From: Clostridiaceae bacterium JG1575
Lineage (GTDB): Bacteria; Bacillota; Clostridia; Clostridiales; Clostridiaceae
Reading direction: 5' to 3'
DNA length: 61,749 bases
Assembly (NCBI GenBank): GCA_002838815.1
Contig: LQGW01000026.1
Location: 1-61,749, forward strand
Below the pieces are notes generated by a model. That model searched no databases and was not told where the DNA came from. It was given only the letters and a program-made list of their open reading frames with translations. Both the position numbers and the translations under genes were made by a program. The first letter of the stretch is position 1. Each line of letters begins with the position of its first letter. Positions 1-61,749 of the stretch are shown in pieces.

Positions 1-58
1 TAAACTTCCACGCTGGTAGAAATTTAGCTTGCCAAACACACCGGAGTCACCTATTTTC

Positions 59-490
59 TTAAAGATCGCGGCTCATGAGCAGGGCATCTTCGCCATCAAA
101 ATAAAACCCCTTTCTTCGACCGATGATGGAGAAGCCGTTTTTTTCATAGAATGCACGGGCGGGATCGTTGGAGAGACGAACTTCCAAGAAGACCGTTCGG
201 ATCCCTTCGGTGGGCAAAGACATCCATAAGACATCCATCAGGCGTTGGGCAATGCCCTTCCTTCTTTGGCTGGGATCTACGGCCACGTTGATGATGTTCG
301 CTTCATCCAAAACACACCAGATCCCGATAAAGCCAAGAATTTCCTGGTCCTCTTCAGCCACCCAATAGGAGGCAGCCGAATTTTGCAGCTCTGCTTCAAT
401 GGCTTCCTTGGACCAAGGGCCGGCAAAGGATTGGGTACTGATGCGATGAACCGCCGCCACATCGGAAGCCGTCATTCTACGAATGGGCAT
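59..490 (-). CDS. rimI: Ribosomal-protein-alanine N-acetyltransferase RimI
   Basis: GNAT-fold acetyltransferase of 143 aa that by family transfers acetyl from acetyl-CoA to the N-terminal alanine of a ribosomal protein in the cytoplasm. The acetyl-CoA loop RRKGIAQRLM is near residues 76-85, and the C-terminal FYEKNGFSIIGRR is typical of RimI. The start overlaps the end of tsaB by 14 bp, so it is the third gene of a tsaE-tsaB-rimI operon, a very common bacterial arrangement. It could be another small GNAT, but the linkage makes RimI the best call. Confidence 0.9.
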   Translation of the reverse strand: MPIRRMTASDVAAVHRISTQSFAGPWSKEAIEAELQNSAASYWVAEEDQEILGFIGIWCVLDEANIINVAVDPSQRRKGIAQRLMDVLWMSLPTEGIRTVFLEVRLSNDPARAFYEKNGFSIIGRRKGFYFDGEDALLMSRDL

Positions 491-1175
491 GACGCGCCTC
501 GTATTCTCGCTCAGCTTGGGGTTTTCGCATGTATTGGGGGAAGGGATTTTCCCGAGGAGCTACACCACAGGATACATCCTTTGCACATTGAAGCGCCAGA
601 TGAGAAGCCTTGGCGCCGATGCCGTCTTGGAACAGCGTGGCCTTTGGCAGGATCTTTTGAAGGTCTGCTCCATAAAGCGCCAGAGCATCTCCTGTGACCA
701 CTAAATCCTTCCTGGATCCCAAAAGTTCTTGAATCTGTGTCAGATCCCGAACGGCAGGAGCTAACTGTTCCTTGAGGTCCCCCTCTGGCGAAACATCATA
801 GTAGGCGCTGTAGAAGCTGGTCTTCAGTGCATCGTGGAGAACGAGGACGGGACGGCAAAGGCATCGCAGGGGCCATAGGGCTGCCTCAAAAGAGGAATAG
901 GCGTATAAGGGAATGGAGAGGGCATAGGCCATGGCCTGGGCCACGGAGAAGCCGATGCGGATGCCAGTGAAAGAGCCCGGGCCGATGTTGACGCAGATCT
1001 GCGTGAGATCCTTTGGGGCCAACCCGGCGATTTTAAATAAATCTTCGGTCAAGGGCAAAAGAATTTCTGAGTGGCGCCGTCCCGCATGGAAGGTCGTTTC
1101 CGCCAAAAGGGCACCGTCCTTAGAAAGGGCAACCGAACAGTTGGTCGCTGAAGTTTCAAGAGCAAGGATTAACAT
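477..1175 (-). CDS. tsaB: tRNA t6A biosynthesis protein TsaB
   Basis: Non-catalytic partner of TsaD in the complex that makes N6-threonylcarbamoyladenosine at A37 of ANN-decoding tRNAs. At 232 aa it has the usual length. The N-terminus MLILALETSATNCSVAL is the ASKHA-fold phosphate-binding strand typical of TsaB, followed by RRHSEILLP and GPGSFTGIRIG. It overlaps tsaE upstream by 20 bp and rimI downstream by 14 bp, which implies translational coupling. TsaD itself is not in the window. Confidence 0.94.
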   Translation of the reverse strand: MLILALETSATNCSVALSKDGALLAETTFHAGRRHSEILLPLTEDLFKIAGLAPKDLTQICVNIGPGSFTGIRIGFSVAQAMAYALSIPLYAYSSFEAALWPLRCLCRPVLVLHDALKTSFYSAYYDVSPEGDLKEQLAPAVRDLTQIQELLGSRKDLVVTGDALALYGADLQKILPKATLFQDGIGAKASHLALQCAKDVSCGVAPRENPFPQYMRKPQAEREYEARHAHS

Positions 1176-1629
1176 AAGGAAGACTCCTCTCGGGGGATTG
1201 ATGCCAGGTCATGGAAATGATGCGTGTGTTGGGCTCGGTTCCCTGCCTAAATTCAATGGAGAGGTGGCGAAGGGGAATGAGCCCGGGGATCAATTGGCCC
1301 CACTCAATGACGCTGACGTCCGAGCTGTAAAGAAACTCTTCAATGCCGATCCCCAAAAGCTCCTCTTCGTCGTGCACGCGGTACACGTCGAAGTGGTTCA
1401 AGGAAGGACCTGACTGATGGGGCAGGGGGGCATAAATGTTCAAAATAGAAAAGGTAGGGGAGCTCACCGGTCCTGGCAGGCCTAAGCCTTCGGCCAGGCC
1501 CTTAACGAAGTGGGTTTTCCCAGCCGCCAGATCCCCATTTAATACTAAGACATCCCCTTCTTTTAAATGGCAAGCCAAGGCTCGCCCCAGAGCGAGGGTT
1601 TCCTCGGGGCGCTTCGATTCATAGTTCAT
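1156..1629 (-). CDS. tsaE: tRNA t6A biosynthesis ATPase TsaE
   Basis: Small P-loop ATPase (157 aa) needed for turnover of the TsaB-TsaD complex in t6A synthesis. Visible motifs are Walker A GDLAAGKT, then SPTF, FDVYRV and VIEWGQ in the family's order. First gene of the minus-strand tsaE-tsaB-rimI operon. The ATG is preceded by a strong AAGGAGG about 8 bases upstream (plus-strand 1638-1644), which fixes the start. Confidence 0.94.
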   Translation of the reverse strand: MNYESKRPEETLALGRALACHLKEGDVLVLNGDLAAGKTHFVKGLAEGLGLPGPVSSPTFSILNIYAPLPHQSGPSLNHFDVYRVHDEEELLGIGIEEFLYSSDVSVIEWGQLIPGLIPLRHLSIEFRQGTEPNTRIISMTWHQSPERSLPYVNPCS

Positions 1630-1834
1630 TAGAATCCCTCCTTGTTTTCATCGTTTTGTAAAGATTAGCATCTTGCGCTGCTATATAATACAAAGAGATT
1701 GGCGTCTCACGCTTTTATAAAGCCAATGAGCGTCTGCGTCTCACGCTAATATATGATACAGGAAAGATGGCCAAATGTCATTGCGCGATCCATCAAGCGC
1801 CTCCAGTGGAGGCAGGGGAGGCCAGGAAACGATC
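1630..1834. promoter_or_regulatory. Divergent intergenic region with a 12-bp direct repeat
   Basis: This region separates the minus-strand tsaE operon from the plus-strand lipoprotein gene. An AT-rich core at 1681-1690 carries TATAAT on the plus strand and TATTAT on the minus strand, but no well-spaced -35 is visible for either. The 12-mer GCGTCTCACGCT occurs twice, at 1702-1713 and 1736-1747, 34 bp apart. Each copy is followed by an AT-rich stretch (TTTATAAA and AATATATGA). Two tandem operators or promoters are possible; no known regulator motif was recognised. Confidence 0.45.
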
Positions 1835-2809
1835 ATGAAAAAAATCAAACAGTTTTTGGCACTCGCTCTGGCCGGGGTTCTTTTTGCCTGCTCTCCCGCA
1901 CCCACCGGGACCACGGGATCCGTGCCTGCGAAAAAGGAAACCAGAGAAGGCCCCAAAGAGCGGACGCTTCATCTGCTCACCAGCAATAAGATCTTAGTTC
2001 GCATGGTACTGGAACTCTCCGACGGCTTCCACCAGGTGGATACCCTCGCCATGACCGCCAACCAGATGAGTCGGTTGCGCCCCGACCCCAAAGGAACGAT
2101 GAAGCTGGGCTACCATGCCTTTTTTTACATCGGGGCCAACTATGAACCCTTTGCCAAGGACTTCATCGCTGGACTCGACCGCAACGAAATCAATGTGGTG
2201 AACCTTTCAAGAGGCATAGATCTTAAGCGCTACCTCTTCAATAATATGGATCAAGACAATCCCTATTATCTGATGAACAGCCAAAACTACATCATCGCCC
2301 TCAGCACCATAAAAAATACCCTAAAGGAACTGGACCCAGCGCGCAAGCTCTTCTACGACAAAGCGTTTGAGAACCGTTATGAGGCCGTGGAAAAATTCAG
2401 AAAGGAACAAAAAACCTATATGAGCCAACACAGCGATGTGGTCTTTCTCACCGATTCGGACCTTTCGGCTTACGTTCTGGAGGACTATCGAAGAAAGCCG
2501 TTGCTTATCGGCGATTTTCTGAAAACCGTGGAGGTGCCTATTAAAAACCTCTCCCTGCCGTTGCCAACAAACAGCTCGCTTCCGGGCCCCCCCGATAAAG
2601 TGGACATGCCCGCCAATGGGCTAAGGATCTTTATTTATACCGATGAGCTGTCGTTGCAAAAATACGGCGATGAGATTCTACGCCTTCATTTGGTGCCGCT
2701 GAAGTTAGACCTCTACGACTACGACAGCAGCATTGAAGAGCAATACGAGCGCCTGTTCATGAACATCCGCCAAGTCATCGAAGAAAAATCAACCCCTAAA
2801 ACACCATAG
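1835..2809 (+). CDS. Lipoprotein resembling TroA/ZnuA metal-binding proteins, ligands not conserved
   Basis: Predicted membrane-anchored lipoprotein of 324 aa. The start at 1835 follows AGGA and gives a short signal peptide MKKIKQFLALALAGVLFAC, with Cys19 as the lipidation site; an upstream in-frame start at 1775 would bury this signal. The body resembles the TroA/ZnuA solute-binding fold: FFYIGANYEPFAKDFIAGL, then YYLMNSQNYIIALSTI where ZnuA has HVWLDP, then a long helix with LKELDPARKLFYDKAFE. The His ligands that normally bind Zn or Mn are not where expected (YYLM for HVWL, TDSDLSAYVL for HAAFGYL). No ABC permease or ATPase is adjacent. Function unknown; the fold assignment is an inference. 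Confidence 0.6.
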   Translation: MKKIKQFLALALAGVLFACSPAPTGTTGSVPAKKETREGPKERTLHLLTSNKILVRMVLELSDGFHQVDTLAMTANQMSRLRPDPKGTMKLGYHAFFYIGANYEPFAKDFIAGLDRNEINVVNLSRGIDLKRYLFNNMDQDNPYYLMNSQNYIIALSTIKNTLKELDPARKLFYDKAFENRYEAVEKFRKEQKTYMSQHSDVVFLTDSDLSAYVLEDYRRKPLLIGDFLKTVEVPIKNLSLPLPTNSSLPGPPDKVDMPANGLRIFIYTDELSLQKYGDEILRLHLVPLKLDLYDYDSSIEEQYERLFMNIRQVIEEKSTPKTP

Positions 2810-2855
2810 GCACCCCCAGGATTTTGCCCTATGCCCTTGGGGGACTTTCAGCCAA

Positions 2856-2892
2856 AGGACCTCCCCGTTGCGTGATGAAACGAGGAGGTCCT
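2856..2892 (+). terminator. Hairpin between convergent genes
   Basis: AGGACCTCC at 2856-2864 pairs with GGAGGTCCT at 2884-2892, with CGTT/AACG extending the stem. Only a short GTTTG follows. It lies between the convergent lipoprotein and yqeC genes and probably ends transcription of the lipoprotein gene. Confidence 0.6.
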
Positions 2893-2902
2893 GTTTGAAG
2901 GC

Positions 2903-3637
2903 TCAGCCTTGAATTTCTTCCCAATACTGTGTCCGGATCGAACCGAGGATGACCCGATCGGGTCCTTTGGGAGCGGCGAGAACGCTTTTGGCAAGAAGCT
3001 CTCCAAGGCGTCTGGAGGGCTCATCATCGGCTTGGTTTAGAAAGAGAATCCGTCGACCTCGGGCGGTCTGGAACATCATATGCGGGTGGAGAATCATGGT
3101 GAGAAGATCCTGCGAGGTGATGAGATCGCCTACGGATTTGCCGGTGATGTCGCAAAACACATCAAGATTCTCCACCGTGTCCACCCCGATGCGCTGCCCG
3201 ACGGCCCGAACATTCAAAACCCCTAAGGTGACCTCGGTGCTCAATAAAAGAGCGGGCTCGTTGGGCCGCCAAGCCTTGATGGCACGCTGGCGAGATTCAT
3301 CGCACTCGATGAGGCAAAGGTCAAAGCAAGAGAGCTGTGCCTCGAGGATGGGCAAGGGCAACCCGCGCAGGCGATTGTCCGGATCCAGCTCATAGGCCAA
3401 TACGTAGACTCCGGGCCCTTGGACCGTGCAAAGATGGTAGTCCTCCCGGAATGCATAGTCGATAAAATCCACCTCGGCTTCAGGGATTCGCTCCATGGTT
3501 CCAGTATTTGAAATGAGGACTCGGGACGATTCGCGGTTCTCCTTGGCGATCTGACGAATGAGATGAGTCTTTCCGCCGGTGCCGATGACTGAAATCACGT
3601 GTGGCTGATCAGCAAAAAGCAAATTTGAGAGCTTCAA
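2903..3637 (-). CDS. yqeC: YqeC-like protein linked to selenium-dependent hydroxylases
   Basis: Protein of 244 aa with an N-terminal P-loop-like strand ISVIGTGGKTHLI (about residues 15-27), then LISNTGT and CLIECDESRQRAIKAWRPNEP. This matches the pattern of YqeC, whose EADGSR.LKAP.. segment is the family hallmark. By genomic association, YqeC is tied to maturation of selenium-dependent molybdenum hydroxylases; its biochemical role is not settled. No hydroxylase, selD or yqeB gene lies nearby, so the gene stands alone between a terminator region and the lipoprotein gene. It indicates that this genome uses selenium, which matters for the TGA-containing ATPase at 7.1 kb. Confidence 0.75.
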   Translation of the reverse strand: MKLSNLLFADQPHVISVIGTGGKTHLIRQIAKENRESSRVLISNTGTMERIPEAEVDFIDYAFREDYHLCTVQGPGVYVLAYELDPDNRLRGLPLPILEAQLSCFDLCLIECDESRQRAIKAWRPNEPALLLSTEVTLGVLNVRAVGQRIGVDTVENLDVFCDITGKSVGDLITSQDLLTMILHPHMMFQTARGRRILFLNQADDEPSRRLGELLAKSVLAAPKGPDRVILGSIRTQYWEEIQG

Positions 3638-3710
3638 AAGCCCACCTCCATTGCATTAGTTTGGCTTCCCTTATTATAGCGAAGGGCGGATGAAGAAGAG
3701 ATTAAAAACT

Positions 3711-3816
3711 GAAAAAAGCTCTAGGCCTCAACCTGGGGAGTCCCCCAGCAGCACAAGACCAAAAGAACCCGCCAAGACCCAAGCAGGATCACTCCCGAAA
3801 AAGCAGGCCTAGAGCT
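3711..3816 (-). other. Long inverted repeat, candidate structured RNA or terminator
   Basis: A perfect 12-bp inverted repeat, AGCTCTAGGCCT at 3717-3728 and its complement at 3805-3816, encloses 76 bases. Read on the minus strand the closing stem is followed directly by TTTTTT (plus 3712-3717), as in an intrinsic terminator. Inside lies a smaller hairpin CTGGGG/CCCCAG at 3733-3748. It sits between the tRNA-Trp terminator and yqeC. It might be a short non-coding RNA with its own terminator or a leader of yqeC. No SRP, 6S, tmRNA or T-box signature was recognised. Confidence 0.4.
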
Positions 3817-3841
3817 CTGGGGGTCCTTCTTGCCTAAGGAG

Positions 3842-3876
3842 TAAAAAAAAGAGCACTCTCGATGAAACGAGAGTGC
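3842..3876 (-). terminator. Terminator of tRNA-Trp
   Basis: On the minus strand GCACTCTCG and CGAGAGTGC (plus 3853-3861 and 3868-3876) form a 9-bp stem with a 6-base loop. It is followed by TC and eight T (plus 3843-3850). It starts 7 bases after the encoded CCA of the tRNA. A T-run on the plus side could also serve the other direction. Confidence 0.9.
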
Positions 3877-3882
3877 CTTTTT

Positions 3883-3956
3883 TGGCAGGGGTAGCAGGAT
3901 TCGAACCCACATTAACGGTTTTGGAGACCGTTGCTCTACCCTTGAACTATACCCCT
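3883..3956 (-). tRNA. tRNA-Trp (anticodon CCA)
   Basis: The minus strand folds into a full 74-base cloverleaf. The acceptor AGGGGTA pairs with TACCCCT, with discriminator G and an encoded CCA (plus 3883-3885). The anticodon stem ACGGT/ACCGT encloses CTCCAAA, giving anticodon CCA, and GGTTCGAATCC forms the T arm. The CCA anticodon reads UGG only. No UGA-decoding Trp tRNA is implied, so UGA should be an ordinary stop in this genome apart from recoding. The gene is a single tRNA unit with its own promoter and terminator. Confidence 0.97.
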
Positions 3957-3987
3957 AAATTGAGCTCAATTCAGAACTTACCTACTC

Positions 3988-4016
3988 AGTATACTGACTG
4001 CGAATGCCCCTGTCAA
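3988..4016 (-). promoter_or_regulatory. Sigma-A-type promoter of tRNA-Trp
   Basis: On the minus strand: TTGACA (plus 4011-4016), a 17-base spacer, then TATACT (plus 3988-3993). The predicted start is about 25 bases before the mature tRNA. The -35 is a perfect consensus, as expected for a stable RNA gene. Confidence 0.88.
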
Positions 4017-4132
4017 CTCATTTTTCAGGGGTCTTCAAAGAAAAAAGCCGTCGGTCAGCGGCCTTTCCTCAAGGGATTCGAGCCCCAAAGCTCGAAAAGA
4101 ATGAAAATAAGGACCGCGCTTTACGTCTTTCA

Positions 4133-4170
4133 TTGAAAAATAAATCAAAGCTGTTAAGATAGTATTAACA
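4133..4170 (+). promoter_or_regulatory. ohrR promoter with overlapping inverted repeat
   Basis: TTGAAA (4133-4138), 16 bases, TAAGAT (4155-4160). A perfect inverted repeat TGTTAA-N7-TTAACA (4152-4157 and 4165-4170) covers the -10. Autorepression by the OhrR product is a reasonable inference. The sequence is not identical to the B. subtilis OhrR operator as I recall it. Confidence 0.6.
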
Positions 4171-4193
4171 AGGATGTCTGCAAAGGAGCCCCG

Positions 4194-4664
4194 ATGCCTA
4201 TGGATGGATCCCTCAAATTAGAAAATCAGTTGTGTTTTGCCGTTTATGCATTGAGTCGGGAAATCACCAAAATGTATCGTCCATTTTTAGAGGACCTAGG
4301 GTTAACCTATACTCAGTACTTGGTCATGCTCTGTCTTTGGGAAGAAGATGGATTGACCTTAAAACAAGTAGGGACCCTTTTGAACCTGGATTCGGGAACC
4401 TTGACTCCAGTGCTCAAAAAAATGGAAAAGGACGGCGTCATCCGCCGTCAAAGAGCCCTCTACGATGAGCGGATCCTGGTCCTCCGCCTAACGGAGGATG
4501 GAGCTCAACTGGTGGATCGGGCCGCAGAAATCCCCGCCAAAATGCGTTGCCGCATCCCCCTTTCGGAGGAGCGCATGGCAAGCCTTCGAGAAGAACTCAA
4601 AGACATCCTCTTATCCATGAGGGAGCCCGAGGCCTCGGGCGAGAAAGTGACATTCAAACAGTAA
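4194..4664 (+). CDS. ohrR: MarR-family organic-peroxide sensor OhrR
   Basis: Winged-helix repressor of 156 aa. The N-terminal LKLENQLCFAVYALSREITK, with Cys14, closely matches B. subtilis OhrR, whose single reactive Cys senses organic hydroperoxides. The recognition region LDSGTLTPVLKKME and wing DERILVLRLTEDG are also typical. The ATG at 4194 sits 5 bases after GGAG; ATG 4200 is an alternative start. The usual target gene ohr is not adjacent or elsewhere in the window, so the regulon must be remote. A palindrome over its promoter suggests autoregulation. Confidence 0.88.
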   Translation: MPMDGSLKLENQLCFAVYALSREITKMYRPFLEDLGLTYTQYLVMLCLWEEDGLTLKQVGTLLNLDSGTLTPVLKKMEKDGVIRRQRALYDERILVLRLTEDGAQLVDRAAEIPAKMRCRIPLSEERMASLREELKDILLSMREPEASGEKVTFKQ

Positions 4665-4679
4665 GAACTCCAAGAAAAT

Positions 4680-4725
4680 ACATCCCCAAAGGGCCCTGGG
4701 CGATCAGGGCGACTTTTGGGGATGT
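4680..4725 (+). terminator. ohrR terminator overlapping the kinase 3' end
   Basis: ACATCCCCAAA (4680-4690) pairs with TTTGGGGATGT (4715-4725), followed by TCTTTTCTTC. The 3' arm lies inside the last codons of the convergent histidine kinase gene. On the minus strand the hairpin is followed by ATTTTCTT, so it may work in both directions. Confidence 0.8.
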
Positions 4726-6167
4726 TCTTTTCTTCGGGGACCATAGCTGGGCGTACGGTGAGCGGACGCCTCTTCGCGAATGGGTTGGTATGCGTGAAAG
4801 CGCAGGGTAAACACCGTTCCGATGCCGACCTTGGAATCCACATCGATGGTGGCGTCGTGGTTGTCCATGATGCGTTTCACGATGGTCAGCCCCAAACCAG
4901 AGCCTTCAATGACCTCCCGAGATTTATCCACCCGATAAAATCGCTCAAAGATATTGCCTAGATCCTCCTTGGGAATGCCCATGCCGGAATCGCGGATTCG
5001 TAAGGTCACGTAGCTGGCGTCCCGATTGAGGTAGAGGTTGATGCGCCCACCTTCAGGAGTAAATTTCATGGCGTTGTGTAACAGGTTCAACACCACTTGG
5101 TATAAGGAGTGGTAGTTGCCTCGGATGAGGTATTTCTCCCAGCGATTATAGTTGAAGGTCAAGTGCTGGTTCTTTTCTTGGGTGACGCCCAAAAAGTTGT
5201 TGTAAAGATCCTGGCAAAGGGTTTGCAAGTTGACCTCCTTCATCTGCTCCATCTGAGAGTCCGCCTCAAATTCCTTCAAAACGTTGAGGTTTCCGATGAG
5301 TTTGCCAAAACGAATAACTTCATTATTTAACGAAGCTAGGCGCTCCTTGGTCAAAGGAACCACCCCGTCGATCATCGCCTCCAAATTCGTCTGCAGAACA
5401 TTCAAAGGATTGCGCAACTCATGGGACAAATCCGAAACGAGGCGTCGACGAAGCGTATCTTGCTGATCGAGCTTTTCGCCCAGTTTGTTGATGGACTGGC
5501 GCAGTTGATCGATCTCTACAATATCGGTCTGACGCGTTTCCCGGGTTTTTAATTTTCCTTTGGAGAGCTTAAGGCTCGTCTTTGCAATGGAAACGATGGG
5601 ATCTGAGACCTGATTGGAGAGGAATAGGGAGAAGGGGAAGATGAGTATGGAGCCAATAACGGCGGAGACCAGGACGGACATGGTAAGGCTGAAAATGAAC
5701 TGCTCTTCGTTCTTGGAAATCAAAAGAGGCGTATACTGGCCTAAAGTCACATAGCCCACCACCTGGCCATCCACCTGGATTTCGTGGCGCTGAAATTTGA
5801 ACTGTTCCCGGGTAATAGGCGCAGCGCCGTCGGGCTGCTTTGCGTTGAGCTCGGAGATGATGAGTTCTGGCTCCAGCTGCCAGACGGTTTTGCCTTCTCG
5901 GTTCTCCAACTTCACGGAGAAGCCCGACACCTGACCTTCCCGCAGCACGGAGCTGCCGGAGGTGACGTCCCAGCCTTTTTTGTTGTTGGCGATGTAGTCG
6001 CTGCGAAATTCTCGGATGATGCGCTCGTCACGCTCCGCTTGGTTGGCCTTGGTGTAGATGGAGTACTGCTGATTGATGTTGAAGTTGATGATGATGTAGG
6101 TGAGGATCAACGCCAAAAGGGCTGACACCGTAATGGCCGATGCCAGCTTAAAGCGGATGGTATTCAC
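4704..6167 (-). CDS. Membrane sensor histidine kinase
   Basis: Sensor kinase of 487 aa. There is a transmembrane segment at about residues 8-28, an extracellular sensor region of about 125 aa, a second transmembrane segment at about 156-183, a HAMP-like linker, and a HisKA domain with SHELRNPLN (phospho-acceptor His249). The ATPase domain carries N box NLLHNAMKFT, DSGMGIP and GSGLGL. The start codon is GTG and directly follows the TAA of the response regulator, so translation is probably coupled. The signal is not known. Divergence from a heavy-metal ATPase suggests a metal or envelope-stress cue, but that is inference. Confidence 0.9.
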   Translation of the reverse strand: MNTIRFKLASAITVSALLALILTYIIINFNINQQYSIYTKANQAERDERIIREFRSDYIANNKKGWDVTSGSSVLREGQVSGFSVKLENREGKTVWQLEPELIISELNAKQPDGAAPITREQFKFQRHEIQVDGQVVGYVTLGQYTPLLISKNEEQFIFSLTMSVLVSAVIGSILIFPFSLFLSNQVSDPIVSIAKTSLKLSKGKLKTRETRQTDIVEIDQLRQSINKLGEKLDQQDTLRRRLVSDLSHELRNPLNVLQTNLEAMIDGVVPLTKERLASLNNEVIRFGKLIGNLNVLKEFEADSQMEQMKEVNLQTLCQDLYNNFLGVTQEKNQHLTFNYNRWEKYLIRGNYHSLYQVVLNLLHNAMKFTPEGGRINLYLNRDASYVTLRIRDSGMGIPKEDLGNIFERFYRVDKSREVIEGSGLGLTIVKRIMDNHDATIDVDSKVGIGTVFTLRFHAYQPIREEASAHRTPSYGPRRKEHPQKSP

Positions 6168-6857
6168 TTAAAGATCACCGCCGAACTTGTAACCTTGCTT
6201 GAATGAGGTGAGAACGTAGCGCGGATTTTTGGTGTCGTCCTCAATTTTTTTGCGAATGTTTTTGATGTGCACATCGATGGTTCGATCCACGCCTTCAAAC
6301 TCCACACCCAGGACCTTTTCGATGAGTTGCTCTCGGCTCATCACGTTGCCCTTATTTTGGGCGAGGGTCAAAAGGATGTCGAATTCCACAGGAGTCAAGG
6401 AGATGAGTTCGTCATGCACCCGAACCTCTCGACGGTCGGGCTCAATCACTAAGGCCCCAGAATCAAAGGAAAGCGCACTGGGGTTTTGCTGGGCGACGTT
6501 GATGCGTTTGAATAGATTCTGAACCCGGGCCAACAACTCCTTGGGGGAAAAGGGCTTCACGAGGTATTCGTCTGCCCCGAGCTCCAGCCCCTGAATGCGG
6601 TCCTCCAAAGACGATTTTGCCGTCAGCATGTAAACATAGGCCGCAGAGGTCTTACGAATGTGTTCGCAGATTTCCTCTCCAGGGATGTCGGGAAGCATCA
6701 GGTCCAATATGACCAAATCAAAGGGTTCGGCATCGAAAAGCTCCAAGCCCCGCCGTCCACGGGAGGCAGTCTCTACGTCAAAGCCCGCACCCGTCAAATA
6801 GGCGCTGAGCACATCCAGGACGCTCTCTTCATCTTCAATGAGCAGAATTTTATTCAT
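6168..6857 (-). CDS. OmpR/PhoB-family response regulator
   Basis: Response regulator of 229 aa. The receiver domain has acidic residues in LLIEDEE, phospho-acceptor Asp52 in VILDLMLPD, Thr79 and Lys101 (VKPFSP). The C-terminal winged helix has LTPVEFDILLTLAQNKG and VDVHIKNIRKKI-type recognition elements. A strong AGGAGGTG precedes the ATG. It forms an operon with the downstream kinase. The repeats at 6958-6995, between this gene and the P-type ATPase, are good candidates for its binding sites. Confidence 0.92.
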   Translation of the reverse strand: MNKILLIEDEESVLDVLSAYLTGAGFDVETASRGRRGLELFDAEPFDLVILDLMLPDIPGEEICEHIRKTSAAYVYMLTAKSSLEDRIQGLELGADEYLVKPFSPKELLARVQNLFKRINVAQQNPSALSFDSGALVIEPDRREVRVHDELISLTPVEFDILLTLAQNKGNVMSREQLIEKVLGVEFEGVDRTIDVHIKNIRKKIEDDTKNPRYVLTSFKQGYKFGGDL

Positions 6858-6957
6858 ACGGCACCTCCTCTCGGTTTCGTACGTTCATTATAGCACGCTC
6901 CCAACCGCCGATAAATAAGCAGCGACCAGGGCTAAGATCCCAGCGCGACGCCCAGCA

Positions 6958-6995
6958 TTGCAAATGGCTTGCAAAGGGGCGCAAATGGCTTGCAA
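6958..6995. repeat. Tandem TTGCAA repeats, probable response-regulator box
   Basis: TTGCAA occurs at 6958-6963, 6969-6974 and 6990-6995. A fourth, degenerate copy (GCGCAA) lies at 6979-6984. Spacing is 11, 10 and 11 bp, so all face the same side of the helix. Seen as a longer unit, GCAAATGGCTTGCAA is repeated exactly at 6960-6974 and 6981-6995. Direct repeats at helical spacing are the usual target of OmpR-family regulators. The array ends 13 bp before the -35 region of the ATPase promoter. Confidence 0.7.
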
Positions 6996-7008
6996 TTAGC
7001 AAAAGATA

Positions 7009-7037
7009 GGGACAGGGCGGATCCGCGGCGTTATAAT
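7009..7037 (+). promoter_or_regulatory. Promoter of the P-type ATPase gene
   Basis: A perfect -10 TATAAT (7032-7037) lies 17 bases after GGGACA (7009-7014), a poor -35. A weak -35 next to an upstream repeat array suggests dependence on an activator. The leader to the ATG is about 40 bases and ends in AAGGAGG. Confidence 0.65.
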
Positions 7038-7085
7038 AAAACCGACAAAAGCAGAGTAAACTGCTACGAATTAAGGAGGCAAGCC

Positions 7086-9296
7086 ATGACCGACATTGTG
7101 CTGAAGCTAAGCGGCCTGACGTGAGCCGGCTGCGGCGCCAAAATCGAACGAGAAGTCGCTAAAGAGCCGGGCGTCACCCGTGTGACCTTGAATCTTCCCT
7201 GCGAGAGCCTGACGATTACGGCGCAAGAAGGCACCGGGAGTGCCTTAATTTCCTCAGTGAAAAAAATAGTGGCCCGCTATGAACCCCATGTGGAGGTGCG
7301 GGCGCAAGATCCTGGAAAGGGTCCGTCCGCCAAGGAGGCCGACGAGCAGGAGGAAGGACCCTCCTTCTTTCATTCGCTGCGCTGGATGAAGGTACGCATT
7401 ATCCTAGGACTTTTGCTCTTTTTTGCCTCCTTTGGCGCAGGAAAAATGCCCGCTTTAAGCCATGGCTTGCTTCTTTTGGCGTATGTTCTGGCCGGCTACG
7501 ATGTGGTGGCCCGGGCCCTGCGAAATCTTCTTCGCCTAGAGCTCTTTGACGAAAACTTTCTTATGACCCTCGCGACGGTGGGCGCAGTGGCTCTGGGCGA
7601 ATACCGGGAAGCAGCGGGCGTCATGCTCTTTTATATGATCGGGGAATTCTTCCAGCGCCTGGCGGTGGAACGCTCCCGCAAGAACATTCAAACCCTTTTA
7701 GACATCCGTCCGGAATTTGCACGGGTGGAGCGGGAGGGGGCGGAACGCACCGTGGCCCCTCAAGAGGTGCGCGTGGGGGAGGTCATCAAGGTCCGTCCCG
7801 GAGAGCGCATCCCCTTAGACGGCGTGGTCCTCTCGGGCACCTCGGAAATCGACACACGGGCCCTGACGGGAGAATCCCTGCCGCGCACGGCCGCGCCCGA
7901 CACCGAAGTCCTCTCGGGCTCCGTCAACATTCTCTCCGCCTTGCGCATCCGCGTGAAGGAGCCCTATGAAACCTCCACGGTGGCCCGGATCTTAGAGCTT
8001 TTGGAGCACTCGGCGGCCAAAAAAGGCAAGACCGAACAATTCATCACCAAATTTGCTCGAGTCTATACCCCCGTGGTGGTGGCGCTTTCCCTCGTGGTGG
8101 CCCTGGTCGTGCCGCTCCTCTTGGGCCAAAGCTTCGGCCCTTGGGTCCGTAAAGCCCTCGTCTTCCTCGTCATCAGTTGTCCGTGCGCCTTGGTGCTCTC
8201 CATTCCTTTGGGCTTTTTCGGAGGCATTGGTCTAGCCTCCCGCCACGGCATTTTGGTAAAAGGGTCCAACTACCTTGAACAGCTGCGCCACATCAAAACC
8301 CTAGTGCTGGATAAAACGGGCACCCTAACCTACGGCGTCTTTGCCGTATCCTCCGTGCATCCCGCCCCCGACCTCACCGCTTCTGAGCTTTTGACGTTGG
8401 CAGCGAGCCTTGAGGCGGATTCACCCCATCCCATTGCTAAGTCCATTGTGGCGGCTTGCCCAAAAGCAGCGCAAACCTCCGTACTCTCGACGCAGGAACT
8501 CCCCGGCAAGGGGATGAAGGGGCTTGGTCCCGACGGAACCGTCCTATATTTGGGCAACCTTCGCTTGATGAAAGAACTGGGCCTTTCTTTGGCTCCCTTG
8601 GAGAGTACCGGCGTCTTTTTAGCCGAGCAAAAAGGCGAAACCACGCGTCTTTTGGGCTGGATCTTGGTGGAAGACCGGTTGAAGGAAAACGCGCAAGCCA
8701 CGCTAAAGCAGCTCAGGCGCCTGGGGGTGGAAGAGATTTACCTCTACTCCGGCGATGGCGAAGCCATGGTGCAAAAGGCAGCCTACGCCGTGGGTGTGGA
8801 CGGTTATGCTTCAGAACTTTTGCCCCAGGATAAGGTGGCCAGAATCGAGGAGCTTGCCGCAGATCCTACCCGTGGCCCCATTGCCTTTGTGGGAGACGGA
8901 CTCAATGATACTCCCGTGCTCGCCCGGGCAGACGTAGGCATCTCCATGGGCTCCATGGGCTCCAGTGCCGCCATCGAGGCCTCCGACGTTGTCCTCATGG
9001 ACGATTCTCTGGAAAATCTCCCCAGGGCCATGCGGCTCTCCCAGATGACCCACCGCATCGTGTTGCAAAACATCTTCATGAGCCTGTCGGTCAAGGCCGT
9101 GGTCATGGCTGGAGCACTTTTTTATCAAGAGAACATCTGGCTGGCCATCTTTGCTGATGTGGGCGTGGCGCTCCTAGCGGTGCTCAATTCCGCCCGCTTG
9201 GTGCGCATGAAACTCCCCAAAGGGACGCTGGGAGCCCAAAAACTCTCGGTCAGCGGGCAGGAGCCTGCGCTGGCGGATTCACGGGAGGTGGCTTAA
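7086..9296 (+). CDS. Zn/Cd/Pb-type P-type ATPase with in-frame UGA (probable selenocysteine) in its HMA domain
   Basis: Metal-exporting P1B ATPase of 736 residues if codon 13 (TGA, 7122-7124) is read through. The ATG at 7086 follows TTAAGGAGGCAAGCC, an ideal ribosome site. The N-terminus MTDIVLKLSGLT-(TGA)-AGCGAKIEREV is an HMA domain in which TGA replaces the first Cys of the GLxCxxC metal site, leaving U/stop-x-x-Cys16. Downstream are TGES (261-264), CPC (365-367), DKTGT (Asp409), SPHP, GDGLNDTP and a C-terminal FADVG typical of the Zn/Cd/Pb (ZntA/CadA) class. There are about eight membrane segments. The regulator pair lies divergently upstream. If TGA is a true stop, translation could only restart at GTG 7182 without the HMA motif; a TGC-to-TGA mutation or sequence error is the third option. 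Confidence 0.85.
7125..7170 (+). other. SECIS-like stem-loop just after the UGA
   Basis: CCGGCU (7126-7131) pairs with AGCCGG (7165-7170). GCGGC (7132-7136) pairs with GUCGC (7155-7159) including one G-U pair. A five-base bulge (7160-7164) lies on the 3' side, and an 18-base apical loop starts with G. Bacterial selenocysteine insertion elements are loosely defined hairpins directly 3' of the UGA, so position and size fit. The large loop is not textbook, and the region is coding and GC-rich, so a chance fold is possible. Confidence 0.45.
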
Positions 9297-9359
9297 CCTA
9301 AGGCCGCTCCACCGAATCCTCCGCAAGGCCTTTGAATGAGCGAAGGCAGCAACCGTACG

Positions 9360-9410
9360 CCAAAACACCCCAAGCCTTGGAAAAGTAGTCCAAGGCTTGG
9401 GGTGTTTTGG
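9360..9410 (+). terminator. Long perfect hairpin after the ATPase
   Basis: A 21-bp perfect inverted repeat (9360-9380 and 9390-9410) with a 9-base loop. The arms end in AAAA/TTTT, so the T-run is inside the 3' arm (9405-9408). It lies between convergent genes and can act on both strands. Confidence 0.85.
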
Positions 9411-9516
9411 CCTCAAAAGCAGCGGAGTACGCGTTTTACAGGGTGGGATGATTCGATGTTTTTTTGATTTCTTAGAAGGGTTTGCGCGGAGTATTTGGAG
9501 CGCCTTTTCGCTTGTC

Positions 9517-10452
9517 TTAGGAATCCAGCTGATTTTTCAAGATGGGGTCCGGTCGAAAGCCCTGAAGGTAGCGCATGTTCTCCAGGGTCAACACCCCCTG
9601 CCAATCGCGCAGCACGGAAGGCGGGATTTTCGCGTCGCCCCATTGCCAGTTGGGCAACCAGACGCCGTCCTTTGTGACCGTAGACTCTAAATACGGGCCG
9701 TACGCCTCGGCCGCCTCACGAAGCTCGGGATAAAGGGGATTCTCGCGCCCATTTAGAAACCAGTTCAGGTGCGGCAGGTACTCTTGAGTGTCGTCGTGCG
9801 TGAAGGAATCGGGAAGATGCGCACGAATCCGCTTCGCTAAAGCCGTCACAGCCTCTGGGGAGAACGCCCAAGGGGTCTTTTCAAGGGTTTCTAAGGCCTG
9901 GGCTAGGGAAACGCATTCATGGGCCGTCAGATCGTGCGTTGGGGTCAGAAGATCCTCGAGGGCCCGTTGAAGCGCAGCTTCGCAGCGCGCGCAAGTTCCC
10001 TCATCGAAACCTTTGGTGCGTAAATAGAAGGCGGCCAATTCCGCGCTAGGGTTCCACCCCCAAAAGAGCGCCTTCTCATCGACATCCCACCAAGGCGCAT
10101 GGAGCCCCTGCGGGCGAACGGGGCCAAATACCGGCCAGGTTCCTTGGGCGCTTTGGGTTTTTTCAAGGTAGTGTTGCAACGGGCGGACCATGGATTGAGC
10201 CAAGGGCGGCAGCCCAAGCTCCACGAGCAGGCGAGCGGCGACGGCGCTGGCGATGGGGCTTGAAGAGGCTCCGCCAAGATCCGGCTCCAAGCCGTGCCCG
10301 AACCCCCCGTCTGAATTTTGGTAGGCCTTTAAGGCTTTTAAAACCATTTGGGCGGAGCCCTCTTCAAAGTGATACATCCAGCGAAAGACATCAAGGGCGC
10401 GGGCCGTGCGTAAATGGCGGTCCCGGATGGTGCGAAGTTTTAAGGAACCCAT
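9517..10452 (-). CDS. Terpenoid-cyclase-like alpha/alpha-toroid protein
   Basis: Protein of 311 aa with the repeat hallmark of prenyltransferase/squalene-oxidase folds: LKALKAYQNSDGGFGHGLEP near residue 40, with further weak repeats. No signal peptide or membrane segment is seen. The start at 10452 is chosen because AAGGAGG lies 7 bases upstream; a longer frame to 10524 lacks a ribosome site. The reaction is unknown, and the fold alone does not show terpenoid chemistry. It is a single gene convergent with the ATPase. Confidence 0.65.
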   Translation of the reverse strand: MGSLKLRTIRDRHLRTARALDVFRWMYHFEEGSAQMVLKALKAYQNSDGGFGHGLEPDLGGASSSPIASAVAARLLVELGLPPLAQSMVRPLQHYLEKTQSAQGTWPVFGPVRPQGLHAPWWDVDEKALFWGWNPSAELAAFYLRTKGFDEGTCARCEAALQRALEDLLTPTHDLTAHECVSLAQALETLEKTPWAFSPEAVTALAKRIRAHLPDSFTHDDTQEYLPHLNWFLNGRENPLYPELREAAEAYGPYLESTVTKDGVWLPNWQWGDAKIPPSVLRDWQGVLTLENMRYLQGFRPDPILKNQLDS

Positions 10453-10613
10453 GGGATACCTCCTTATGAGGGGAAGAGGGGAAGAAGGGAAGCCTCTAGA
10501 AAAACAGGCGGATTTTCGAAACAAGCTGTGTCGCTTCTATAAAATCCTGTGGCGTGCTCGGGGCGGCTTTCGGGAAAATGATATACTGAAGGAGACAAAC
10601 AGGAGGAATGACC

Positions 10614-11774
10614 ATGGCGTTTTGGAATACAAAAAAGAGCCGTCTGAAAGGCCTTGGGCTCGGGGCCGACATTGCCGGAGAAATCCTGGATCGGACGAAT
10701 GAAGAGATGGCCCAAATGACCCCCATGAACATCTTATTGGTCGGCAAAACCGGGGTGGGCAAATCCACCCTGATCAATGCGGTGTTTCGAAAAGAGCTGG
10801 CCCGCACGGGCATCGGAGCGCCGGTGACCGAACACATCGAGCGAATCACCAGGGAAGGCGTGCCCTTGGTGCTTTATGATACCAAGGGCTTAGAGCTGAG
10901 CGAAGCGTCCCAAAAGGCGGTGCAACAAGAAATCCGCAGTCTGCTGTATTCCTCGGATTCAGAAGGCGCCAAAGAGCCCCTACACTGCGTCTGGTTTTGT
11001 ATTCAAGCCGGTTCCCACCGCTTGGAAGAAACCGAACGCATCTGGATCCAATCCCTCGCTCGCCGCCTGCCCGTCCTCGTGGTGCTCACCCAGGCCATCG
11101 ATATCCAAGGGGCCAAGGCTCTGGCGGATTATGTGAAAAAGCAACGCTTGGGCATTGTGGATTGCATTCCCGTCGTTGCCTCGGCCTACGACATCGGGCC
11201 TTATACCCTTCGAAGCTACGGCTTGAAGGAGCTTGTGGGGAAAACGCAAGAGGCGATTCCTGAGGAAGCTCAAGGGGCTTTTCTCAACGCCCAGCAGGTG
11301 GATATTGAGCGCAAAGCCCAGATGGCCATGCGCTGGGCGCGCCGCTTTGTCACAGAAACCTTTTTGGTGGGCTTTGTGCCCATCCCCTTTGCCGATGCCC
11401 CCATCATCGCCGCCTCTCAAGTAGCGATGATGGCCAAGATCACATCCATCTTTGGAATCTCCTACGATCGAGCCATGATCGCCTCCTTGGTGGGCGCCAT
11501 TGCAGGAGTCGGCGGGGCGGTGGTATCGGGACGGTCCCTGGTGGCCAACTTGCTGAAGCTGGTTCCCGGTGCGGGAGTTTTGGCTACGGGCGCCATTTCT
11601 GGAACCGCTGCCGCAGGCATCACTTGGACCTTGGCCACGGTGTACGTCAAAGCCATGAAAGAAGTGTGCCGTCGCGAGTACCGCGGGGAAGAGATGCTGC
11701 CCGATGAGATCCGTTATTTGGTGGAGCGCGAGCTGAAAGAGGTTTTGGACCGTGGCCGCTCTAAAAAACGTTAA
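10614..11774 (+). CDS. Era-like GTPase with C-terminal hydrophobic DUF697-like domain
   Basis: GTPase of 386 aa. Motifs: G1 LLVGKTGVGKST, G3 YDTKGLE, G4-like VLTQAID (TQxxD instead of NKxD) and VVASAY. The C-terminal half holds hydrophobic segments (FVPIPFADAPIIAASQVAMM, then VGAIAGVGGAVVSG and VPGAGVLATGAISGTAAAG), as in the DUF697/YcjF group, so membrane association is likely. ATG 10614 is 7 bases after GGAGG; ATG 10608 is too close. A -10-like TATACT lies at 10582-10587. Role unknown. The 3' end overlaps the convergent deaminase gene by 4 bp. Confidence 0.8.
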   Translation: MAFWNTKKSRLKGLGLGADIAGEILDRTNEEMAQMTPMNILLVGKTGVGKSTLINAVFRKELARTGIGAPVTEHIERITREGVPLVLYDTKGLELSEASQKAVQQEIRSLLYSSDSEGAKEPLHCVWFCIQAGSHRLEETERIWIQSLARRLPVLVVLTQAIDIQGAKALADYVKKQRLGIVDCIPVVASAYDIGPYTLRSYGLKELVGKTQEAIPEEAQGAFLNAQQVDIERKAQMAMRWARRFVTETFLVGFVPIPFADAPIIAASQVAMMAKITSIFGISYDRAMIASLVGAIAGVGGAVVSGRSLVANLLKLVPGAGVLATGAISGTAAAGITWTLATVYVKAMKEVCRREYRGEEMLPDEIRYLVERELKEVLDRGRSKKR

Positions 11775-12277
11775 GGGGTTGGAGCCACTGCAGGCTCGGG
11801 CGCCTCTAGCGTCACTTGTTCGTAAGGGATGCCGTTGAGGTCCAAAAGATGCAGGGCATAATCATCCATCCGATACCCTTCCCCATAATATATCTTTTCA
11901 ATGCCTGATTGAATGATGGCTTTGGTGCAGTTGAGGCAGGGAAAATGGGTGACGTAGATTACGCATCCGCGCACGGGGATGCCCTCCTTCGCACAGTAGG
12001 AGATGCAATTGAGCTCGGCGTGCTGCGTTGCGATGCAGTGCCCATCCCGCATGGCGTGGCCCACCTCGCTGCAGTGCGGAGTTTTGCGGCCGACGCTGCC
12101 GTTGTAGCCCGTGGCTACGATGCGGTTTTCGCGGTTGACGATGATGGCACCAACGTTGGCTCGGTCGCAGGTGGAGCGCTCCGCGGCCAGTCGGGCAAGA
12201 TTCATGAAGTAATGATTCCAATCCTGACGAGGCTTATCCGAAGTTTGACTTTTCACGTATTGATACGATGGATCCAA
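11771..12277 (-). CDS. comEB: dCMP deaminase (ComEB-like)
   Basis: Zinc-dependent deaminase of 168 aa converting dCMP to dUMP for thymidylate supply. Zinc and catalytic motifs are TQHAELNC (His and Glu) and FPCLNCTKAI (two Cys). YNGSVGRKTPHC is also typical of this family. A TTG start at 12277 is inferred because AAGGAGG lies 8 bases upstream and no ATG fits; the longer frame to 12436 has no ribosome site. Confidence 0.87.
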   Translation of the reverse strand: MDPSYQYVKSQTSDKPRQDWNHYFMNLARLAAERSTCDRANVGAIIVNRENRIVATGYNGSVGRKTPHCSEVGHAMRDGHCIATQHAELNCISYCAKEGIPVRGCVIYVTHFPCLNCTKAIIQSGIEKIYYGEGYRMDDYALHLLDLNGIPYEQVTLEAPEPAVAPTP

Positions 12278-12310
12278 GGGGCATCCCTCCTTTAGGGGGT
12301 CTTTCCTCTT

Positions 12311-12340
12311 ATTATAACTCACCTCGTCCACCGCGTGGAC
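12311..12340 (-). promoter_or_regulatory. Deaminase promoter region with palindrome
   Basis: On the minus strand a TATAAT (plus 12311-12316) precedes the deaminase. A 15-bp palindrome GTCCAC-CGC-GTGGAC (12326-12340) covers the -35 position. It may be an operator. No recognisable -35 remains. Confidence 0.45.
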
Positions 12341-12410
12341 CAAAGAAGTGCAACCATCCTTAGGGTCCCCAAAAGACCTTAGGGCCCATGGAGCCATAGG
12401 AGGGCTCGCT

Positions 12411-14291
12411 ATGATGAAAACAAAGAGAACGTCCAAGCACCCATCGCCCCATGCCGGCGATGCTCATCAAAAGACCGCGCCGGTCCCTGAGGCGGCCATG
12501 AGGGATTCCTCGAGCCCCAAGTCTACAGCGGAGGATTTGACGGAGCGGGAGCTGCAAGAGCGCAAAAAAAGAACCAAGGAGCCCGCAGCCAAAGAAAGGC
12601 AAGGGATGGGCCCCATCCCCCAAGAGGTGCCTCAATCCATTGAAGCGGACTCCTTAAAAGAAAGCAGCGACATCACTCGGGATGAAAAATTCCAACATGA
12701 GATCCACCAGCGAGAGGCCGGCGAAAAGGAAGCCCTGGCGGACTCCTTTATCCTTACTCGGGAAGAAAAGATCGAATCGGAATACCCGGCGGAGTTAAAC
12801 GACATCTTGGCGGTTCAAGACGACGATGTTTTGGCGGAGCGTCTGGCCTACCTTCAGCGGCGGCTTATGGAGTTTAAGGTGCCCGTCATGATCGTTTTGG
12901 AAGGGGCCTACGCCTGCGGCAAGGGGCGCATCACCAACGAACTGCTCATGGGTCTGGATGCTCGGAGCACACGGTTCATCGGCACCAGGCCGCCCAGTGA
13001 AGACGATCTGATGAAGCCCTTTCTCACCCAATACCTAGAGTCCATCCCTTCCTATCGGACCTTTAACATTTACTACCGCTCCTGGTATTCCAACTACATC
13101 TACTATAAGCACCATTTCATCGCCCGGGATCGCTATCCAGATCCTGACATCCTCTTGGAGGAGATCAAGGCCTTTGAAAGGGGCTTGGCGGACGATGGTA
13201 CCGTGATCATCAAATTCAAAATTCACATTGATCCTGAAAAGCAGAACGACAACATCCGTAAAATGCTCGCGTCGCCTTTGACCACCTGGAAGGCTCAGGA
13301 ATATGATAAGTACAACAACGAAGCCTACGTTCGGGAGATGGAACGCATCATGGCCGAAACGGATATGCCTTATGCGCCCTGGTACCGCATCGACTACACG
13401 AAGAAGGCGGAAACCACTCGTAAGGTGATGAAAAAGGTTATTGAAATCCTGGGGGACCGGCTCAAAAAGGAAGAGCATAAAAAAGAAATCCCCCCCATGG
13501 ATCGGGACGGGAAGTTCACGGGCAACACCGACGGCCCTTTACAGCGGGTGGATTTGACCCAGGACATTTGCGATAAAACCTATTCCAAAAAGCTCAAAGA
13601 GCTGCAACACCGCATGCGCGAGGTTCAGCACGCCCTTTATATGGAACGCATCCCTTTGATTTTAGTCTTTGAAGGCTGGGATGCGGCGGGCAAAGGGGGG
13701 GCCATTCACCGAATCATCGCAAACCTGGACCCCACGAACTACACCGTCAATACGACGGCGGCTCCCAACGATTTGGAAAAAGAGCACCAGTATTTGTGGC
13801 GCTTTGCTACGAAGTTCCCAAGAGCCGGACACATTGCCATCTGGGACCGCTCTTGGTACGGTCGCGTCATGGTGGAGCGCGTCGAAGGCTTTGCGACGGA
13901 TGCGCAGTGGAACCGAGCCTATGATGAGATCAATCAATTCGAGGAAATCATGACCCACTATGGCGCCATCGTGTTGAAGTTCTTTTTGCACATCGATAAA
14001 GAAACCCAGCTTGCCCGGTTTGAGGCCCGTCAGGCAAACCCTGCCAAGCGCTGGAAGATCACCGATGAAGATTGGCGCAATCGCGAAAAATGGGACAAGT
14101 ATACGGAGGCCGTCAACGACATGATTGAAAAAACCAGCACGCCCCGAGCGCCTTGGTTCATTATCGAAGGCAATTCCAAAAAGTATGCGCGCATCCGCAT
14201 CCTCGACTGCATCACCACGGAGTGCGACAAGTATTTAAAGTATATTGATTACGGCAACGGACCCTACAGCCAAAAGAAAAAGGGCAAATAG
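12411..14291 (+). CDS. pap: Polyphosphate:AMP phosphotransferase (two-domain PPK2 family)
   Basis: PPK2-type kinase of 626 aa that by family uses polyphosphate to phosphorylate AMP to ADP. After a charged N-terminal extension of about 130 aa come two PPK2 domains. The first has an altered P-loop GAYACGKGR and YRSWYSN, missing the Asp of the catalytic DRSWY. The second has canonical GWDAAGKGG and WDRSWYGRV. Only the second half therefore looks catalytic, as known for two-domain PAPs. The start ATG 12411 follows AGGAGGG. PPK1, which makes polyphosphate, lies 1 kb downstream. The low-complexity N-terminal extension is unusual. Confidence 0.88.
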   Translation: MMKTKRTSKHPSPHAGDAHQKTAPVPEAAMRDSSSPKSTAEDLTERELQERKKRTKEPAAKERQGMGPIPQEVPQSIEADSLKESSDITRDEKFQHEIHQREAGEKEALADSFILTREEKIESEYPAELNDILAVQDDDVLAERLAYLQRRLMEFKVPVMIVLEGAYACGKGRITNELLMGLDARSTRFIGTRPPSEDDLMKPFLTQYLESIPSYRTFNIYYRSWYSNYIYYKHHFIARDRYPDPDILLEEIKAFERGLADDGTVIIKFKIHIDPEKQNDNIRKMLASPLTTWKAQEYDKYNNEAYVREMERIMAETDMPYAPWYRIDYTKKAETTRKVMKKVIEILGDRLKKEEHKKEIPPMDRDGKFTGNTDGPLQRVDLTQDICDKTYSKKLKELQHRMREVQHALYMERIPLILVFEGWDAAGKGGAIHRIIANLDPTNYTVNTTAAPNDLEKEHQYLWRFATKFPRAGHIAIWDRSWYGRVMVERVEGFATDAQWNRAYDEINQFEEIMTHYGAIVLKFFLHIDKETQLARFEARQANPAKRWKITDEDWRNREKWDKYTEAVNDMIEKTSTPRAPWFIIEGNSKKYARIRILDCITTECDKYLKYIDYGNGPYSQKKKGK

Positions 14292-14294
14292 CGC

Positions 14295-14349
14295 CAAGTG
14301 TCCAGGTCGGGAGGCTCCACAACTGGAGGCGTCCCGGCCTGGACACTTG
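14295..14349 (+). terminator. Hairpin after pap
   Basis: CAAGTGTCCAGG (14295-14306) pairs with CCTGGACACTTG (14338-14349). An inner stem CGGGA/TCCCG and CTCCA/TGGAG fills most of the loop. There is no T-run, so it may stabilise the 3' end. A second small hairpin GGCCC-CTT-GGGCC with TCTTTT follows at about 14373-14395. Confidence 0.65.
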
Positions 14350-14433
14350 ACATCTTTGAGTGTGCGGTTTTGGCCCCTTGGGCCTAGGGTCTTTTGAATC
14401 GCTCGCTATAGGGGGCTGACCTTTGGCAAGGCA

Positions 14434-14997
14434 TTAGTCGTCCTGGAGCCTACTGAGGATTTCTTCAATCTTCCGAACCCAGATCATGTGGTGATCGTTT
14501 TTACGCCAATAGTTCAAAAGAATGTGGTCAGCGGTACCTAATAGCTTTGTCCAATAAGATTGACTGGTGTTGAAGACGGCATCCAATAAGAAATGATCCG
14601 TTCCGGTCTTATGCAGCTGATCCAAAGCGGCCTCCAAGAGCTTCTTGGCGTGGCCTTGCCCCTGGGCGTTTTCACCGATGTAGACACCACCGATTTCACG
14701 GGCGCCCTGGGGGACAAAGATGCCTTGCTCCCTAAAGTAGTCGGTGATGATGTCCGTAATGGGAAGGATGCCGGCAAAGCCGGAAAGCTGTCCCTCGGTG
14801 TAGCTGCCAAAGAACACCGAGCGGGGGTTCTTCAGCTTATCTTGGATGATTTGCGTTTGCTCTTTAATCAGGGGGGCGTGCGGCTCATCGATCTCATTGT
14901 CGAGGAGCAGCTTTTGGTAGGTTTTTTCGAACAAAGGACGCAGGTCGGGGAAATCGTCCAAGGTCAATACACGAACTCCGGTAAATGAAGAAGTCAT
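14434..14997 (-). CDS. GNAT-family N-acetyltransferase
   Basis: 187-aa protein with the acetyl-CoA motif GGVYIGENAQGQGHAKKLL near residues 102-120 and a C-terminal NYWRKNDHHMIWVRK. The substrate cannot be inferred. Start 14997 is chosen for the GGGAG 5 bases upstream; an ATG at 15015 is possible. It is a monocistronic minus-strand gene between the two polyphosphate genes. Its leader contains a GC hairpin (plus 15019-15036) and a TATACT/TATATA box at about 15049-15060. Confidence 0.75.
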   Translation of the reverse strand: MTSSFTGVRVLTLDDFPDLRPLFEKTYQKLLLDNEIDEPHAPLIKEQTQIIQDKLKNPRSVFFGSYTEGQLSGFAGILPITDIITDYFREQGIFVPQGAREIGGVYIGENAQGQGHAKKLLEAALDQLHKTGTDHFLLDAVFNTSQSYWTKLLGTADHILLNYWRKNDHHMIWVRKIEEILSRLQDD

Positions 14998-15110
14998 AAG
15001 CTCCCTTCCTTTCATGGGCCCCCCGTCCGGGGGCGAGGTTTGCTTTTCTTATATAGTATAAAGGGCAAAGATAGGAGCAGGGGCCTTAAGGAGAGGATCT
15101 TCAAAGGGAT

Positions 15111-15150
15111 TTTACGTAACCTTAACAAATCTGATTTTTCTGAATGATAA
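15111..15150 (+). promoter_or_regulatory. ppk promoter with Pho-box-like repeat
   Basis: TTAACA (15122-15127) lies 17 bases before TGATAA (15145-15150). TTTACG (15111-15116) and TTAACA are spaced 11 bp apart, resembling the TT(A/T)ACA direct repeats bound by PhoP in Bacilli. Control by phosphate starvation would suit a polyphosphate kinase, but two repeats could be chance. Confidence 0.4.
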
Positions 15151-15229
15151 AATGAAAACAGGTGATCTGCCCTTCTCTTTACGAACCCCGCCTCTTTCAA
15201 GGGTTCGGCGCATGAAATGGAGCCCCCAA

Positions 15230-17326
15230 ATGGAAGCACTTTCCCTCAACAGCAGCAATTATATCAACCGCGAATTGTCTTTTCTGGAATTCAATCAACG
15301 GGTTTTGGATGAGGCGCGCGACTTAAACAATCCGCTCTTTGAACGGATGAAGTTTGCTGCCATTGTGACGTCCAATCTTGATGAATTTTATATGATCCGC
15401 TATGGATCCCTCTCCGATCAGATCGCCGCCGGATTGACCAAGGAAGATCCTTCCGGGCGAACGCCGCTGGAGCAGACGCGGGCCATTGACGAGCGCGCTC
15501 GCACCTTGCAAATGGATTTATACGATACCTTCAATCAGGAACTACTCCCTGCAGCCGAGGCCGTACAATTTCATTTTTTGCGGCGAGAAGAATGGACGGC
15601 GGCGCAAAACGAATACGTGGATCAACTTTATGAAGAAAGCATCTTTCCCGTGCTCACCCCCATGGTGGTGGATTCGGCTCGGCCGTTCCCGCTCATCATG
15701 AACAATACCCTGAACATCGCCTTGCAGCTGGCCGACAAGGAAGGACGCACCTTTTTGGGCACCGTCCAGGTCCCTTCGGTGCTGGAACGGTTTTATTCCA
15801 TCCCCCATAAAAAAGGGCGGGCCATTGTTTTGTTGGAGGACATCATCAAAGGCCACTTGGCCCAGCTCTTTGATGCCTATCAGATCCGGGATCTTGCCTG
15901 CTATAAGGTTACGCGCAATGCGGACCTGGAGTACGACGAAGAGGATGCCCAGGATCTTTTAATGGTGATCAAGGAGACCCTCAAGCAGCGTAAGTGGGGT
16001 CGGGTGCTCAAGCTCGAGGTGGAAGAAGGGATTTCTGAGGAGCTGGTGAGCATCCTCATTGAGCGCTTTGAAATTGAACAAGAGAACGTTTTTTATCTGG
16101 ACGGCCCGCTGGATCTGAGCTTTTTGATGAAAATCGCCAGCCTTCCGGGCTACGAAACCATGAAGTTTGAAAAAATCAACGCCATGCCGGTGCCTGAGGC
16201 GACGTTCCACCGGGACATTTTTCAGGCCATCAGCAAAGGCGACATTCTACTGCATCATCCCTATGAGAGCTTTGATTCCATCATCAAGCTCGTCAAAACC
16301 GCCGCCAAGGATCCCAACGTCTTGGCCATCAAAATGACCCTCTACCGCGTTTCGGGCAAATCTCCCGTGGTGGAGGCTCTGGCCGAGGCGGCGGACAACG
16401 GCAAGCAAGTGACGGCCCTGGTGGAGCTGAAAGCGCGCTTTGATGAAGAAAACAACATCAACTGGGCCCTGCGGATGGAAAAAGCAGGCTGCCATGTGAT
16501 TTACGGCATCGTGGGCTTAAAAACACATTGTAAGGCACTGCTCATCATCCGCCGAGAAAACAATAAAATTAAGCGCTACGTGCATCTGGGGACTGGCAAC
16601 TATAACGATGTGACCGCGCGGCTTTATACGGACATTGGCTTACTCACCACCAACGAAAAGCTGGGCGAAGACATCTCCAATATGTTCAACCGCCTCTCCG
16701 GCCAAACCAACATCCGGGAACTTAAAAAAGTGTCCCTTGCGCCAGACTATATGCGCAATCGCTTCAATGAACTGATTCGCAACGAGGCGCGCAACGCCCG
16801 CCAAGGCAAAAAAGCCAAGATCATCGCTAAAATGAATTCCCTCGTGGATCAAGAGATCATCTTAGAACTCTACAAGGCCTCCCAGGACGGAGTGGACATT
16901 GAACTGATCGTCCGAGGAATCTGCTGCTTACGCCCAGGGGTCAAAGGACTCTCCGAGCGCATCAGCGTGCGCAGCATCGTCGGACGGTTTCTCGAGCACT
17001 CCAGAGTCTTCTACTTCCACGACAACGGCAGGGATCTTTATTTCATCTCCAGCGCCGACTGGATGGAGCGAAATCTCAATAAGCGCATTGAGCTTTTGGT
17101 GCCTGTGGAGGACAAAAAATGCAAAGAGAAGCTCAAGGAGCTTCTGCGCATGACTCGGGAGGATACGGCGAAGGCCCGGATTCTGTTGCCCGACGGCAAA
17201 TATAAGCGGGCGGAGAAAAAGGGGGAGCCTATGAACAGTCAAGAGGCGTTCATCGAACTTTCCCATCGCCGATTTGAAAAATATCGCAAAAAGGCCTTGA
17301 AGGAGGGCATGGTACATGAAGATTAG
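15230..17326 (+). CDS. ppk1: Polyphosphate kinase PPK1
   Basis: Reversible polyphosphate synthesis from ATP. 698 aa, the usual length. The N-terminus YINRELSFLEFNQRVLDEA is the PPK1 signature, and the phospholipase-D-like active-site His residues are in GLKTHCKALL and VHLGTGNYNDVTARLYTD. ATG 15230 follows GGAG by 7 bases; ATGs at 15152 and 15212 are less likely. The last codons overlap the next gene by 11 bp. Together with pap upstream it gives a polyphosphate make-and-use pair. Confidence 0.96.
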   Translation: MEALSLNSSNYINRELSFLEFNQRVLDEARDLNNPLFERMKFAAIVTSNLDEFYMIRYGSLSDQIAAGLTKEDPSGRTPLEQTRAIDERARTLQMDLYDTFNQELLPAAEAVQFHFLRREEWTAAQNEYVDQLYEESIFPVLTPMVVDSARPFPLIMNNTLNIALQLADKEGRTFLGTVQVPSVLERFYSIPHKKGRAIVLLEDIIKGHLAQLFDAYQIRDLACYKVTRNADLEYDEEDAQDLLMVIKETLKQRKWGRVLKLEVEEGISEELVSILIERFEIEQENVFYLDGPLDLSFLMKIASLPGYETMKFEKINAMPVPEATFHRDIFQAISKGDILLHHPYESFDSIIKLVKTAAKDPNVLAIKMTLYRVSGKSPVVEALAEAADNGKQVTALVELKARFDEENNINWALRMEKAGCHVIYGIVGLKTHCKALLIIRRENNKIKRYVHLGTGNYNDVTARLYTDIGLLTTNEKLGEDISNMFNRLSGQTNIRELKKVSLAPDYMRNRFNELIRNEARNARQGKKAKIIAKMNSLVDQEIILELYKASQDGVDIELIVRGICCLRPGVKGLSERISVRSIVGRFLEHSRVFYFHDNGRDLYFISSADWMERNLNKRIELLVPVEDKKCKEKLKELLRMTREDTAKARILLPDGKYKRAEKKGEPMNSQEAFIELSHRRFEKYRKKALKEGMVHED

Positions 17327-18209
17327 TCTTTGCAAACACACCCCTAATGTGGACAAGGTGGTGCGGTTTTTGGATCGCAATCTGCGCAAGGTGAAGATTG
17401 ACGTCAAGGGCTGCATCGGAGAATGCAAAAGCTGCAAAAAATGTGTGGTGGCCGAGCTGGACGGGGAAGTATTAGAAGCTCAGGATGCCTATGGCCTTTT
17501 GAAAGAGATCCGTAAGGTTTTGCGCAAGAAGGATCAGCTCAGTCATCTAAAGGATGAGGAGCTAAAGGACGCTAAAAAACAATGGAAGGAAGAGTTGGAG
17601 CGTCCTTTGGGCAAAGACCGCAAAAAAGAAGCTCCTCGCAGCGAAACGACTCAAGAGCAGGCAGCGGCGAAAGGAAAGGGGAAGAGGGCCCAAGAAGTCC
17701 GTGCGAAAAAAACCAACAAGCCTTCTGAGAAAAAAGAGGAAAAAAAAGGCGCCCTCAAGGACTCTGAAAAAGAACGGCCAGAGGATGACGTCATGGATCT
17801 CACGTTTCATGGCGTTGGCACAGATCTTAAGGCGAGCCTCATAGGCGATGAGATCGTCTTGACGGTTCCCAACGAGCAATTTTCCCTAGATCGACTGAAG
17901 ATCCAGGTTCATTTCGGACGCTTCGGCACAAAAAATTCCACCTATGAGGTGGTACGTACGATCCCTTCTAAAGAAGAAAAAACCAAGGCTTTACTAGAAG
18001 AGAAGCAGCAAGAGGCTGCGCAGGTCATGGCGTTCACAGCGCCGGATCCCGCCCCGGCAAAGCCCCTTCAAGCCCTGAAGGACGAAGGGGAGGAGAACGG
18101 ACCAGCAAAAGGCAAGGGGTCGGTGGAGAACGATCGAAAAAAAGAAGAGAATCCTAAAAAAGAAGCGACGACCGCGAAAGGAAGTTCAAAGGGAACGGTG
18201 GAGCACTAG
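17316..18209 (+). CDS. Cys-cluster protein with Lys/Glu-rich tail, unknown
   Basis: 297 aa. The first about 75 residues form a small domain with Cys6 and a tight cluster CIGECKSCKKC (Cys33, 37, 40, 43), reminiscent of the DUF1450/YuzB type, then GEVLEAQDAYGLLKEI. The cluster could hold Zn or Fe-S. About 80 residues of Lys/Glu/Ala-rich low-complexity sequence follow. Then comes a possible folded segment (MDLTFHGVGTDLKASLIGDE to FGRFGTKNSTYEVV), and then another charged tail. It overlaps ppk1 by 11 bp and has AAGGAGGG before its ATG, so it is co-expressed with PPK1. A basic tail that meets polyphosphate is an attractive but untested idea. Confidence 0.6.
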   Translation: MKISLCKHTPNVDKVVRFLDRNLRKVKIDVKGCIGECKSCKKCVVAELDGEVLEAQDAYGLLKEIRKVLRKKDQLSHLKDEELKDAKKQWKEELERPLGKDRKKEAPRSETTQEQAAAKGKGKRAQEVRAKKTNKPSEKKEEKKGALKDSEKERPEDDVMDLTFHGVGTDLKASLIGDEIVLTVPNEQFSLDRLKIQVHFGRFGTKNSTYEVVRTIPSKEEKTKALLEEKQQEAAQVMAFTAPDPAPAKPLQALKDEGEENGPAKGKGSVENDRKKEENPKKEATTAKGSSKGTVEH

Positions 18210-18267
18210 GTTTTTGAACCTTATGCGTAGCGCCGCCGCAGCTCTTTCGTTGGGGAACGCAAACGTT

Positions 18268-18312
18268 CAATCCGGGATGCCCCAAGGGGGATTCCGGATT
18301 GCTTCCTTTTTT
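18268..18312 (+). terminator. Terminator of the ppk1 operon
   Basis: CAATCCGG (18268-18275) pairs with CCGGATTG (18294-18301). The loop is partly filled by CCCC/GGGG. CTTCCTTTTTT follows. Confidence 0.88.
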
Positions 18313-18449
18313 AGCAGTTTAATGCAGGACGCTCCAAAGAAGGCCGTAGCGCCCCATGGGATAGCTGCGGCTTGTCCTTGGGGCGTGCTACAATAAGAAA
18401 AGAGAAAAGCCCCCCCAAAAAGGGGCCATTACAGACGGGGAGGGAGCGC

Positions 18450-19490
18450 ATGAGCGAGGTTCGGTTCATACACAGTGCAGATTTTCACTTGGATGCGGCA
18501 GGTCAAGACGACGACGGCCTTGTTTTTTTGCGTCGACAGGCCCTGACTCAGGTGGTGGACCGCTGCACCGCGACCGGCGCCCAACTTTTGTTTTTGGCGG
18601 GAGACCTTTGGGACCAAGAGGCGGTGCGCCGGGAGACCTTGACGTTCATTCGAAAAGAACTAGCCCGAGTGCCCAAGGTGCGCATCTTCATCGCTCCAGG
18701 GAATCATGACGCCTGGGGACACAACAAAACCTGGACCCAGGAGGGCTGGAGCGACAACGTGCATATTTTCTCGGACTTTTCCTTTGTGGAGCTTCCGCAG
18801 TATAAGGTTCGGGTATACGGTGCCGGCTTTACCTCCCGCTGGAGTGCATCGTCGCTTTTGCCAGAGAATCTGTCGTTAGATCCTCAATGGATCAATGTCC
18901 TCGTGATGCATGGGGAGGTGGGCGCACCCAGCGATTACAACCCCATGCCCTGGGAGCGCCTCGTTCTCTTCGACTATTGTGCCCTAGGGCACCGCCACGA
19001 GTATGAGCTGCTGGCACCGCCAGCCAAGGGCGGATACCCGGGATCTGCGGCGGTGACGTCCTTTCGGGATTCTTCCCTGAAGGGGTGCCTACAGGGAGTG
19101 TTTCGTGAGGGGACGGTGCACACGGATTTTTATCCTTTGCACGGACCGCTGCTTCAGGAAATGAGCTTGCCGCTGCGTGGCGACGAGAGCTTGGACACGC
19201 TTGAGGCCGCCATCGTGAACCTTCAGCAAAGCTCTTTTGGGTACCTCACCCTTCGCCTCACGGGGCGCATCGCCAAGCGGCCGCCCATCGAGGAGCTGAC
19301 GCGCCGATTGCAAAACCCCATGCTGCGTCTTTTGGATGAAACTCGGGAGCAGAGGGATTATGAGAGCCTCGCCAAGGAGAATAGCCTTCGGGGGATTTAT
19401 ACTCGGCGACTTTTGGCCAGTGAGGATCCTTTGGCACAAGAAGCCTTGGAGGCGGGGTTGGATGCTTTGGAAGGGGAGTGGTTGCCATGA
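18450..19490 (+). CDS. yhaO: YhaO-like DNA repair metallophosphoesterase (SbcD family)
   Basis: Calcineurin-like phosphoesterase of 346 aa. Metal-binding motifs: HSADFHLD, GDLWDQ, GNHDAWG, VMHGEVG and GHRHEYEL, in SbcD/Mre11 order. The start is chosen at 18450 after GGGAGGGAGCGC. Its stop overlaps the start of the SbcC-like partner (ATGA), which indicates a complex. By family it acts as a nuclease on DNA ends. YhaO/YhaN is a better match than SbcD/SbcC because the partner has central membrane-like segments. Confidence 0.83.
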   Translation: MSEVRFIHSADFHLDAAGQDDDGLVFLRRQALTQVVDRCTATGAQLLFLAGDLWDQEAVRRETLTFIRKELARVPKVRIFIAPGNHDAWGHNKTWTQEGWSDNVHIFSDFSFVELPQYKVRVYGAGFTSRWSASSLLPENLSLDPQWINVLVMHGEVGAPSDYNPMPWERLVLFDYCALGHRHEYELLAPPAKGGYPGSAAVTSFRDSSLKGCLQGVFREGTVHTDFYPLHGPLLQEMSLPLRGDESLDTLEAAIVNLQQSSFGYLTLRLTGRIAKRPPIEELTRRLQNPMLRLLDETREQRDYESLAKENSLRGIYTRRLLASEDPLAQEALEAGLDALEGEWLP

Positions 19491-21832
19491 TCCTCAAAGA
19501 ACTTCACCTCATCGCTTTTGGAGGCATTACGGAGCGGACCGTTAGTTTGGATCGCGGTCTTTGGATGCTGACGGGAGATAACGGCACAGGCAAATCCACC
19601 CTGGCGCTGTTCATTCGATCCATGCTCTATGGGTTGGGGGAGGAACGGCGAAAAGAGGAAGTCTCCCTGCGCGAGCACATTGTCCCCTTACAGGGGGATT
19701 TGGCTCGGGGCCGTATGATTTTGGAGACTTCGGGACGACTTTTGGAGATTCAACGGGTTTTTGGCCGCTCCAAGCGCCAGGATCTGCGCACCTTGACGTA
19801 TTTGGATGATGGCACGAGCCCGCCCTTCCATGAAGAACCTGGAGTTTGGCTTTTGGGCATTTCCCGGGAGACCTTCGATCGCATTCTCATGGTGGGGGAG
19901 CCGGGCCCCAAGGTACAGGGGGCCAAAGGGGAGGAGCTGACCACGCGGCTGATGAACCTTTCGGTCACAGGGGATGAGAGCCAGAACGCGAAAAAGGCCC
20001 TGGAGGGCCTTGCATCGCAGATCAAGCGATTGCATAGTCCCCGGGGGAACGGGGAGATCGACCGCTTGGAAACAGAGCTTTCCGCTCTGGAGAAAAAAAG
20101 GAGCGCTTTAAAAGAGAAGGAACAACAGCGCCTGGAAGAGGAAGCGGTCCTTCGGACCAAAAAAGAAGAATTGCGCGAGCTGATGCGCCAAGAGGCGGTC
20201 CTTGAAGAGGAAATGGCCGCGCTGGTCAGCCTGCAAGAGCAGGAGGGCTATGAGCGGGCTTTGGTCCTGTTGGCTAAAAAAGAAGATTTGGAGCGCCGCA
20301 TTCAAGCCAATAGCCCCCCGGTGAAGGGGGACTCCTTACAGGCGCTATTAAAAGAGGCTGCAGTGGCCGCCAAGGCCGAGGCGACTTGGCAGGAAAGCGC
20401 CAAGCGCCACAACGAAGGGGTTCGTCGCCTCTTGGCCATGGAAAAGGAGCTGCAACGCACGGGAGGCGATGGGGCCCGAACCGAAGGCTGCCAGGAGGAT
20501 CTTTTCACCCTGCAAACACTTCAAGAGTTGGCCAAAACCCCAAAAGGGGCCGCCTTGGTGGCCGCAGCCCGTCTAAGCGACAAGAAAAAAAAGCGCACAA
20601 TAGGGGGCTGGACCCTGCTTTGCGTTCTTGGCTCACTGGGGGGGTATTTTCTTGCCGCATCGTGGAGTCCTTCGGCCTGGATTGCTTTCTTTGTCGGGTT
20701 CTTTTCGCTGGGGCTGCTCTTGTTTTTGGCCTTTATGGCCGCAAAAAGACAGGAAAAAACGGAGCAAAATGCCCGCCAAAAGTTGGCGGCGCTGGGGGTT
20801 TCGCCGACGTCTTTGGCGCGTCTTCAAGGCGAGGATCAAAGCCATGAGGATCTGGCCGCCCAGCGAATGGCTCAGATGCTCTCGCCCAAAGAGCGTAGCT
20901 CCCTGGAAGTCGCTTATGCCAAGGCAAGACGGGATGTGTCGCAAAGCCAAGCAAATCTTTTGGAAGAGAAAAAGGCGGCGCAGCTTAAGGTGCAAGGGGT
21001 GCAGTCGCATCTTTCGCCCCTGGGGCTTAACTGGCACGAAAACGCTCGGGCGGTTTTGGAAGATTTCGCCCGATGCGAGGCGCAATGCCGCGAGGAATTG
21101 GCCGCTCTAGATGCGGTGCAACAGGAACTGCAAGAGCTTTCGACGACGCAAAACCTCAACCCCATCCTTTTGGAACCCAAGCCCCTTCATCGGGCTCAGT
21201 TGCAGTCGGAAAAGCTTCGTGCCCAAGCCCTGCGGGAGGAGAAAAAGCAACTGGAGCTCTCCTTGCGCAGCCGCTCTGAGGAGCTTGCTCGCCGGGAGGC
21301 CCAGATGGCTTCGGCGGGGGAAGGGGCCGCGGCGCTTCGGATCTTGGAGGAGGAAAAAGCGCGTAAAGCCCAGGCGCTATCGCAGGCGGCTCACAAAAAA
21401 GCGGTGCTGGAATTAGCGCTTGCGCATCTAAAAGAAAGCTATGCCCTCATCCAAAGGGATTACTTGCCCGTTGTCAGTCAACGCGTCAGCGAGTATTTTG
21501 GGCGACTGACAAGGCTTGAGAACCCCCAGGTTCTTTTGCGGGGAGACTATACCATGAAAGTCCTCCTTCAAGGAGAATGGGTGTCCATGGCGTATCTTTC
21601 CAAGGGCCATCGGGATCTTCTCTGGCTTGGACTAAGGCTTGCCCTTTGTGATATAATTTTTGAGGGTGCGGACGTCCCGTTGATCTTCGATGACAGCTTT
21701 CTGCACTTGGATGACGACCATCTTAGCAACGTGCTCAGTGTCTTGAGCGAAAGGAAGAACGGACAGGTGTTGATCTTGAGCTGTCACCCGCGAAGGGGCG
21801 ATGAGCGCGGGATGGATGTTCGTGTGGATTAA
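19487..21832 (+). CDS. yhaN: YhaN-like SMC/Rad50-type ATPase
   Basis: 781 aa. The N-terminal ATP-binding half has Walker A GDNGTGKST. A long charged coiled coil (about 180-380) follows, then two hydrophobic stretches at about residues 374-425 (LCVLGSLGGYFLAA and AFFVGFFSLGLLLFLAFM), then a second coiled coil. The C-terminal half has the LSKGHRDLLWLGLRLAL signature and Walker B LIFDDSFLHLDDD. It is the ATPase partner of the upstream nuclease; ATG 19487 overlaps that gene's TGA. The membrane-like segments are a known YhaN trait. The start at 19478 lacks a ribosome site. Confidence 0.83.
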   Translation: MILKELHLIAFGGITERTVSLDRGLWMLTGDNGTGKSTLALFIRSMLYGLGEERRKEEVSLREHIVPLQGDLARGRMILETSGRLLEIQRVFGRSKRQDLRTLTYLDDGTSPPFHEEPGVWLLGISRETFDRILMVGEPGPKVQGAKGEELTTRLMNLSVTGDESQNAKKALEGLASQIKRLHSPRGNGEIDRLETELSALEKKRSALKEKEQQRLEEEAVLRTKKEELRELMRQEAVLEEEMAALVSLQEQEGYERALVLLAKKEDLERRIQANSPPVKGDSLQALLKEAAVAAKAEATWQESAKRHNEGVRRLLAMEKELQRTGGDGARTEGCQEDLFTLQTLQELAKTPKGAALVAAARLSDKKKKRTIGGWTLLCVLGSLGGYFLAASWSPSAWIAFFVGFFSLGLLLFLAFMAAKRQEKTEQNARQKLAALGVSPTSLARLQGEDQSHEDLAAQRMAQMLSPKERSSLEVAYAKARRDVSQSQANLLEEKKAAQLKVQGVQSHLSPLGLNWHENARAVLEDFARCEAQCREELAALDAVQQELQELSTTQNLNPILLEPKPLHRAQLQSEKLRAQALREEKKQLELSLRSRSEELARREAQMASAGEGAAALRILEEEKARKAQALSQAAHKKAVLELALAHLKESYALIQRDYLPVVSQRVSEYFGRLTRLENPQVLLRGDYTMKVLLQGEWVSMAYLSKGHRDLLWLGLRLALCDIIFEGADVPLIFDDSFLHLDDDHLSNVLSVLSERKNGQVLILSCHPRRGDERGMDVRVD

Positions 21833-21834
21833 GC

Positions 21835-22782
21835 ATGGATTATGTGGTCCTGGACCTGGAATTTAATAATATGCAAGGGGTCCTGGCCAGCTTGAATGAT
21901 TATTTGAGCCGTCAAAATGCTCCGCGGCGCCACCAATACCCCAATGAAATCATACAAATCGGCGCCGTGCGCTTGAATAAAGATTTTGATGTGGTGGAGG
22001 AACTCAACCTCATTGTTCGAAATTCCTTCTACAAAACCTTAAACCCTTATATTTCCCTCATGACGGGGATTACCCAAGAGCAGATGGATGAAGGCGTTTA
22101 TTACCCGGAAGCCATGGAACGCTTGGCGGCTTTCTCCGAAGGAGCGGCCCTAATTACTTGGGGCCTTTCTGATTTATTGGAGCTGATCCGCAACGCCCAC
22201 ATGCACCAGCTGCCCATGACCATCATGGGCACTCGCTACTTGGATCTGCAACAGTGGATGATGCTGCGCTCTGGCGCCCATCAAACGCCCAGCCTAAAAG
22301 GCACCTTGGATGCCTTGGCGATTCAGGTGGACGAGACCCTTCTCCACGATGGCTTTTATGACGCCAAAGCCACAGCGTTGGTATTAGAAGCCGCAGCTCG
22401 GCGCTACGGCCCCTTGGATGGCTTTAAAAATTCCGCCGTCCTCTTTGGGTCGGACTGTGTCGTCATTCACGGCATCCGGGTGCGGGATATCCCCGATGGG
22501 GAGATTACCATGCGTTGCCCGCTGTGCGGGGCCGAAATATCCTACGATCAGTCCTTGACGCCCACGGCCCATCGGATTCATTCCATGTACCACTGCAACG
22601 GCTGTTCTTCGCAATTTATGGAAGAGCTCTCCGTCAAGGAAAACATGACGGGCGAGCGCACGTATTTCAAAAAAATACGCAAGATTTCCCAGGAGCATTA
22701 CGGCTACATCCTTGCTCAGCGGCGCCAGAAGCGCCAAGAAGAGGGCCGCAGCCCGAGCAAGGGGACCCGTCGAAAAAAATAA
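21835..22782 (+). CDS. DnaQ-fold 3'-5' exonuclease with C-terminal zinc ribbon
   Basis: 315 aa. Exonuclease motifs are VVLDLEFNN (Asp and Glu), NPYISLMTGIT, ALITWG and LHDGFYDAKATA, giving the DEDDh set. This resembles KapD-like exonucleases. The C-terminal about 110 residues hold MRCPLCGAEISY and YHCNGCSSQF, two CxxC pairs of a zinc ribbon, ending in a basic tail. The ATG lies 2 bases after the YhaN stop, so it is the third gene of a nuclease operon. Substrate (RNA or DNA) unknown. Confidence 0.78.
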   Translation: MDYVVLDLEFNNMQGVLASLNDYLSRQNAPRRHQYPNEIIQIGAVRLNKDFDVVEELNLIVRNSFYKTLNPYISLMTGITQEQMDEGVYYPEAMERLAAFSEGAALITWGLSDLLELIRNAHMHQLPMTIMGTRYLDLQQWMMLRSGAHQTPSLKGTLDALAIQVDETLLHDGFYDAKATALVLEAAARRYGPLDGFKNSAVLFGSDCVVIHGIRVRDIPDGEITMRCPLCGAEISYDQSLTPTAHRIHSMYHCNGCSSQFMEELSVKENMTGERTYFKKIRKISQEHYGYILAQRRQKRQEEGRSPSKGTRRKK

Positions 22783-22809
22783 ATAAAATATTATAATTTA
22801 TCCCATGAA

Positions 22810-22838
22810 TTGTCTTTTTCATGGTACACTTGTACTAT
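22810..22838 (+). promoter_or_regulatory. Promoter of the CBS protein gene with palindrome
   Basis: TTGTCT (22810-22815), 17 bases, TACTAT (22833-22838). The palindrome GTACA-CT-TGTAC (22824-22835) overlaps the spacer and -10 and could be an operator. Confidence 0.6.
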
Positions 22839-22857
22839 CAATGGACAGGAGAATCAT

Positions 22858-23283
22858 ATGAACATCATGTTATTCCTCACCCCGAAGGATGAGACGGTAT
22901 TCGAACCCCTTGATGCCACGCTAAAGGACGTTCTGGACCGGATGGAACGGCATCGGTTGACGGCGATTCCAGTCATTGATTCCCACGGCCGATACGTGGG
23001 CACGCTGACGGAAGGAGACATCCTTCGCGTCATCAAAACCCAGCCGTTTCAATCTTATGCCTCTTTATCTTCGTTGATCATCGAGGACATCCCACGGATG
23101 ACCAAACACCGCCCCGTGAATGTGCAGGCGGAGTTTGATAAATTAGTCTCCCTTGCCATGGGACAGAATTTTGTACCCGTGGTGGATGATGCCAAAACCT
23201 ACATCGGCATCGTGAAGCGGTCCGATATTATTCAACATTGCTACCAAACCATGATTAATAAGCCCGAACATCGGGCTCTTTAA
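22858..23283 (+). CDS. Two-CBS-domain protein
   Basis: 141 aa made of two CBS motifs: DVLDRMERHRLTAIPVIDSHGRYVGTL, then FDKLVSLAMGQNFVPVVDDAKTYIGIV, ending KRSDII. Such pairs bind adenine nucleotides and act as energy or cyclic-dinucleotide sensors. No fused output domain is present and no partner can be named. The start at 22858 follows AGGAG. It is monocistronic between a promoter and two hairpins. Confidence 0.82.
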   Translation: MNIMLFLTPKDETVFEPLDATLKDVLDRMERHRLTAIPVIDSHGRYVGTLTEGDILRVIKTQPFQSYASLSSLIIEDIPRMTKHRPVNVQAEFDKLVSLAMGQNFVPVVDDAKTYIGIVKRSDIIQHCYQTMINKPEHRAL

Positions 23284-23310
23284 TACAAGGCTGAGGGAAA
23301 CTCTCAGCCT
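23261..23310 (+). terminator. Two tandem hairpins ending the CBS gene
   Basis: AGCCCGA-ACA-TCGGGCT (23261-23277) overlaps the last codons and is followed by CTTTAAT. AGGCTGAG/CTCAGCCT (23288-23310) follows 11 bases later, with CATTTATC after it. Together they probably stop transcription. Confidence 0.7.
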
Positions 23311-23340
23311 CATTTATCGCAAGATAAATACTTAGATTTT

Positions 23341-23364
23341 GATCATCTGCGACGTGCGATGATC
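23341..23364 (+). promoter_or_regulatory. Hairpin abutting the S1 gene ribosome site
   Basis: GATCATC (23341-23347) pairs with GATGATC (23358-23364), with GC/GC inside. The 3' arm ends 3 bases before the AGGAGGG of the S1 gene. Control of S1 translation through this stem is possible; S1 is autoregulated in E. coli, but whether that applies here is inference. Confidence 0.4.
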
Positions 23365-23381
23365 CAGGAGGGAACAACAGT

Positions 23382-24785
23382 ATGGAAAAAGAAAACATGA
23401 ACACTCAGGAAGAAGAAATGATGACTTCTGAGGGTCCGGCGGAGGAAACCAAAGTGGAAGAAACCGCCAAGGAAGCCACGGCTGTAGAAGCAGCTGAGGT
23501 CGAAGAAGAAGAGATGAGCATGGAGCAGGGCATGGCTGAATTGTCCAACATGAGCATCAAACCCGGCCAGGTATTGGACGGAAAAGTCATCAAAGTCACC
23601 CCTGAGAATGTGTTCGTGAACATCAACTACATGTCCGACGGCATCATTCCTCGGAATGAATTCTCGGACGACCAAACCGCGGATCTCACGACGCTGATCA
23701 AAGAAGACGATGAAATCAAGGTTTCAGTGGTCAAGGTTTCCGACGGCGAGGGCAATGTACTGTTGTCCAAGCGCAGAGCCGAGCAGGACGCTGCCGTTCA
23801 AAACATTGAGCGCGTCATGGTGGAAAACACGCCGGTTCTTTGCCGGATCAAAGAAGCCGTCAAAGGTGGATTGCGCGTTGAAGTGATGGGGCTGCCTGGA
23901 TTTATGCCGGCTTCCTTAGCTTCCGCCTCCTTCATCCGCGATTTGAGCATTTTCGTGGGCAAGGAATTGGAGTGCCAGGTTATTGAATTTGACCGCCACA
24001 AAAAGCGCGCCGTCGTTTCCAGAAAGGAACTCGATCAGGCTGAACGTGCTGAAAAGAGAGCTCAGGCGCTGACCCGCCTGCAAAAGGGCGATGCAGTCGA
24101 AGGAACGGTCACCAAGCTCATGAACTACGGAGCATTCATTGACATCGGCGGCGTTGAAGGATTGGCGCACATCTCCGATCTCTCCTGGGGCCGCATCAAG
24201 ACCCCGGCCGATGTTATTTCCGAGGGAGAAACCGTCCGGGTGCTCATCCAGGACATCAACCAGAACACTGGAAAGATCAGCCTGTCCTTAAAGACGCCTG
24301 AGAGCGATCCTTGGAGAAACATCGACAAGTACACCGTGGGCGAGTCCTACACCGGAAAAGTCATGAACATCATCAAGTCTGGAGCCTTTGTGGAATTGGA
24401 GCCGGGCCTTGAAGGATACCTACACATTTCCCAGTTGTCGGAAGGCAATGTGGAAAAAGTGGAGGATGTGGTTCAAAAGGGACAAGAAGTCACCGTCCGC
24501 CTGAGCGGATTGGACAAAGAGTCCAAGCGGATCAGCCTCTCCATGAGAGAGCCCGGATCCGACCGCGACTTCCAAAGAGCGCCCAGAAGAGACCGCTTTG
24601 AATCCTCCGATCGCAGAGAGCGTGAACCAAGACAGCGCCGGGAGAGAGGATCTCGTCCTTCCCGTGGCGGCGGTTACGAGCGTCGGACCCTGGATCGTGG
24701 ATACACCGACAAGGTGGACAATCTGACCATTGGCGATGTCTTTGGCGATCTGAAAGCCAAAATGAATTTCGACGACGAAGACTAA
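23382..24785 (+). CDS. rpsA: S1-domain protein, ribosomal protein S1 homologue
   Basis: 467 aa. An acidic N-terminal about 50 residues is followed by four S1 RNA-binding repeats: GQVLDGKVIKVTPENVFVNI, CRIKEAVKGGLRVEVMGLPG, GDAVEGTVTKLMNYGAFIDI and GESYTGKVMNIIKSGAFVEL. The C-terminal about 80 residues are Arg/Gly-rich (RRERGSRPSRGGGYERR) and end in DVFGDLKAKMNFDDED. The four-repeat layout is that of the short S1 homologues of Firmicutes, which take part in translation or mRNA binding. The RGG-like tail is unusual and probably adds RNA affinity. Confidence 0.88.
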   Translation: MEKENMNTQEEEMMTSEGPAEETKVEETAKEATAVEAAEVEEEEMSMEQGMAELSNMSIKPGQVLDGKVIKVTPENVFVNINYMSDGIIPRNEFSDDQTADLTTLIKEDDEIKVSVVKVSDGEGNVLLSKRRAEQDAAVQNIERVMVENTPVLCRIKEAVKGGLRVEVMGLPGFMPASLASASFIRDLSIFVGKELECQVIEFDRHKKRAVVSRKELDQAERAEKRAQALTRLQKGDAVEGTVTKLMNYGAFIDIGGVEGLAHISDLSWGRIKTPADVISEGETVRVLIQDINQNTGKISLSLKTPESDPWRNIDKYTVGESYTGKVMNIIKSGAFVELEPGLEGYLHISQLSEGNVEKVEDVVQKGQEVTVRLSGLDKESKRISLSMREPGSDRDFQRAPRRDRFESSDRREREPRQRRERGSRPSRGGGYERRTLDRGYTDKVDNLTIGDVFGDLKAKMNFDDED

Positions 24786-24821
24786 ATGTAAGCAAGAAAG
24801 ACCCGTTGCTTTCTCGCACAG

Positions 24822-24851
24822 AAGGCCACCCAGCATCGGGTGGCCTTTTTT
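24822..24851 (+). terminator. Terminator of the S1 gene
   Basis: AAGGCCACCC (24822-24831) and GGGTGGCCTT (24838-24847) form a 10-bp stem with a 6-base loop, followed by TTTT. Confidence 0.95.
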
Positions 24852-24945
24852 CAAACCATTCGGGCGAGGATTCCTAGGATCCGCCCAACGTTCTTGCCGT
24901 CGGAGGCTGAACGAAGCCTCAGCCCTTCGCGAAAGGAGATTTGAT

Positions 24946-25776
24946 ATGAAGCATTTTATTCATGCCCAAGACCTCTCACCCCAAGAGCCCATCCGTTTTG
25001 TTGATGTGCGCTTTGACCTGAAGGATCCTGCTTTGGGGCGGGCCCTCTACGAAAAAAGTCATTTAAAGGGGGCTGTATTCCTAGATTTGGAGAAGGATTT
25101 ATCTGCGCCCAAGCGCCACGGAACGGGCAACCATCCGCTGCCCGAGAGGAATAAGATCCAAGAGCGCCTCTCGCAGTTGGGGCTCTCCCCCCAAGAATTC
25201 ATTGTTCTCTACGACAACGGAGATCAAACCTGTGCCCCCAGGGCCTGGTTTGTGCTGACGTGGCTGGGCTACCAAAATGTGCGGGTCCTTTTGGGCGGAA
25301 TGAAATCCGCCTTGGCCCAAGGGTTTGAAGCGGACGGTAACGTCCCGGAATATCAGCCCGTCGCGCTTTCTTTGACGCCCCATGAGGATCGACTGGTGGA
25401 TCTTTCGGTGATTCTTGACTACAGTAAGGGCAATCGTCCTGGGGAAGCTTTGGTGGATTCTCGGGCGCGTCTTCGCTACCTGGGCGAGCAGGAGCCTTTA
25501 TATCCTGTGGCGGGGCACATCCCCTACGCCTTGAACTTTCCTTTTGAGGGGAACTTCACCCCAGAAGGCGATCTTCGCAGCATCGATGAATTGAAGGAGC
25601 GCTTTGCGTCCCTCTACGGCAAAGAGGCCCTCTATGTGTCCTGTGGCTCTGGGGTTACCGCTTGCGCGAACTACATGGCCATGGAGGAAGCGGGCTTGAC
25701 GCCCCGGCTTTTTGTGGGCAGCTACAGTCAATGGCTCGCGCAGGGACTGCCCGTGGAGACCATTGAGCGCTTATGA
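24946..25776 (+). CDS. sseA: Two-domain rhodanese sulfurtransferase (3-mercaptopyruvate type)
   Basis: 276 aa with two rhodanese domains. The C-terminal catalytic loop SCGSGVTACA has Cys followed by GSGVT, the 3-mercaptopyruvate-sulfurtransferase form of the loop. The N-terminal domain lacks a catalytic Cys at the same place. It moves sulfur from a donor to thiols or cyanide in the cytoplasm. AAAGGAG precedes ATG 24946. Its last bases overlap the exporter gene (ATGA). Confidence 0.85.
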   Translation: MKHFIHAQDLSPQEPIRFVDVRFDLKDPALGRALYEKSHLKGAVFLDLEKDLSAPKRHGTGNHPLPERNKIQERLSQLGLSPQEFIVLYDNGDQTCAPRAWFVLTWLGYQNVRVLLGGMKSALAQGFEADGNVPEYQPVALSLTPHEDRLVDLSVILDYSKGNRPGEALVDSRARLRYLGEQEPLYPVAGHIPYALNFPFEGNFTPEGDLRSIDELKERFASLYGKEALYVSCGSGVTACANYMAMEEAGLTPRLFVGSYSQWLAQGLPVETIERL

Positions 25777-26690
25777 AGCGCGTAGGAATGCGCACGCTCA
25801 AGACCGGCTTTGCGGTGTTTTTAGCGGCTTTGGTGGCGCGACCTCTCAATCCGGACAATCAGTTCGTCTTGCTGTTCACGGCCCTCATCGCCATGGACTC
25901 TACCGTCTCAGCCACCTTTGAAAATGGAATCAAGCGAACCATGGCCACGGCGGTGGGGGCCGCCGTCGCTCTTTTGATGGTTTACACCCACCTATCGCTT
26001 TACCTGGCCGTGCCCGTGGCGGTGATGTTGCTCATCGTCGTGGCCAACCGATTGAAGCTCTCTGGCTCCATTGGCATCTCGGGCGGTGTGACCATCTTGA
26101 TTTTGCTCAACGGCTATTCCGGCGTAGAGCCTTACCTCTACGCCCTGTTGCGCATGCGCGATACCATCATCGGCATCGGCATCGCCATGGCGGTTAATCT
26201 GTTGATTTCCCCGCCGCGCCACAGTCTGCGCCTTTTGGACGAAACTCAGGGGCTCCGCTTAGAAACCCACGCCATTTTGGAGAAGATCTTTCTTTATGGC
26301 GTCTGGGAGGATTTGGAGCTCTATCGCCAAAAGGTGGAGCAGTTCGGGCGGGATCTTGAAACGGCCCGGGATGAAATCACCTTGCGCAAGGATCTTGTCA
26401 GTCAAAAACTGGCCTTGTACCGAAACCTTGTGAAGGCCTATGAGGCGATTCTCGTGTATTTGGAGAACCTGTCGTTGATGCCAAAGAACCTTGCGATCTC
26501 CTCGGACAATCAAAAGGATCTCGCATCTTTACTAGGTCATGAGCTCGAAGAAATTCTTCCCATGGCTAAGGAGGGGGGCGCGAAGGATGAAATCATCTTC
26601 AACTACACCCTCTCCCGATTGTTGCAACGCTTTAAGCAAGCGCAAATGCTGCAAAAGGATTTGGAAGCCCTCAATGGAAAAATTGCATAA
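25773..26690 (+). CDS. Aromatic acid exporter-like (FUSC/ArAE) membrane protein
   Basis: 305 aa. The first about 150 residues hold 5-6 hydrophobic segments with DNQFVLLFTALIAMDSTVSATFENGIKRTMAT, the conserved region of the FUSC/ArAE exporter fold. The C-terminal half is a soluble helical domain. Substrate unknown. ATG 25773 overlaps the sulfurtransferase stop by 4 bp, so the two are co-translated. Confidence 0.75.
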   Translation: MKRVGMRTLKTGFAVFLAALVARPLNPDNQFVLLFTALIAMDSTVSATFENGIKRTMATAVGAAVALLMVYTHLSLYLAVPVAVMLLIVVANRLKLSGSIGISGGVTILILLNGYSGVEPYLYALLRMRDTIIGIGIAMAVNLLISPPRHSLRLLDETQGLRLETHAILEKIFLYGVWEDLELYRQKVEQFGRDLETARDEITLRKDLVSQKLALYRNLVKAYEAILVYLENLSLMPKNLAISSDNQKDLASLLGHELEEILPMAKEGGAKDEIIFNYTLSRLLQRFKQAQMLQKDLEALNGKIA

Positions 26691-26812
26691 TCATGGAGCG
26701 CTCCTCCAGCGAACAATCGGTCAAAAAAAGGAAACCCTAACAAGACACCGGGATTTTGGTTAATGGTTTAACAATTTAAGGGGAGATTCTTTCCTTTGTT
26801 CGTAATTTTTCT

Positions 26813-26882
26813 TTGACGGCCCATGAATTATTATGTACAATTGGAAAGGAGCTCGGCCGAAGCTTTTCGACGGAGCTCCTTT
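26813..26882 (+). promoter_or_regulatory. Malic enzyme promoter and 5'-end hairpin
   Basis: TTGACG (26813-26818), 17 bases, TACAAT (26836-26841) is a near-consensus promoter with a start near 26848. The transcript would begin in a hairpin: AAAGGAGCTC (26845-26854) pairs with GAGCTCCTTT (26873-26882), with CGAA/TTCG inside. It may protect the 5' end or act as a weak attenuator. TTTCATATT follows, and the ribosome site AGGAGG lies about 30 bases downstream. Confidence 0.7.
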
Positions 26883-26916
26883 CATATTACAACCTATTTT
26901 TTTTAGGAGGATCACG

Positions 26917-28110
26917 ATGGCTGATTACTACAAACTGGCCCTGGAACAACACGAAAAGTGGCAGGGGAAACTCTCCACGGAACTAAAGATGCCCTTGGAA
27001 ACCAAGGACGACCTGTCCATTGCCTACACCCCGGGGGTCGCCAAGCCCTGCTTGGAGATTCAAAAGAACCCAGAAGACGTCTATAAGTATACTTGGAAGG
27101 GGAACGTAGTTGCCGTGGTCAGTGATGGGACGGCAGTTCTTGGCTTGGGTGATATCGGCCCCCAGGCGGCCATGCCCGTTATGGAAGGCAAATGTGTCCT
27201 CTTTAAACACTTCGGCGGGGTTAATGCGGTGCCCCTTTGCATCGATACGAAAGATACCGAAGAAATCATCCGCTTTGTCAAGCAGGTCGCGCCGACCTTT
27301 GGCGGCATCAATTTGGAGGATATTTCCTCCCCACGCTGCGTGGAGATTGAACGGCGACTAATTGAAGAGTTGGACATCCCGGTGTTCCACGACGATCAGC
27401 ACGGAACGGCCATCGTGGTCACTGCTGGATTGATCAACGCTCTGAAGCTCGTGGGGAAAAAGCCCGAAGACTTGAAGGTCGTTGTTTCCGGAACGGGAGC
27501 CGCAGGGTCCTCCATCATTCGCATGATCCGCGATTTTGGCGTGCCCACCGTCTATGCCTTCGATTCTCGCGGCATCATCCGGTCTTCGGCCTGCGAAGGG
27601 TACAACTTTGTGAAAAAAGAGATCGCCCAGAGGACCAACCCTCAGGATGAAGCGTTGACCCTTGCGCAAGCCATGATGGGTGCGGACGTCTTCATCGGGG
27701 TGTCGGGCCCCGGCGTTTTGACCAAAGAAATGGTCGCTTCCATGAATCAAGACGCCATCCTTTTTGCCATGGCCAATCCGGAGCCGGAGATCGCCTACGC
27801 CGATGCCGTAGCTGCTGGCGCACGCGTGGTGGGCACCGGACGCTCGGACTTTCCCAATCAAGTGAACAACGTGTTGGCATTCCCGGGCCTCTTCCGCGGC
27901 GCCCTCTCCGTGCGCGCCCGTAAGATCACCGACGAAATGAAGTTTGCAGCCGCACAGGGGCTGGCCTCCCTCATCGCTCCTGAGGAATTGACGGAAGAAT
28001 ACGTCATCCCCAAGCCCTTTGATCCCCGTGTCGCAAAGACCGTGGCCCAAGCCGTAGCCCAAAAGGCTGTGGAGCAGGGACTCAACCGGATTCCCTTGGA
28101 GGAGAACTAG
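26917..28110 (+). CDS. NAD(P)-dependent malic enzyme
   Basis: Oxidative decarboxylation of malate to pyruvate and CO2. 397 aa, the short bacterial form. Motifs: AYTPGVAKPCLEI, GLGDIGPQAAMPVMEGK, the metal-binding FHDDQHGTA, the dinucleotide-binding VVSGTGAAGSS, and FAMANPEPEI. ATG 26917 follows TTAGGAGGATCACG. The next gene is a 2-hydroxycarboxylate transporter one base after the stop, so the pair is a malate uptake and breakdown operon. Cofactor preference cannot be read by eye. Confidence 0.94.
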   Translation: MADYYKLALEQHEKWQGKLSTELKMPLETKDDLSIAYTPGVAKPCLEIQKNPEDVYKYTWKGNVVAVVSDGTAVLGLGDIGPQAAMPVMEGKCVLFKHFGGVNAVPLCIDTKDTEEIIRFVKQVAPTFGGINLEDISSPRCVEIERRLIEELDIPVFHDDQHGTAIVVTAGLINALKLVGKKPEDLKVVVSGTGAAGSSIIRMIRDFGVPTVYAFDSRGIIRSSACEGYNFVKKEIAQRTNPQDEALTLAQAMMGADVFIGVSGPGVLTKEMVASMNQDAILFAMANPEPEIAYADAVAAGARVVGTGRSDFPNQVNNVLAFPGLFRGALSVRARKITDEMKFAAAQGLASLIAPEELTEEYVIPKPFDPRVAKTVAQAVAQKAVEQGLNRIPLEEN

Positions 28111-28111
28111 T

Positions 28112-29416
28112 ATGGAACCTAAGAAAAAATCCAGCCTGACGATCCTGGGGCTGCCCCTGCCCCTTTACCTCATTGTGTTTGCCCTAATGATCGCGGCCAT
28201 TGCCTTCAACATCCTGCCCAACGGCCTCATCGGCGCTCTATTATTCATGATGGTGACGGGCGCCCTCTTGGACCTCATCGGAAACCATACCCCCATCATC
28301 AGTACCTTTTTTGGCGGCGGCCCCATGGTCATCATCTTCGGAATGGCCGCGCTGGCTTACTTTAAAGTTATCCCCGCGCCCGTTATCAAGAACGTCGACA
28401 CCTTCATGAAAGGTGGGGAATTCCTCAACTGGTACATTGCCGCTCTTATCGTGGGATCGATTCTTGGCATGAATCGTAAGCTCCTCATCAAGGCGGCCCT
28501 TCGCTACATTCCCACCATCGCGGCGGGCGTGGCCATGGCGTTGCTCTTGGTCTCCTTAGGCGGACTGATGTTCTCGCAATCTCCTGCTGAATCCATCGCC
28601 TACATTGGAATCCCCATCATGGGCGGCGGCATGGGGGCCGGCGCAGTACCCATCGCCGATGTCTTCGCCGGGGCCATGGGCCTTAAAAAAGAAGTTATTT
28701 TGTCTCGGCTGGTGCCGGCGGTTGCGCTTGGAAACGCTATGGCCATCGTCGCCGCAGGAGTGCTTCATCGCATCGGCCAAAAGCGTCCCTCCCTTACGGG
28801 AAATGGCAAGCTGATGGAAGTGGGAGACGACGGATTTCATTTGGCGGATGAGAAAGAAGAAAAAGGGCCCAGCCTCGCCGATTACGGCATCGGATTGGTG
28901 CTTTCCGCATCCTTCTATGTTTTGGGAAACCTCATCGGCTTTGGACTCAAAAAAGTAGGGCTCAACATTCATCCCTACGCTTGGATGATTATTTCGGTGG
29001 CTATAATTAAGGCTTTGGACCTTATGCCCAGACACCTAGCCAAAGCTTGTGCCAACTGGTATCAGTTTGTGGCAAAGAACTTTACCTCTGCGTTGTTGGT
29101 GGGCATTGCCTTGGCGTACACGGATATGAAAATGATCATTGAAGCCTTCTCGCCCCAGTATGTGGTCCTTTGCTTTTTGGTCATCGTGGGCGCCGTTTTG
29201 GGGACGGCTCTTGCAGGAAAAGCCCTGGGCATGTATCCCATCGAATCGGCCCTCACCGCCGGGCTTTGTATGGCCAACATGGGCGGAACCGGAGACGTAG
29301 CCGTGCTCACCGCCGCAAAGCGCATGGAATTGATGCCTTTTGCGCAGATTTCCTCCCGTTTGGGCGGTGCGTTGATCATTCTATTGGCCTCCATACTCAT
29401 CCCCATATTCTTTTAA
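28112..29416 (+). CDS. 2-hydroxycarboxylate (malate/citrate) transporter
   Basis: 434 aa integral membrane protein of the 2HCT family (CitS, MaeN, CimH). The two re-entrant-loop signatures are visible as GGGMGAGAVP and MGGTGDVAVL, with about 11 hydrophobic segments. It imports malate or a related acid, probably with Na+ or H+ or by exchange. Coupling to malic enzyme points to malate. The ATG starts one base after the malic enzyme stop. Confidence 0.9.
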   Translation: MEPKKKSSLTILGLPLPLYLIVFALMIAAIAFNILPNGLIGALLFMMVTGALLDLIGNHTPIISTFFGGGPMVIIFGMAALAYFKVIPAPVIKNVDTFMKGGEFLNWYIAALIVGSILGMNRKLLIKAALRYIPTIAAGVAMALLLVSLGGLMFSQSPAESIAYIGIPIMGGGMGAGAVPIADVFAGAMGLKKEVILSRLVPAVALGNAMAIVAAGVLHRIGQKRPSLTGNGKLMEVGDDGFHLADEKEEKGPSLADYGIGLVLSASFYVLGNLIGFGLKKVGLNIHPYAWMIISVAIIKALDLMPRHLAKACANWYQFVAKNFTSALLVGIALAYTDMKMIIEAFSPQYVVLCFLVIVGAVLGTALAGKALGMYPIESALTAGLCMANMGGTGDVAVLTAAKRMELMPFAQISSRLGGALIILLASILIPIFF

Positions 29417-29434
29417 CAAATGCCGTTATGGCGT

Positions 29435-29497
29435 GAATCCTCGCGGGGGGTCTCTTTTCTTCTTCAAGAAAGGACCGTTCGCGAGGGTTCTTTTTTT
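29435..29497 (+). terminator. Terminator of the malate operon
   Basis: GAATCCTCGCG (29435-29445) pairs with CGCGAGGGTTC (29480-29490), with one G-T pair, followed by TTTTTTT. Confidence 0.85.
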
Positions 29498-29942
29498 CTT
29501 GCGTATCCCTTCGTGCGTGGAGCCTCTGAGAGATCGGCGGCGCTTTTTATTGCAGCTTTTGAGAACTGGAGATCCAGGGCAAAGGGGGTTTAAGAGGGAG
29601 TAAGAGCCAGCCCCGAGAGCAAAGTGGGGGGCTCTCCTACGAACTTTTAAGGAAAATTGGAACAAAGTATGAATAAAAACCATAGGAAAAACAATGAGAA
29701 AAAGGATATGATTTTGGGAAATGGAGCATAATCCTGGGGTATGGGGCGAAGAAATCAAAAAGAAACTGCATTCTTTGGCCATCAATACGGGGTTTCGTGG
29801 GTTAGAAACGGCCCATTTGGGGTAACGGGAACTTCAAGGCTTCAAAAGATGAGCTGGAGAAGCGTCCAGAGAAAGATCATAAGGAAAGAATAAAAGAATT
29901 AGGCAAAAACGAAGGAATAGAATATAAATTGAAGAAAAGCAA
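29498..29942. other. Gene-poor AT-rich gap, possible decayed sequence
   Basis: About 440 bases with no credible gene. A hairpin lies at 29603-29635 (AGAGCC, CCCC / GGGG, GGCTCT). From about 29715 two short frames look faintly protein-like: one from ATG 29720 (MEHNPGVWGEEIKKKLHS...) ends in TAA after 34 codons, and a Lys/Glu-rich one runs into the LysR terminator. They might be a decayed gene, but no family was recognised. Confidence 0.3.
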
Positions 29943-29985
29943 AAACCATGCATGGCTCGTAGAAGAAACCAACCATGCATGGTTT
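29943..29985 (-). terminator. Terminator of the LysR gene
   Basis: Minus strand: AAACCATGCATGG (plus 29973-29985) pairs with CCATGCATGGTTT (plus 29943-29955), followed by TTGCTTTTCTTC. The core CCATGCATGG is itself palindromic and present twice. Confidence 0.8.
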
Positions 29986-30034
29986 AGGTCATAAAAAGCA
30001 AATATGCTTATTTAGAGACATAACGAGTAGGGGT

Positions 30035-30967
30035 CTATTCCTGCGTTTCGTCTTTTTCCTTGCGATTGGGAGTTCCGTAGACGTCTTCAATGACCGTCAG
30101 CAGGCCTTGGGCAAAATCGCTGAGTTCTCCGTTGGAGGCAAACGCCACGCAAAGGGTTTTTACGGAGGTTTCGGGCAACACATCAAAGGGCGTGACGCCG
30201 CGAAGGTCAAGCGTTTCAAGTTGGTGCTTGGGAATCAAGGTGATGCCATAGTTTTTGCGGATCAGATTCAAAATGGTGTCCATAGAATTTAAGGAGAGAA
30301 CTTGAGAGGTGATGATCCCAAAATTATCTTTGAGATACCGAACAAAATATGAATCGTCGTGCGAGGTGGATTCCATGAGAATTCTCGTATGATTGAGGTC
30401 CCCTGGCGAGATCGGCGTCGAAGGATCTGATTTTTGGCGCTGGGCTAAGGGACTGTCCTCACCCACCAAAAGAACGACGGGCTCTTCTTTGATGATTTCG
30501 GTCTTGTAGCCCGGCATGGTGCGGTCCACGAGAGCAAAATCAATTTTTCGATCCTCCAAGAGCTCTTCAAGGTCTCGCTCGTCCTGGACTTCTCGAATGG
30601 CGATGTCCACGTCGGGGAATTGGGCTTGGAAGGGAGGCAAGATGTCCGGAAGGACTGAGGCGCTACTGTGGGCGCAAAGTCCCAAGGTGACCTTTCCCTT
30701 GGCGCCATGCTTGACGTATTCCATCTCATCGAGGAAGCGCTTGCCGATCTCCAAAATGCTGCGGGCATGATTGATGTAGACTTCTCCAAAATAGGTGGGG
30801 GTCATGCGACGATTTTCCCGGGAAAACAATTCTTTGCCCAGATTATTTTCCAAATTGCGGATGTAGAGGGAAAGGGCGGGCTGTGAAATGCCAAGGATTC
30901 CGGCGGCACGGGTGAGATTGCCAATGTCAGCTAGGGTGACCACATACTTTTGTTCTTTTAGTTCCAT
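30035..30967 (-). CDS. LysR-family transcriptional regulator
   Basis: 310 aa. The N-terminal helix-turn-helix LADIGNLTRAAGILGISQPALSLYIRNLE is typical LysR, followed by a periplasmic-binding-protein-like effector domain (TLGLCAHSSASVLPDIL). Start 30967 follows GAGGT by 7 bases; ATG 30985 is an alternative. It lies just downstream of and convergent with the malate operon, so regulation of malate use is plausible but unproven. The AT-rich region upstream would hold its own site. Confidence 0.88.
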   Translation of the reverse strand: MELKEQKYVVTLADIGNLTRAAGILGISQPALSLYIRNLENNLGKELFSRENRRMTPTYFGEVYINHARSILEIGKRFLDEMEYVKHGAKGKVTLGLCAHSSASVLPDILPPFQAQFPDVDIAIREVQDERDLEELLEDRKIDFALVDRTMPGYKTEIIKEEPVVLLVGEDSPLAQRQKSDPSTPISPGDLNHTRILMESTSHDDSYFVRYLKDNFGIITSQVLSLNSMDTILNLIRKNYGITLIPKHQLETLDLRGVTPFDVLPETSVKTLCVAFASNGELSDFAQGLLTVIEDVYGTPNRKEKDETQE

Positions 30968-31482
30968 GGGATTACCTCTTTTCATGCGGGTGGTCCCGCT
31001 TCTTTCTATATAGTTATATTATAGATAAAACGATGAATGTGTGTAACAAAATGGCGCAGTTTTTTATACATTTTACAAAAAAGTAATATAGCCGTGGGAA
31101 TTGACCAACAGATTATGGGTGAAAAAATAGTTAATCGCATCAATCCATCATCCCAAACGGCCTGTTTACACATTTTCCAATGATGGAAAGAGTTTCAATG
31201 GCGCAATAAAAAGTTCACTTATGAATGTTTCTAAAGTATTAATATTTTAGGAGGAACCTTCATACTATTAAAAGGTTCCGGAGAAATTCTTTGGTTTTGT
31301 TTGAGTTCGTCCAAAAAATTAAGAGTAAAAAGAGAAGCGTTTCCTCGGTGGGGTTCTGCCGGAATTTCTTTGGGGAAAAATGGGAAAGGAGGGGTCTTGG
31401 GCGGGGGCCGAAGAGTTGTTTCTGCGCCCTTCGAATGGTAAGATGAATGAGTATGTAACTTGCTCAAATAAAGGATGATTTT
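30968..31482. other. Long AT-rich intergenic region
   Basis: About 515 bases between the divergent LysR and maf genes. The part next to LysR is very AT-rich (TATATAGTTATATTATAG near 31008) and should hold its promoter and autoregulatory site. At 31249-31278 GGAACCTT pairs with AAGGTTCC around a 10-base loop, preceded by AGGAGG at about 31249. No ATG follows that ribosome-site-like sequence. No convincing gene was found on either strand. Confidence 0.5.
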
Positions 31483-32067
31483 ATGATCGTTGTATTGGCT
31501 TCCCAATCGCCTCGGCGTCAGGAATTGATTCGATATCTTTTGCCAGAATATCTCACGGATCCCTCTGATTTTTCGGAGCGGTCGGTGCCCTACAACGGGG
31601 ATCCCGCCGCGTACGCCATAACCTTGGCCAAAGAAAAAGCCCAGGATGTGGCCATGCGGCATCCCTGCGACCTTATTTTGGGGGCAGACACCATCGTCGT
31701 CTTGGACGAGGAGGTATTGAATAAACCCAAGGATCGTTCGGATGCCCGACGCATGATCCGCCGATTGCAAGGCAGAAGCCATACGGTGATTACCGCCTAC
31801 GCTATTTTATGGCCGGAAAAAGGCATCGAGCGCCTGGGCTATGAAGCCACGGAGGTTCACTTTGCCTCCATGGATGCCCTGGAGATCGAAGACTATCTTT
31901 CCCGGGACGACTGGTCCGGCAAAGCCGGAGCCTACGCAGTGCAAGGAGCGGCGGCCCCCTATATCACCTCCCTTCACGGAGATTTTTATACCGTGGTGGG
32001 GTTGCCGGTGGCTGCGTTATACAAAGAATTTAAAGAATTAGGGGTTTGGCAGGCCTTGCCGCGCTGA
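31483..32067 (+). CDS. maf: Maf-family nucleotide pyrophosphatase
   Basis: 194 aa. VLASQSPRRQELI is the Maf signature, with LILGADTIVVLDEEVLNKPKD and GAYAVQGAAAPYI. Maf proteins hydrolyse non-canonical or modified NTPs (dTTP/UTP type for this subgroup) and are linked to division arrest. It is the first gene of the cell-shape block. AAAGGATG precedes the ATG. Confidence 0.93.
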   Translation: MIVVLASQSPRRQELIRYLLPEYLTDPSDFSERSVPYNGDPAAYAITLAKEKAQDVAMRHPCDLILGADTIVVLDEEVLNKPKDRSDARRMIRRLQGRSHTVITAYAILWPEKGIERLGYEATEVHFASMDALEIEDYLSRDDWSGKAGAYAVQGAAAPYITSLHGDFYTVVGLPVAALYKEFKELGVWQALPR

Positions 32068-32128
32068 TCCTGATTGCAAGAAGCGAATTTTTTCGAGGAA
32101 ATCCAACACCTGAAAAGGAACGATTTTC

Positions 32129-32809
32129 ATGGAACAACGAATTCAAGATCTGCCCCGAATGGAGCGTCCTCAAGAACGACTGACCAAATACGGCGCGAGC
32201 TTTTTATCCAACGCAGAGTTATTGGCGGTCATTCTTCGCTCGGGAACCCGAAAGGAAGGTATTTTGGGCCTCACGGGCAAGCTCTTGCGGGATTTTGGAG
32301 GCCTCAACGGCGTGCTGAACGCTGATTTTGAGGAGCTGACCCAGCAACAGGGCATTAAAAACGTCAAAGCCACGCAGCTTTTGGCGGTGGCGGAATTGGC
32401 CAAGCGCTATCGAAGCTACCGCTCGGGTGAAGAATATAAAATCTCCACCCCGCACCACGTGGCAGACCTTTTGCAGACGGAGATGAGGGATCAAAAACGG
32501 GAAGTCCTAAAAGTAATCATCCTCAACACCAAAAACGTGGTGTTGGGGGTGGTGGATGCTTCCGTGGGGACGCTCTCCAGTTCTATCGTGCATCCGCGCG
32601 ACATTTTCCGCAGCGCCATCACGCGCAATGCGGCCAGTATTATTTTAGTGCACAATCATCCCTCCGGAGATCCCACCCCTTCAGGGGATGACATACATTC
32701 CACGAGAAGAGTCCAAGAAGCGGGGACAATCCTAGGCATTGAGCTTTTGGATCACGTCATCATCGGGGGATCGGAATTTATCAGCCTAAAGGAAAAGGGA
32801 TTTTTGTAA
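32129..32809 (+). CDS. radC: RadC/JAMM-family protein
   Basis: 226 aa. The N-terminal helix-hairpin-helix region (PQERLTKYGASFLSNAELLA) is followed by a JAMM metalloprotease-like domain with HNHPSGDPTPSGDD. Despite its name a role in DNA repair is doubtful. It sits between maf and mreB as in many Firmicutes. Confidence 0.94.
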   Translation: MEQRIQDLPRMERPQERLTKYGASFLSNAELLAVILRSGTRKEGILGLTGKLLRDFGGLNGVLNADFEELTQQQGIKNVKATQLLAVAELAKRYRSYRSGEEYKISTPHHVADLLQTEMRDQKREVLKVIILNTKNVVLGVVDASVGTLSSSIVHPRDIFRSAITRNAASIILVHNHPSGDPTPSGDDIHSTRRVQEAGTILGIELLDHVIIGGSEFISLKEKGFL

Positions 32810-32836
32810 CGGAACATCAGAAGGAGACCGGGAGAT

Positions 32837-33880
32837 ATGAGTTTATTTAAAAAGCACAGCGAATTAGCCATTGATTTGGGCACCACCAATTCCTTGGTAT
32901 TTATCAAGGAGAAGGGCATTGTCCTTCGAGAACCTACCGTGGTTTGCTACAACACGGAACGCGATGTGGTGGAGACTGTGGGTCAGGATGCCCAGCGAAT
33001 GATTGGGCGCACCCCGGGGAATATGGTGGCGGTACGTCCTTTGCAAGACGGGGTGGTGGCGGAATACGACATGACCGTGGAGATGCTGCGCTACCTCGTG
33101 AGCAAAACGGTGCCAAAAACCGCCTTCACCACCCCACGGGCGATTATTTCTCATCCTTCAGGCGTCACTCAAGTGGAATTGACGGCCTTGCGCCGCGCGG
33201 CGGAGGAAGCGGTGGGAGACGATGTGCTTTTGATGGAAACCGCTCTCTCGGCGGCCATGGGAGCGGGTCTTCCCGTTTTTGACCCCATCGGCACCATGGT
33301 GGTGGACCTTGGCGGCGGCACCACAGAAATTGCCGTCCTCTCCTCCGGCGGCATCGTCATTGCCCGATCCCTTCGGGTGGGGGGCGAGGAACTCGATGAA
33401 GCCATCATCTCCTATGTACGACGGCACCTAAAGCTCCTCATCGGGGAGCGGACGGCCGAAGAAATCAAGATCAATCTGGGCGTAGCCAAAACCAAGAAAA
33501 CCTTGGACGCACGCGGCTATTTGGATACGGAGTACGAGAAATCCATGCAGATTAAGGGACGGGATCTGGACACCGGATTGCCCAAGGACCTCAAGATCAC
33601 CCAAGGCGATGTGGCCGAAGCCCTGGAATATCCCATCTCCCGCATCGTTGAAGCCATCTTGACCATCCTTGAAAAAACCCCGCCCGAGCTTGCCGCGGAC
33701 ATCAACGAAAAAGGCATCACCCTCACAGGGGGCGGCGCGGAACTGCACCATTTGGCTCAACGCATTTCCGAGGAAACGGAAATGCAAGTCTACAAAGCAG
33801 AAAACGCGCTGGACTGCGTAGCCATCGGCTCCGGCATTGCCCTCAACCGGTTTGATGAATTGGCAAAGAGCTTACGATGA
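32837..33880 (+). CDS. mreB: Rod-shape protein MreB
   Basis: Actin-like filament ATPase of 347 aa that directs elongation-mode wall synthesis at the inner membrane face. Phosphate-1 DLGTTNSLVF, phosphate-2 MVVDLGGGTTEIAVLS and adenosine motif GITLTGGGAELHHL are clear. AAGGAGACCGGGAGAT precedes the ATG. Its stop overlaps mreC (ATGA). Confidence 0.97.
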   Translation: MSLFKKHSELAIDLGTTNSLVFIKEKGIVLREPTVVCYNTERDVVETVGQDAQRMIGRTPGNMVAVRPLQDGVVAEYDMTVEMLRYLVSKTVPKTAFTTPRAIISHPSGVTQVELTALRRAAEEAVGDDVLLMETALSAAMGAGLPVFDPIGTMVVDLGGGTTEIAVLSSGGIVIARSLRVGGEELDEAIISYVRRHLKLLIGERTAEEIKINLGVAKTKKTLDARGYLDTEYEKSMQIKGRDLDTGLPKDLKITQGDVAEALEYPISRIVEAILTILEKTPPELAADINEKGITLTGGGAELHHLAQRISEETEMQVYKAENALDCVAIGSGIALNRFDELAKSLR

Positions 33881-34728
33881 ACAAAAAAAAGCAAAACTCC
33901 CGTTTTTTTGCCGTCTTGGTCCTCTTGACGGTGCTTTTGGGAGGCGTCATCTTCTATAGCATGCGCTACGGCTATTCCGATCCGGTAACGGGCCGCGCGG
34001 GCGCCTTCTTGAATCCAGTGCAGAAATTAGGCTATCGGCTCAACCAGCGGGTGGAACGCTTCATCCACTTTTACTACAACTATGAAGCCATTGAGAAAGA
34101 AAACACCCGCCTTAAGGAACAGGTAGCTCAAAGTGCCGATAAGGTTCGGCGCTTTGATGAACTGCAAAAAGAAAATGTCGAGCTCAAAGCCATGTTTCAA
34201 TATAAGGAGCGCCACGGTCAATACAACTACGTGGGCACCAACGTCATCAATCGCTCCCTTTCGGGCCTCTCGCCCAGCTATACGTTGGATAAGGGCACCA
34301 AGGACGGCATTAAAAAGGGTATGGTGGTCATCACCTATGAAGGACTGGCCGGGCAAATCACTCAGGTGTTTCCAAAGCACTCCATTTTAGAAACGATTTC
34401 CTCGGAGAACATCCGCGCCTCGGTGATCAGCGCCGGCAAGAAGGATTTTGAAGGCATCTTGTCGGGGACGGTCATTGCCGGACGCTCCAACATGGCCATC
34501 ATCAACGAAATGTCTTTAGAGGCAGCCATAGCTCCTGGCGACGACATCGTCACCTCGGGCATCGGAGGCTTTTATCCTCCGGACATTTACGTCGGGAAAA
34601 TTGAGTCGGTGACGGAAGATCGCGGCAAGCTGATGAAATCCGCCATCGTCAAGCCGGCGGTGACCTTCAGTGGCGGGGAACGATTCTTTATCGTTTTGCC
34701 TAAGAATATGGAGGATTTGACCTACTGA
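33877..34728 (+). CDS. mreC: Rod-shape protein MreC
   Basis: 283 aa with one N-terminal membrane segment (FFAVLVLLTVLLGGVIFYS), then a coiled coil (YEAIEKENTRLKEQVAQSAD) and the beta-rich MreC domain. It scaffolds penicillin-binding proteins outside the membrane. It overlaps mreB by 4 bp and mreD by 1 bp. Confidence 0.95.
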   Translation: MNKKKQNSRFFAVLVLLTVLLGGVIFYSMRYGYSDPVTGRAGAFLNPVQKLGYRLNQRVERFIHFYYNYEAIEKENTRLKEQVAQSADKVRRFDELQKENVELKAMFQYKERHGQYNYVGTNVINRSLSGLSPSYTLDKGTKDGIKKGMVVITYEGLAGQITQVFPKHSILETISSENIRASVISAGKKDFEGILSGTVIAGRSNMAIINEMSLEAAIAPGDDIVTSGIGGFYPPDIYVGKIESVTEDRGKLMKSAIVKPAVTFSGGERFFIVLPKNMEDLTY

Positions 34729-35216
34729 TGAAAAAGAGCATCTTAACCCTCATAACCCTGTTTTTGTTTCTCCTAGAAGCCATGATCTTTTCCCGCTGGA
34801 CCGTAGAGGGCGTAGGGCTTCCCTTAGTCTTGACCTTTGGTCTGGCGGTGGCGGTCACTGGGGATCGATGGGACGTTCTATTCATTGCCCTTTTGACCGG
34901 CTTTTTACAGGATCTTTACGTCAGCCACTGGTATGGACTTCATATGCTGGTGAACCTATATGTGTTCCTTGGGGTCCATCTTTTGAAAAACCATCTGCGC
35001 CAAGAAAAGAATGTGTTGATGGCGGGGGTCATGGTCTTGGCCTGCGTGATGCGCTCCTTGATCGTTTGGGGCGTATATACAGCCTCTGGACTTACCCTTC
35101 GCTGGCAGGCCATCCCCGTACTGGCCTTCATGACCCTTGTTCTTGCTTTTCCCGCGCTTTGGGGGGCTCGCAGCTTCTATAAACCTCCTGCGCTTCGACA
35201 CCGTCTGCGGGGATGA
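34728..35216 (+). CDS. mreD: Rod-shape protein MreD
   Basis: 162 aa, almost entirely hydrophobic with about five membrane segments; LLTGFLQDLYVSHWYGLHML is the MreD hallmark. Its start shares one base with the mreC stop (TGATG). Works with MreC and RodA in elongation. Confidence 0.9.
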   Translation: MKKSILTLITLFLFLLEAMIFSRWTVEGVGLPLVLTFGLAVAVTGDRWDVLFIALLTGFLQDLYVSHWYGLHMLVNLYVFLGVHLLKNHLRQEKNVLMAGVMVLACVMRSLIVWGVYTASGLTLRWQAIPVLAFMTLVLAFPALWGARSFYKPPALRHRLRG

Positions 35217-35277
35217 TTGATATGTCCAAGAGTGGACAATTTCATCCCATATGCCTTTTTAGGCCCATGAGGAACCC

Positions 35278-36057
35278 ATGATCGTATGCATCTATTCCGC
35301 CAAGGAGGGCGTCGGCGGCTCGACCTTAGCGGTTCTGCTCGCCGCCCTTCGCGCCGCATCCCACCCCACCATTCTTTTGGATGCGGGGGAGATGCCCAGT
35401 CATGACATATACACCAAGCAGGATCAAAAGATCCGCCCGGATTTTCAGGGCGACCCCGGGACGCTCACGACGCCCCGGGGCTTTTCAAAGCTTCGGACGG
35501 GACGTGTTGCGCCCACAAAAGAAAGCCTAGAGCTCATCCTGCCGTTCCTATTGCAGGAGCGGTCAAAAGAGGAGTGGATCTTTTTGGACGGCGCGCCTGA
35601 TTTTTGGCGTCCCGCACTGCAAGCCCAACAAGGTTTGCCCGCTCTGGTGGTGATCAGCCAGGACAATACGGTCCTACGCTCAGCGGACCGACTGCTGGGG
35701 GAATTTCATCGAAGCGGCCGCAGCGCGACCCTCATCATCAATCAATGGGAAGAGACCTCGTCGGACTTTATGGAGGACCTCTACCGTCTCTTTGAAGAAG
35801 AGGTATTGGGGACCCTTCCGCGAGTGGGCGCCCTGCGCTCGGCGCTCAATCAAGGGGAGCTTGCGATTGCGCTTACCCTGATGGAACGCCCTTTGCAGGA
35901 GCTCTTAGACTCTTTGACGGCCCTCGCCCAAGGAGCGCCCTTAGCGCTGGGGGGGACTCCAGCGATAGAGCAACCAAGCGAAGCCGCCCAGGGCTTCTTT
36001 CAACGCCTTCGCCGTCGCTGGAGCAAAAAAGAGCCCACGCCCAATGAGGAGCAATGA
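35278..36057 (+). CDS. MinD/ParA-like protein with degenerate P-loop
   Basis: 259 aa in the position where Firmicutes often carry minC-minD. The N-terminus MIVCIYSAKEGVGGSTLAVLLA aligns with the deviant Walker A KGGVGKTT, but the P-loop Lys is Gly (KEGVGGST). WIFLDGAPDF stands where MinD has a conserved DSPAG-type motif. No amphipathic membrane-targeting helix of MinD type is obvious; the tail is basic (FFQRLRRRWSKKE). No MinC or MinE is adjacent. ATP hydrolysis therefore looks doubtful. It is coupled to rodA by a 4-bp overlap, so a cell-envelope role is likely. Confidence 0.6.
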   Translation: MIVCIYSAKEGVGGSTLAVLLAALRAASHPTILLDAGEMPSHDIYTKQDQKIRPDFQGDPGTLTTPRGFSKLRTGRVAPTKESLELILPFLLQERSKEEWIFLDGAPDFWRPALQAQQGLPALVVISQDNTVLRSADRLLGEFHRSGRSATLIINQWEETSSDFMEDLYRLFEEEVLGTLPRVGALRSALNQGELAIALTLMERPLQELLDSLTALAQGAPLALGGTPAIEQPSEAAQGFFQRLRRRWSKKEPTPNEEQ

Positions 36058-37238
36058 CTATGAACTATCTCAAAAAACTATTTCATTTCCGAGCGAAGGA
36101 TCTTTTGCACTTGGATTACCTGGCGCTCATTCCCTGCATCGCTTTGGTCCTCTTTGGCGCCTACAATATCTTTTTATCCACGCGCAAGGACTACGGGACG
36201 CACTATCTGAAAATGCAGCTGATCTTCTTCGCTGTGGGCTTTTTCGTCATGATCCTCATCGTCGCCATGGATCAAAAGCGCGCCATGCTCCTCATTCCGG
36301 TTTTTTACGGATTGGTGATGGTTCTCTTGGTGGCGGTATTGTTCACAGACCGCCGTTTCGGGACTTCGGGCTGGTTTCAGGTAGGGCCGGTGACCGTTCA
36401 GCCGGCGGAACTTGCCAAGCTCGCCATCCTAATGATGACGGCCAAGCAGGTGGAGGATTGCCAAGGAAAGGTCAACAGCCCCAAAAACTTTCTGAAGATT
36501 GTGGGCTTCGCGCTGTTGCCCATGATCCTTATGATGCTTCAACCGGAAATGGGGTTGACCATGGTCTCCTTCTTCATCGTCCTTGCGATCTTTTTCGTCA
36601 TGGGCCTGAAACTCTGGGTAATCCTCGGTGGCGGCGTGCTGCTATTGGGCTCCATCCTTGCGGCCCTTCGCACGTCCATTATTCCAGAGCACTGGCGTCA
36701 CCGCCTCTTTGCCTTCCTCGCGGGCAGTGGCGGCTCCTATGATACCTTCCAGCTGGATACGGCACGCATCTCCATCGGCTCAGGACAGCTTCGCGGCGCC
36801 GTCAATCCGGGCTATTACAATTGGATCCCGGTCAATTTTTCGGACTTCATTTTTGCCGTGATCGCCGAAAATTTTGGTTTCCTTGGGGCCCTAGGGGTCT
36901 TATTCGCGTTTACTTTGGTGCTTGTTCGTCTTTTGGTGCTGGCCAAAAAGGGAGAAAACTATTTTTCCCGGGCCATCGGCGCTGGCATGTTCGGCCTATT
37001 GCTCTTCTCGGTGCTGCAAAACATCGGCATGACCATCGGCATCATGCCCATTTCCGGCATCACGTTGCCTTTTGTCTCTTATGGCGGCTCATCCCTAGTG
37101 ACGAATTTTATGGCCTTGGGCCTGGTCCTCAATGCGGGGCTTTTGCGGGGAAAAACCAAAAACGTCGGTTACGTGCCCATGCCCTATCAAAGAAAGCGAC
37201 ACCGCGCCACTTTGGCCGAGCAAAAAGGAGCGTTATGA
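36054..37238 (+). CDS. rodA: RodA/FtsW-family peptidoglycan polymerase
   Basis: SEDS-family protein of 394 aa with about ten membrane segments that polymerises lipid II. Motifs include TVQPAELAKLAILMM, LQPEMGLTMV and the C-terminal GIMPISGITLPFVSYGGSS. Linkage to mreBCD argues for RodA rather than FtsW. The ATG at 36054 overlaps the upstream stop; ATG 36060 is also possible. It overlaps the RNase gene by 4 bp. Confidence 0.92.
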   Translation: MTMNYLKKLFHFRAKDLLHLDYLALIPCIALVLFGAYNIFLSTRKDYGTHYLKMQLIFFAVGFFVMILIVAMDQKRAMLLIPVFYGLVMVLLVAVLFTDRRFGTSGWFQVGPVTVQPAELAKLAILMMTAKQVEDCQGKVNSPKNFLKIVGFALLPMILMMLQPEMGLTMVSFFIVLAIFFVMGLKLWVILGGGVLLLGSILAALRTSIIPEHWRHRLFAFLAGSGGSYDTFQLDTARISIGSGQLRGAVNPGYYNWIPVNFSDFIFAVIAENFGFLGALGVLFAFTLVLVRLLVLAKKGENYFSRAIGAGMFGLLLFSVLQNIGMTIGIMPISGITLPFVSYGGSSLVTNFMALGLVLNAGLLRGKTKNVGYVPMPYQRKRHRATLAEQKGAL

Positions 37239-38611
37239 TTTTAGTTCATGAACGGGGTCCTTTTCTTCGAACGGCTCTTTTATCGCAGGGCCGTCTCGTT
37301 CATTTATGGGTGGAACCTTGCGGCCCCCTCGTACGGGTGGGGGAGGTTTATCTGGGCATTGTCAAATCTTTGGCCCGAGCCCAAAAGGCCGCTTTTTTGG
37401 ACCTCGGGGACGGACAAAGCGGCTATCTTCCCTTGAGAGGCGGCCCGGAGCCGCGGGTGGGTGATGCGTTGACCGTACAGATTCAGCGGAGTCCTTGTGG
37501 AGAGAAAAAAGCGAAGGTCAGCCGGCAGATTGTTCTGAGCGAGGACGCCTTGGTTTTGAAAAAAGGGGAAGGGGTGGCCCTGGCCAAGGACGTTAAGCGC
37601 AACCGGTTTTTGAAGGAACATGGAGTAAAAACAGGCCACGAAGGCTTTTTGACCATTTACCGAGCTGGGGCAAATTACTGCGATCGGGCGGCCTTGGAGG
37701 GGCAGGAAGAGAAGCTCGTCCACGCCTTTCGAGCGTTGGAGGGAGTGGAGCGCACGCGGCGAGGGCCCGGACGGCTGTGGCGCCCTGAGCCCCAAGCCCT
37801 TAGCTTGGCGCGCCGACTTAGAAACCGCGGTCTTTCCTTTGAGGTGTGGACCAACGAGGCGGCTTTTTCCAAGGAAATCACCGCCTATGGGCCAAAGACG
37901 GTGCACCTTTTGCCAAAGGAGTCGTCGCCGCTGGCCGACCTTGGGGTCGAAGAGGAGATCCTCGCTCTTCGCTCGGCGCGGGTGCCCTTACCGGGGGGCG
38001 GCAATCTTTGCATTCAAGAGACGGAAGCCATGGCGGTGATCGACGTCAACGGGGGCGCGCAGGGCGGAAATCTAGAGCCCTTAGGCATCGCAGCGCTTAA
38101 TGAGGAAGCCTTGAAAGAGGCCCTGCGCCAAATTCGACTGCGAAACCTCTCAGGACTCATTGTTTTGGACTGTGTGGAAATGGAGGAGGAATCGGCGCAG
38201 GCGTTTTTCGCCAAAGCTCAGGCTCTTTGCCGCGCCGAAGACGTCCATACCCGGGTCTATCCCTTGACGAGTCTGCAACGCCTGGAGATCAGTCGACAAA
38301 AAAAGGGGCTGCCGCTGTCAAAGACGCTCTTTCAGGCGCCCCCTCCCGGAGCCTTGCCCCTCTCCCGCGAATACCTTCTTTATCTCCTCATGGCTCATCT
38401 TCGGGTGCGGGGGGACGGCGCGCAGAAAACGACGGTGACCTTGCAGGCGGAGTACGAACGGCATCGGGTGTTTTTGCAACAGGCGCTTACCCAAGAGTGG
38501 CCCGGAGTGCGCCTGGCCTTTAAGGACCCGGAGGATGGGGATTCCCAGGATCCGCCGCTTTATCGCATGTCCGCTCGCTGGGGCGAAGAACCAGCAAAAG
38601 CAGGTGCATAG
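37235..38611 (+). CDS. rng: Ribonuclease E/G family protein
   Basis: 458 aa. An S1-like domain (YLGIVKSLARAQKAAFLDLGDGQSGYLP) is followed by the catalytic region: AMAVIDVNGGAQGG and LRNLSGLIVLDCVEM keep the two Asp residues that bind Mg. It should cleave single-stranded RNA ends and process rRNA or mRNA. The usual CPxCxG zinc-link that joins subunits is absent; the region after the second Asp reads LPLSKTLFQAPPPGALP. ATG 37235 overlaps the rodA stop. Confidence 0.87.
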   Translation: MILVHERGPFLRTALLSQGRLVHLWVEPCGPLVRVGEVYLGIVKSLARAQKAAFLDLGDGQSGYLPLRGGPEPRVGDALTVQIQRSPCGEKKAKVSRQIVLSEDALVLKKGEGVALAKDVKRNRFLKEHGVKTGHEGFLTIYRAGANYCDRAALEGQEEKLVHAFRALEGVERTRRGPGRLWRPEPQALSLARRLRNRGLSFEVWTNEAAFSKEITAYGPKTVHLLPKESSPLADLGVEEEILALRSARVPLPGGGNLCIQETEAMAVIDVNGGAQGGNLEPLGIAALNEEALKEALRQIRLRNLSGLIVLDCVEMEEESAQAFFAKAQALCRAEDVHTRVYPLTSLQRLEISRQKKGLPLSKTLFQAPPPGALPLSREYLLYLLMAHLRVRGDGAQKTTVTLQAEYERHRVFLQQALTQEWPGVRLAFKDPEDGDSQDPPLYRMSARWGEEPAKAGA

Positions 38612-38613
38612 GT

Positions 38614-39765
38614 ATGGCCAATATGTTGGACTATCTAGAGGAGGTTCGGGACACCTCCATGGCCGAACTTCCCTTTAATGAAGTAGATGCGCTGCTTTTT
38701 TGCCAGCTGACGTACTGGCCGTTTTTAGGCGTCATCTCTGCGCAAGGGACCCGAAAAGCTTTGGGGGAGGCGATTCAAGATCCCGCCCTTTGGCAAAGCC
38801 CGGCCCAAAAACACGCGGCGGTTCATGACCTGGACTATGGCCTCTTGGAGAAGATGGGCAAAAGCCGTCGCTTTGGCGGGGTCCTTTTGAGCGACTGTGT
38901 GGACTCCGCCCGTAATGGAGAAGACGTTCAGTTTTCCGCCCTGGCTTGGCACTTTGGGGAGGAGAGCACCCTCGTCACCTTCCGCGGCACGGAGCCGACC
39001 CTCAAAAGCTGGCAGGAATCGGCCACCATGAGCTATCTGCCCGTAGCCAAAAGTCAAGAGATGGCCGCGATCTATTTGGCCGAGCGAGGGGACCATTTCA
39101 ATGAAAAACTTTACCTTGGGGGCCACTCCAAAGGGGGCAACCTCGCCCTTTATGCGGCGGTGCAGGCCCAAGAGTCGTTGCGCCGACGCCTCCAGTTTAT
39201 CTACAACATGGACGGCCCGGGGTTCAACGAGTCCGTGCGGTTGGACGCTCCTTTGCGCGCGCTCAATCCTCGCATCCGTACCTATGTGCCGCAGTCTTCC
39301 CTTGTGGGGATGCTCCTTTGTCATGAGGAGCCGGCGGTGGTGATCAAGAGTCGGGCGGTGGCGATTTTTCAACACGCTACCTATTCTTGGCAGGTGGAGG
39401 ACCACCACCTGGTGCGCCTGGGGGAGCTCTCCCCCATGGGGCAGTTTCATCGTCGGGTGATGAAGCGCTGGCTCTCGGCTCTAAGCGCCGAGGAAAAAGC
39501 GGAATTCATTGACAACGTGGCCGCGATTCTTCAAGGTTCCGACGAAGAAGTGGGCTTTTTACAGCGAATGACCCGAGCCCGTAGCGTCCTGCAGACCATG
39601 GATCCTGAAGAACAAGAGATTCTTAAAAAAACCCTCGTGGCCTTTAAGGATGCCTTCTTTGAAGGAGACGAAGCGCAGAAAGAAGTCGGCCGACGCATCG
39701 CCGGGATGTTTCAAAACTTGAAAAAGGTCATCCAAAAGCCTTTGCACCGGGATTCCCTCCGGTAG
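38614..39765 (+). CDS. DUF2974 alpha/beta-hydrolase-like protein
   Basis: 383 aa. The N-terminal MLDYLEEVRD...LPFNEVDALLFCQLTYWPF is the DUF2974 hallmark. The lipase-type elbow GGHSKGGNLALYAA holds the putative nucleophile Ser. No signal peptide is seen, so it should be cytoplasmic. It sits between rng and the L21 leader, an uncommon insertion in this conserved block. Substrate unknown. Confidence 0.78.
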   Translation: MANMLDYLEEVRDTSMAELPFNEVDALLFCQLTYWPFLGVISAQGTRKALGEAIQDPALWQSPAQKHAAVHDLDYGLLEKMGKSRRFGGVLLSDCVDSARNGEDVQFSALAWHFGEESTLVTFRGTEPTLKSWQESATMSYLPVAKSQEMAAIYLAERGDHFNEKLYLGGHSKGGNLALYAAVQAQESLRRRLQFIYNMDGPGFNESVRLDAPLRALNPRIRTYVPQSSLVGMLLCHEEPAVVIKSRAVAIFQHATYSWQVEDHHLVRLGELSPMGQFHRRVMKRWLSALSAEEKAEFIDNVAAILQGSDEEVGFLQRMTRARSVLQTMDPEEQEILKKTLVAFKDAFFEGDEAQKEVGRRIAGMFQNLKKVIQKPLHRDSLR

Positions 39766-39802
39766 TCTTGGGGGGCGTTTGGAAAATAATGGATCGATGG
39801 TG

Positions 39803-39831
39803 TGGACAAGGGGAATGGTCTGTGCTATCAT
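39803..39831 (+). promoter_or_regulatory. Promoter of the L21-L27 operon
   Basis: TGGACA (39803-39808), 17 bases, TATCAT (39826-39831), with a start near 39838. Confidence 0.7.
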
Positions 39832-39837
39832 GGTTCG

Positions 39838-39925
39838 GTAAGGCCGCACGACAAGGGCTTTTAAAAAACATCCTTCGGGATGTGCCCCCAAGGCGAGTAA
39901 CTGATAAGAGGAGGTGTTTCCAATT
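39838..39925 (+). ncRNA. Ribosomal protein L21 leader
   Basis: The leader holds the hairpin ACATCC-TTCG-GGATGT (39868-39883) with a UUCG tetraloop and, near the ribosome site, GGCGAGTAACTGATAAGAGG. Firmicutes have a conserved autoregulatory L21 leader at this place, and the layout fits it. A covariance search was not possible, so boundaries are approximate. Confidence 0.6.
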
Positions 39926-40237
39926 ATGTATGCTGTGTTGAAAACCGGCGGGAAGCAGTACAAAGTAACCGAAGGTGACGTGTTGTTCGTCGAAAAGCTG
40001 GAAGGCGATGTTGATTCGACCATTGAATTGACGGATGTGCTGGCTGTTGCCGGAGAAGAGGGACTAAAGCTCGGTGCTCCCGTTTTACAGGGCGCTAAAG
40101 TTGTGTGCAAGATTCTTGCTCAGGACAAAGCGAAGAAAGTCATCGTCTTTAAGTACAAACCCAAGAAAGACTATCGCAGAAAACAGGGTCACAGACAGCC
40201 CTATACCAAGCTCGTTGTCGAGCAGATCCAGGCGTAA
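39926..40237 (+). CDS. rplU: 50S ribosomal protein L21
   Basis: 103 aa. [25 protein letters not shown] and the C-terminal [19 protein letters not shown] are diagnostic. ATG 39926 is used; AGAGGAGGTG lies upstream. First gene of rplU-prp-rpmA. Confidence 0.98.
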
Positions 40238-40240
40238 TTC

Positions 40241-40576
40241 ATGATTACGGTACGGATCAGCGGGACGCCCGGCCGCCTCTCGGGGATGATCTTCGAGGGA
40301 CATGCAGACTTCGCTCAGTATGGGGAAGACATTATTTGCTCGGCGGTGACCGCCCAGCTGATGATGGCCTACAACGGACTAAGTCAAATTGCAAAGGCTC
40401 CAATGGCTAGTGCGCAGCTCGAATCAGGATGGTTCCTTTTTCGTCTGCTGCCCATGAGTCCGGAAAAACAGGCGAAGGCCCAGCTGATCATGCAGACTCT
40501 GAAAATGGGCCTGGAGAACATCCAAACTTTATACGAAGACCACATTAATGTAATTACAAATGAAATGGAGGTATAG
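40241..40576 (+). CDS. prp: Ribosomal-processing cysteine protease Prp
   Basis: 111 aa. The catalytic His is in FEGHADFAQYG and the Cys in DIICSAVTAQ. Prp removes the N-terminal extension of L27 in Firmicutes. It lies between rplU and rpmA, 3 bases after each preceding stop. The neighbouring L27 carries the matching LQFF cleavage sequence. Confidence 0.95.
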   Translation: MITVRISGTPGRLSGMIFEGHADFAQYGEDIICSAVTAQLMMAYNGLSQIAKAPMASAQLESGWFLFRLLPMSPEKQAKAQLIMQTLKMGLENIQTLYEDHINVITNEMEV

Positions 40577-40579
40577 CAC

Positions 40580-40879
40580 ATGCTGTTATTGAACCTGCAG
40601 TTTTTCGCCCACAAAAAGGGCGGCGGCAGCACCAAGAACGGTCGGGATTCCGAATCCAAACGCCTTGGTGTCAAATCCGCGGATGGAATGACGGTTCTTG
40701 CCGGTAATATTCTGGTCAGACAACGTGGCACGAAGATTCATCCCGGCCACAATGTAGGCCGCGGCAAAGATGATACGCTGTTTGCCAAGGTCACGGGCGT
40801 CGTTCGCTACGAACGTGTCGGCAAAGATAAGAAACGGGCCAGTGTTTATCCTGCGGCTTCCCTGGAAGTTGCGCAGTAA
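40580..40879 (+). CDS. rpmA: 50S ribosomal protein L27
   Basis: 99 aa. The N-terminus [20 protein letters not shown] shows the Firmicute extension that Prp cuts after LQFF to free AHKKGGGS, which reaches the peptidyl-transferase centre. The rest ([20 protein letters not shown]) is typical L27. Confidence 0.98.
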
Positions 40880-40912
40880 AACGCTCCGCAACGAACAAGG
40901 AAACCCGATGAT

Positions 40913-40948
40913 GACCTGCTGATTGTTTGTCAGCAGGTCGTCTTTTTT
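40913..40948 (+). terminator. Terminator of the L21-L27 operon
   Basis: GACCTGCTGA (40913-40922) pairs with TCAGCAGGTC (40930-40939), with GTCTTTTTT after it. Confidence 0.95.
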
Positions 40949-41058
40949 GGCAATAGAACGTGGGGTCTGGTTCTTTGAACAATTTTGAAAGACCCGTAAG
41001 GAAATGGGCACATCCTATATTTGATGCCTATAATAAAACAAAAGGTAGGTGAAGATCC

Positions 41059-42342
41059 ATGAACCAATTTATTGATTATACTTCGGTTTATCTAAAATCA
41101 GGCAGTGGCGGCAATGGATCCGTCTCCTTCCGCCGGGAAAAATACATCCCCTTAGGAGGTCCCGACGGCGGGGACGGAGGCAAGGGCGGTTCCATTGTTC
41201 TTTTGGCCGATGAGAACATGACGACGCTTTTGGATTTAAAATACAAGCGGCGCTACGTTGCGCCTTCGGGCATGGCGGGCTCTGGCGCCAAGTGCTACGG
41301 AAAAGACGGCCAAGACATCATCATTCGGGTGCCGGTGGGGACGGTGGTGAAGGAAAAGACCTCAGGAAAAATCATTGCCGACATGAAGGAGAACGGTCAT
41401 CGGGTCGTGGTGCTTCGCGGCGGCAAGGGGGGCAAGGGCAATGCCAAATTTGCCACGCCCACAAGACAAGCTCCGGATTTTGCGGAACCTGGCATGCCCG
41501 GCGACGAAATGGAAGTGGTCCTCGAGCTCAAGGTGTTGGCGGATGTTGGCTTAGTGGGCTTTCCCAATGTGGGAAAATCCACCATTTTGTCCATGGTCTC
41601 CCAAGCCCAACCGAAAATTGCCGACTACCATTTCACGACGCTCTCCCCGAATCTTGGGGTGGTTAATTTGAAGGGCATTGAACCCTTTATCCTTGCGGAC
41701 ATCCCCGGCATCATCGAAGGCGCCTCTGAAGGCGTGGGGCTTGGCATCCAATTCCTGCGCCACATTGAACGAACTCGGATTTTGATCCATGTGGTGGACA
41801 TTGCAGGATCGGAGGGTCGCTCCCCGGAAGAGGACTTTGACCGCATCAACAACGAACTATTGCAGTACTCCAAAGCCCTGGCCCAGCGACCTCAGATCGT
41901 TGTCGCCAACAAAGCGGATCTTATGGAAGCTGATGAAGCCTATGAGCGCTTCAAGGCTTACGTGGAGGCCAAGGGGTATCACCGCGTGCACTTAGTCAGC
42001 GCCGGCGCCAACATTGGCTTAAGAGACCTTATGAAGGACGCCGCAGAGCTTCTGAGCAAAACGCCCACGCCGCCGGATCTTTATGGGCCCGAGGACTTCT
42101 ATGTGCCCGATGAGAAGCACTTCACCTACGAAATCCACCGCAACGATGCGGGGGTGTTCGTGGTTTCCGGTTCCTTTGTGGAGCGCCTCTTGGACGCCAC
42201 CAACATTCAAAACCCTGACCATCTGCGCTATTTCCATAAAGTATTGCGCAACAAGGGGGTCATGGACGAGCTCATCGCCAAGGGCATTAAAGATGGCGAT
42301 ACGGTACGCATGCGCGACTTCGAATTTGAATTTATGAGGTAA
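41059..42342 (+). CDS. obgE: GTPase Obg/CgtA
   Basis: 427 aa ribosome-assembly and stress GTPase. The glycine-rich Obg domain ([22 protein letters not shown]) is followed by a G domain with G1 [25 protein letters not shown] and NKADL, and a C-terminal OCT domain present in Gram-positive Obg. A TATAAT at about 41030 precedes it, after the L27 terminator. Confidence 0.97.
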
Positions 42343-42348
42343 TATCCA

Positions 42349-42648
42349 ATGATCACAACGAAACAGCGAGCCTATTTAAGAGTTTTGGCCAACGGCCTAG
42401 ATTCCATCTTTCAGGTGGGAAAAAACGGCTTGGAGCCTGCTTTTTATAAGCAGGTGAGCGAGGCTTTGGAAAAAAGAGAGCTCATTAAGATTACGGTGCT
42501 GGAAAATGCCCAGCTGACGGCCAAGGACGTGTCCCGCAGCCTTTGCCAAGAACTCGGATGCGATGGGGTACAGGTCATCGGCCGCAAAGTGGTCGTGTAT
42601 CGTCCCTCGGAAAATCCCGAAAATCGGCGCATTTCACTCCCACAATGA
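42349..42648 (+). CDS. yhbY: YhbY/CRM-domain RNA-binding protein
   Basis: 99 aa single CRM domain: QRAYLRVLANGLDSIFQVGKNGL, ending LCQELGCDGVQVIGRKVVVYR. Associated with pre-50S particles. It follows obg by 6 bases and overlaps nadD (ATGA). Confidence 0.93.
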   Translation: MITTKQRAYLRVLANGLDSIFQVGKNGLEPAFYKQVSEALEKRELIKITVLENAQLTAKDVSRSLCQELGCDGVQVIGRKVVVYRPSENPENRRISLPQ

Positions 42649-43247
42649 AGCTTGGGATTGTCGGGGGAACCTTTGACCCCATTCATGTGGCCCATGCCTA
42701 CCTAATGGAGGAGTGCCAACAGCTGCTGGGGTTGGATCAGGTGTTGGTCATTCCCAACGGGGATCCGCCCCATAAAGACGAGGGGGTCACCTGCGCCGCC
42801 CATCGGTTGGCCATGGTGGAACTGGCTTTAAAAGACTATCCCTTGCTCACGGTGGATTCGCGGGAAACCCTTCGGGAAAAGCCCAGCTACACTGTGGAGA
42901 CCTTGCGGGAGCTCAAAGTAGAGGCCGGGAAAGGGGTCCCCCTTTATTTCATTGTGGGCGCCGACTCCCTCTTAACTTTCCCCACGTGGTATCAACCTGA
43001 AGCGATTCTCCAGCTGGCCACCTTGGTGCTTTTTGATCGCCCGGGCTATCGCCAGCGGGAAGTGGAGAAGGCTCGGCGGTTCGTGGAAGCCAAGGGGGGA
43101 ACGGTGCTCACCCTAGACTCTTTATCCTTGGAAATCTCTTCCACGGAAATTCGGCGACGAATTGCGGCGGGGGAGTCCCATCGCTCTTTTTTACATCCTC
43201 GGGTGTACGACTACATTCATGATCAGGGACTCTACGGGGCCCGTTAG
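42645..43247 (+). CDS. nadD: Nicotinate-nucleotide adenylyltransferase
   Basis: 200 aa. KLGIVGGTFDPIHVAHA is the nucleotidyltransferase HxGH-like site, with PNGDPPHK and the C-terminal LEISSTEIRRRI (ISSTxxR motif). It makes deamido-NAD from nicotinate mononucleotide. ATG 42645 overlaps the yhbY stop. Confidence 0.96.
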   Translation: MKLGIVGGTFDPIHVAHAYLMEECQQLLGLDQVLVIPNGDPPHKDEGVTCAAHRLAMVELALKDYPLLTVDSRETLREKPSYTVETLRELKVEAGKGVPLYFIVGADSLLTFPTWYQPEAILQLATLVLFDRPGYRQREVEKARRFVEAKGGTVLTLDSLSLEISSTEIRRRIAAGESHRSFLHPRVYDYIHDQGLYGAR

Positions 43248-43257
43248 AGTGCCCCTG

Positions 43258-43284
43258 AGCGCCCCCCAAGGAGGGCGCTTTTTT
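43258..43284 (+). terminator. Hairpin between nadD and yqeK
   Basis: AGCGCCC (43258-43264) pairs with GGGCGCT (43273-43279), followed by TTTTT. It is only 15 bases before the next start, so it may be a partial terminator. Confidence 0.75.
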
Positions 43285-43298
43285 AGAAAGGAAGCTTT

Positions 43299-43904
43299 AT
43301 GGGCAAAAAAAAGGACATTCTAAGGTATTTGGAGCAGAGGCTGCACGCTCCGCGCTATCGCCACAGCCTCGCCGTGGCTGAATGCACCGTGGCGCTTGCC
43401 AAAGAACATCGACATTGGACCGATCCGCAGCAAGAGCGCGTCACTCTAAAACAGCTTCAGTGGGTGGCGCTCTTGCACGACTGTGAAAAAGAACGCCCCG
43501 AAAAGGAACTTTGGGCGATGCTGCAAAGCGACCCGTCTTTGGATCTTCAAAACCTTTCGACCACGCCCTTTGTTTGGCATGCCTTCGCCGGCGCCCTCAC
43601 CGCTCAGCGCCACTTTGGTCTGGAAGATCCGAAGCTGTTGGATGCCATCCGCTACCATGCGACAGGGCGCCCGGCTATGTCCCAAGAAGAAATGTTGCTT
43701 TTTCTAGCCGACGCCATCGAGCCCTCTCGAAGCTATGAGGGCGTGGAGAAGCTTCGATGCTTGGCGCATAAGGATTTGGAGGCTGCGCTCCTTTATTCCT
43801 TGGAGCGGATCAACGAGGAGCTTTGTCGGCGAGGGGAGCCGCGCTCGGTGTATGGGTTGGAGGCGTTGGCTTACTATCAAAAACGACAAAAGGAGAAGGG
43901 ATGA
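43299..43904 (+). CDS. yqeK: HD-domain Ap4A hydrolase YqeK
   Basis: 201 aa. HD-superfamily residues RHSLAVAECT, LLHDCEKERP and YHATGRPAMS, then DAIEPSR. YqeK proteins split diadenosine tetraphosphate symmetrically to two ADP. It follows nadD as in most Firmicutes. rsfS, which usually comes next, is replaced here by a pseudouridine synthase gene. Confidence 0.92.
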   Translation: MGKKKDILRYLEQRLHAPRYRHSLAVAECTVALAKEHRHWTDPQQERVTLKQLQWVALLHDCEKERPEKELWAMLQSDPSLDLQNLSTTPFVWHAFAGALTAQRHFGLEDPKLLDAIRYHATGRPAMSQEEMLLFLADAIEPSRSYEGVEKLRCLAHKDLEAALLYSLERINEELCRRGEPRSVYGLEALAYYQKRQKEKG

Positions 43905-44854
43905 AGCAAGTGAAGGGTCGCAATGTGCTCAGTGAAACCGTGGATGAGGCCATGAGCGGCAAGCGGCTGAAAGATTTTTTGAAAGAACGCATGAACTTTT
44001 CGGGCCGCACCATGAAGCGGTTGGCCATGGAACGCCATCTTTTCGTCAATCGGAAAAGTGCCCGTGTGGATCAGCGGTTGCGAGAAGGGGACCGCATTTT
44101 GGTTCTTTTGGATCGAGAGGAAACCCAAGACATGGCGAGAACCCCCATGGACTTAGCCGTTGTCTATGAGGACGCTTCCCTCTTGGTGGTGAATAAGCCG
44201 CCCCATCTTGTGGTGCACCCCACCCACAATCATAAGGAAGATACCTTGACCAATGGCGTCCTCTACTATTTTGAGCAGCGACAGGATCCCTCCATCGTGC
44301 GATTGGTCTCCCGATTGGACATGAATACGTCTGGTCTGGTGTTGATTGCCAAAAATCAATTCATGCACGCCTCTTTGAATCAACGCAACGCCCCCAAAGG
44401 GGAGGCGCCGCTTAAAACCTATCTGGGCATTACAAAGGGGCCATGGCAACAAAGGGAGGGACTCATTGATGCTCCCATCGCTTGGCCGGATCCTTCGGAT
44501 TATCGCCGGGCCGTGGCGCCAGGGGGAGCCCCGAGCCAAACCTCCTTCCAGGTGCTGGATCAAAATGAAGCGGTTTCTTTGGTGCGCTTTACTCTTTGGA
44601 CGGGGCGCACGCATCAAATCCGCGTGCACTGCGCCCATTTGGGCCACCCCTTGGTGGGGGATGAACTCTATGGAGGTCCCTTGCCCCTGACGCCACCGCG
44701 GCAGCTGTTGCACGCCAGTGAACTCTCCTTACTCCATCCCATGACGGGGGAGCGCCTCTCACTTTTTGCACCTTTGCCAAAAGACATGAAGAACTACCTT
44801 CTTGCCCAAGATCTTTTCTGTCCCGACACGCCTCAAGAGGGGCCCGAAAAATAA
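43901..44854 (+). CDS. RluA/RluD-family 23S rRNA pseudouridine synthase
   Basis: 317 aa. An N-terminal S4-like RNA-binding domain (KRLKDFLKERMNFSGRTMKRL) precedes the catalytic domain with SRLDMNTSGLVLIAK (catalytic Asp) and WTGRTHQIRVHCAHLGHPLVGD. Target uridines cannot be assigned. ATG 43901 overlaps the yqeK stop (ATGA) and follows AAAGGAG. Last gene of the long block. Confidence 0.9.
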   Translation: MKQVKGRNVLSETVDEAMSGKRLKDFLKERMNFSGRTMKRLAMERHLFVNRKSARVDQRLREGDRILVLLDREETQDMARTPMDLAVVYEDASLLVVNKPPHLVVHPTHNHKEDTLTNGVLYYFEQRQDPSIVRLVSRLDMNTSGLVLIAKNQFMHASLNQRNAPKGEAPLKTYLGITKGPWQQREGLIDAPIAWPDPSDYRRAVAPGGAPSQTSFQVLDQNEAVSLVRFTLWTGRTHQIRVHCAHLGHPLVGDELYGGPLPLTPPRQLLHASELSLLHPMTGERLSLFAPLPKDMKNYLLAQDLFCPDTPQEGPEK

Positions 44855-45255
44855 TCCGTCGATCGCTAAAACCTAGGAAAAAGCTTCCCAAACGAAGCCA
44901 AGCCCATGGGGCATGGCCTTGTTTTATGGGGCGCTTTTTATTTTAGCTTTCCCCCCCAGCCGTCGCCCCGCATTTGGCGGGGATTGGCGACGCCCCCCCG
45001 TTCATGGAAGAGGTGGTTAGGGTCCGGGGACCCCTTTTGAACCATCTAATGGGTAAACAATATATGAATCGCAAGGAAAAGGTGCAGGGTTGCCCCCTTG
45101 CAGAGTCTTTTTTGGTAAAATTAAATTGGAATCATTGCAAGAGAGCATCCACGAACGTCTCGTGGGTCCAATCCTTCCAGTACCAATGCGGCTGATCCTT
45201 CTTCGTGGAAGGACTGGCGTTCCATGGAAATCATCCATAAGGAGGGCATACAAAT
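44855..45255 (+). promoter_or_regulatory. Long structured leader upstream of glgB
   Basis: About 400 bases without a gene. Contents in order: a hairpin CAAGCCCATG/CATGGCCTTG at about 44900-44922 (end of the previous operon); a GC stem-loop at 44962-44992; a possible promoter TTGAAC-N18-TATATG (45037-45066); a terminator-like hairpin where GCAAGG (45071-45076) or TGCAGGG pairs with CCCTTGC(A) (45095-45102), followed by AGAGTCTTTTTT; and a later stem in which CCAATCCTTCCA (45169-45180) faces TGGAAGGACTGG (45208-45219). Arrangement suggests attenuation of the glycogen operon. Confidence 0.5.
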
Positions 45256-47166
45256 TTGAATAAAAAACAACGCAATAAGCGGGTTCCGCTCCAACTGAAT
45301 CCAGGGTATTTGTTCAACATGGGAGCCAACCATGAGGCTTGGCGCTACTTGGGCGCCCACTTTGAGGGAGGGGCCTGGGTCTTTCGGGTCTGGGCGCCTC
45401 GAGCCGCCCAAGTGGATTTGACGGGAGACTTCAACCAATGGGGGCTGCAGCCCATGATCCAGGACGAAGACACCGGGATTTGGGAAGGCATCGTTTCCGA
45501 GGATATTTCAGGCAGCTACTACAAATACCACGTGGTGCACCACGACGGACGAGAGGTGTTAAAAGCGGATCCCTTCGCCTTGGAGCAGGAGCTTCGTCCC
45601 GGCACCGCCTCTGTGGTGGCCAAAATGGACCCTTATGACTGGAAGGACGCCGCCTGGATGCGGCGCCGGCGCGCACAAAATCCCGATAAAAAGCCCCTAA
45701 ACATCTATGAAGTGCATCTGGGTTCTTGGATGCGTCATCCCGATGGGCGTTTTTATACTTATGGGGAGCTCAAAGAGCGCTTGATCCCCTACGTAGTGGA
45801 AATGGGCTACACTCACATTGAATTGATGCCGGTGATGGAGCATCCCAACGATGAGTCTTGGGGCTATCAGGTCACGGGATACTTCTCGGTCACGAGCCGC
45901 TATGGGACCAAGGAAGAATTCAAGGCGTTCATCGACGCGTGCCATGGCGCGGGTCTTGGGGTTCTATTGGACTGGGTGCCCAGTCACTTTGTGAAGGATG
46001 AACACGGATTGCTCTATTTTGACGGAACGGCAACCTATGAGCCTATGGATTACCACAAAGCCTTCAATCCTGGCTGGGGAACCATGCATTTTGATTTTTC
46101 CAAAACGGAAGTTCAAAGCTTTCTGTTGTCCAATGCGCTTTTTTATCTCAAAGAATTCCATGCCGACGGCCTGCGTTTGGACGCCGTCTCGTCCATGATT
46201 TATCTGGATTATGCGGACAAAGCCTTTACGCCCAATGAAAAGGGCGGCAATACTGATCTTCAGGCCATCGCCTTTTTGCAACACCTCAATGAGGTGGTGC
46301 AAGACGAAGTTCCTGGAGCCATCATGATCGCGGAGGAATCCACGGCCTACGAAAAAACCACCTGGCCCGTTTCGCAAGGAGGTCTAGGGTTCCATTACAA
46401 ATGGAACATGGGTTGGATGAACGATCTTTTGGCCTATATGGAGATGCTGCCGGAGCACCGCGTGCTCTCCCAGCGCAAATTAAACTTCTCCTTTGTCTAT
46501 TGCTTTAAGGAAAAATACATCCTGCCGTTTTCCCACGATGAGGTGGTCCATGGCAAACGCTCGCTCTTAGAAAAGCAGCCCCTGGACCTTTACCATCAGT
46601 TTGCGGGCGTTCGGTTGCTCTTGGCCTACCAGTTTTGTCATCCCGGCAAAAAGCTCAATTTCATGACCAACGACATCGCGCAGCGCATGGAGTGGCGGTA
46701 TCAGTCGGAGCTCGAGTGGGTGGGGCTGGAACATGAAAAGCACGCAGGAGTGCAACACCTTGTTCACACCTTATCCGAACTGTATCGCAGCGAGCGCTCC
46801 TTGTACGAGCAAGAGATGGAGCCCCAGGGCCTTGAGGTTCTCGATGCGGAAAATCCCCAGTGCATCGTCTCTTTCTTGCGTAAGGGCTCGCGCAAAAAAG
46901 ATTTCCTCGTTTGCCTCTTTAATTTCCAGGCCGAGGAGCGAAAGGCGGTGCGCGTCGGCGTTCCCTATGAGGGCATCTACGAAGAGGTTTTGAACACGGA
47001 GCTTTTGGAATTTGGCGGCACCTGGACCAAAACTCAGGGACTTTTTGTCGCAAAGGCGGGGCAGACCAACGGCCAGAGTTTCTACATTGAAGTCATTTTG
47101 CCGCAGCTGGCCGGCCTTGTGATTCGGCCCGTTCATTTAAAGGGGGATCGCCGGACAAAAGATTAA
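45256..47166 (+). CDS. glgB: 1,4-alpha-glucan branching enzyme
   Basis: 636 aa. N-terminal CBM48 ([20 protein letters not shown]), then GH13 with [17 protein letters not shown], the nucleophile in [10 protein letters not shown], the acid in MIAEES and SHDEVVHGK. It introduces alpha-1,6 branches into glycogen. A TTG start at 45256 is inferred, with GGAGGG 9 bases upstream. First gene of glgB-C-D-A-P. Confidence 0.96.
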
Positions 47167-47195
47167 TTGGGAGAGGGCATGGCGCCTATGGATGG

Positions 47196-47325
47196 TTGTC
47201 CCGGTTTCCTCGAGCCATTATAAAGAGAAAGGAAAAAACACTCCTCACGGTTTTTGCTCGAAACCGGAGGCCAAACGCCCTCCTCGGCAACAGGGATCGC
47301 AGGAGGGAAGGTGGGACGGTTTGGC
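47196..47325 (+). promoter_or_regulatory. Internal glgC promoter and folded leader
   Basis: TTGTCC (47196-47201), 17 bases, TATAAA (47219-47224) is a good promoter inside the cluster. The region folds into CCGGTTT/AAACCGG (47201-47207 and 47261-47267) with CGAG/CTCG inside. A second hairpin has GCCAAAC/GTTTGGC (47270-47276 and 47319-47325) with CCCTCC/GGAGGG inside. No T-run follows. Confidence 0.5.
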
Positions 47326-47342
47326 GAAACGGAGTGTCTGGC

Positions 47343-48488
47343 GTGCATATGAATGACCTTATGCTGACAATGATTTTGGCCGGAGGTCAGGGATCCCGAC
47401 TGGGCCCTCTGACGAAAAATTTGGCAAAGCCTGCGGTTCCTTTTGGCGGAAAGTACCGCATCATTGACTTTGTCTTGTCCAATTGCACGAATTCGGGACT
47501 GCGCAAGGTTGCCGTCTTGACGCAATACCAACCCCTGGTGTTGAACCGACATTTGGGCAATGGGGCGGCTTGGGATTTATCCACCAAGGATTCGGGGCTA
47601 ACGATCCTCCAGCCCTTTGCTTCGGCCACCGAAGAAAAGTGGTTCAAGGGTACCGCTCATGCCATCTATCAGAACATTCCCTTTATGGATTCTATGGATC
47701 CTGATTATGTATTGATCCTCTCGGGGGATCACATCTACAAAATGGAATATCAAAAAATGCTGGCATCGCATAAAATCAATGGCGCCGCCTTGACCATTGC
47801 GGTCATTGAAGTGCCCTGGGAGGAAGCGCCGCGCTTTGGCATCATGAATGCAGACGAAACGGGCCGTATTGTGGAATTTGAAGAAAAGCCGCAAAACCCC
47901 AAGAGCAACCTGGCATCCATGGGCGTCTACATCTTCTCTTATGAGGTGCTCAAGCGCTACCTCTCCTTGCCCGATCGCAACGGCGATTCCATGCTGGATT
48001 TTGGCCACGACGTGATCCCACGCCTCATTGAAGATCAAGCCCCCGTCTACGCCTATCGCTTCGACGGCTATTGGAAGGACGTCGGGACCTTGGAGAGCCT
48101 CTGGGAGGCCCATATGGATCTTTTGGATCCCACGTCGCCCTTGCGTCTGGACGATCCGGCCTGGCGCATTTACTCGGTGAACCACACCCGGCCACCGCAG
48201 TACATTACTAAGGACGCCAAAATCACCAATTCCTTGGTGGTGGAAGGCTGCATCGTTCGCGGAGAAGTGGATCACTCTGTTTTATCCATGGGCGTTCAGA
48301 TCGGCCGAGGCTCCGTGATCCGGGACTCCGTCATCATGGCGGACGCCACCATCGGAGAAGGCTGCGTGATCAACAAAGCCCTCATCGGAGAGCGCTGCGT
48401 CATTGGCGACGGCGAAACCGTGGGCGATGGGCAAAAGATCGCCGTGGTGGGGGAAGGAACGGTACAGGAGGGCAAGAACCATGAATAA
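47343..48488 (+). CDS. glgC: Glucose-1-phosphate adenylyltransferase, catalytic subunit
   Basis: 381 aa. [35 protein letters not shown] carries the nucleotide-binding glycine loop, and the Lys and Asp ligands of this family are visible; the C-terminal half has left-handed beta-helix repeats. Makes ADP-glucose, the committed step. GTG 47343 is 8 bases after GGAG; ATG 47349 is an alternative. It overlaps glgD by 8 bp. Confidence 0.95.
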
Positions 48489-49626
48489 CCAACATCGCCT
48501 CTTGGGGCTGATTAATTTACTGGAAGCCGACCAGGAGTTGGGTCCGCTCACCATGCACCGCCCGGTGGCCTCGGTTCCCTTCGGCGGCCGCTATCGGATC
48601 ATTGACTTTGTGCTCTCCAATATGAGCGGCGCGGGCATTCAAACCGTAGGCATCTATACCGATGATCGGGAACGCTCCATCATGGACCACATTCGAGCCG
48701 GTCAACCCTGGGATATGGACCGTATGTCCGGCGGCATCTTCTATTTTTCGCATCACGCATTGCCCGAGCGGCATCGGGAAGAACGTGGCGATCTGCTGAA
48801 TTATTACAACAACATGGACATTCTAGAAAAATCCAACTGTGATTACGTGGCCATCTCAGGCTCCAACATGGTGCTGAACATCAACCTCATGGAAGTGCTG
48901 GCGCAGCACCTCCAGGCCAGCGCCGACGTCACTGTGGTGTACACCAATAAAATGTCCAACGATCCGGATTACCAAGGCGCCTACGTGCTGCATACCGATG
49001 AGGAGGACCAAGTGCGGGGCATCGGGATTCACGAGAGCCCTAAGCGCTACATGAAGGACATTTCGCGCATTAAAGTCTCCTGCGAGATCTACCTGATGAA
49101 AACGACGTTCTTCCAGAGCCTTTTGGAGAACGCGGTCTATGACGGAAACCATCGCTACCTAAGGGAAATGCTCCACGATCCCAAGGGAGATTTTCGCATG
49201 CAGGGGTATGAATTTACCGGATACACGGCCTACATTTCGTCCATTCAAAACTATTATCGGGCCAATATGAACCTCCTCAACGAGCGCCACCTAATGGATC
49301 TTTTCTACGGAAGCAACCTCATCAACACGAAGATCCGCAACGAGAGCCCTTCACACTACGGACAGACGGCACGGGTTCAAAATTCCCTTATCGCCAACGG
49401 GTGCCATATTGAAGGGGAGGTCATCAACTCCATTTTGTTCCGCCGTGTAACCGTGGAGGCCGGGGCTCGCATCGAAAACTGCATCATCATGCAAAACGGC
49501 GTCATCGCCCAGGGCGCTAAGCTCAAATATGTGATCACTGATAAAAACGTCAACGTGGGCAAAGGAGAAGTCTTTGTAGGCTCCGAGAAGACCCCCCACG
49601 TCATTCAAAAAGGGGCGAGGGTATAG
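48481..49626 (+). CDS. glgD: GlgD, regulatory ADP-glucose pyrophosphorylase-like subunit
   Basis: 381 aa paralogue of GlgC. It keeps [16 protein letters not shown] but lacks the GGxGxRL nucleotide loop; its N-terminus reads [17 protein letters not shown]. In Firmicutes GlgD alone is nearly inactive and tunes GlgC. It starts inside the glgC end (8-bp overlap), ensuring equal expression. Confidence 0.94.
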
Positions 49627-51072
49627 ATGGGTCGCGCAATGAAAGTACTCTTTGCGAGCTCCGAGTGTCATCCTTTTTTAAAGACCGGGGGCCTGGGCGA
49701 TGTCGCTTGGGCGTTGCCTCGATCGCTTCGGGAGTGGGGGACGGACGTGCGGGTCATCTTGCCCAAATACGGAACCATTCCCCCATCCTTTCAAGAAAAG
49801 ATGCGCCATGTGACGGACTTCACCGTCACCGTGGGTTATCGCCGACAGTTTTGCGGTGTGGAAGAATTGACGATGGAAGGCATCACATATTATTTCATCG
49901 ACAACATGTATTATTTTGATCGAGAGGGCGCCTACGGCTATATGGACGATGGGGAACGCTTTTCCTTTTTCTCCCTCGCCGTCATTGAGTGCATGGAGCG
50001 CATCGGTTTTGTGCCCGATGTGCTGCACTGCAACGATTGGCACACGGCTTTGATCCCCTTGCTTTTGCCCGTAAAGTATTCTTGGATCCACGCCTACCAA
50101 AAGATCCGAACGGTCCTGACCATTCACAACTTAAAATTCCAGGGGGTCTTTCCCCGGGAGGTGTTGGGCGACCTTTTGGGCATCGGCGATTCGGTGATGC
50201 GCGATGACGGGGTGGAGTTTTATGGGCAAGTAAATTTTCTCAAAGGCGGCATCAACTATGCCCAGGCCGTAACCACGGTGAGCCCCACCTACGCTCGGGA
50301 GATTCGTTATCCCTTCTATGGCGAAGGGCTTCATGGGCTCATGGAACGGATCTCTTATAAGTTCTCCGGCATTTTAAATGGAATTGACATAGAAGAAAAC
50401 GACCCCGCATCAGATCCTTTTTTGCCGGCGCATTATTCGCTCACCCACCGCTCGGGCAAAAAAGAATGCAAAAGAGCCCTCCAGTGCGAAGTGGGGTTGC
50501 CTCAAAAAGACGTGCCTCTTTTGGCCATCATCAGCCGGCTGACGGATCAAAAGGGGTTGGACCTCGTGGCCCAGACCCTGGATGAATTATTGCAAAAGGA
50601 ACTGCAACTGGTGGTGGTGGGCACCGGAGATGCGCGCTATGAGGAGATGTTCCACTCCTTTGCCGCCCGCTACCCCCAAAAGGTCTCAAGCCAAATCCGC
50701 TTTGATCGGGCCTTGGCCCAACGAGTGTACGCCGGGGCCGATTTTATGCTGGTTCCCTCCCGCTTTGAACCTTGCGGACTGACGCAGATGGTGGCCATGC
50801 GCTATGGCACGGTACCCATTGTCCGGGAAACCGGAGGCCTAGCCGACACGGTGATCCCTTACAATAAATTTACCGGGCAGGGCTTAGGGTTTACCTTTAT
50901 GAACTACGACCCCCAAGATTTCAAAGGAGCCGTTGAGCGGGCCCTGGAAACCTATGCCAACAAGGAAGCCTTTGAAGGCATCCAAGAGAGCGATATGCGA
51001 GCGGACCATTCTTGGGGCGCCTCGGCCAAAAAGTATTTGGCCCTCTATGAAAAAATCACACAGATGGAGTAA
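49627..51072 (+). CDS. glgA: Glycogen synthase
   Basis: 481 aa GT5 glycosyltransferase. The KTGGLGDV motif near the N-terminus binds ADP-glucose; the C-terminal SRFEPCGLTQMVAMRYGTVPIVRETGGL is typical. The ATG follows the glgD stop directly; ATG 49639 is an alternative start. It extends alpha-1,4 chains. Confidence 0.97.
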   Translation: MGRAMKVLFASSECHPFLKTGGLGDVAWALPRSLREWGTDVRVILPKYGTIPPSFQEKMRHVTDFTVTVGYRRQFCGVEELTMEGITYYFIDNMYYFDREGAYGYMDDGERFSFFSLAVIECMERIGFVPDVLHCNDWHTALIPLLLPVKYSWIHAYQKIRTVLTIHNLKFQGVFPREVLGDLLGIGDSVMRDDGVEFYGQVNFLKGGINYAQAVTTVSPTYAREIRYPFYGEGLHGLMERISYKFSGILNGIDIEENDPASDPFLPAHYSLTHRSGKKECKRALQCEVGLPQKDVPLLAIISRLTDQKGLDLVAQTLDELLQKELQLVVVGTGDARYEEMFHSFAARYPQKVSSQIRFDRALAQRVYAGADFMLVPSRFEPCGLTQMVAMRYGTVPIVRETGGLADTVIPYNKFTGQGLGFTFMNYDPQDFKGAVERALETYANKEAFEGIQESDMRADHSWGASAKKYLALYEKITQME

Positions 51073-51075
51073 CGA

Positions 51076-53505
51076 ATGATTCAAAAAACAAAAGAACAGT
51101 TTCAGGAAGACTTTAAGCGCACGCTGTTGCGCAAGTTTCCTGTCGAACTGGAGGAGGCCTCGGATTACGAGCTGTATCAAGCGTTGGGATCCTTGGTTAA
51201 AGAATACCAGGCGCAAGCCTGGACGAAAACGCAAAAGCGCTACCGCCAATACCATGAAAAGCAAGTCTACTATTTTTCCATTGAGTTTCTCTTGGGACGC
51301 CTTTTGGGCTCGAACCTTTTAAACCTTGGGATCCGGGATGTGGCGAAGGAAGCTCTGGCCGATCTTGGATTGTCTTTAGCAGCCATTGAGGCCGTGGAGG
51401 TGGATCCGGGCCTCGGCAACGGCGGTCTTGGGCGCCTAGCCGCCGCCTTTATGGATTCCATGGCAAGCTCTGGGATTCCAGGGCAAGGCATGGGCATCCG
51501 CTACAAGTATGGCCTCTTTCGCCAACAGTTCGTCAACGGCTACCAGGTGGAACTGCCGGAGAATTGGCTGCGCGATGGCAACGTCTGGGAATACCGGCGA
51601 GCCGATGAAGCCGTCACGGTGAAGTTTTACGGCGATGCTTGGATGGAACCCCAGGCCGATGGGTCGTTGAAGTGCCACCACACGGGCTGTGAAGAAGTGC
51701 TGGCCGTGCCTTACGATACGGCGCTCATCGGCTATGAAAACCGCACGGTGAATACCCTGCGCCTTTGGGCCGCAGAGGAGCCGTATTCCCCCACCAGCGA
51801 GCACTTGAAGGCTCCGCTGGATTACCAAAAGAGCTTATCCCATAAGCGCAGCATCGAGGCCATTTCCGAGGCTCTTTATCCCGACGATTCCAATTACGAG
51901 GGCCGTCTGTTGCGCCTAAAGCAGGAATACTTTTTCGTCTCGGCCGGGATCCAGGACATTGTGCGCAAGTATAAGGAGAGCGGCGCCCCCATGGCGCTGT
52001 TCCATGAAGCTGCCGCCATTCATATAAACGATACCCACCCGGCGCTTTGCATCCCAGAATTCATGCGCATTCTCTTGGATGAAGAGAAAATGGAGTGGGA
52101 GCAGGCTTGGGCCATCACGCAAAAGGTCATGAGCTACACCAATCACACCATCCTCTCCGAGGCCTTGGAAAAGTGGCCCCGAGAGATGATGCGCACGCTT
52201 TTGCCTCGGATCTGCCTCATCATTGAAGCCATCGATCAGTTCATGAGAAAGGAACTATTGGAACGCACCAAGGATCCCACCTTGGTGGAGGAGATGGCGG
52301 TGCTCTCGGGGGGGCAGATCCGCATGGCGCACTTGGCCATCCTGGGCAGTCATTCCGTAAACGGGGTGGCGAAGCTGCATACGGACATTCTCATCAAACA
52401 GGAGCTGAAGAACTTCTACGGCGTATACCCCTATAAGTTCAACAATAAAACCAACGGCATCACCCATCGGCGTTGGCTGATGCTGGCCAATCCCGAGCTT
52501 TCCTCTCTTTTGGATGACGCCATCGGAACCTCCTGGCGCAGAAACCCTCAAGATTTGAAGCTCTTTAAGCACTATAAGCGCGATGCCGCCATGCAAGAAC
52601 GCACCGCTAGGATCAAGAGAAACAATAAGGAACGCCTGGGCCGGTTCATTTTGCAGCGCACCGGGCTTACGGTGGATCCCCAATCCATCTTCGACGTACA
52701 GGTAAAACGGCTCCACGCGTACAAGCGGCAGCTGCTCAATGCCCTACACATCCTGCACTTATATCATGAGCTGTTGGAGAATCCGAATCTGGATCTTTGG
52801 CCCAGGACCTTTATTTTCGCCGCCAAAGCGGCACCGGCCTACTATTACGCCAAGGAGATCATCAAGTTCATCAATTCCTTGGCCAAGACGATCAATGAGG
52901 ATCCGCGCATCGGCGGGCGCATCAAGGTGGTGTTTTTAGAAAACTACGGCGTTTCCCTCGCTGAGCGGATCATTCCGGCGGCGGAGGTGTCCGAGCAGAT
53001 ATCCCTTACCACCAAAGAAGCCTCCGGGACCTCCAACATGAAGTTTATGATGAATGGCGCCGTGACGTTGGCGACCTTGGACGGCGCCAACGTGGAAATC
53101 CTTCGGGAAGTGGGGGAGCCCAACATCGTGATCTTTGGCCTCAACGAACAGGAGGTGCTGGATTACCACCGCAGTGGGGGATACATTTCTCGGGACCTCT
53201 ACAACAGCAATGAAAAGATCCGCCGGGTTCTGGATTCTTTGATCAACGGGTTCATTCCGGGCATTGCCTCCGAGGGTCACGATCTCTTCCAAAGCCTTGT
53301 GGACTACAATGACGAATACTTCCTCTTGAAGGATTTTGAAGCCTACGCCGCTGCGCAAGAGCGCATCAACGGCTATTATCAGGACGCTTTTCTTTGGAAT
53401 AAGATATCCATCGAAAACATCTCCTCCTCCGGGGCCTTCTCTTCGGACAACACCGTCCGCCAATATGCTTCGGGCATTTGGGAGACTCGGATCATGGAGC
53501 GTTGA
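51076..53505 (+). CDS. glgP: Glycogen/maltodextrin phosphorylase
   Basis: 809 aa GT35. It starts 3 bases after glgA. EASGTSNMKFMMNGAVTLATLDGANVEI contains the PLP-binding Lys, and GNGGLGRLAAAFMDSMA is also diagnostic. Releases glucose-1-phosphate from chain ends. A co-operon with the synthase suggests cycling of the store. Confidence 0.97.
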   Translation: MIQKTKEQFQEDFKRTLLRKFPVELEEASDYELYQALGSLVKEYQAQAWTKTQKRYRQYHEKQVYYFSIEFLLGRLLGSNLLNLGIRDVAKEALADLGLSLAAIEAVEVDPGLGNGGLGRLAAAFMDSMASSGIPGQGMGIRYKYGLFRQQFVNGYQVELPENWLRDGNVWEYRRADEAVTVKFYGDAWMEPQADGSLKCHHTGCEEVLAVPYDTALIGYENRTVNTLRLWAAEEPYSPTSEHLKAPLDYQKSLSHKRSIEAISEALYPDDSNYEGRLLRLKQEYFFVSAGIQDIVRKYKESGAPMALFHEAAAIHINDTHPALCIPEFMRILLDEEKMEWEQAWAITQKVMSYTNHTILSEALEKWPREMMRTLLPRICLIIEAIDQFMRKELLERTKDPTLVEEMAVLSGGQIRMAHLAILGSHSVNGVAKLHTDILIKQELKNFYGVYPYKFNNKTNGITHRRWLMLANPELSSLLDDAIGTSWRRNPQDLKLFKHYKRDAAMQERTARIKRNNKERLGRFILQRTGLTVDPQSIFDVQVKRLHAYKRQLLNALHILHLYHELLENPNLDLWPRTFIFAAKAAPAYYYAKEIIKFINSLAKTINEDPRIGGRIKVVFLENYGVSLAERIIPAAEVSEQISLTTKEASGTSNMKFMMNGAVTLATLDGANVEILREVGEPNIVIFGLNEQEVLDYHRSGGYISRDLYNSNEKIRRVLDSLINGFIPGIASEGHDLFQSLVDYNDEYFLLKDFEAYAAAQERINGYYQDAFLWNKISIENISSSGAFSSDNTVRQYASGIWETRIMER

Positions 53506-53529
53506 CCGCACGTTCACGAAATTCACAAG

Positions 53530-53570
53530 CGATGGGAAGCCGTCTTATGGCGGCCGTCCCATCGTTTCTT
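53530..53570 (+). terminator. Hairpin after glgP
   Basis: CGATGGGA (53530-53537) pairs with TCCCATCG (53557-53564), with GCCG/CGGC inside, followed by TTTCTTC. It is close to the next gene and may allow read-through. Confidence 0.7.
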
Positions 53571-53586
53571 CACGAAAAGGAATCAT

Positions 53587-55392
53587 ATGATGACAACACC
53601 AAGCGTTGCGGCGTTCCATTCGCAGCACCTGTTTTTCAAAACCCCCTTCGGCGCCGTCGCCAAAGACGAGCCCGTGAGGCTGCGATTGGCGGCACCGAAG
53701 AAACAAGGACTGAGCTGCTATTTGAATTACTACCGGGAGTCTCCCGAGGGCAAATGCATCCAATCTCTTTTGATGACGCCTATGGACGAGGGATTTGAAG
53801 CCTCGTTTATTCCCAGACAGACGGGGCTCTATTTTTATTGGTTTTCCTTGGATGAAGAAGGACGCGTCACCTACCTGGGCGCTCCTGCCGACGGCCTATC
53901 GGGTCAAGGGGTTCTCTATGAGTTTGAAGCGGGGTTGACGCCCTATCAAATCACCGTGCACGAATACCTCACTCCGGCACCCGCCTGGTATCGGGAAGCC
54001 ATCTTCTATCAGATCTTCCCCGACCGTTTTTGCAACGGCGATCCCCAAGGCCGGGTGCTAAACCCCAAGCCGGAGAGCTTTCTTTACGCCACGTGGGCGG
54101 ATGCCCCTTATTACATCCGCAATGAAACCGGAGCCATTGAGCGCTGGGATTTTGCCGGGGGCAATCTTTTGGGGATCGAAAAAAAACTGCCGTATCTAAA
54201 GAGTTTGGGCATCACGGGGCTCTACCTCAATCCCATCTTTGAGGCGCGATCCAATCACCGCTACGACACGGCAGACTACCACCGTATCGATCCCGTGTTG
54301 GGGGGCGATGGAGCCTTTGATCGACTGATGGAGGCGACCCAAGAGGCCGGCATCGGCCTCATTTTGGATGGGGTATTCAACCATACGGGTGCCGATTCCC
54401 GCTATTTCAATGCCCGGGGTACCTATGGCCCCAAGCGTGCTAAGGATCCCGACTCTTGCTGCCATGATTGGTTCACCTTCCGGGAAGATGGATCCTACGA
54501 CTGCTGGTGGGGGGTAACGGATCTTCCCACAGTGAATAAACAAAGCGCCAGCTACCAAGAGTTTTTATTCAATGCGGAGGATGGAGTCGTAGGGTATTGG
54601 CTGAACAAGGGGGCTATGGGCTGGCGACTGGATGTGGCGGATGAACTGCCGGACGCCATGATCGAAAGAATCCGCGGGGTTATGGACCAGGAGGGTGCGC
54701 CCAAGGATCGCGTGCTCATCGGAGAGGTTTGGGAGGATGCTTCCAATAAGATCTCCTATGGGCAGCGCCGGGCCTACCTTTTGGGAAAGGAATTGCACGG
54801 GGTTATGAATTATCCCTTGAAAAAAGCCCTCCTCGGCTACCTAAAAGGGGAGACCAGCGCCCAACAGACGGAGCGGATTTTTTGGTCCCTCAAGGAAAAT
54901 TATCCGCCCAATGCCTTGTATGCCGCCCTGAACTTTCTGGGAACCCACGATACGCCGAGAATCCGTGAAGAGTTGAAAAACGATGACCTCTTGGGCATGG
55001 CCGTGAAGCTACTCTTCACCTTGCCCGGAGTTCCCTGCATCTATTACGGCGATGAAGCAGGACTCTATGGGGCGAAGGATCCCTACAACCGGGCCACATT
55101 CCCTTGGGGACGGGAGGATTTGACGGTCTTCCAGCACTATGAGGAAGCCATTGCCCTACGAAGGTCCTCCAAGGCCTTTATCCACGGGTCGTTCCTTCCT
55201 TTTTCAAAAGGCAAGTGCTTTGGCTTTTGGCGAAGCTTAGGCGAGGAGTTATGGCTCGTGGCCGCCAATCGGGAGCAAACGTCTGAATCCTTGCATATCG
55301 TTCCGCCAGGTTGTGAGAGTGCGTGGACCTTCGAGGTCCCCCCGCGTCAGATTCTCTGTCAGCGAGTGGACAAGGATAGCCCAAGGTCGTAA
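53587..55392 (+). CDS. GH13 alpha-amylase family enzyme (neopullulanase-like)
   Basis: 601 aa. An N-terminal beta domain (about 1-125, CBM34-like) is followed by the GH13 barrel: IFYQIFPDRFCNGD, LILDGVFNHTG, nucleophile in WRLDVADELP, acid in LIGEVWEDA and FLGTHDTPRI. No signal peptide, so it is an intracellular maltodextrin/glycogen-degrading enzyme. It completes the glycogen cluster. Exact specificity cannot be read. Confidence 0.87.
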   Translation: MMTTPSVAAFHSQHLFFKTPFGAVAKDEPVRLRLAAPKKQGLSCYLNYYRESPEGKCIQSLLMTPMDEGFEASFIPRQTGLYFYWFSLDEEGRVTYLGAPADGLSGQGVLYEFEAGLTPYQITVHEYLTPAPAWYREAIFYQIFPDRFCNGDPQGRVLNPKPESFLYATWADAPYYIRNETGAIERWDFAGGNLLGIEKKLPYLKSLGITGLYLNPIFEARSNHRYDTADYHRIDPVLGGDGAFDRLMEATQEAGIGLILDGVFNHTGADSRYFNARGTYGPKRAKDPDSCCHDWFTFREDGSYDCWWGVTDLPTVNKQSASYQEFLFNAEDGVVGYWLNKGAMGWRLDVADELPDAMIERIRGVMDQEGAPKDRVLIGEVWEDASNKISYGQRRAYLLGKELHGVMNYPLKKALLGYLKGETSAQQTERIFWSLKENYPPNALYAALNFLGTHDTPRIREELKNDDLLGMAVKLLFTLPGVPCIYYGDEAGLYGAKDPYNRATFPWGREDLTVFQHYEEAIALRRSSKAFIHGSFLPFSKGKCFGFWRSLGEELWLVAANREQTSESLHIVPPGCESAWTFEVPPRQILCQRVDKDSPRS

Positions 55393-55437
55393 GGGGCGAT
55401 GCCCTTGGCACACATCAAAAAAACATCAATAAAATAG

Positions 55438-55479
55438 AAAAACTACGGAGCCGCCCAAAGGGACCTCCGTAGTTTTTTT
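55438..55479 (+). terminator. Terminator of the glycogen cluster
   Basis: AAACTACGGAG (to 55450) pairs with CTCCGTAGTTT (from 55465), with TTTTT following. The A-run on the 5' side lets it work for the convergent gene too. Confidence 0.93.
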
Positions 55480-55547
55480 AAGTTGTTCTAGGGGACGAGG
55501 CGGCGTCAATGCAAGGCGGCTTTCTTGCGAATGGGGACTAAAGTGCC

Positions 55548-56951
55548 TCAACCTCGAGGAAACTTGGGCCAATCATCATCCTCGGGAGTCTTTTTTGAAA
55601 GGTCCAACCGCTGACGCTGGCGCTTGAGGGTTCGGCCCTTTCGCAGGGATCGGCGATAGAGATTGTAGGTTCGGATGAGGAGAACCAAAAGGATCAATAC
55701 GCCGAAGAAAAAGAGCAACACCAGGGGTAGGGAGGGACGCGTGGGCTCCGTAGACGCGGTGTTCTCTTGGGGTAAGGTGAGATCTTTACTGGCCAAAAGA
55801 GGGACCGAGCCTACGACCTTGTCCCGGACGAGGATATCGGCGCTGCCCATGTTTTGATGCCGGGTAATGCTTTTCCCCGTCCATTCCTTTGGTTTGAAGC
55901 TCAGGGAGAAGTTGGTTTTTTCGCCTTCTTTGGCGTTGTCCAAAAAGTAGAAGTCTTCGCCAGATTCAAGCGTCAGGACTTCTTTGGAGGGCAAGGGCAG
56001 TTCACTTAGGATCTCTCCTTTGCGAATGAGTTTCTCCGAGCGGTAATTATTGAAGGCCCAGTCAAAAAGCGCCTTGCTGTTGCTAAAGGCCTCTTTGCCG
56101 TTGGAGGAGTGGCCCAAGGCTACGATGAATTCAGAATCCTTGGCGGAGGCTAAGGCGATAAACAGATTGTTGCCGGGATCTTCAAAGAGATTTTCCGAGA
56201 AGAATCCGGCCCGAGCTTTTTGGTAGGCGGCCTCGGATCGGGGCACTACCTGAAGGTTGGTGTTTTGGATGACTCGGGGTTCGGGCACCATATTGTTGGG
56301 CACAAAGGTGTAAGAGGACTGATTGGCCAAGGTCAAAAGATCCGGCCATTGGGTGAACGCCTGCATGACCTTGGCCATATCACTGGCCGTGGTTCGGTCG
56401 GGACTGTTCTTTTCCGGAAACAGCTCGGTGATCTTGGTTTGTGACAGGTTCAGGCTGTTAATGGTGCCTTGTAGGGCCTCTAAAAAGGCGGTTTCGGAAG
56501 GGTAGAGGGAGCTCAAAGCACGCAGTGCATCCGGAGATTGCGCCAGTAACAGTGCGCTGAGGATCTGGCTAATTTTCAGTCGTTCTCCTGATTTTAACCC
56601 CGCGCCCCCTTGCGGTCCTTTGATTTTGGTTCGGCCTTGACCCGCCGACTCATCCACCAAAAGGAATTCCTGCAAGGAATGGGTTTTGGTCACGGTCATG
56701 GCCGTGAGCATGGGGAGAAGGCTTTGGGTGGTCAAAGGATCTTCCGGCCGTTTGGAGTAAAGAATCTGTCCGCTGTGAGCATCCATGACTACAACGGATT
56801 TGGCGTTTACAATGGGGGCGCTGGGGATGGCGGCTTGGGCGATGGTTTGAGGCAACAGCAAGCACACCAAGAGTAGGAGCAACAAAAAGCGCCTCCCAGC
56901 GCATTGGATTTTATGAACTAGGGAATTGATAGGACGGCACCTCCACCTCAC
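55548..56951 (-). CDS. DacF-like D,D-carboxypeptidase homologue, active-site motifs degenerate
   Basis: 467 aa with a signal peptide (FLLLLLLVCLLLPQTIAQA), an S11-peptidase-like domain (VVVMDAHSGQILYSKRPEDPL), a C-terminal beta domain, and a final membrane anchor (LPLVLLFFFGVLILLVLLI) with a basic tail. The three catalytic motifs are altered: SxxK reads SLLP, SxN reads SPD and KTG reads KAR/RAG. It probably binds cell wall or partners without cutting D-Ala-D-Ala. The start is GTG 56951, about 9 bases after AGAGG. Confidence 0.7.
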   Translation of the reverse strand: MRWRCRPINSLVHKIQCAGRRFLLLLLLVCLLLPQTIAQAAIPSAPIVNAKSVVVMDAHSGQILYSKRPEDPLTTQSLLPMLTAMTVTKTHSLQEFLLVDESAGQGRTKIKGPQGGAGLKSGERLKISQILSALLLAQSPDALRALSSLYPSETAFLEALQGTINSLNLSQTKITELFPEKNSPDRTTASDMAKVMQAFTQWPDLLTLANQSSYTFVPNNMVPEPRVIQNTNLQVVPRSEAAYQKARAGFFSENLFEDPGNNLFIALASAKDSEFIVALGHSSNGKEAFSNSKALFDWAFNNYRSEKLIRKGEILSELPLPSKEVLTLESGEDFYFLDNAKEGEKTNFSLSFKPKEWTGKSITRHQNMGSADILVRDKVVGSVPLLASKDLTLPQENTASTEPTRPSLPLVLLFFFGVLILLVLLIRTYNLYRRSLRKGRTLKRQRQRLDLSKKTPEDDDWPKFPRG

Positions 56952-57206
56952 GGAAAAAGCCTCTTTTTCGAATAAAAAGGCACGTTCCGCAGGAATAAAT
57001 CAAGGAGCAACCACAAAATAGCCAAGGAAAGGGTGGGACCCGATCGGTCTTTGAATTCCTTGGGGACGCTCCTCCATAGATTATAGCACAGCTAATCCTC
57101 CTATGACGGACAGGGTTCTTAATGAAGAACAAAAAAGCAGATTTTGGGAAAAGGCAGGTTTAAAAGGACCGTTTGTCCCCATAGTAGAAAGGAGGAGGGA
57201 GTGTCA

Positions 57207-57995
57207 ATGCATCGAACAACTCATAAAACGCGCCAAGACCGCCCAGGGCCCAACAAAAAGACTTTGTTGGGCCCTGGGCGGCGGCGAAGGATTCGAGCCG
57301 GGGGGTTGCTGCTGGTACTACTGCTTGGAGGCTGTCAGGGCGATAAAAAGCAAATTAGCCTAGGGCAGGACGCCAAGAGCCCTGGGCAGACCATCCACCT
57401 GGAGAAGAAAAATGGTCCCGCCCACAAAAACGGCGCCCAAGAGGGAAGGGATGACCGCAAGATCGCTCCCGAGTACCAAGAGGAAAGGGGAGTTCTTGTA
57501 CAAGCCACCAGCACACAAGCGCCTTCGGAGATGGTCTGCGAAATCAAAGGGGCGGTGCAAGAGCCTGGGGTGTATCGAATCCCCAAAGAGAGCCGAGTGG
57601 TGGATCTCATTGAAAAGGCACGGGGGCTAAGCCCCGAAGGGAGCACGAAGTTTGTCAATCAGGCGCGAAAGCTTAGGGATGGAGAGGTGGTGATCATTCC
57701 GTCCAAAACGATGAGCCGGGAAGAGGTATTGCGGCAGGCAGATGCCCTGCCCCCCGCGGCAGAAGGATCGAAGGCACCAGAGGAAGCGCCAACGAAGAAA
57801 AAGATCTGCATCAATACCGCCGATCAAAAGGAATTGGAATCTCTTGCGGGCATTGGCCCGGCGACGGCGACGAGGATTTTGGACTACCGCAAAGAGCATG
57901 GGCGTTTTCAGTGCTTAGATGATCTGAAAAAGGTTCAACGCATCGGCGATAAGCTCTTTGAGCAGATAAAAAACGACATCACCTTGACGCCTTGA
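57207..57995 (+). CDS. comEA: ComEA-like lipoprotein with SLBB and helix-hairpin-helix domains
   Basis: 262 aa. A basic N-terminus, then the lipoprotein signal LLLVLLLGGC. An SLBB-type domain (CEIKGAVQEPGVYRIPKESRVVDLI) and a C-terminal HhH DNA-binding domain (INTADQKELESLAGIGPATATRIL) match ComEA, the surface DNA receptor of competence. ATG 57207 follows AAGGAGGAGGGAGTGTCA. Lipid anchoring replaces the transmembrane anchor found in Bacilli. comEC is not adjacent. Confidence 0.82.
   Translation: MHRTTHKTRQDRPGPNKKTLLGPGRRRRIRAGGLLLVLLLGGCQGDKKQISLGQDAKSPGQTIHLEKKNGPAHKNGAQEGRDDRKIAPEYQEERGVLVQATSTQAPSEMVCEIKGAVQEPGVYRIPKESRVVDLIEKARGLSPEGSTKFVNQARKLRDGEVVIIPSKTMSREEVLRQADALPPAAEGSKAPEEAPTKKKICINTADQKELESLAGIGPATATRILDYRKEHGRFQCLDDLKKVQRIGDKLFEQIKNDITLTP
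57239..57281 (+). repeat. 19-bp perfect hairpin in the comEA 5' coding region
   Basis: 57239-57257 is perfectly complementary to 57263-57281 with a 5-base loop. It lies about 30 bases inside the gene, before the signal peptide codons. There is no T-run. Such strong structure could affect translation elongation or mRNA decay. Confidence 0.85.
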
Positions 57996-58004
57996 AGCGA
58001 AAAG

Positions 58005-58041
58005 CTTTGAGTGCAGTGAAGCGGTCCGCTTTCGCTCAAAG
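58005..58041 (+). terminator. Hairpin after comEA
   Basis: CTTTGAG (58005-58011) pairs with CTCAAAG (58035-58041), enclosing the palindrome AAGCGG-T-CCGCTT (58019-58031). It lacks a T-run. The following 58042-58295 holds small inverted repeats (58219-58239 and 58251-58270) but no gene. Confidence 0.5.
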
Positions 58042-58295
58042 GGACCTGGGGCCGAAAAATCCATCGAAAACGACAGATCTTGAAGGAAGGAGGAGAAAAT
58101 CTTTCAAATAAACCTCATAAAAATAAGTGGAGGGCTCTGCTATTTTCCATCGCACAGGCCCCGGAGAATAAGAATCCTCGTACTTTGAAAAGGATTTGGC
58201 TGAAAAGTGAAAAATGATGGGAAAAAGTGCTCTTTTCCCTTTGGAGTCGTGATGTTACCATAGAAACATCATTATTAAAGCGAGCTGAATGTATT

Positions 58296-59099
58296 ATGAG
58301 ATTTGGGTTATATCTGAGAGGAGGCGGCGCCAAAGGGGCGTTCCAGGCCGGACTCCTATGTGCTTTTTGGCAGCGTGGCGTGCAGTACTCGGTCATCGGT
58401 GGAACCTCCATCGGTGCAGTCAACGGATGGTTCGTCTTGCATAATGCCTATGAAGAAATGAAGGAGTTTTACCTTCATATGGATCAATCCGTGACGGATA
58501 TGAAAGCCTCGGGGTCCGTCATCAACAACAGCCTCCTTGTCAAGAAACTTCAGGATCTGCAGGCCAATCAGGATTCTTCCGTAGAAGCCTTCTACGTCAA
58601 CTACTGCCCCGTTCAAAACGGCACCTTACGTGAGAAGGTAGAAGACCTCAAAGGAACCGACGAAGCTTATGCCATTTCACGCATCGGGTGGAGCGCCCTG
58701 TTGCCCTACAATCTGCCGGAAATGGATTTTGCAGAGCTCAAGCGCTACATGGATCACACGGATTTATCTTTGAAGTTCCAGGAGGATTTGGATCGCCACG
58801 TCTACGATGGCCTGCACTTGGACGGGGGACTACTCAACAACCTCCTAATCCGCAACGTATTGGATCATAATTGTCCGCGCCTGCTGGTCCTTGGATATGA
58901 AGGCAGCCGGGAAGAGTATTTGGAGAGCTTGGGCGACCTGCCGGTTTCTGACCGGGAACGCATCCTCTATTTGGCCTCCGATGAGCCCTTTGATGGGTCC
59001 GATACCTACAATTTCACCCCAGAATTTTTGAAGCGGCGGTTTTCCCAAGGCTACGACAAGGGGATGAGCTTTCCGCTGATTAAGCTCATCAGCGGATAA
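58296..59099 (+). CDS. Patatin-like phospholipase
   Basis: 267 aa. The oxyanion loop RGGGAKGAFQAG, nucleophile elbow GGTSIGAVNG and catalytic Asp motif HLDGGLL are all present, so a Ser-Asp dyad lipid acyl hydrolase is expected. No signal peptide or membrane segment. ATG 58296 has a weak ribosome site (GAGCTGAATG). Monocistronic. Confidence 0.9.
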   Translation: MRFGLYLRGGGAKGAFQAGLLCAFWQRGVQYSVIGGTSIGAVNGWFVLHNAYEEMKEFYLHMDQSVTDMKASGSVINNSLLVKKLQDLQANQDSSVEAFYVNYCPVQNGTLREKVEDLKGTDEAYAISRIGWSALLPYNLPEMDFAELKRYMDHTDLSLKFQEDLDRHVYDGLHLDGGLLNNLLIRNVLDHNCPRLLVLGYEGSREEYLESLGDLPVSDRERILYLASDEPFDGSDTYNFTPEFLKRRFSQGYDKGMSFPLIKLISG

Positions 59100-59143
59100 C
59101 CCGTCGAACCCACGAGCTCGTGCCTTTTTCACCCCGCAAGCGC

Positions 59144-59187
59144 ATAAGATCGACCCTTTCCACTCTAGGAAGGGTCGATCTTATTTT
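59144..59187 (+). terminator. Terminator between patatin and sirtuin genes
   Basis: ATAAGATCGACCC (59144-59156) pairs with GGGTCGATCTTAT (59171-59184...), with TTTCC/GGAA continuing and one bulge, then TTTTG. Probably acts on both convergent genes. Confidence 0.88.
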
Positions 59188-59250
59188 GCATTGATTCCTA
59201 GGATCCATTGGGAAAGGGCCCATAATTCCCGCCACTTTGGCGAGAGAACC

Positions 59251-60024
59251 CTATGACGTTTGGGTAGTGGCCTCCATTTGCGCAGCTTCTTTGGGGAAGA
59301 GCTTCTTTAGGGTGGGGCCAATTTCTCGCTGCAATTCGATGACCCCGGGGGCGCAGCCATAGGGCGTGGGATCCCGGTTGAGGATGACGACGGGCAACTG
59401 ACGGCGAAGGAAGATTTGGGGGATGCTGGCCACGGGATAAACCACGAGGGAAGTGCCCAGCACCAGGAGGCAGTCGCCTTCCATGGCGTGGGACAACGCC
59501 GTTTGCATTTCGCAGACTTCTTCATCAAAGAGCACTACATCCGGGCGCAGCATACCGCCACACGCGCACCGAACGGGCTCCTTCGCCGTCCAAACAGACT
59601 GAGGGTCCACTTTTTTGCCGCAGCGGTCGCAGGAGAAGGTGCGCAAGGTGCCGTGCACCTCACAGACCTTTTGGGAACCGGCCAGGCGATGGAGGGAGTC
59701 GATGTTTTGGGTAATCGTCCAGTGCACCCGGCCTTCGGCTTCCAAGGTTGCCAAGAGCCGATAAGAATCGTCGGGGCCGATCCCCTGGACGTTCAGGTGA
59801 TCCCGAAGATAGCTGAAAAAAAGGTCTGGGTGATCGTTGAAAAACCGATGGGAGAGGATGGTCTCTGGGGGATAGCCATAATATTCGACGGAATAGAGTC
59901 CTTTTTTTGAGCGAAAGTCCGGGATGCCTGCTTCCGTGGAAAGACCTGCGCCGGATAAGACCACCACCCGCTTCGCTTCTTCGAGAACCTTTTTTGCTTT
60001 TTCGATCAGGGTGTCTTCATTCAT
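59251..60024 (-). CDS. cobB: Sir2-family NAD-dependent protein deacylase
   Basis: 257 aa. GAGLSTEAGIPDFRSKKGLY is the NAD-binding site, TQNIDSLHRLAGS with VCEVHG the catalytic His, and FSCDRCGKK plus VRCACGGMLRPDVVLFDE the zinc site. Removes acyl groups from lysines. Start 60024 follows AAAGGAGGG; a longer frame to 60045 has no site. Confidence 0.95.
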   Translation of the reverse strand: MNEDTLIEKAKKVLEEAKRVVVLSGAGLSTEAGIPDFRSKKGLYSVEYYGYPPETILSHRFFNDHPDLFFSYLRDHLNVQGIGPDDSYRLLATLEAEGRVHWTITQNIDSLHRLAGSQKVCEVHGTLRTFSCDRCGKKVDPQSVWTAKEPVRCACGGMLRPDVVLFDEEVCEMQTALSHAMEGDCLLVLGTSLVVYPVASIPQIFLRRQLPVVILNRDPTPYGCAPGVIELQREIGPTLKKLFPKEAAQMEATTQTS

Positions 60025-60045
60025 GGCGAATGCCCTCCTTTGCAC

Positions 60046-60594
60046 TTTCTATTTTAACACACTAAAAGATTCGGTTTTTGAGCAAAGGACACGGATCCCA
60101 AGGACCTTCTCCCACGGATGATCATGAGAGATTAGATCCAGCGATTGAAAGAAATGACTTTTGTTTGATGGCGTCGATAGCTTATGGACACATGAGCAGA
60201 CGAAGGGAAACCGCAAAAAGACCTTCTACGATGCGCATTGATCCCACGGCCTTTTAGAGGATTGAGGTCATTGACTCATGCAAAAAGAAGGGACCATAAA
60301 AATGAGCCAGTCCATATTTGTGGAGGACCTGGACAGTGATCTATGAAGCAGCGCTTGAATGAGTAGATTCGGCAATAGGGGAGGATGGCATATTAGTGAC
60401 AAGGGGTAAGACGCCGTAAACATAAGGGTTTTGAAGCTTCCACAACGTTATAAAACGCTAAATTGTTTTGAGCTGGTTGGTACTATTATAGGGTCGGGGG
60501 TGCGGACAAAAATCTGGGCTTGAAGAAGACTCTGAAAGGGGCAGTATAATAGAGATCCTCTTCAAAACAAAAACGAGCAGCCCTCAGGCGATAG
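60046..60594. other. Gene-poor region before the transposase remnant
   Basis: About 550 bases with stops in all frames. The 5' part holds the sirtuin promoter. A TATAAT at 60546-60551 and another TATTATAG near 60485 could be promoters of a former insertion element. Composition is more AT-rich than the core genes. Nothing coding was recognised. Confidence 0.4.
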
Positions 60595-60900
60595 CACAAG
60601 CATCGCTCCATCCCGGAGACGATTCGGCGGTTGGGTTATCCCGCTCGCCAAACACTCTACCTATGGATTCAGTCTGAGGGCCGTGAAGCGAAGCCTAAAA
60701 ACGGGGATCGAGGAATCCACACACCGCAACATCCTCGGCATCCCGCGACTGCATTAAAACTTGAAGGCATTCATCGCTGTTTTGAATTGGGCGAGGATGT
60801 CGCACATCTCGCCGAGGAAATTGGATACAGTCGTGTGAGTATTTATCACTGGCGGGACAGATATCTTGAGAAAAGAGCGATAGGGCTCATGAATTCATAA
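60595..60900 (+). pseudogene. Transposase OrfA-like remnant (helix-turn-helix)
   Basis: The reading frame from TAG 60592 encodes RSIPETIRRLGYPARQTLYLWIQSEGR and then IHRCFELGEDVAHLAEEIGYSRVSIYHWRDRYLEK. This is the double helix-turn-helix of insertion-sequence transposase first open frames. It has no ATG start, no partner orfB and no inverted ends that I could define, so it is a decayed fragment, IS3-like at best. Confidence 0.6.
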
Positions 60901-61033
60901 GATAACCCTCGGGGCAATCTGGACCCTCAGCCCTCTAAGCCCGCCACCGGGTCTTGTGTCATAATTAGGACAACGGCTTATAGGAACGATGGGAAGGGGC
61001 TTTCGAGCCTTCTACTAGAGAACAAAAATTGGG

Positions 61034-61090
61034 ATCGGTGTACTTTTTAGAGTCATTGTTGCACATAATTGTTCTAAAAAGTACACCGAT
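61034..61090 (+). repeat. 18-bp perfect inverted repeat upstream of the leader peptide
   Basis: 61034-61051 and 61073-61090 are perfect complements with a 21-base loop; the arms contain GTGTACTTTTTAG. It ends just before the AAGGAGG of the leader peptide. It might be an operator, an RNA stem, or the end of a mobile element. No T-run follows. Confidence 0.75.
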
Positions 61091-61105
61091 TAAGGAGGAA
61101 TAGAA

Positions 61106-61141
61106 ATGAATAACCGATTACGAATTCTTCTTCAAAAATAA
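61106..61141 (+). CDS. Leader peptide MNNRLRILLQK
   Basis: An 11-codon frame with a strong TAAGGAGGAATAGAA ribosome site and a TAA stop, ending 28 bases before the acetyltransferase start. Its last codons (CTTCTTCAAAAA) form one arm of the hairpin that hides the next ribosome site. The pattern is that of translationally attenuated resistance genes (cat, erm). No product function beyond stalling is expected. Confidence 0.65.
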   Translation: MNNRLRILLQK

Positions 61142-61165
61142 TAACTATTATATTTTTAGGAGGAG
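61127..61165 (+). promoter_or_regulatory. Translational attenuator hairpin
   Basis: CTTCTTCAAAAAT (61127-61139) pairs with ATTTTTAGGAGGAG (61152-61165) with one bulged A and two G-U pairs. It sequesters the AGGAGG of the acetyltransferase. A ribosome stalled in the leader peptide would open it. Confidence 0.6.
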
Positions 61166-61169
61166 CAAA

Positions 61170-61577
61170 ATGAAAAATATTGTAATTAAAGAAGATATCA
61201 TACCGAACTTAGAGAGTGTCCTAAATTTATATAATGATGTTTCGTGGACGGCATACACCGCTAACCCAGAGCAGTTGGAAAATGCCTTAAAGAATTCATT
61301 GAAGCTCTGGACTGCTTGGGAAGATGATCTATTACTAGGCTTAGCGAGAGTTATTGGGGATGGCTGTACGATCATTTATATTCAAGATATTTTAGTGTTA
61401 GAAGCATATCAAGGAAGAGGCTTAGGTAGTCAGTTTCTAGAAATGATTCTCAAAGAGTATCAAGATGTTAGACAAATTGTTTTGTTAACGGATGACACCG
61501 AAAAAACGATACGTTTTTATAAGAAAATTGGGCTTAAAAAGGGTAATGAATGTAACTGTGTAGCTTTTATGAAATAA
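61170..61577 (+). CDS. GNAT-family N-acetyltransferase
   Basis: 135 aa. The acetyl-CoA site is in LVLEAYQGRGLGSQFLEMIL, and the C-terminal FYKKIGLKKGNECNCVAFMK is typical of small GNATs. It is much more AT-rich than the core genes, so acquisition by transfer is likely. The leader peptide and attenuator suggest induction by a ribosome-active compound. Substrate unknown. A small hairpin ACTCC-ATC-GGAGT follows the stop at 61581-61593. Confidence 0.82.
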   Translation: MKNIVIKEDIIPNLESVLNLYNDVSWTAYTANPEQLENALKNSLKLWTAWEDDLLLGLARVIGDGCTIIYIQDILVLEAYQGRGLGSQFLEMILKEYQDVRQIVLLTDDTEKTIRFYKKIGLKKGNECNCVAFMK

Positions 61578-61643
61578 GATACTCCATCGGAGTTTATGCC
61601 TACTTGTTTTATGAGCTCGGATAACAATTATTTTGAGGTGAAC

Positions 61644-61749
61644 ATGGACAAAAAAGAATACATAGAGAATCCAACAGGTGCCTCTGCTTTATCATTTTTG
61701 GAAAACGTGTGGGTCTGTAAATAGTTTTGTGCTAATGAAATTCCCATTA
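61644..61749 (+). pseudogene. Second GNAT-like gene, frameshifted and cut by the window end
   Basis: ATG 61644 after TTGAGGTGAAC encodes MDKKEYIENPTGASALSF and then stops at TAG 61722. The start is typical of a second GNAT type (KKEYIENP...ASALPFWK). Removing one T from the run at about 61694-61698 gives SFWKT and an open frame to the window end. It is therefore probably a frameshifted gene; the rest is outside. Confidence 0.5.

Follow-up and report, generated by a model that had tools for sequence, protein, structure and literature searches.

A predicted selenocysteine-containing ZntA/CadA-type P1B ATPase with UxxC in place of CxxC in its HMA domain in Clostridiaceae bacterium JG1575

The window (the whole 61,749 nt stretch of DNA analysed, contig LQGW01000026.1 of Clostridiaceae bacterium JG1575) has a gene that, judging from sequence comparison, very probably encodes a selenoprotein. 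It is a ZntA/CadA-type P1B ATPase in which UxxC stands for CxxC in the single N-terminal HMA domain (Table 1). We infer that the UGA at codon 13 is read as selenocysteine (Sec) in the cell. It would be decoded by SelB and tRNA-Sec, with the Sec supplied by SelA and SelD; as a ligand for soft metals, or as a switch sensitive to redox state, the residue would load or gate the pump. An earlier note on this DNA had proposed a Sec UxxC metal site. The Sec part stands, on the Sec genes of the genome and the conserved TGA; the choice of a metal ligand over a redox residue goes past the evidence.

Table 1. Features of the ATPase gene and its divergent neighbours in the window
Feature	Positions	Strand	Basis
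Sensor histidine kinase, divergent neighbour	4704..6167	-	domain match; order kept in G002
OmpR-type response regulator, divergent neighbour, possible ATPase regulator	6168..6857	-	domain match; order kept in relatives
Ribosome-binding site AAGGAGG	7073..7079	+	6 bases 5' of ATG; sequence
P1B-type heavy-metal ATPase (ZntA/CadA-like), 736 residues with codon 13 read through	7086..9296	+	translation, Pfam, NCBIfam, 4umv match
HMA (heavy-metal-associated) domain, residues 5-48	7098..7229	+	PF00403, 33.1 bits with C substituted for U, cut-off 24.8
In-frame TGA, predicted Sec13, UxxC first position	7122..7124	+	codon 13; sequence and TGA in relatives
Candidate SECIS hairpin, weak	7126..7170	+	within published bSECIS limits, as are 79 of 112 other positions tested in the gene
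Cys16, UxxC second residue	7131..7133	+	sequence
CPC metal-transport motif (presumed role) in transmembrane helix	8178..8186	+	sequence
DKTGT phosphorylation motif (presumed role)	8310..8324	+	sequence

The ATPase frame starts at ATG 7086–7088 and ends with the stop codon TAA at 9294–9296. The TGA is the sole in-frame stop ahead of this TAA, and the 723 codons 3' of it remain open. With the TGA read through, the predicted protein is of about 79 kDa. The earlier description of a ribosome site and ATG followed by an in-frame TGA in an intact ATPase is thus borne out. The metal-site motif is GLT-U-AGC. Pfam places E1-E2_ATPase at residues 208–387 and Hydrolase at 403–616. NCBIfam models for heavy-metal P-type ATPases (TIGR01525, 515.9 bits, cut-off 346.25) and cadmium-family P-type ATPases (TIGR01512, 480.4 bits, cut-off 313.5) both match, and the narrower ZntA equivalog models NF033775 and NF008262 give below-cut-off matches only. 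P1B-2 ATPases, which transport Zn, Cd and Pb, have a signature of an HMA domain, CPC in a membrane helix, DKTGT, and N-x7-K...DxG in the last helices. The signature is complete in the translation, with DVG as its last element, and we infer that the protein exports Zn, Cd or Pb.

The closest solved relative is the zinc-transporting ATPase 4umv (residues 6–708, E 3.3e-103), and the HMA Cys, CPC and DKTGT of the two proteins all align. The HMA motif is CAAC in 4umv and U-A-G-C in the window's ATPase. In the alignment codon 13 falls on the first Cys of CAAC, and the TGA is therefore at a metal-ligand Cys, as had been claimed. The HMA domain of ZntA (1mwy) matches the HMA part of the protein. Within the same family and order, Cys-type ZntA/CadA-like ATPases are 42–48% identical to the window's (best match per genome, L015–L042 except the TGA-bearing L017). 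They have Cys at the codon and show no added RNA structure 3' of it, and 9 of their 25 motif-bearing genes have two motif-bearing HMA stretches.

Eight genomes, counting the window's own, have TGA at the aligned codon (G000, G001, G002, G037, G144, G166, G423 and L045), and five of these lie outside the window's genus. A protein search for the ATPase covered 39 genomes, the window's among them. In the same genus, the G001 protein is 55% identical over residues 6–436, after which the contig ends, and that of G002 is 57% identical over residues 72–718 and 47% over 3–79. Both have the TGA at codon 13, preceded by 12 codons from ATG as in the window, and the frames are otherwise open. The sequence upstream of ATG is GAATTAGGAGG in G001 and G002 and GAATTAAGGAGG in the window; GAATTA(A)GGAGG is kept in both relatives upstream of the ATPase start. 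G037, which has TGA at the aligned codon, belongs to another family of the same order. The relatives keep the HMA region, as the earlier note's reading called for. In the TGA-bearing ATPases of G002, G166 and G423 (L061, L065 and L068), a His-rich linker joins the HMA domain to the first membrane helix; the window's protein has no such linker.

In a sample of 391 genomes of the class, a degenerate DNA pattern that describes the TGA form of the motif matches two, G144 and G166; the Gly after the second Cys keeps it from matching the window's own gene. A wider pattern, run on 225 genomes of the order, matches five (G000, G001, G002, G037 and G423, with the window included). The contig of G423 ends inside the ATPase gene, and this genome is outside the selA count, the RNA-structure comparison, the tree and the bSECIS-limit count given below. 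A scan of a named genome collection, which returned neither the window's genome nor, by name, G002, gave eight stretches. Two are within an ATPase frame: L045, from a Syntrophomonadaceae MAG, and L046, from a Clostridium sp. MAG, which is taken as a contig of G001 by equal sequence. The other six (L044, L047, L048, L049, L050 and L051) lie outside any ATPase frame and were rejected as chance matches.

A total of 41 motif-bearing ATPase stretches were compared, and homologues have either Cys or TGA at the codon, as the check proposed earlier was meant to reveal. Seven stretches, from distinct genes, have TGA and 34 have Cys; the latter are not independent, since they come from 25 genes, and the motif search behind both counts allowed Cys or stop only. 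Two further loci, L025 and L042, are outside the 34 as their motif was unmatched. When the HMA region is aligned without the Cys/stop limit, all 33 matches that have a residue at the codon show Cys, and none Trp. TGA genes cross the codon in this alignment only in L060 and L061, because the stop cuts the alignment; L025 has Cys at this place, and L017, L033, L040 and L042 give no match there. A tree of 34 rows was made with the longest frame per locus (L014, L017 and L046 omitted as duplicates; the 27 C-labelled rows include L025 and L042). The TGA label needs three changes on this tree compared with a shuffled mean of 6.5. The genus trio forms one clade with support of 100/100, and the placement of L045, on a very long branch, is unsure. 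The TGA codon may have had a single origin among the ATPases.

The genes needed for Sec are found in the window's genome on contig C34: selA (611.7 bits), selB (355.5 bits) and selD (364.8 bits), all above cut-off and grouped within positions 123322–129669, and a tRNA-Sec at 135982–136074 (67.5 bits, gathering score 47). This was the check named beforehand, and all four genes are present. ARAGORN found no tRNA in C34:119000–135000, and the tRNA-Sec sits just past that interval. The search for selB and selD was confined to the window's genome. In the wider set, all 7 TGA genomes tested (G423 outside the set) have selA above cut-off, as do 33 of the 42 genomes overall, and its presence in the TGA genomes is not significant alone because selA is common in the group. 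A tRNA-Sec above cut-off is present in 7 of the 8 TGA genomes; none over cut-off was found in G001, an assembly that is 87% complete in 510 contigs. The selD gene itself has one in-frame TGA (L010:1531–1533, from C34 of G000) within CGGUDSK, which we take to be the usual Sec place of SelD selenoproteins. The genome therefore has, besides the ATPase gene, another gene with a TGA, and this one belongs to a well-known kind of selenoprotein.

Published limits for bacterial SECIS elements (bSECIS) are a G in the first two loop bases, a spacing of 16–37 nt and an energy of -7.5 or lower, as given in passages of PMC13188914. In the hairpin 3' of the selD TGA, the stem is GAGC/GCUC, the loop is AGGU and the spacing is 17 nt; its energy, -5.7 kcal/mol by our measure, is short of the -7.5 limit. 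The hairpin in the window's ATPase gene has an energy of -13.2, a value that is reached at 23 of the 112 other positions tested there. The downstream stretch has a z of -0.68 against its own background and of -0.47 in the comparison with relatives. By these measures the window hairpin does not exceed its GC-rich background.

The TGA genes as a group provide fair to good evidence for a SECIS element. For the 60 bases 3' of the codon, mean z is -1.60 across the seven TGA genes and +0.24 across the 34 Cys stretches (Mann-Whitney p 5e-5), and the difference is also found with 42 bases (p 2e-4), both values being uncorrected for kinship. Each z value compares a stretch with other positions of its own gene, and GC is thereby controlled by gene. 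L045, G144, G166 and G037 account for the effect (z -2.1 to -3.2), G001 contributes less (-0.95), and G002 (-0.12) and the window show none. The bSECIS limits admit four of the 7 TGA genes and one of the 34 Cys stretches, counts in which GC is uncontrolled and unmatched (0.49 in the TGA genes, 0.37 in the Cys ones). The chance matches L044, L047, L049 and L051, repeats of the same 60 bases, and L062, L063 and L014, which are short duplicates of L064, L065 and L061, were dropped from the RNA-structure comparison.

No consensus fold of all seven TGA sequences was found. The four outside-genus sequences share a 10-pair fold with three both-sided changes, but its loop is 40 nt from the UGA, beyond the published 16–37, and the fold was rejected as a SECIS element. 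The common fold of the genus trio is only -2.4 kcal/mol. By eye, a stem directly 3' of the TGA has its pairing kept despite letter changes between G037 and G166 (L066:4153–4215, L064:4620–4682 and L065:1537–1599), and the 10-pair fold, with its both-sided changes, is a second hairpin further downstream. Rfam at gathering scores shows tRNA as the only match in the whole window.

The response regulator next to the ATPase gene is 69% identical in G002 and 70% identical in L046, and the histidine kinase is 72% identical in G002, in the same arrangement. In L046 a 474-codon frame follows the response regulator. Conserved gene order, the one basis for this reading, suggests that the adjoining two-component system probably controls the ATPase. 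An ArsR-family gene lies directly before the ATPase in G144, G166 and L045, and a gene for a Trp-repressor-family protein precedes it in G037. The surroundings of the TGA-bearing ATPases, together with the His-rich linkers, would mostly fit metal export. About 4 kb before the window's ATPase is a gene for a ZnuA-type zinc-uptake binding protein (1775–2809, + strand; PF01297, 50.9 bits). A PPK2-family polyphosphate kinase of 647 aa with two matched stretches is encoded at 12348–14291 (+ strand).

Selenoproteins of this kind have been listed before. Cation-transporting ATPase E1-E2 is among the selenoproteins in the lists of PMC9312934 and PMC13188914, with ABB15669.1 as an example, and a list in PMC2398784 gives it with UxxC. 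Table 3 of a 2016 survey has 25 organisms and 32 genes for the ATPase selenoprotein family (PMC5029168). The family itself is credited to Zhang and Gladyshev 2007 by PMC13188914. The window's ATPase has in common with these proteins the ATPase family (TIGR01525) and the UxxC replacement. It is a further example of the known UxxC ZntA-type selenoprotein family, placed there by these two features and not by alignment with ABB15669.1. Mercury-related selenoproteins described in the papers (MerP/MerT-like proteins and a putative mercuric reductase) also have Sec in metal handling, but they are non-ATPases, unlike the window's protein. A dedicated study of a selenoprotein HMA domain or P-type ATPase was not found in the literature searched, and a 2026 review calls for further study of what exactly such proteins do in metal detoxification (PMC13188914).

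Other explanations of the TGA were considered. TGC and TGT are each one base from TGA, and the gene could in principle be a pseudogene that arose by a sequencing error or a recent TGC-to-TGA mutation, as the earlier note had allowed. The same-codon TGA in eight genomes, among them two others of the genus at 47–57% identity, contradicts this and leaves almost no room for it, and the 723 open codons are also against it; we consider an error or recent mutation extremely unlikely. A true stop at the UGA, with a shorter ATPase that lacks the metal site starting downstream, is very unlikely. A frame of 704 aa is open from GTG 7182, for example, but by eye there is no ribosome-site-like sequence directly 5' of 7182, and in G002 the earliest possible start 3' of the TGA is at a different codon (4516 of L061). 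Such a start would also not account for the ribosome site, the ATG and the 12-codon count before the TGA being kept across the genus, and a true stop leaves a TGA on the Cys codon in several families without reason. The chance of Trp insertion at the UGA, or of general UGA suppression in this organism, is close to negligible. Only the open frame speaks for it. The tRNA-Trp of the window (3883–3956) has the anticodon CCA and reads only UGG, as first reported, and TGA is indeed used as a stop nearby, where it terminates 13 of 44 long frames of the window (with little mutual overlap). The aligned homologues, with Cys and never Trp at the codon, are likewise against Trp.

A different kind of alternative accepts the selenoprotein but gives the Sec a redox function, with the UxxC forming a selenenylsulfide that senses oxidation instead of binding metal. 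This is possible but not favored. UxxC is also a redox motif of thioredoxin-like proteins, which counts for a redox role. Selenoproteins of known function are mostly redox proteins according to passages in PMC2398784 and PMC9312934. Against it, the residue is at a metal ligand position of an HMA domain, His-rich linkers follow this domain in three of the TGA-bearing proteins, and ArsR-family genes adjoin the ATPase in three genomes, G037 not being one of them.

With Sec predicted in its HMA domain, the window's ATPase is a well-supported example of this residue at a site that binds metal and is not obviously redox. A gene caller with TGA as a stop shifts the start to GTG 7182, and the metal site is lost. 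We tentatively propose that the U-C pair binds Hg, Cd or Pb tighter than C-C and gates or loads the pump, that selenium supply conditions the metal resistance of this clade, and that the two-component system senses that state; this is a speculative model. The genus trio with TGA and the Cys relatives of the order represent natural pairs for what Sec adds.
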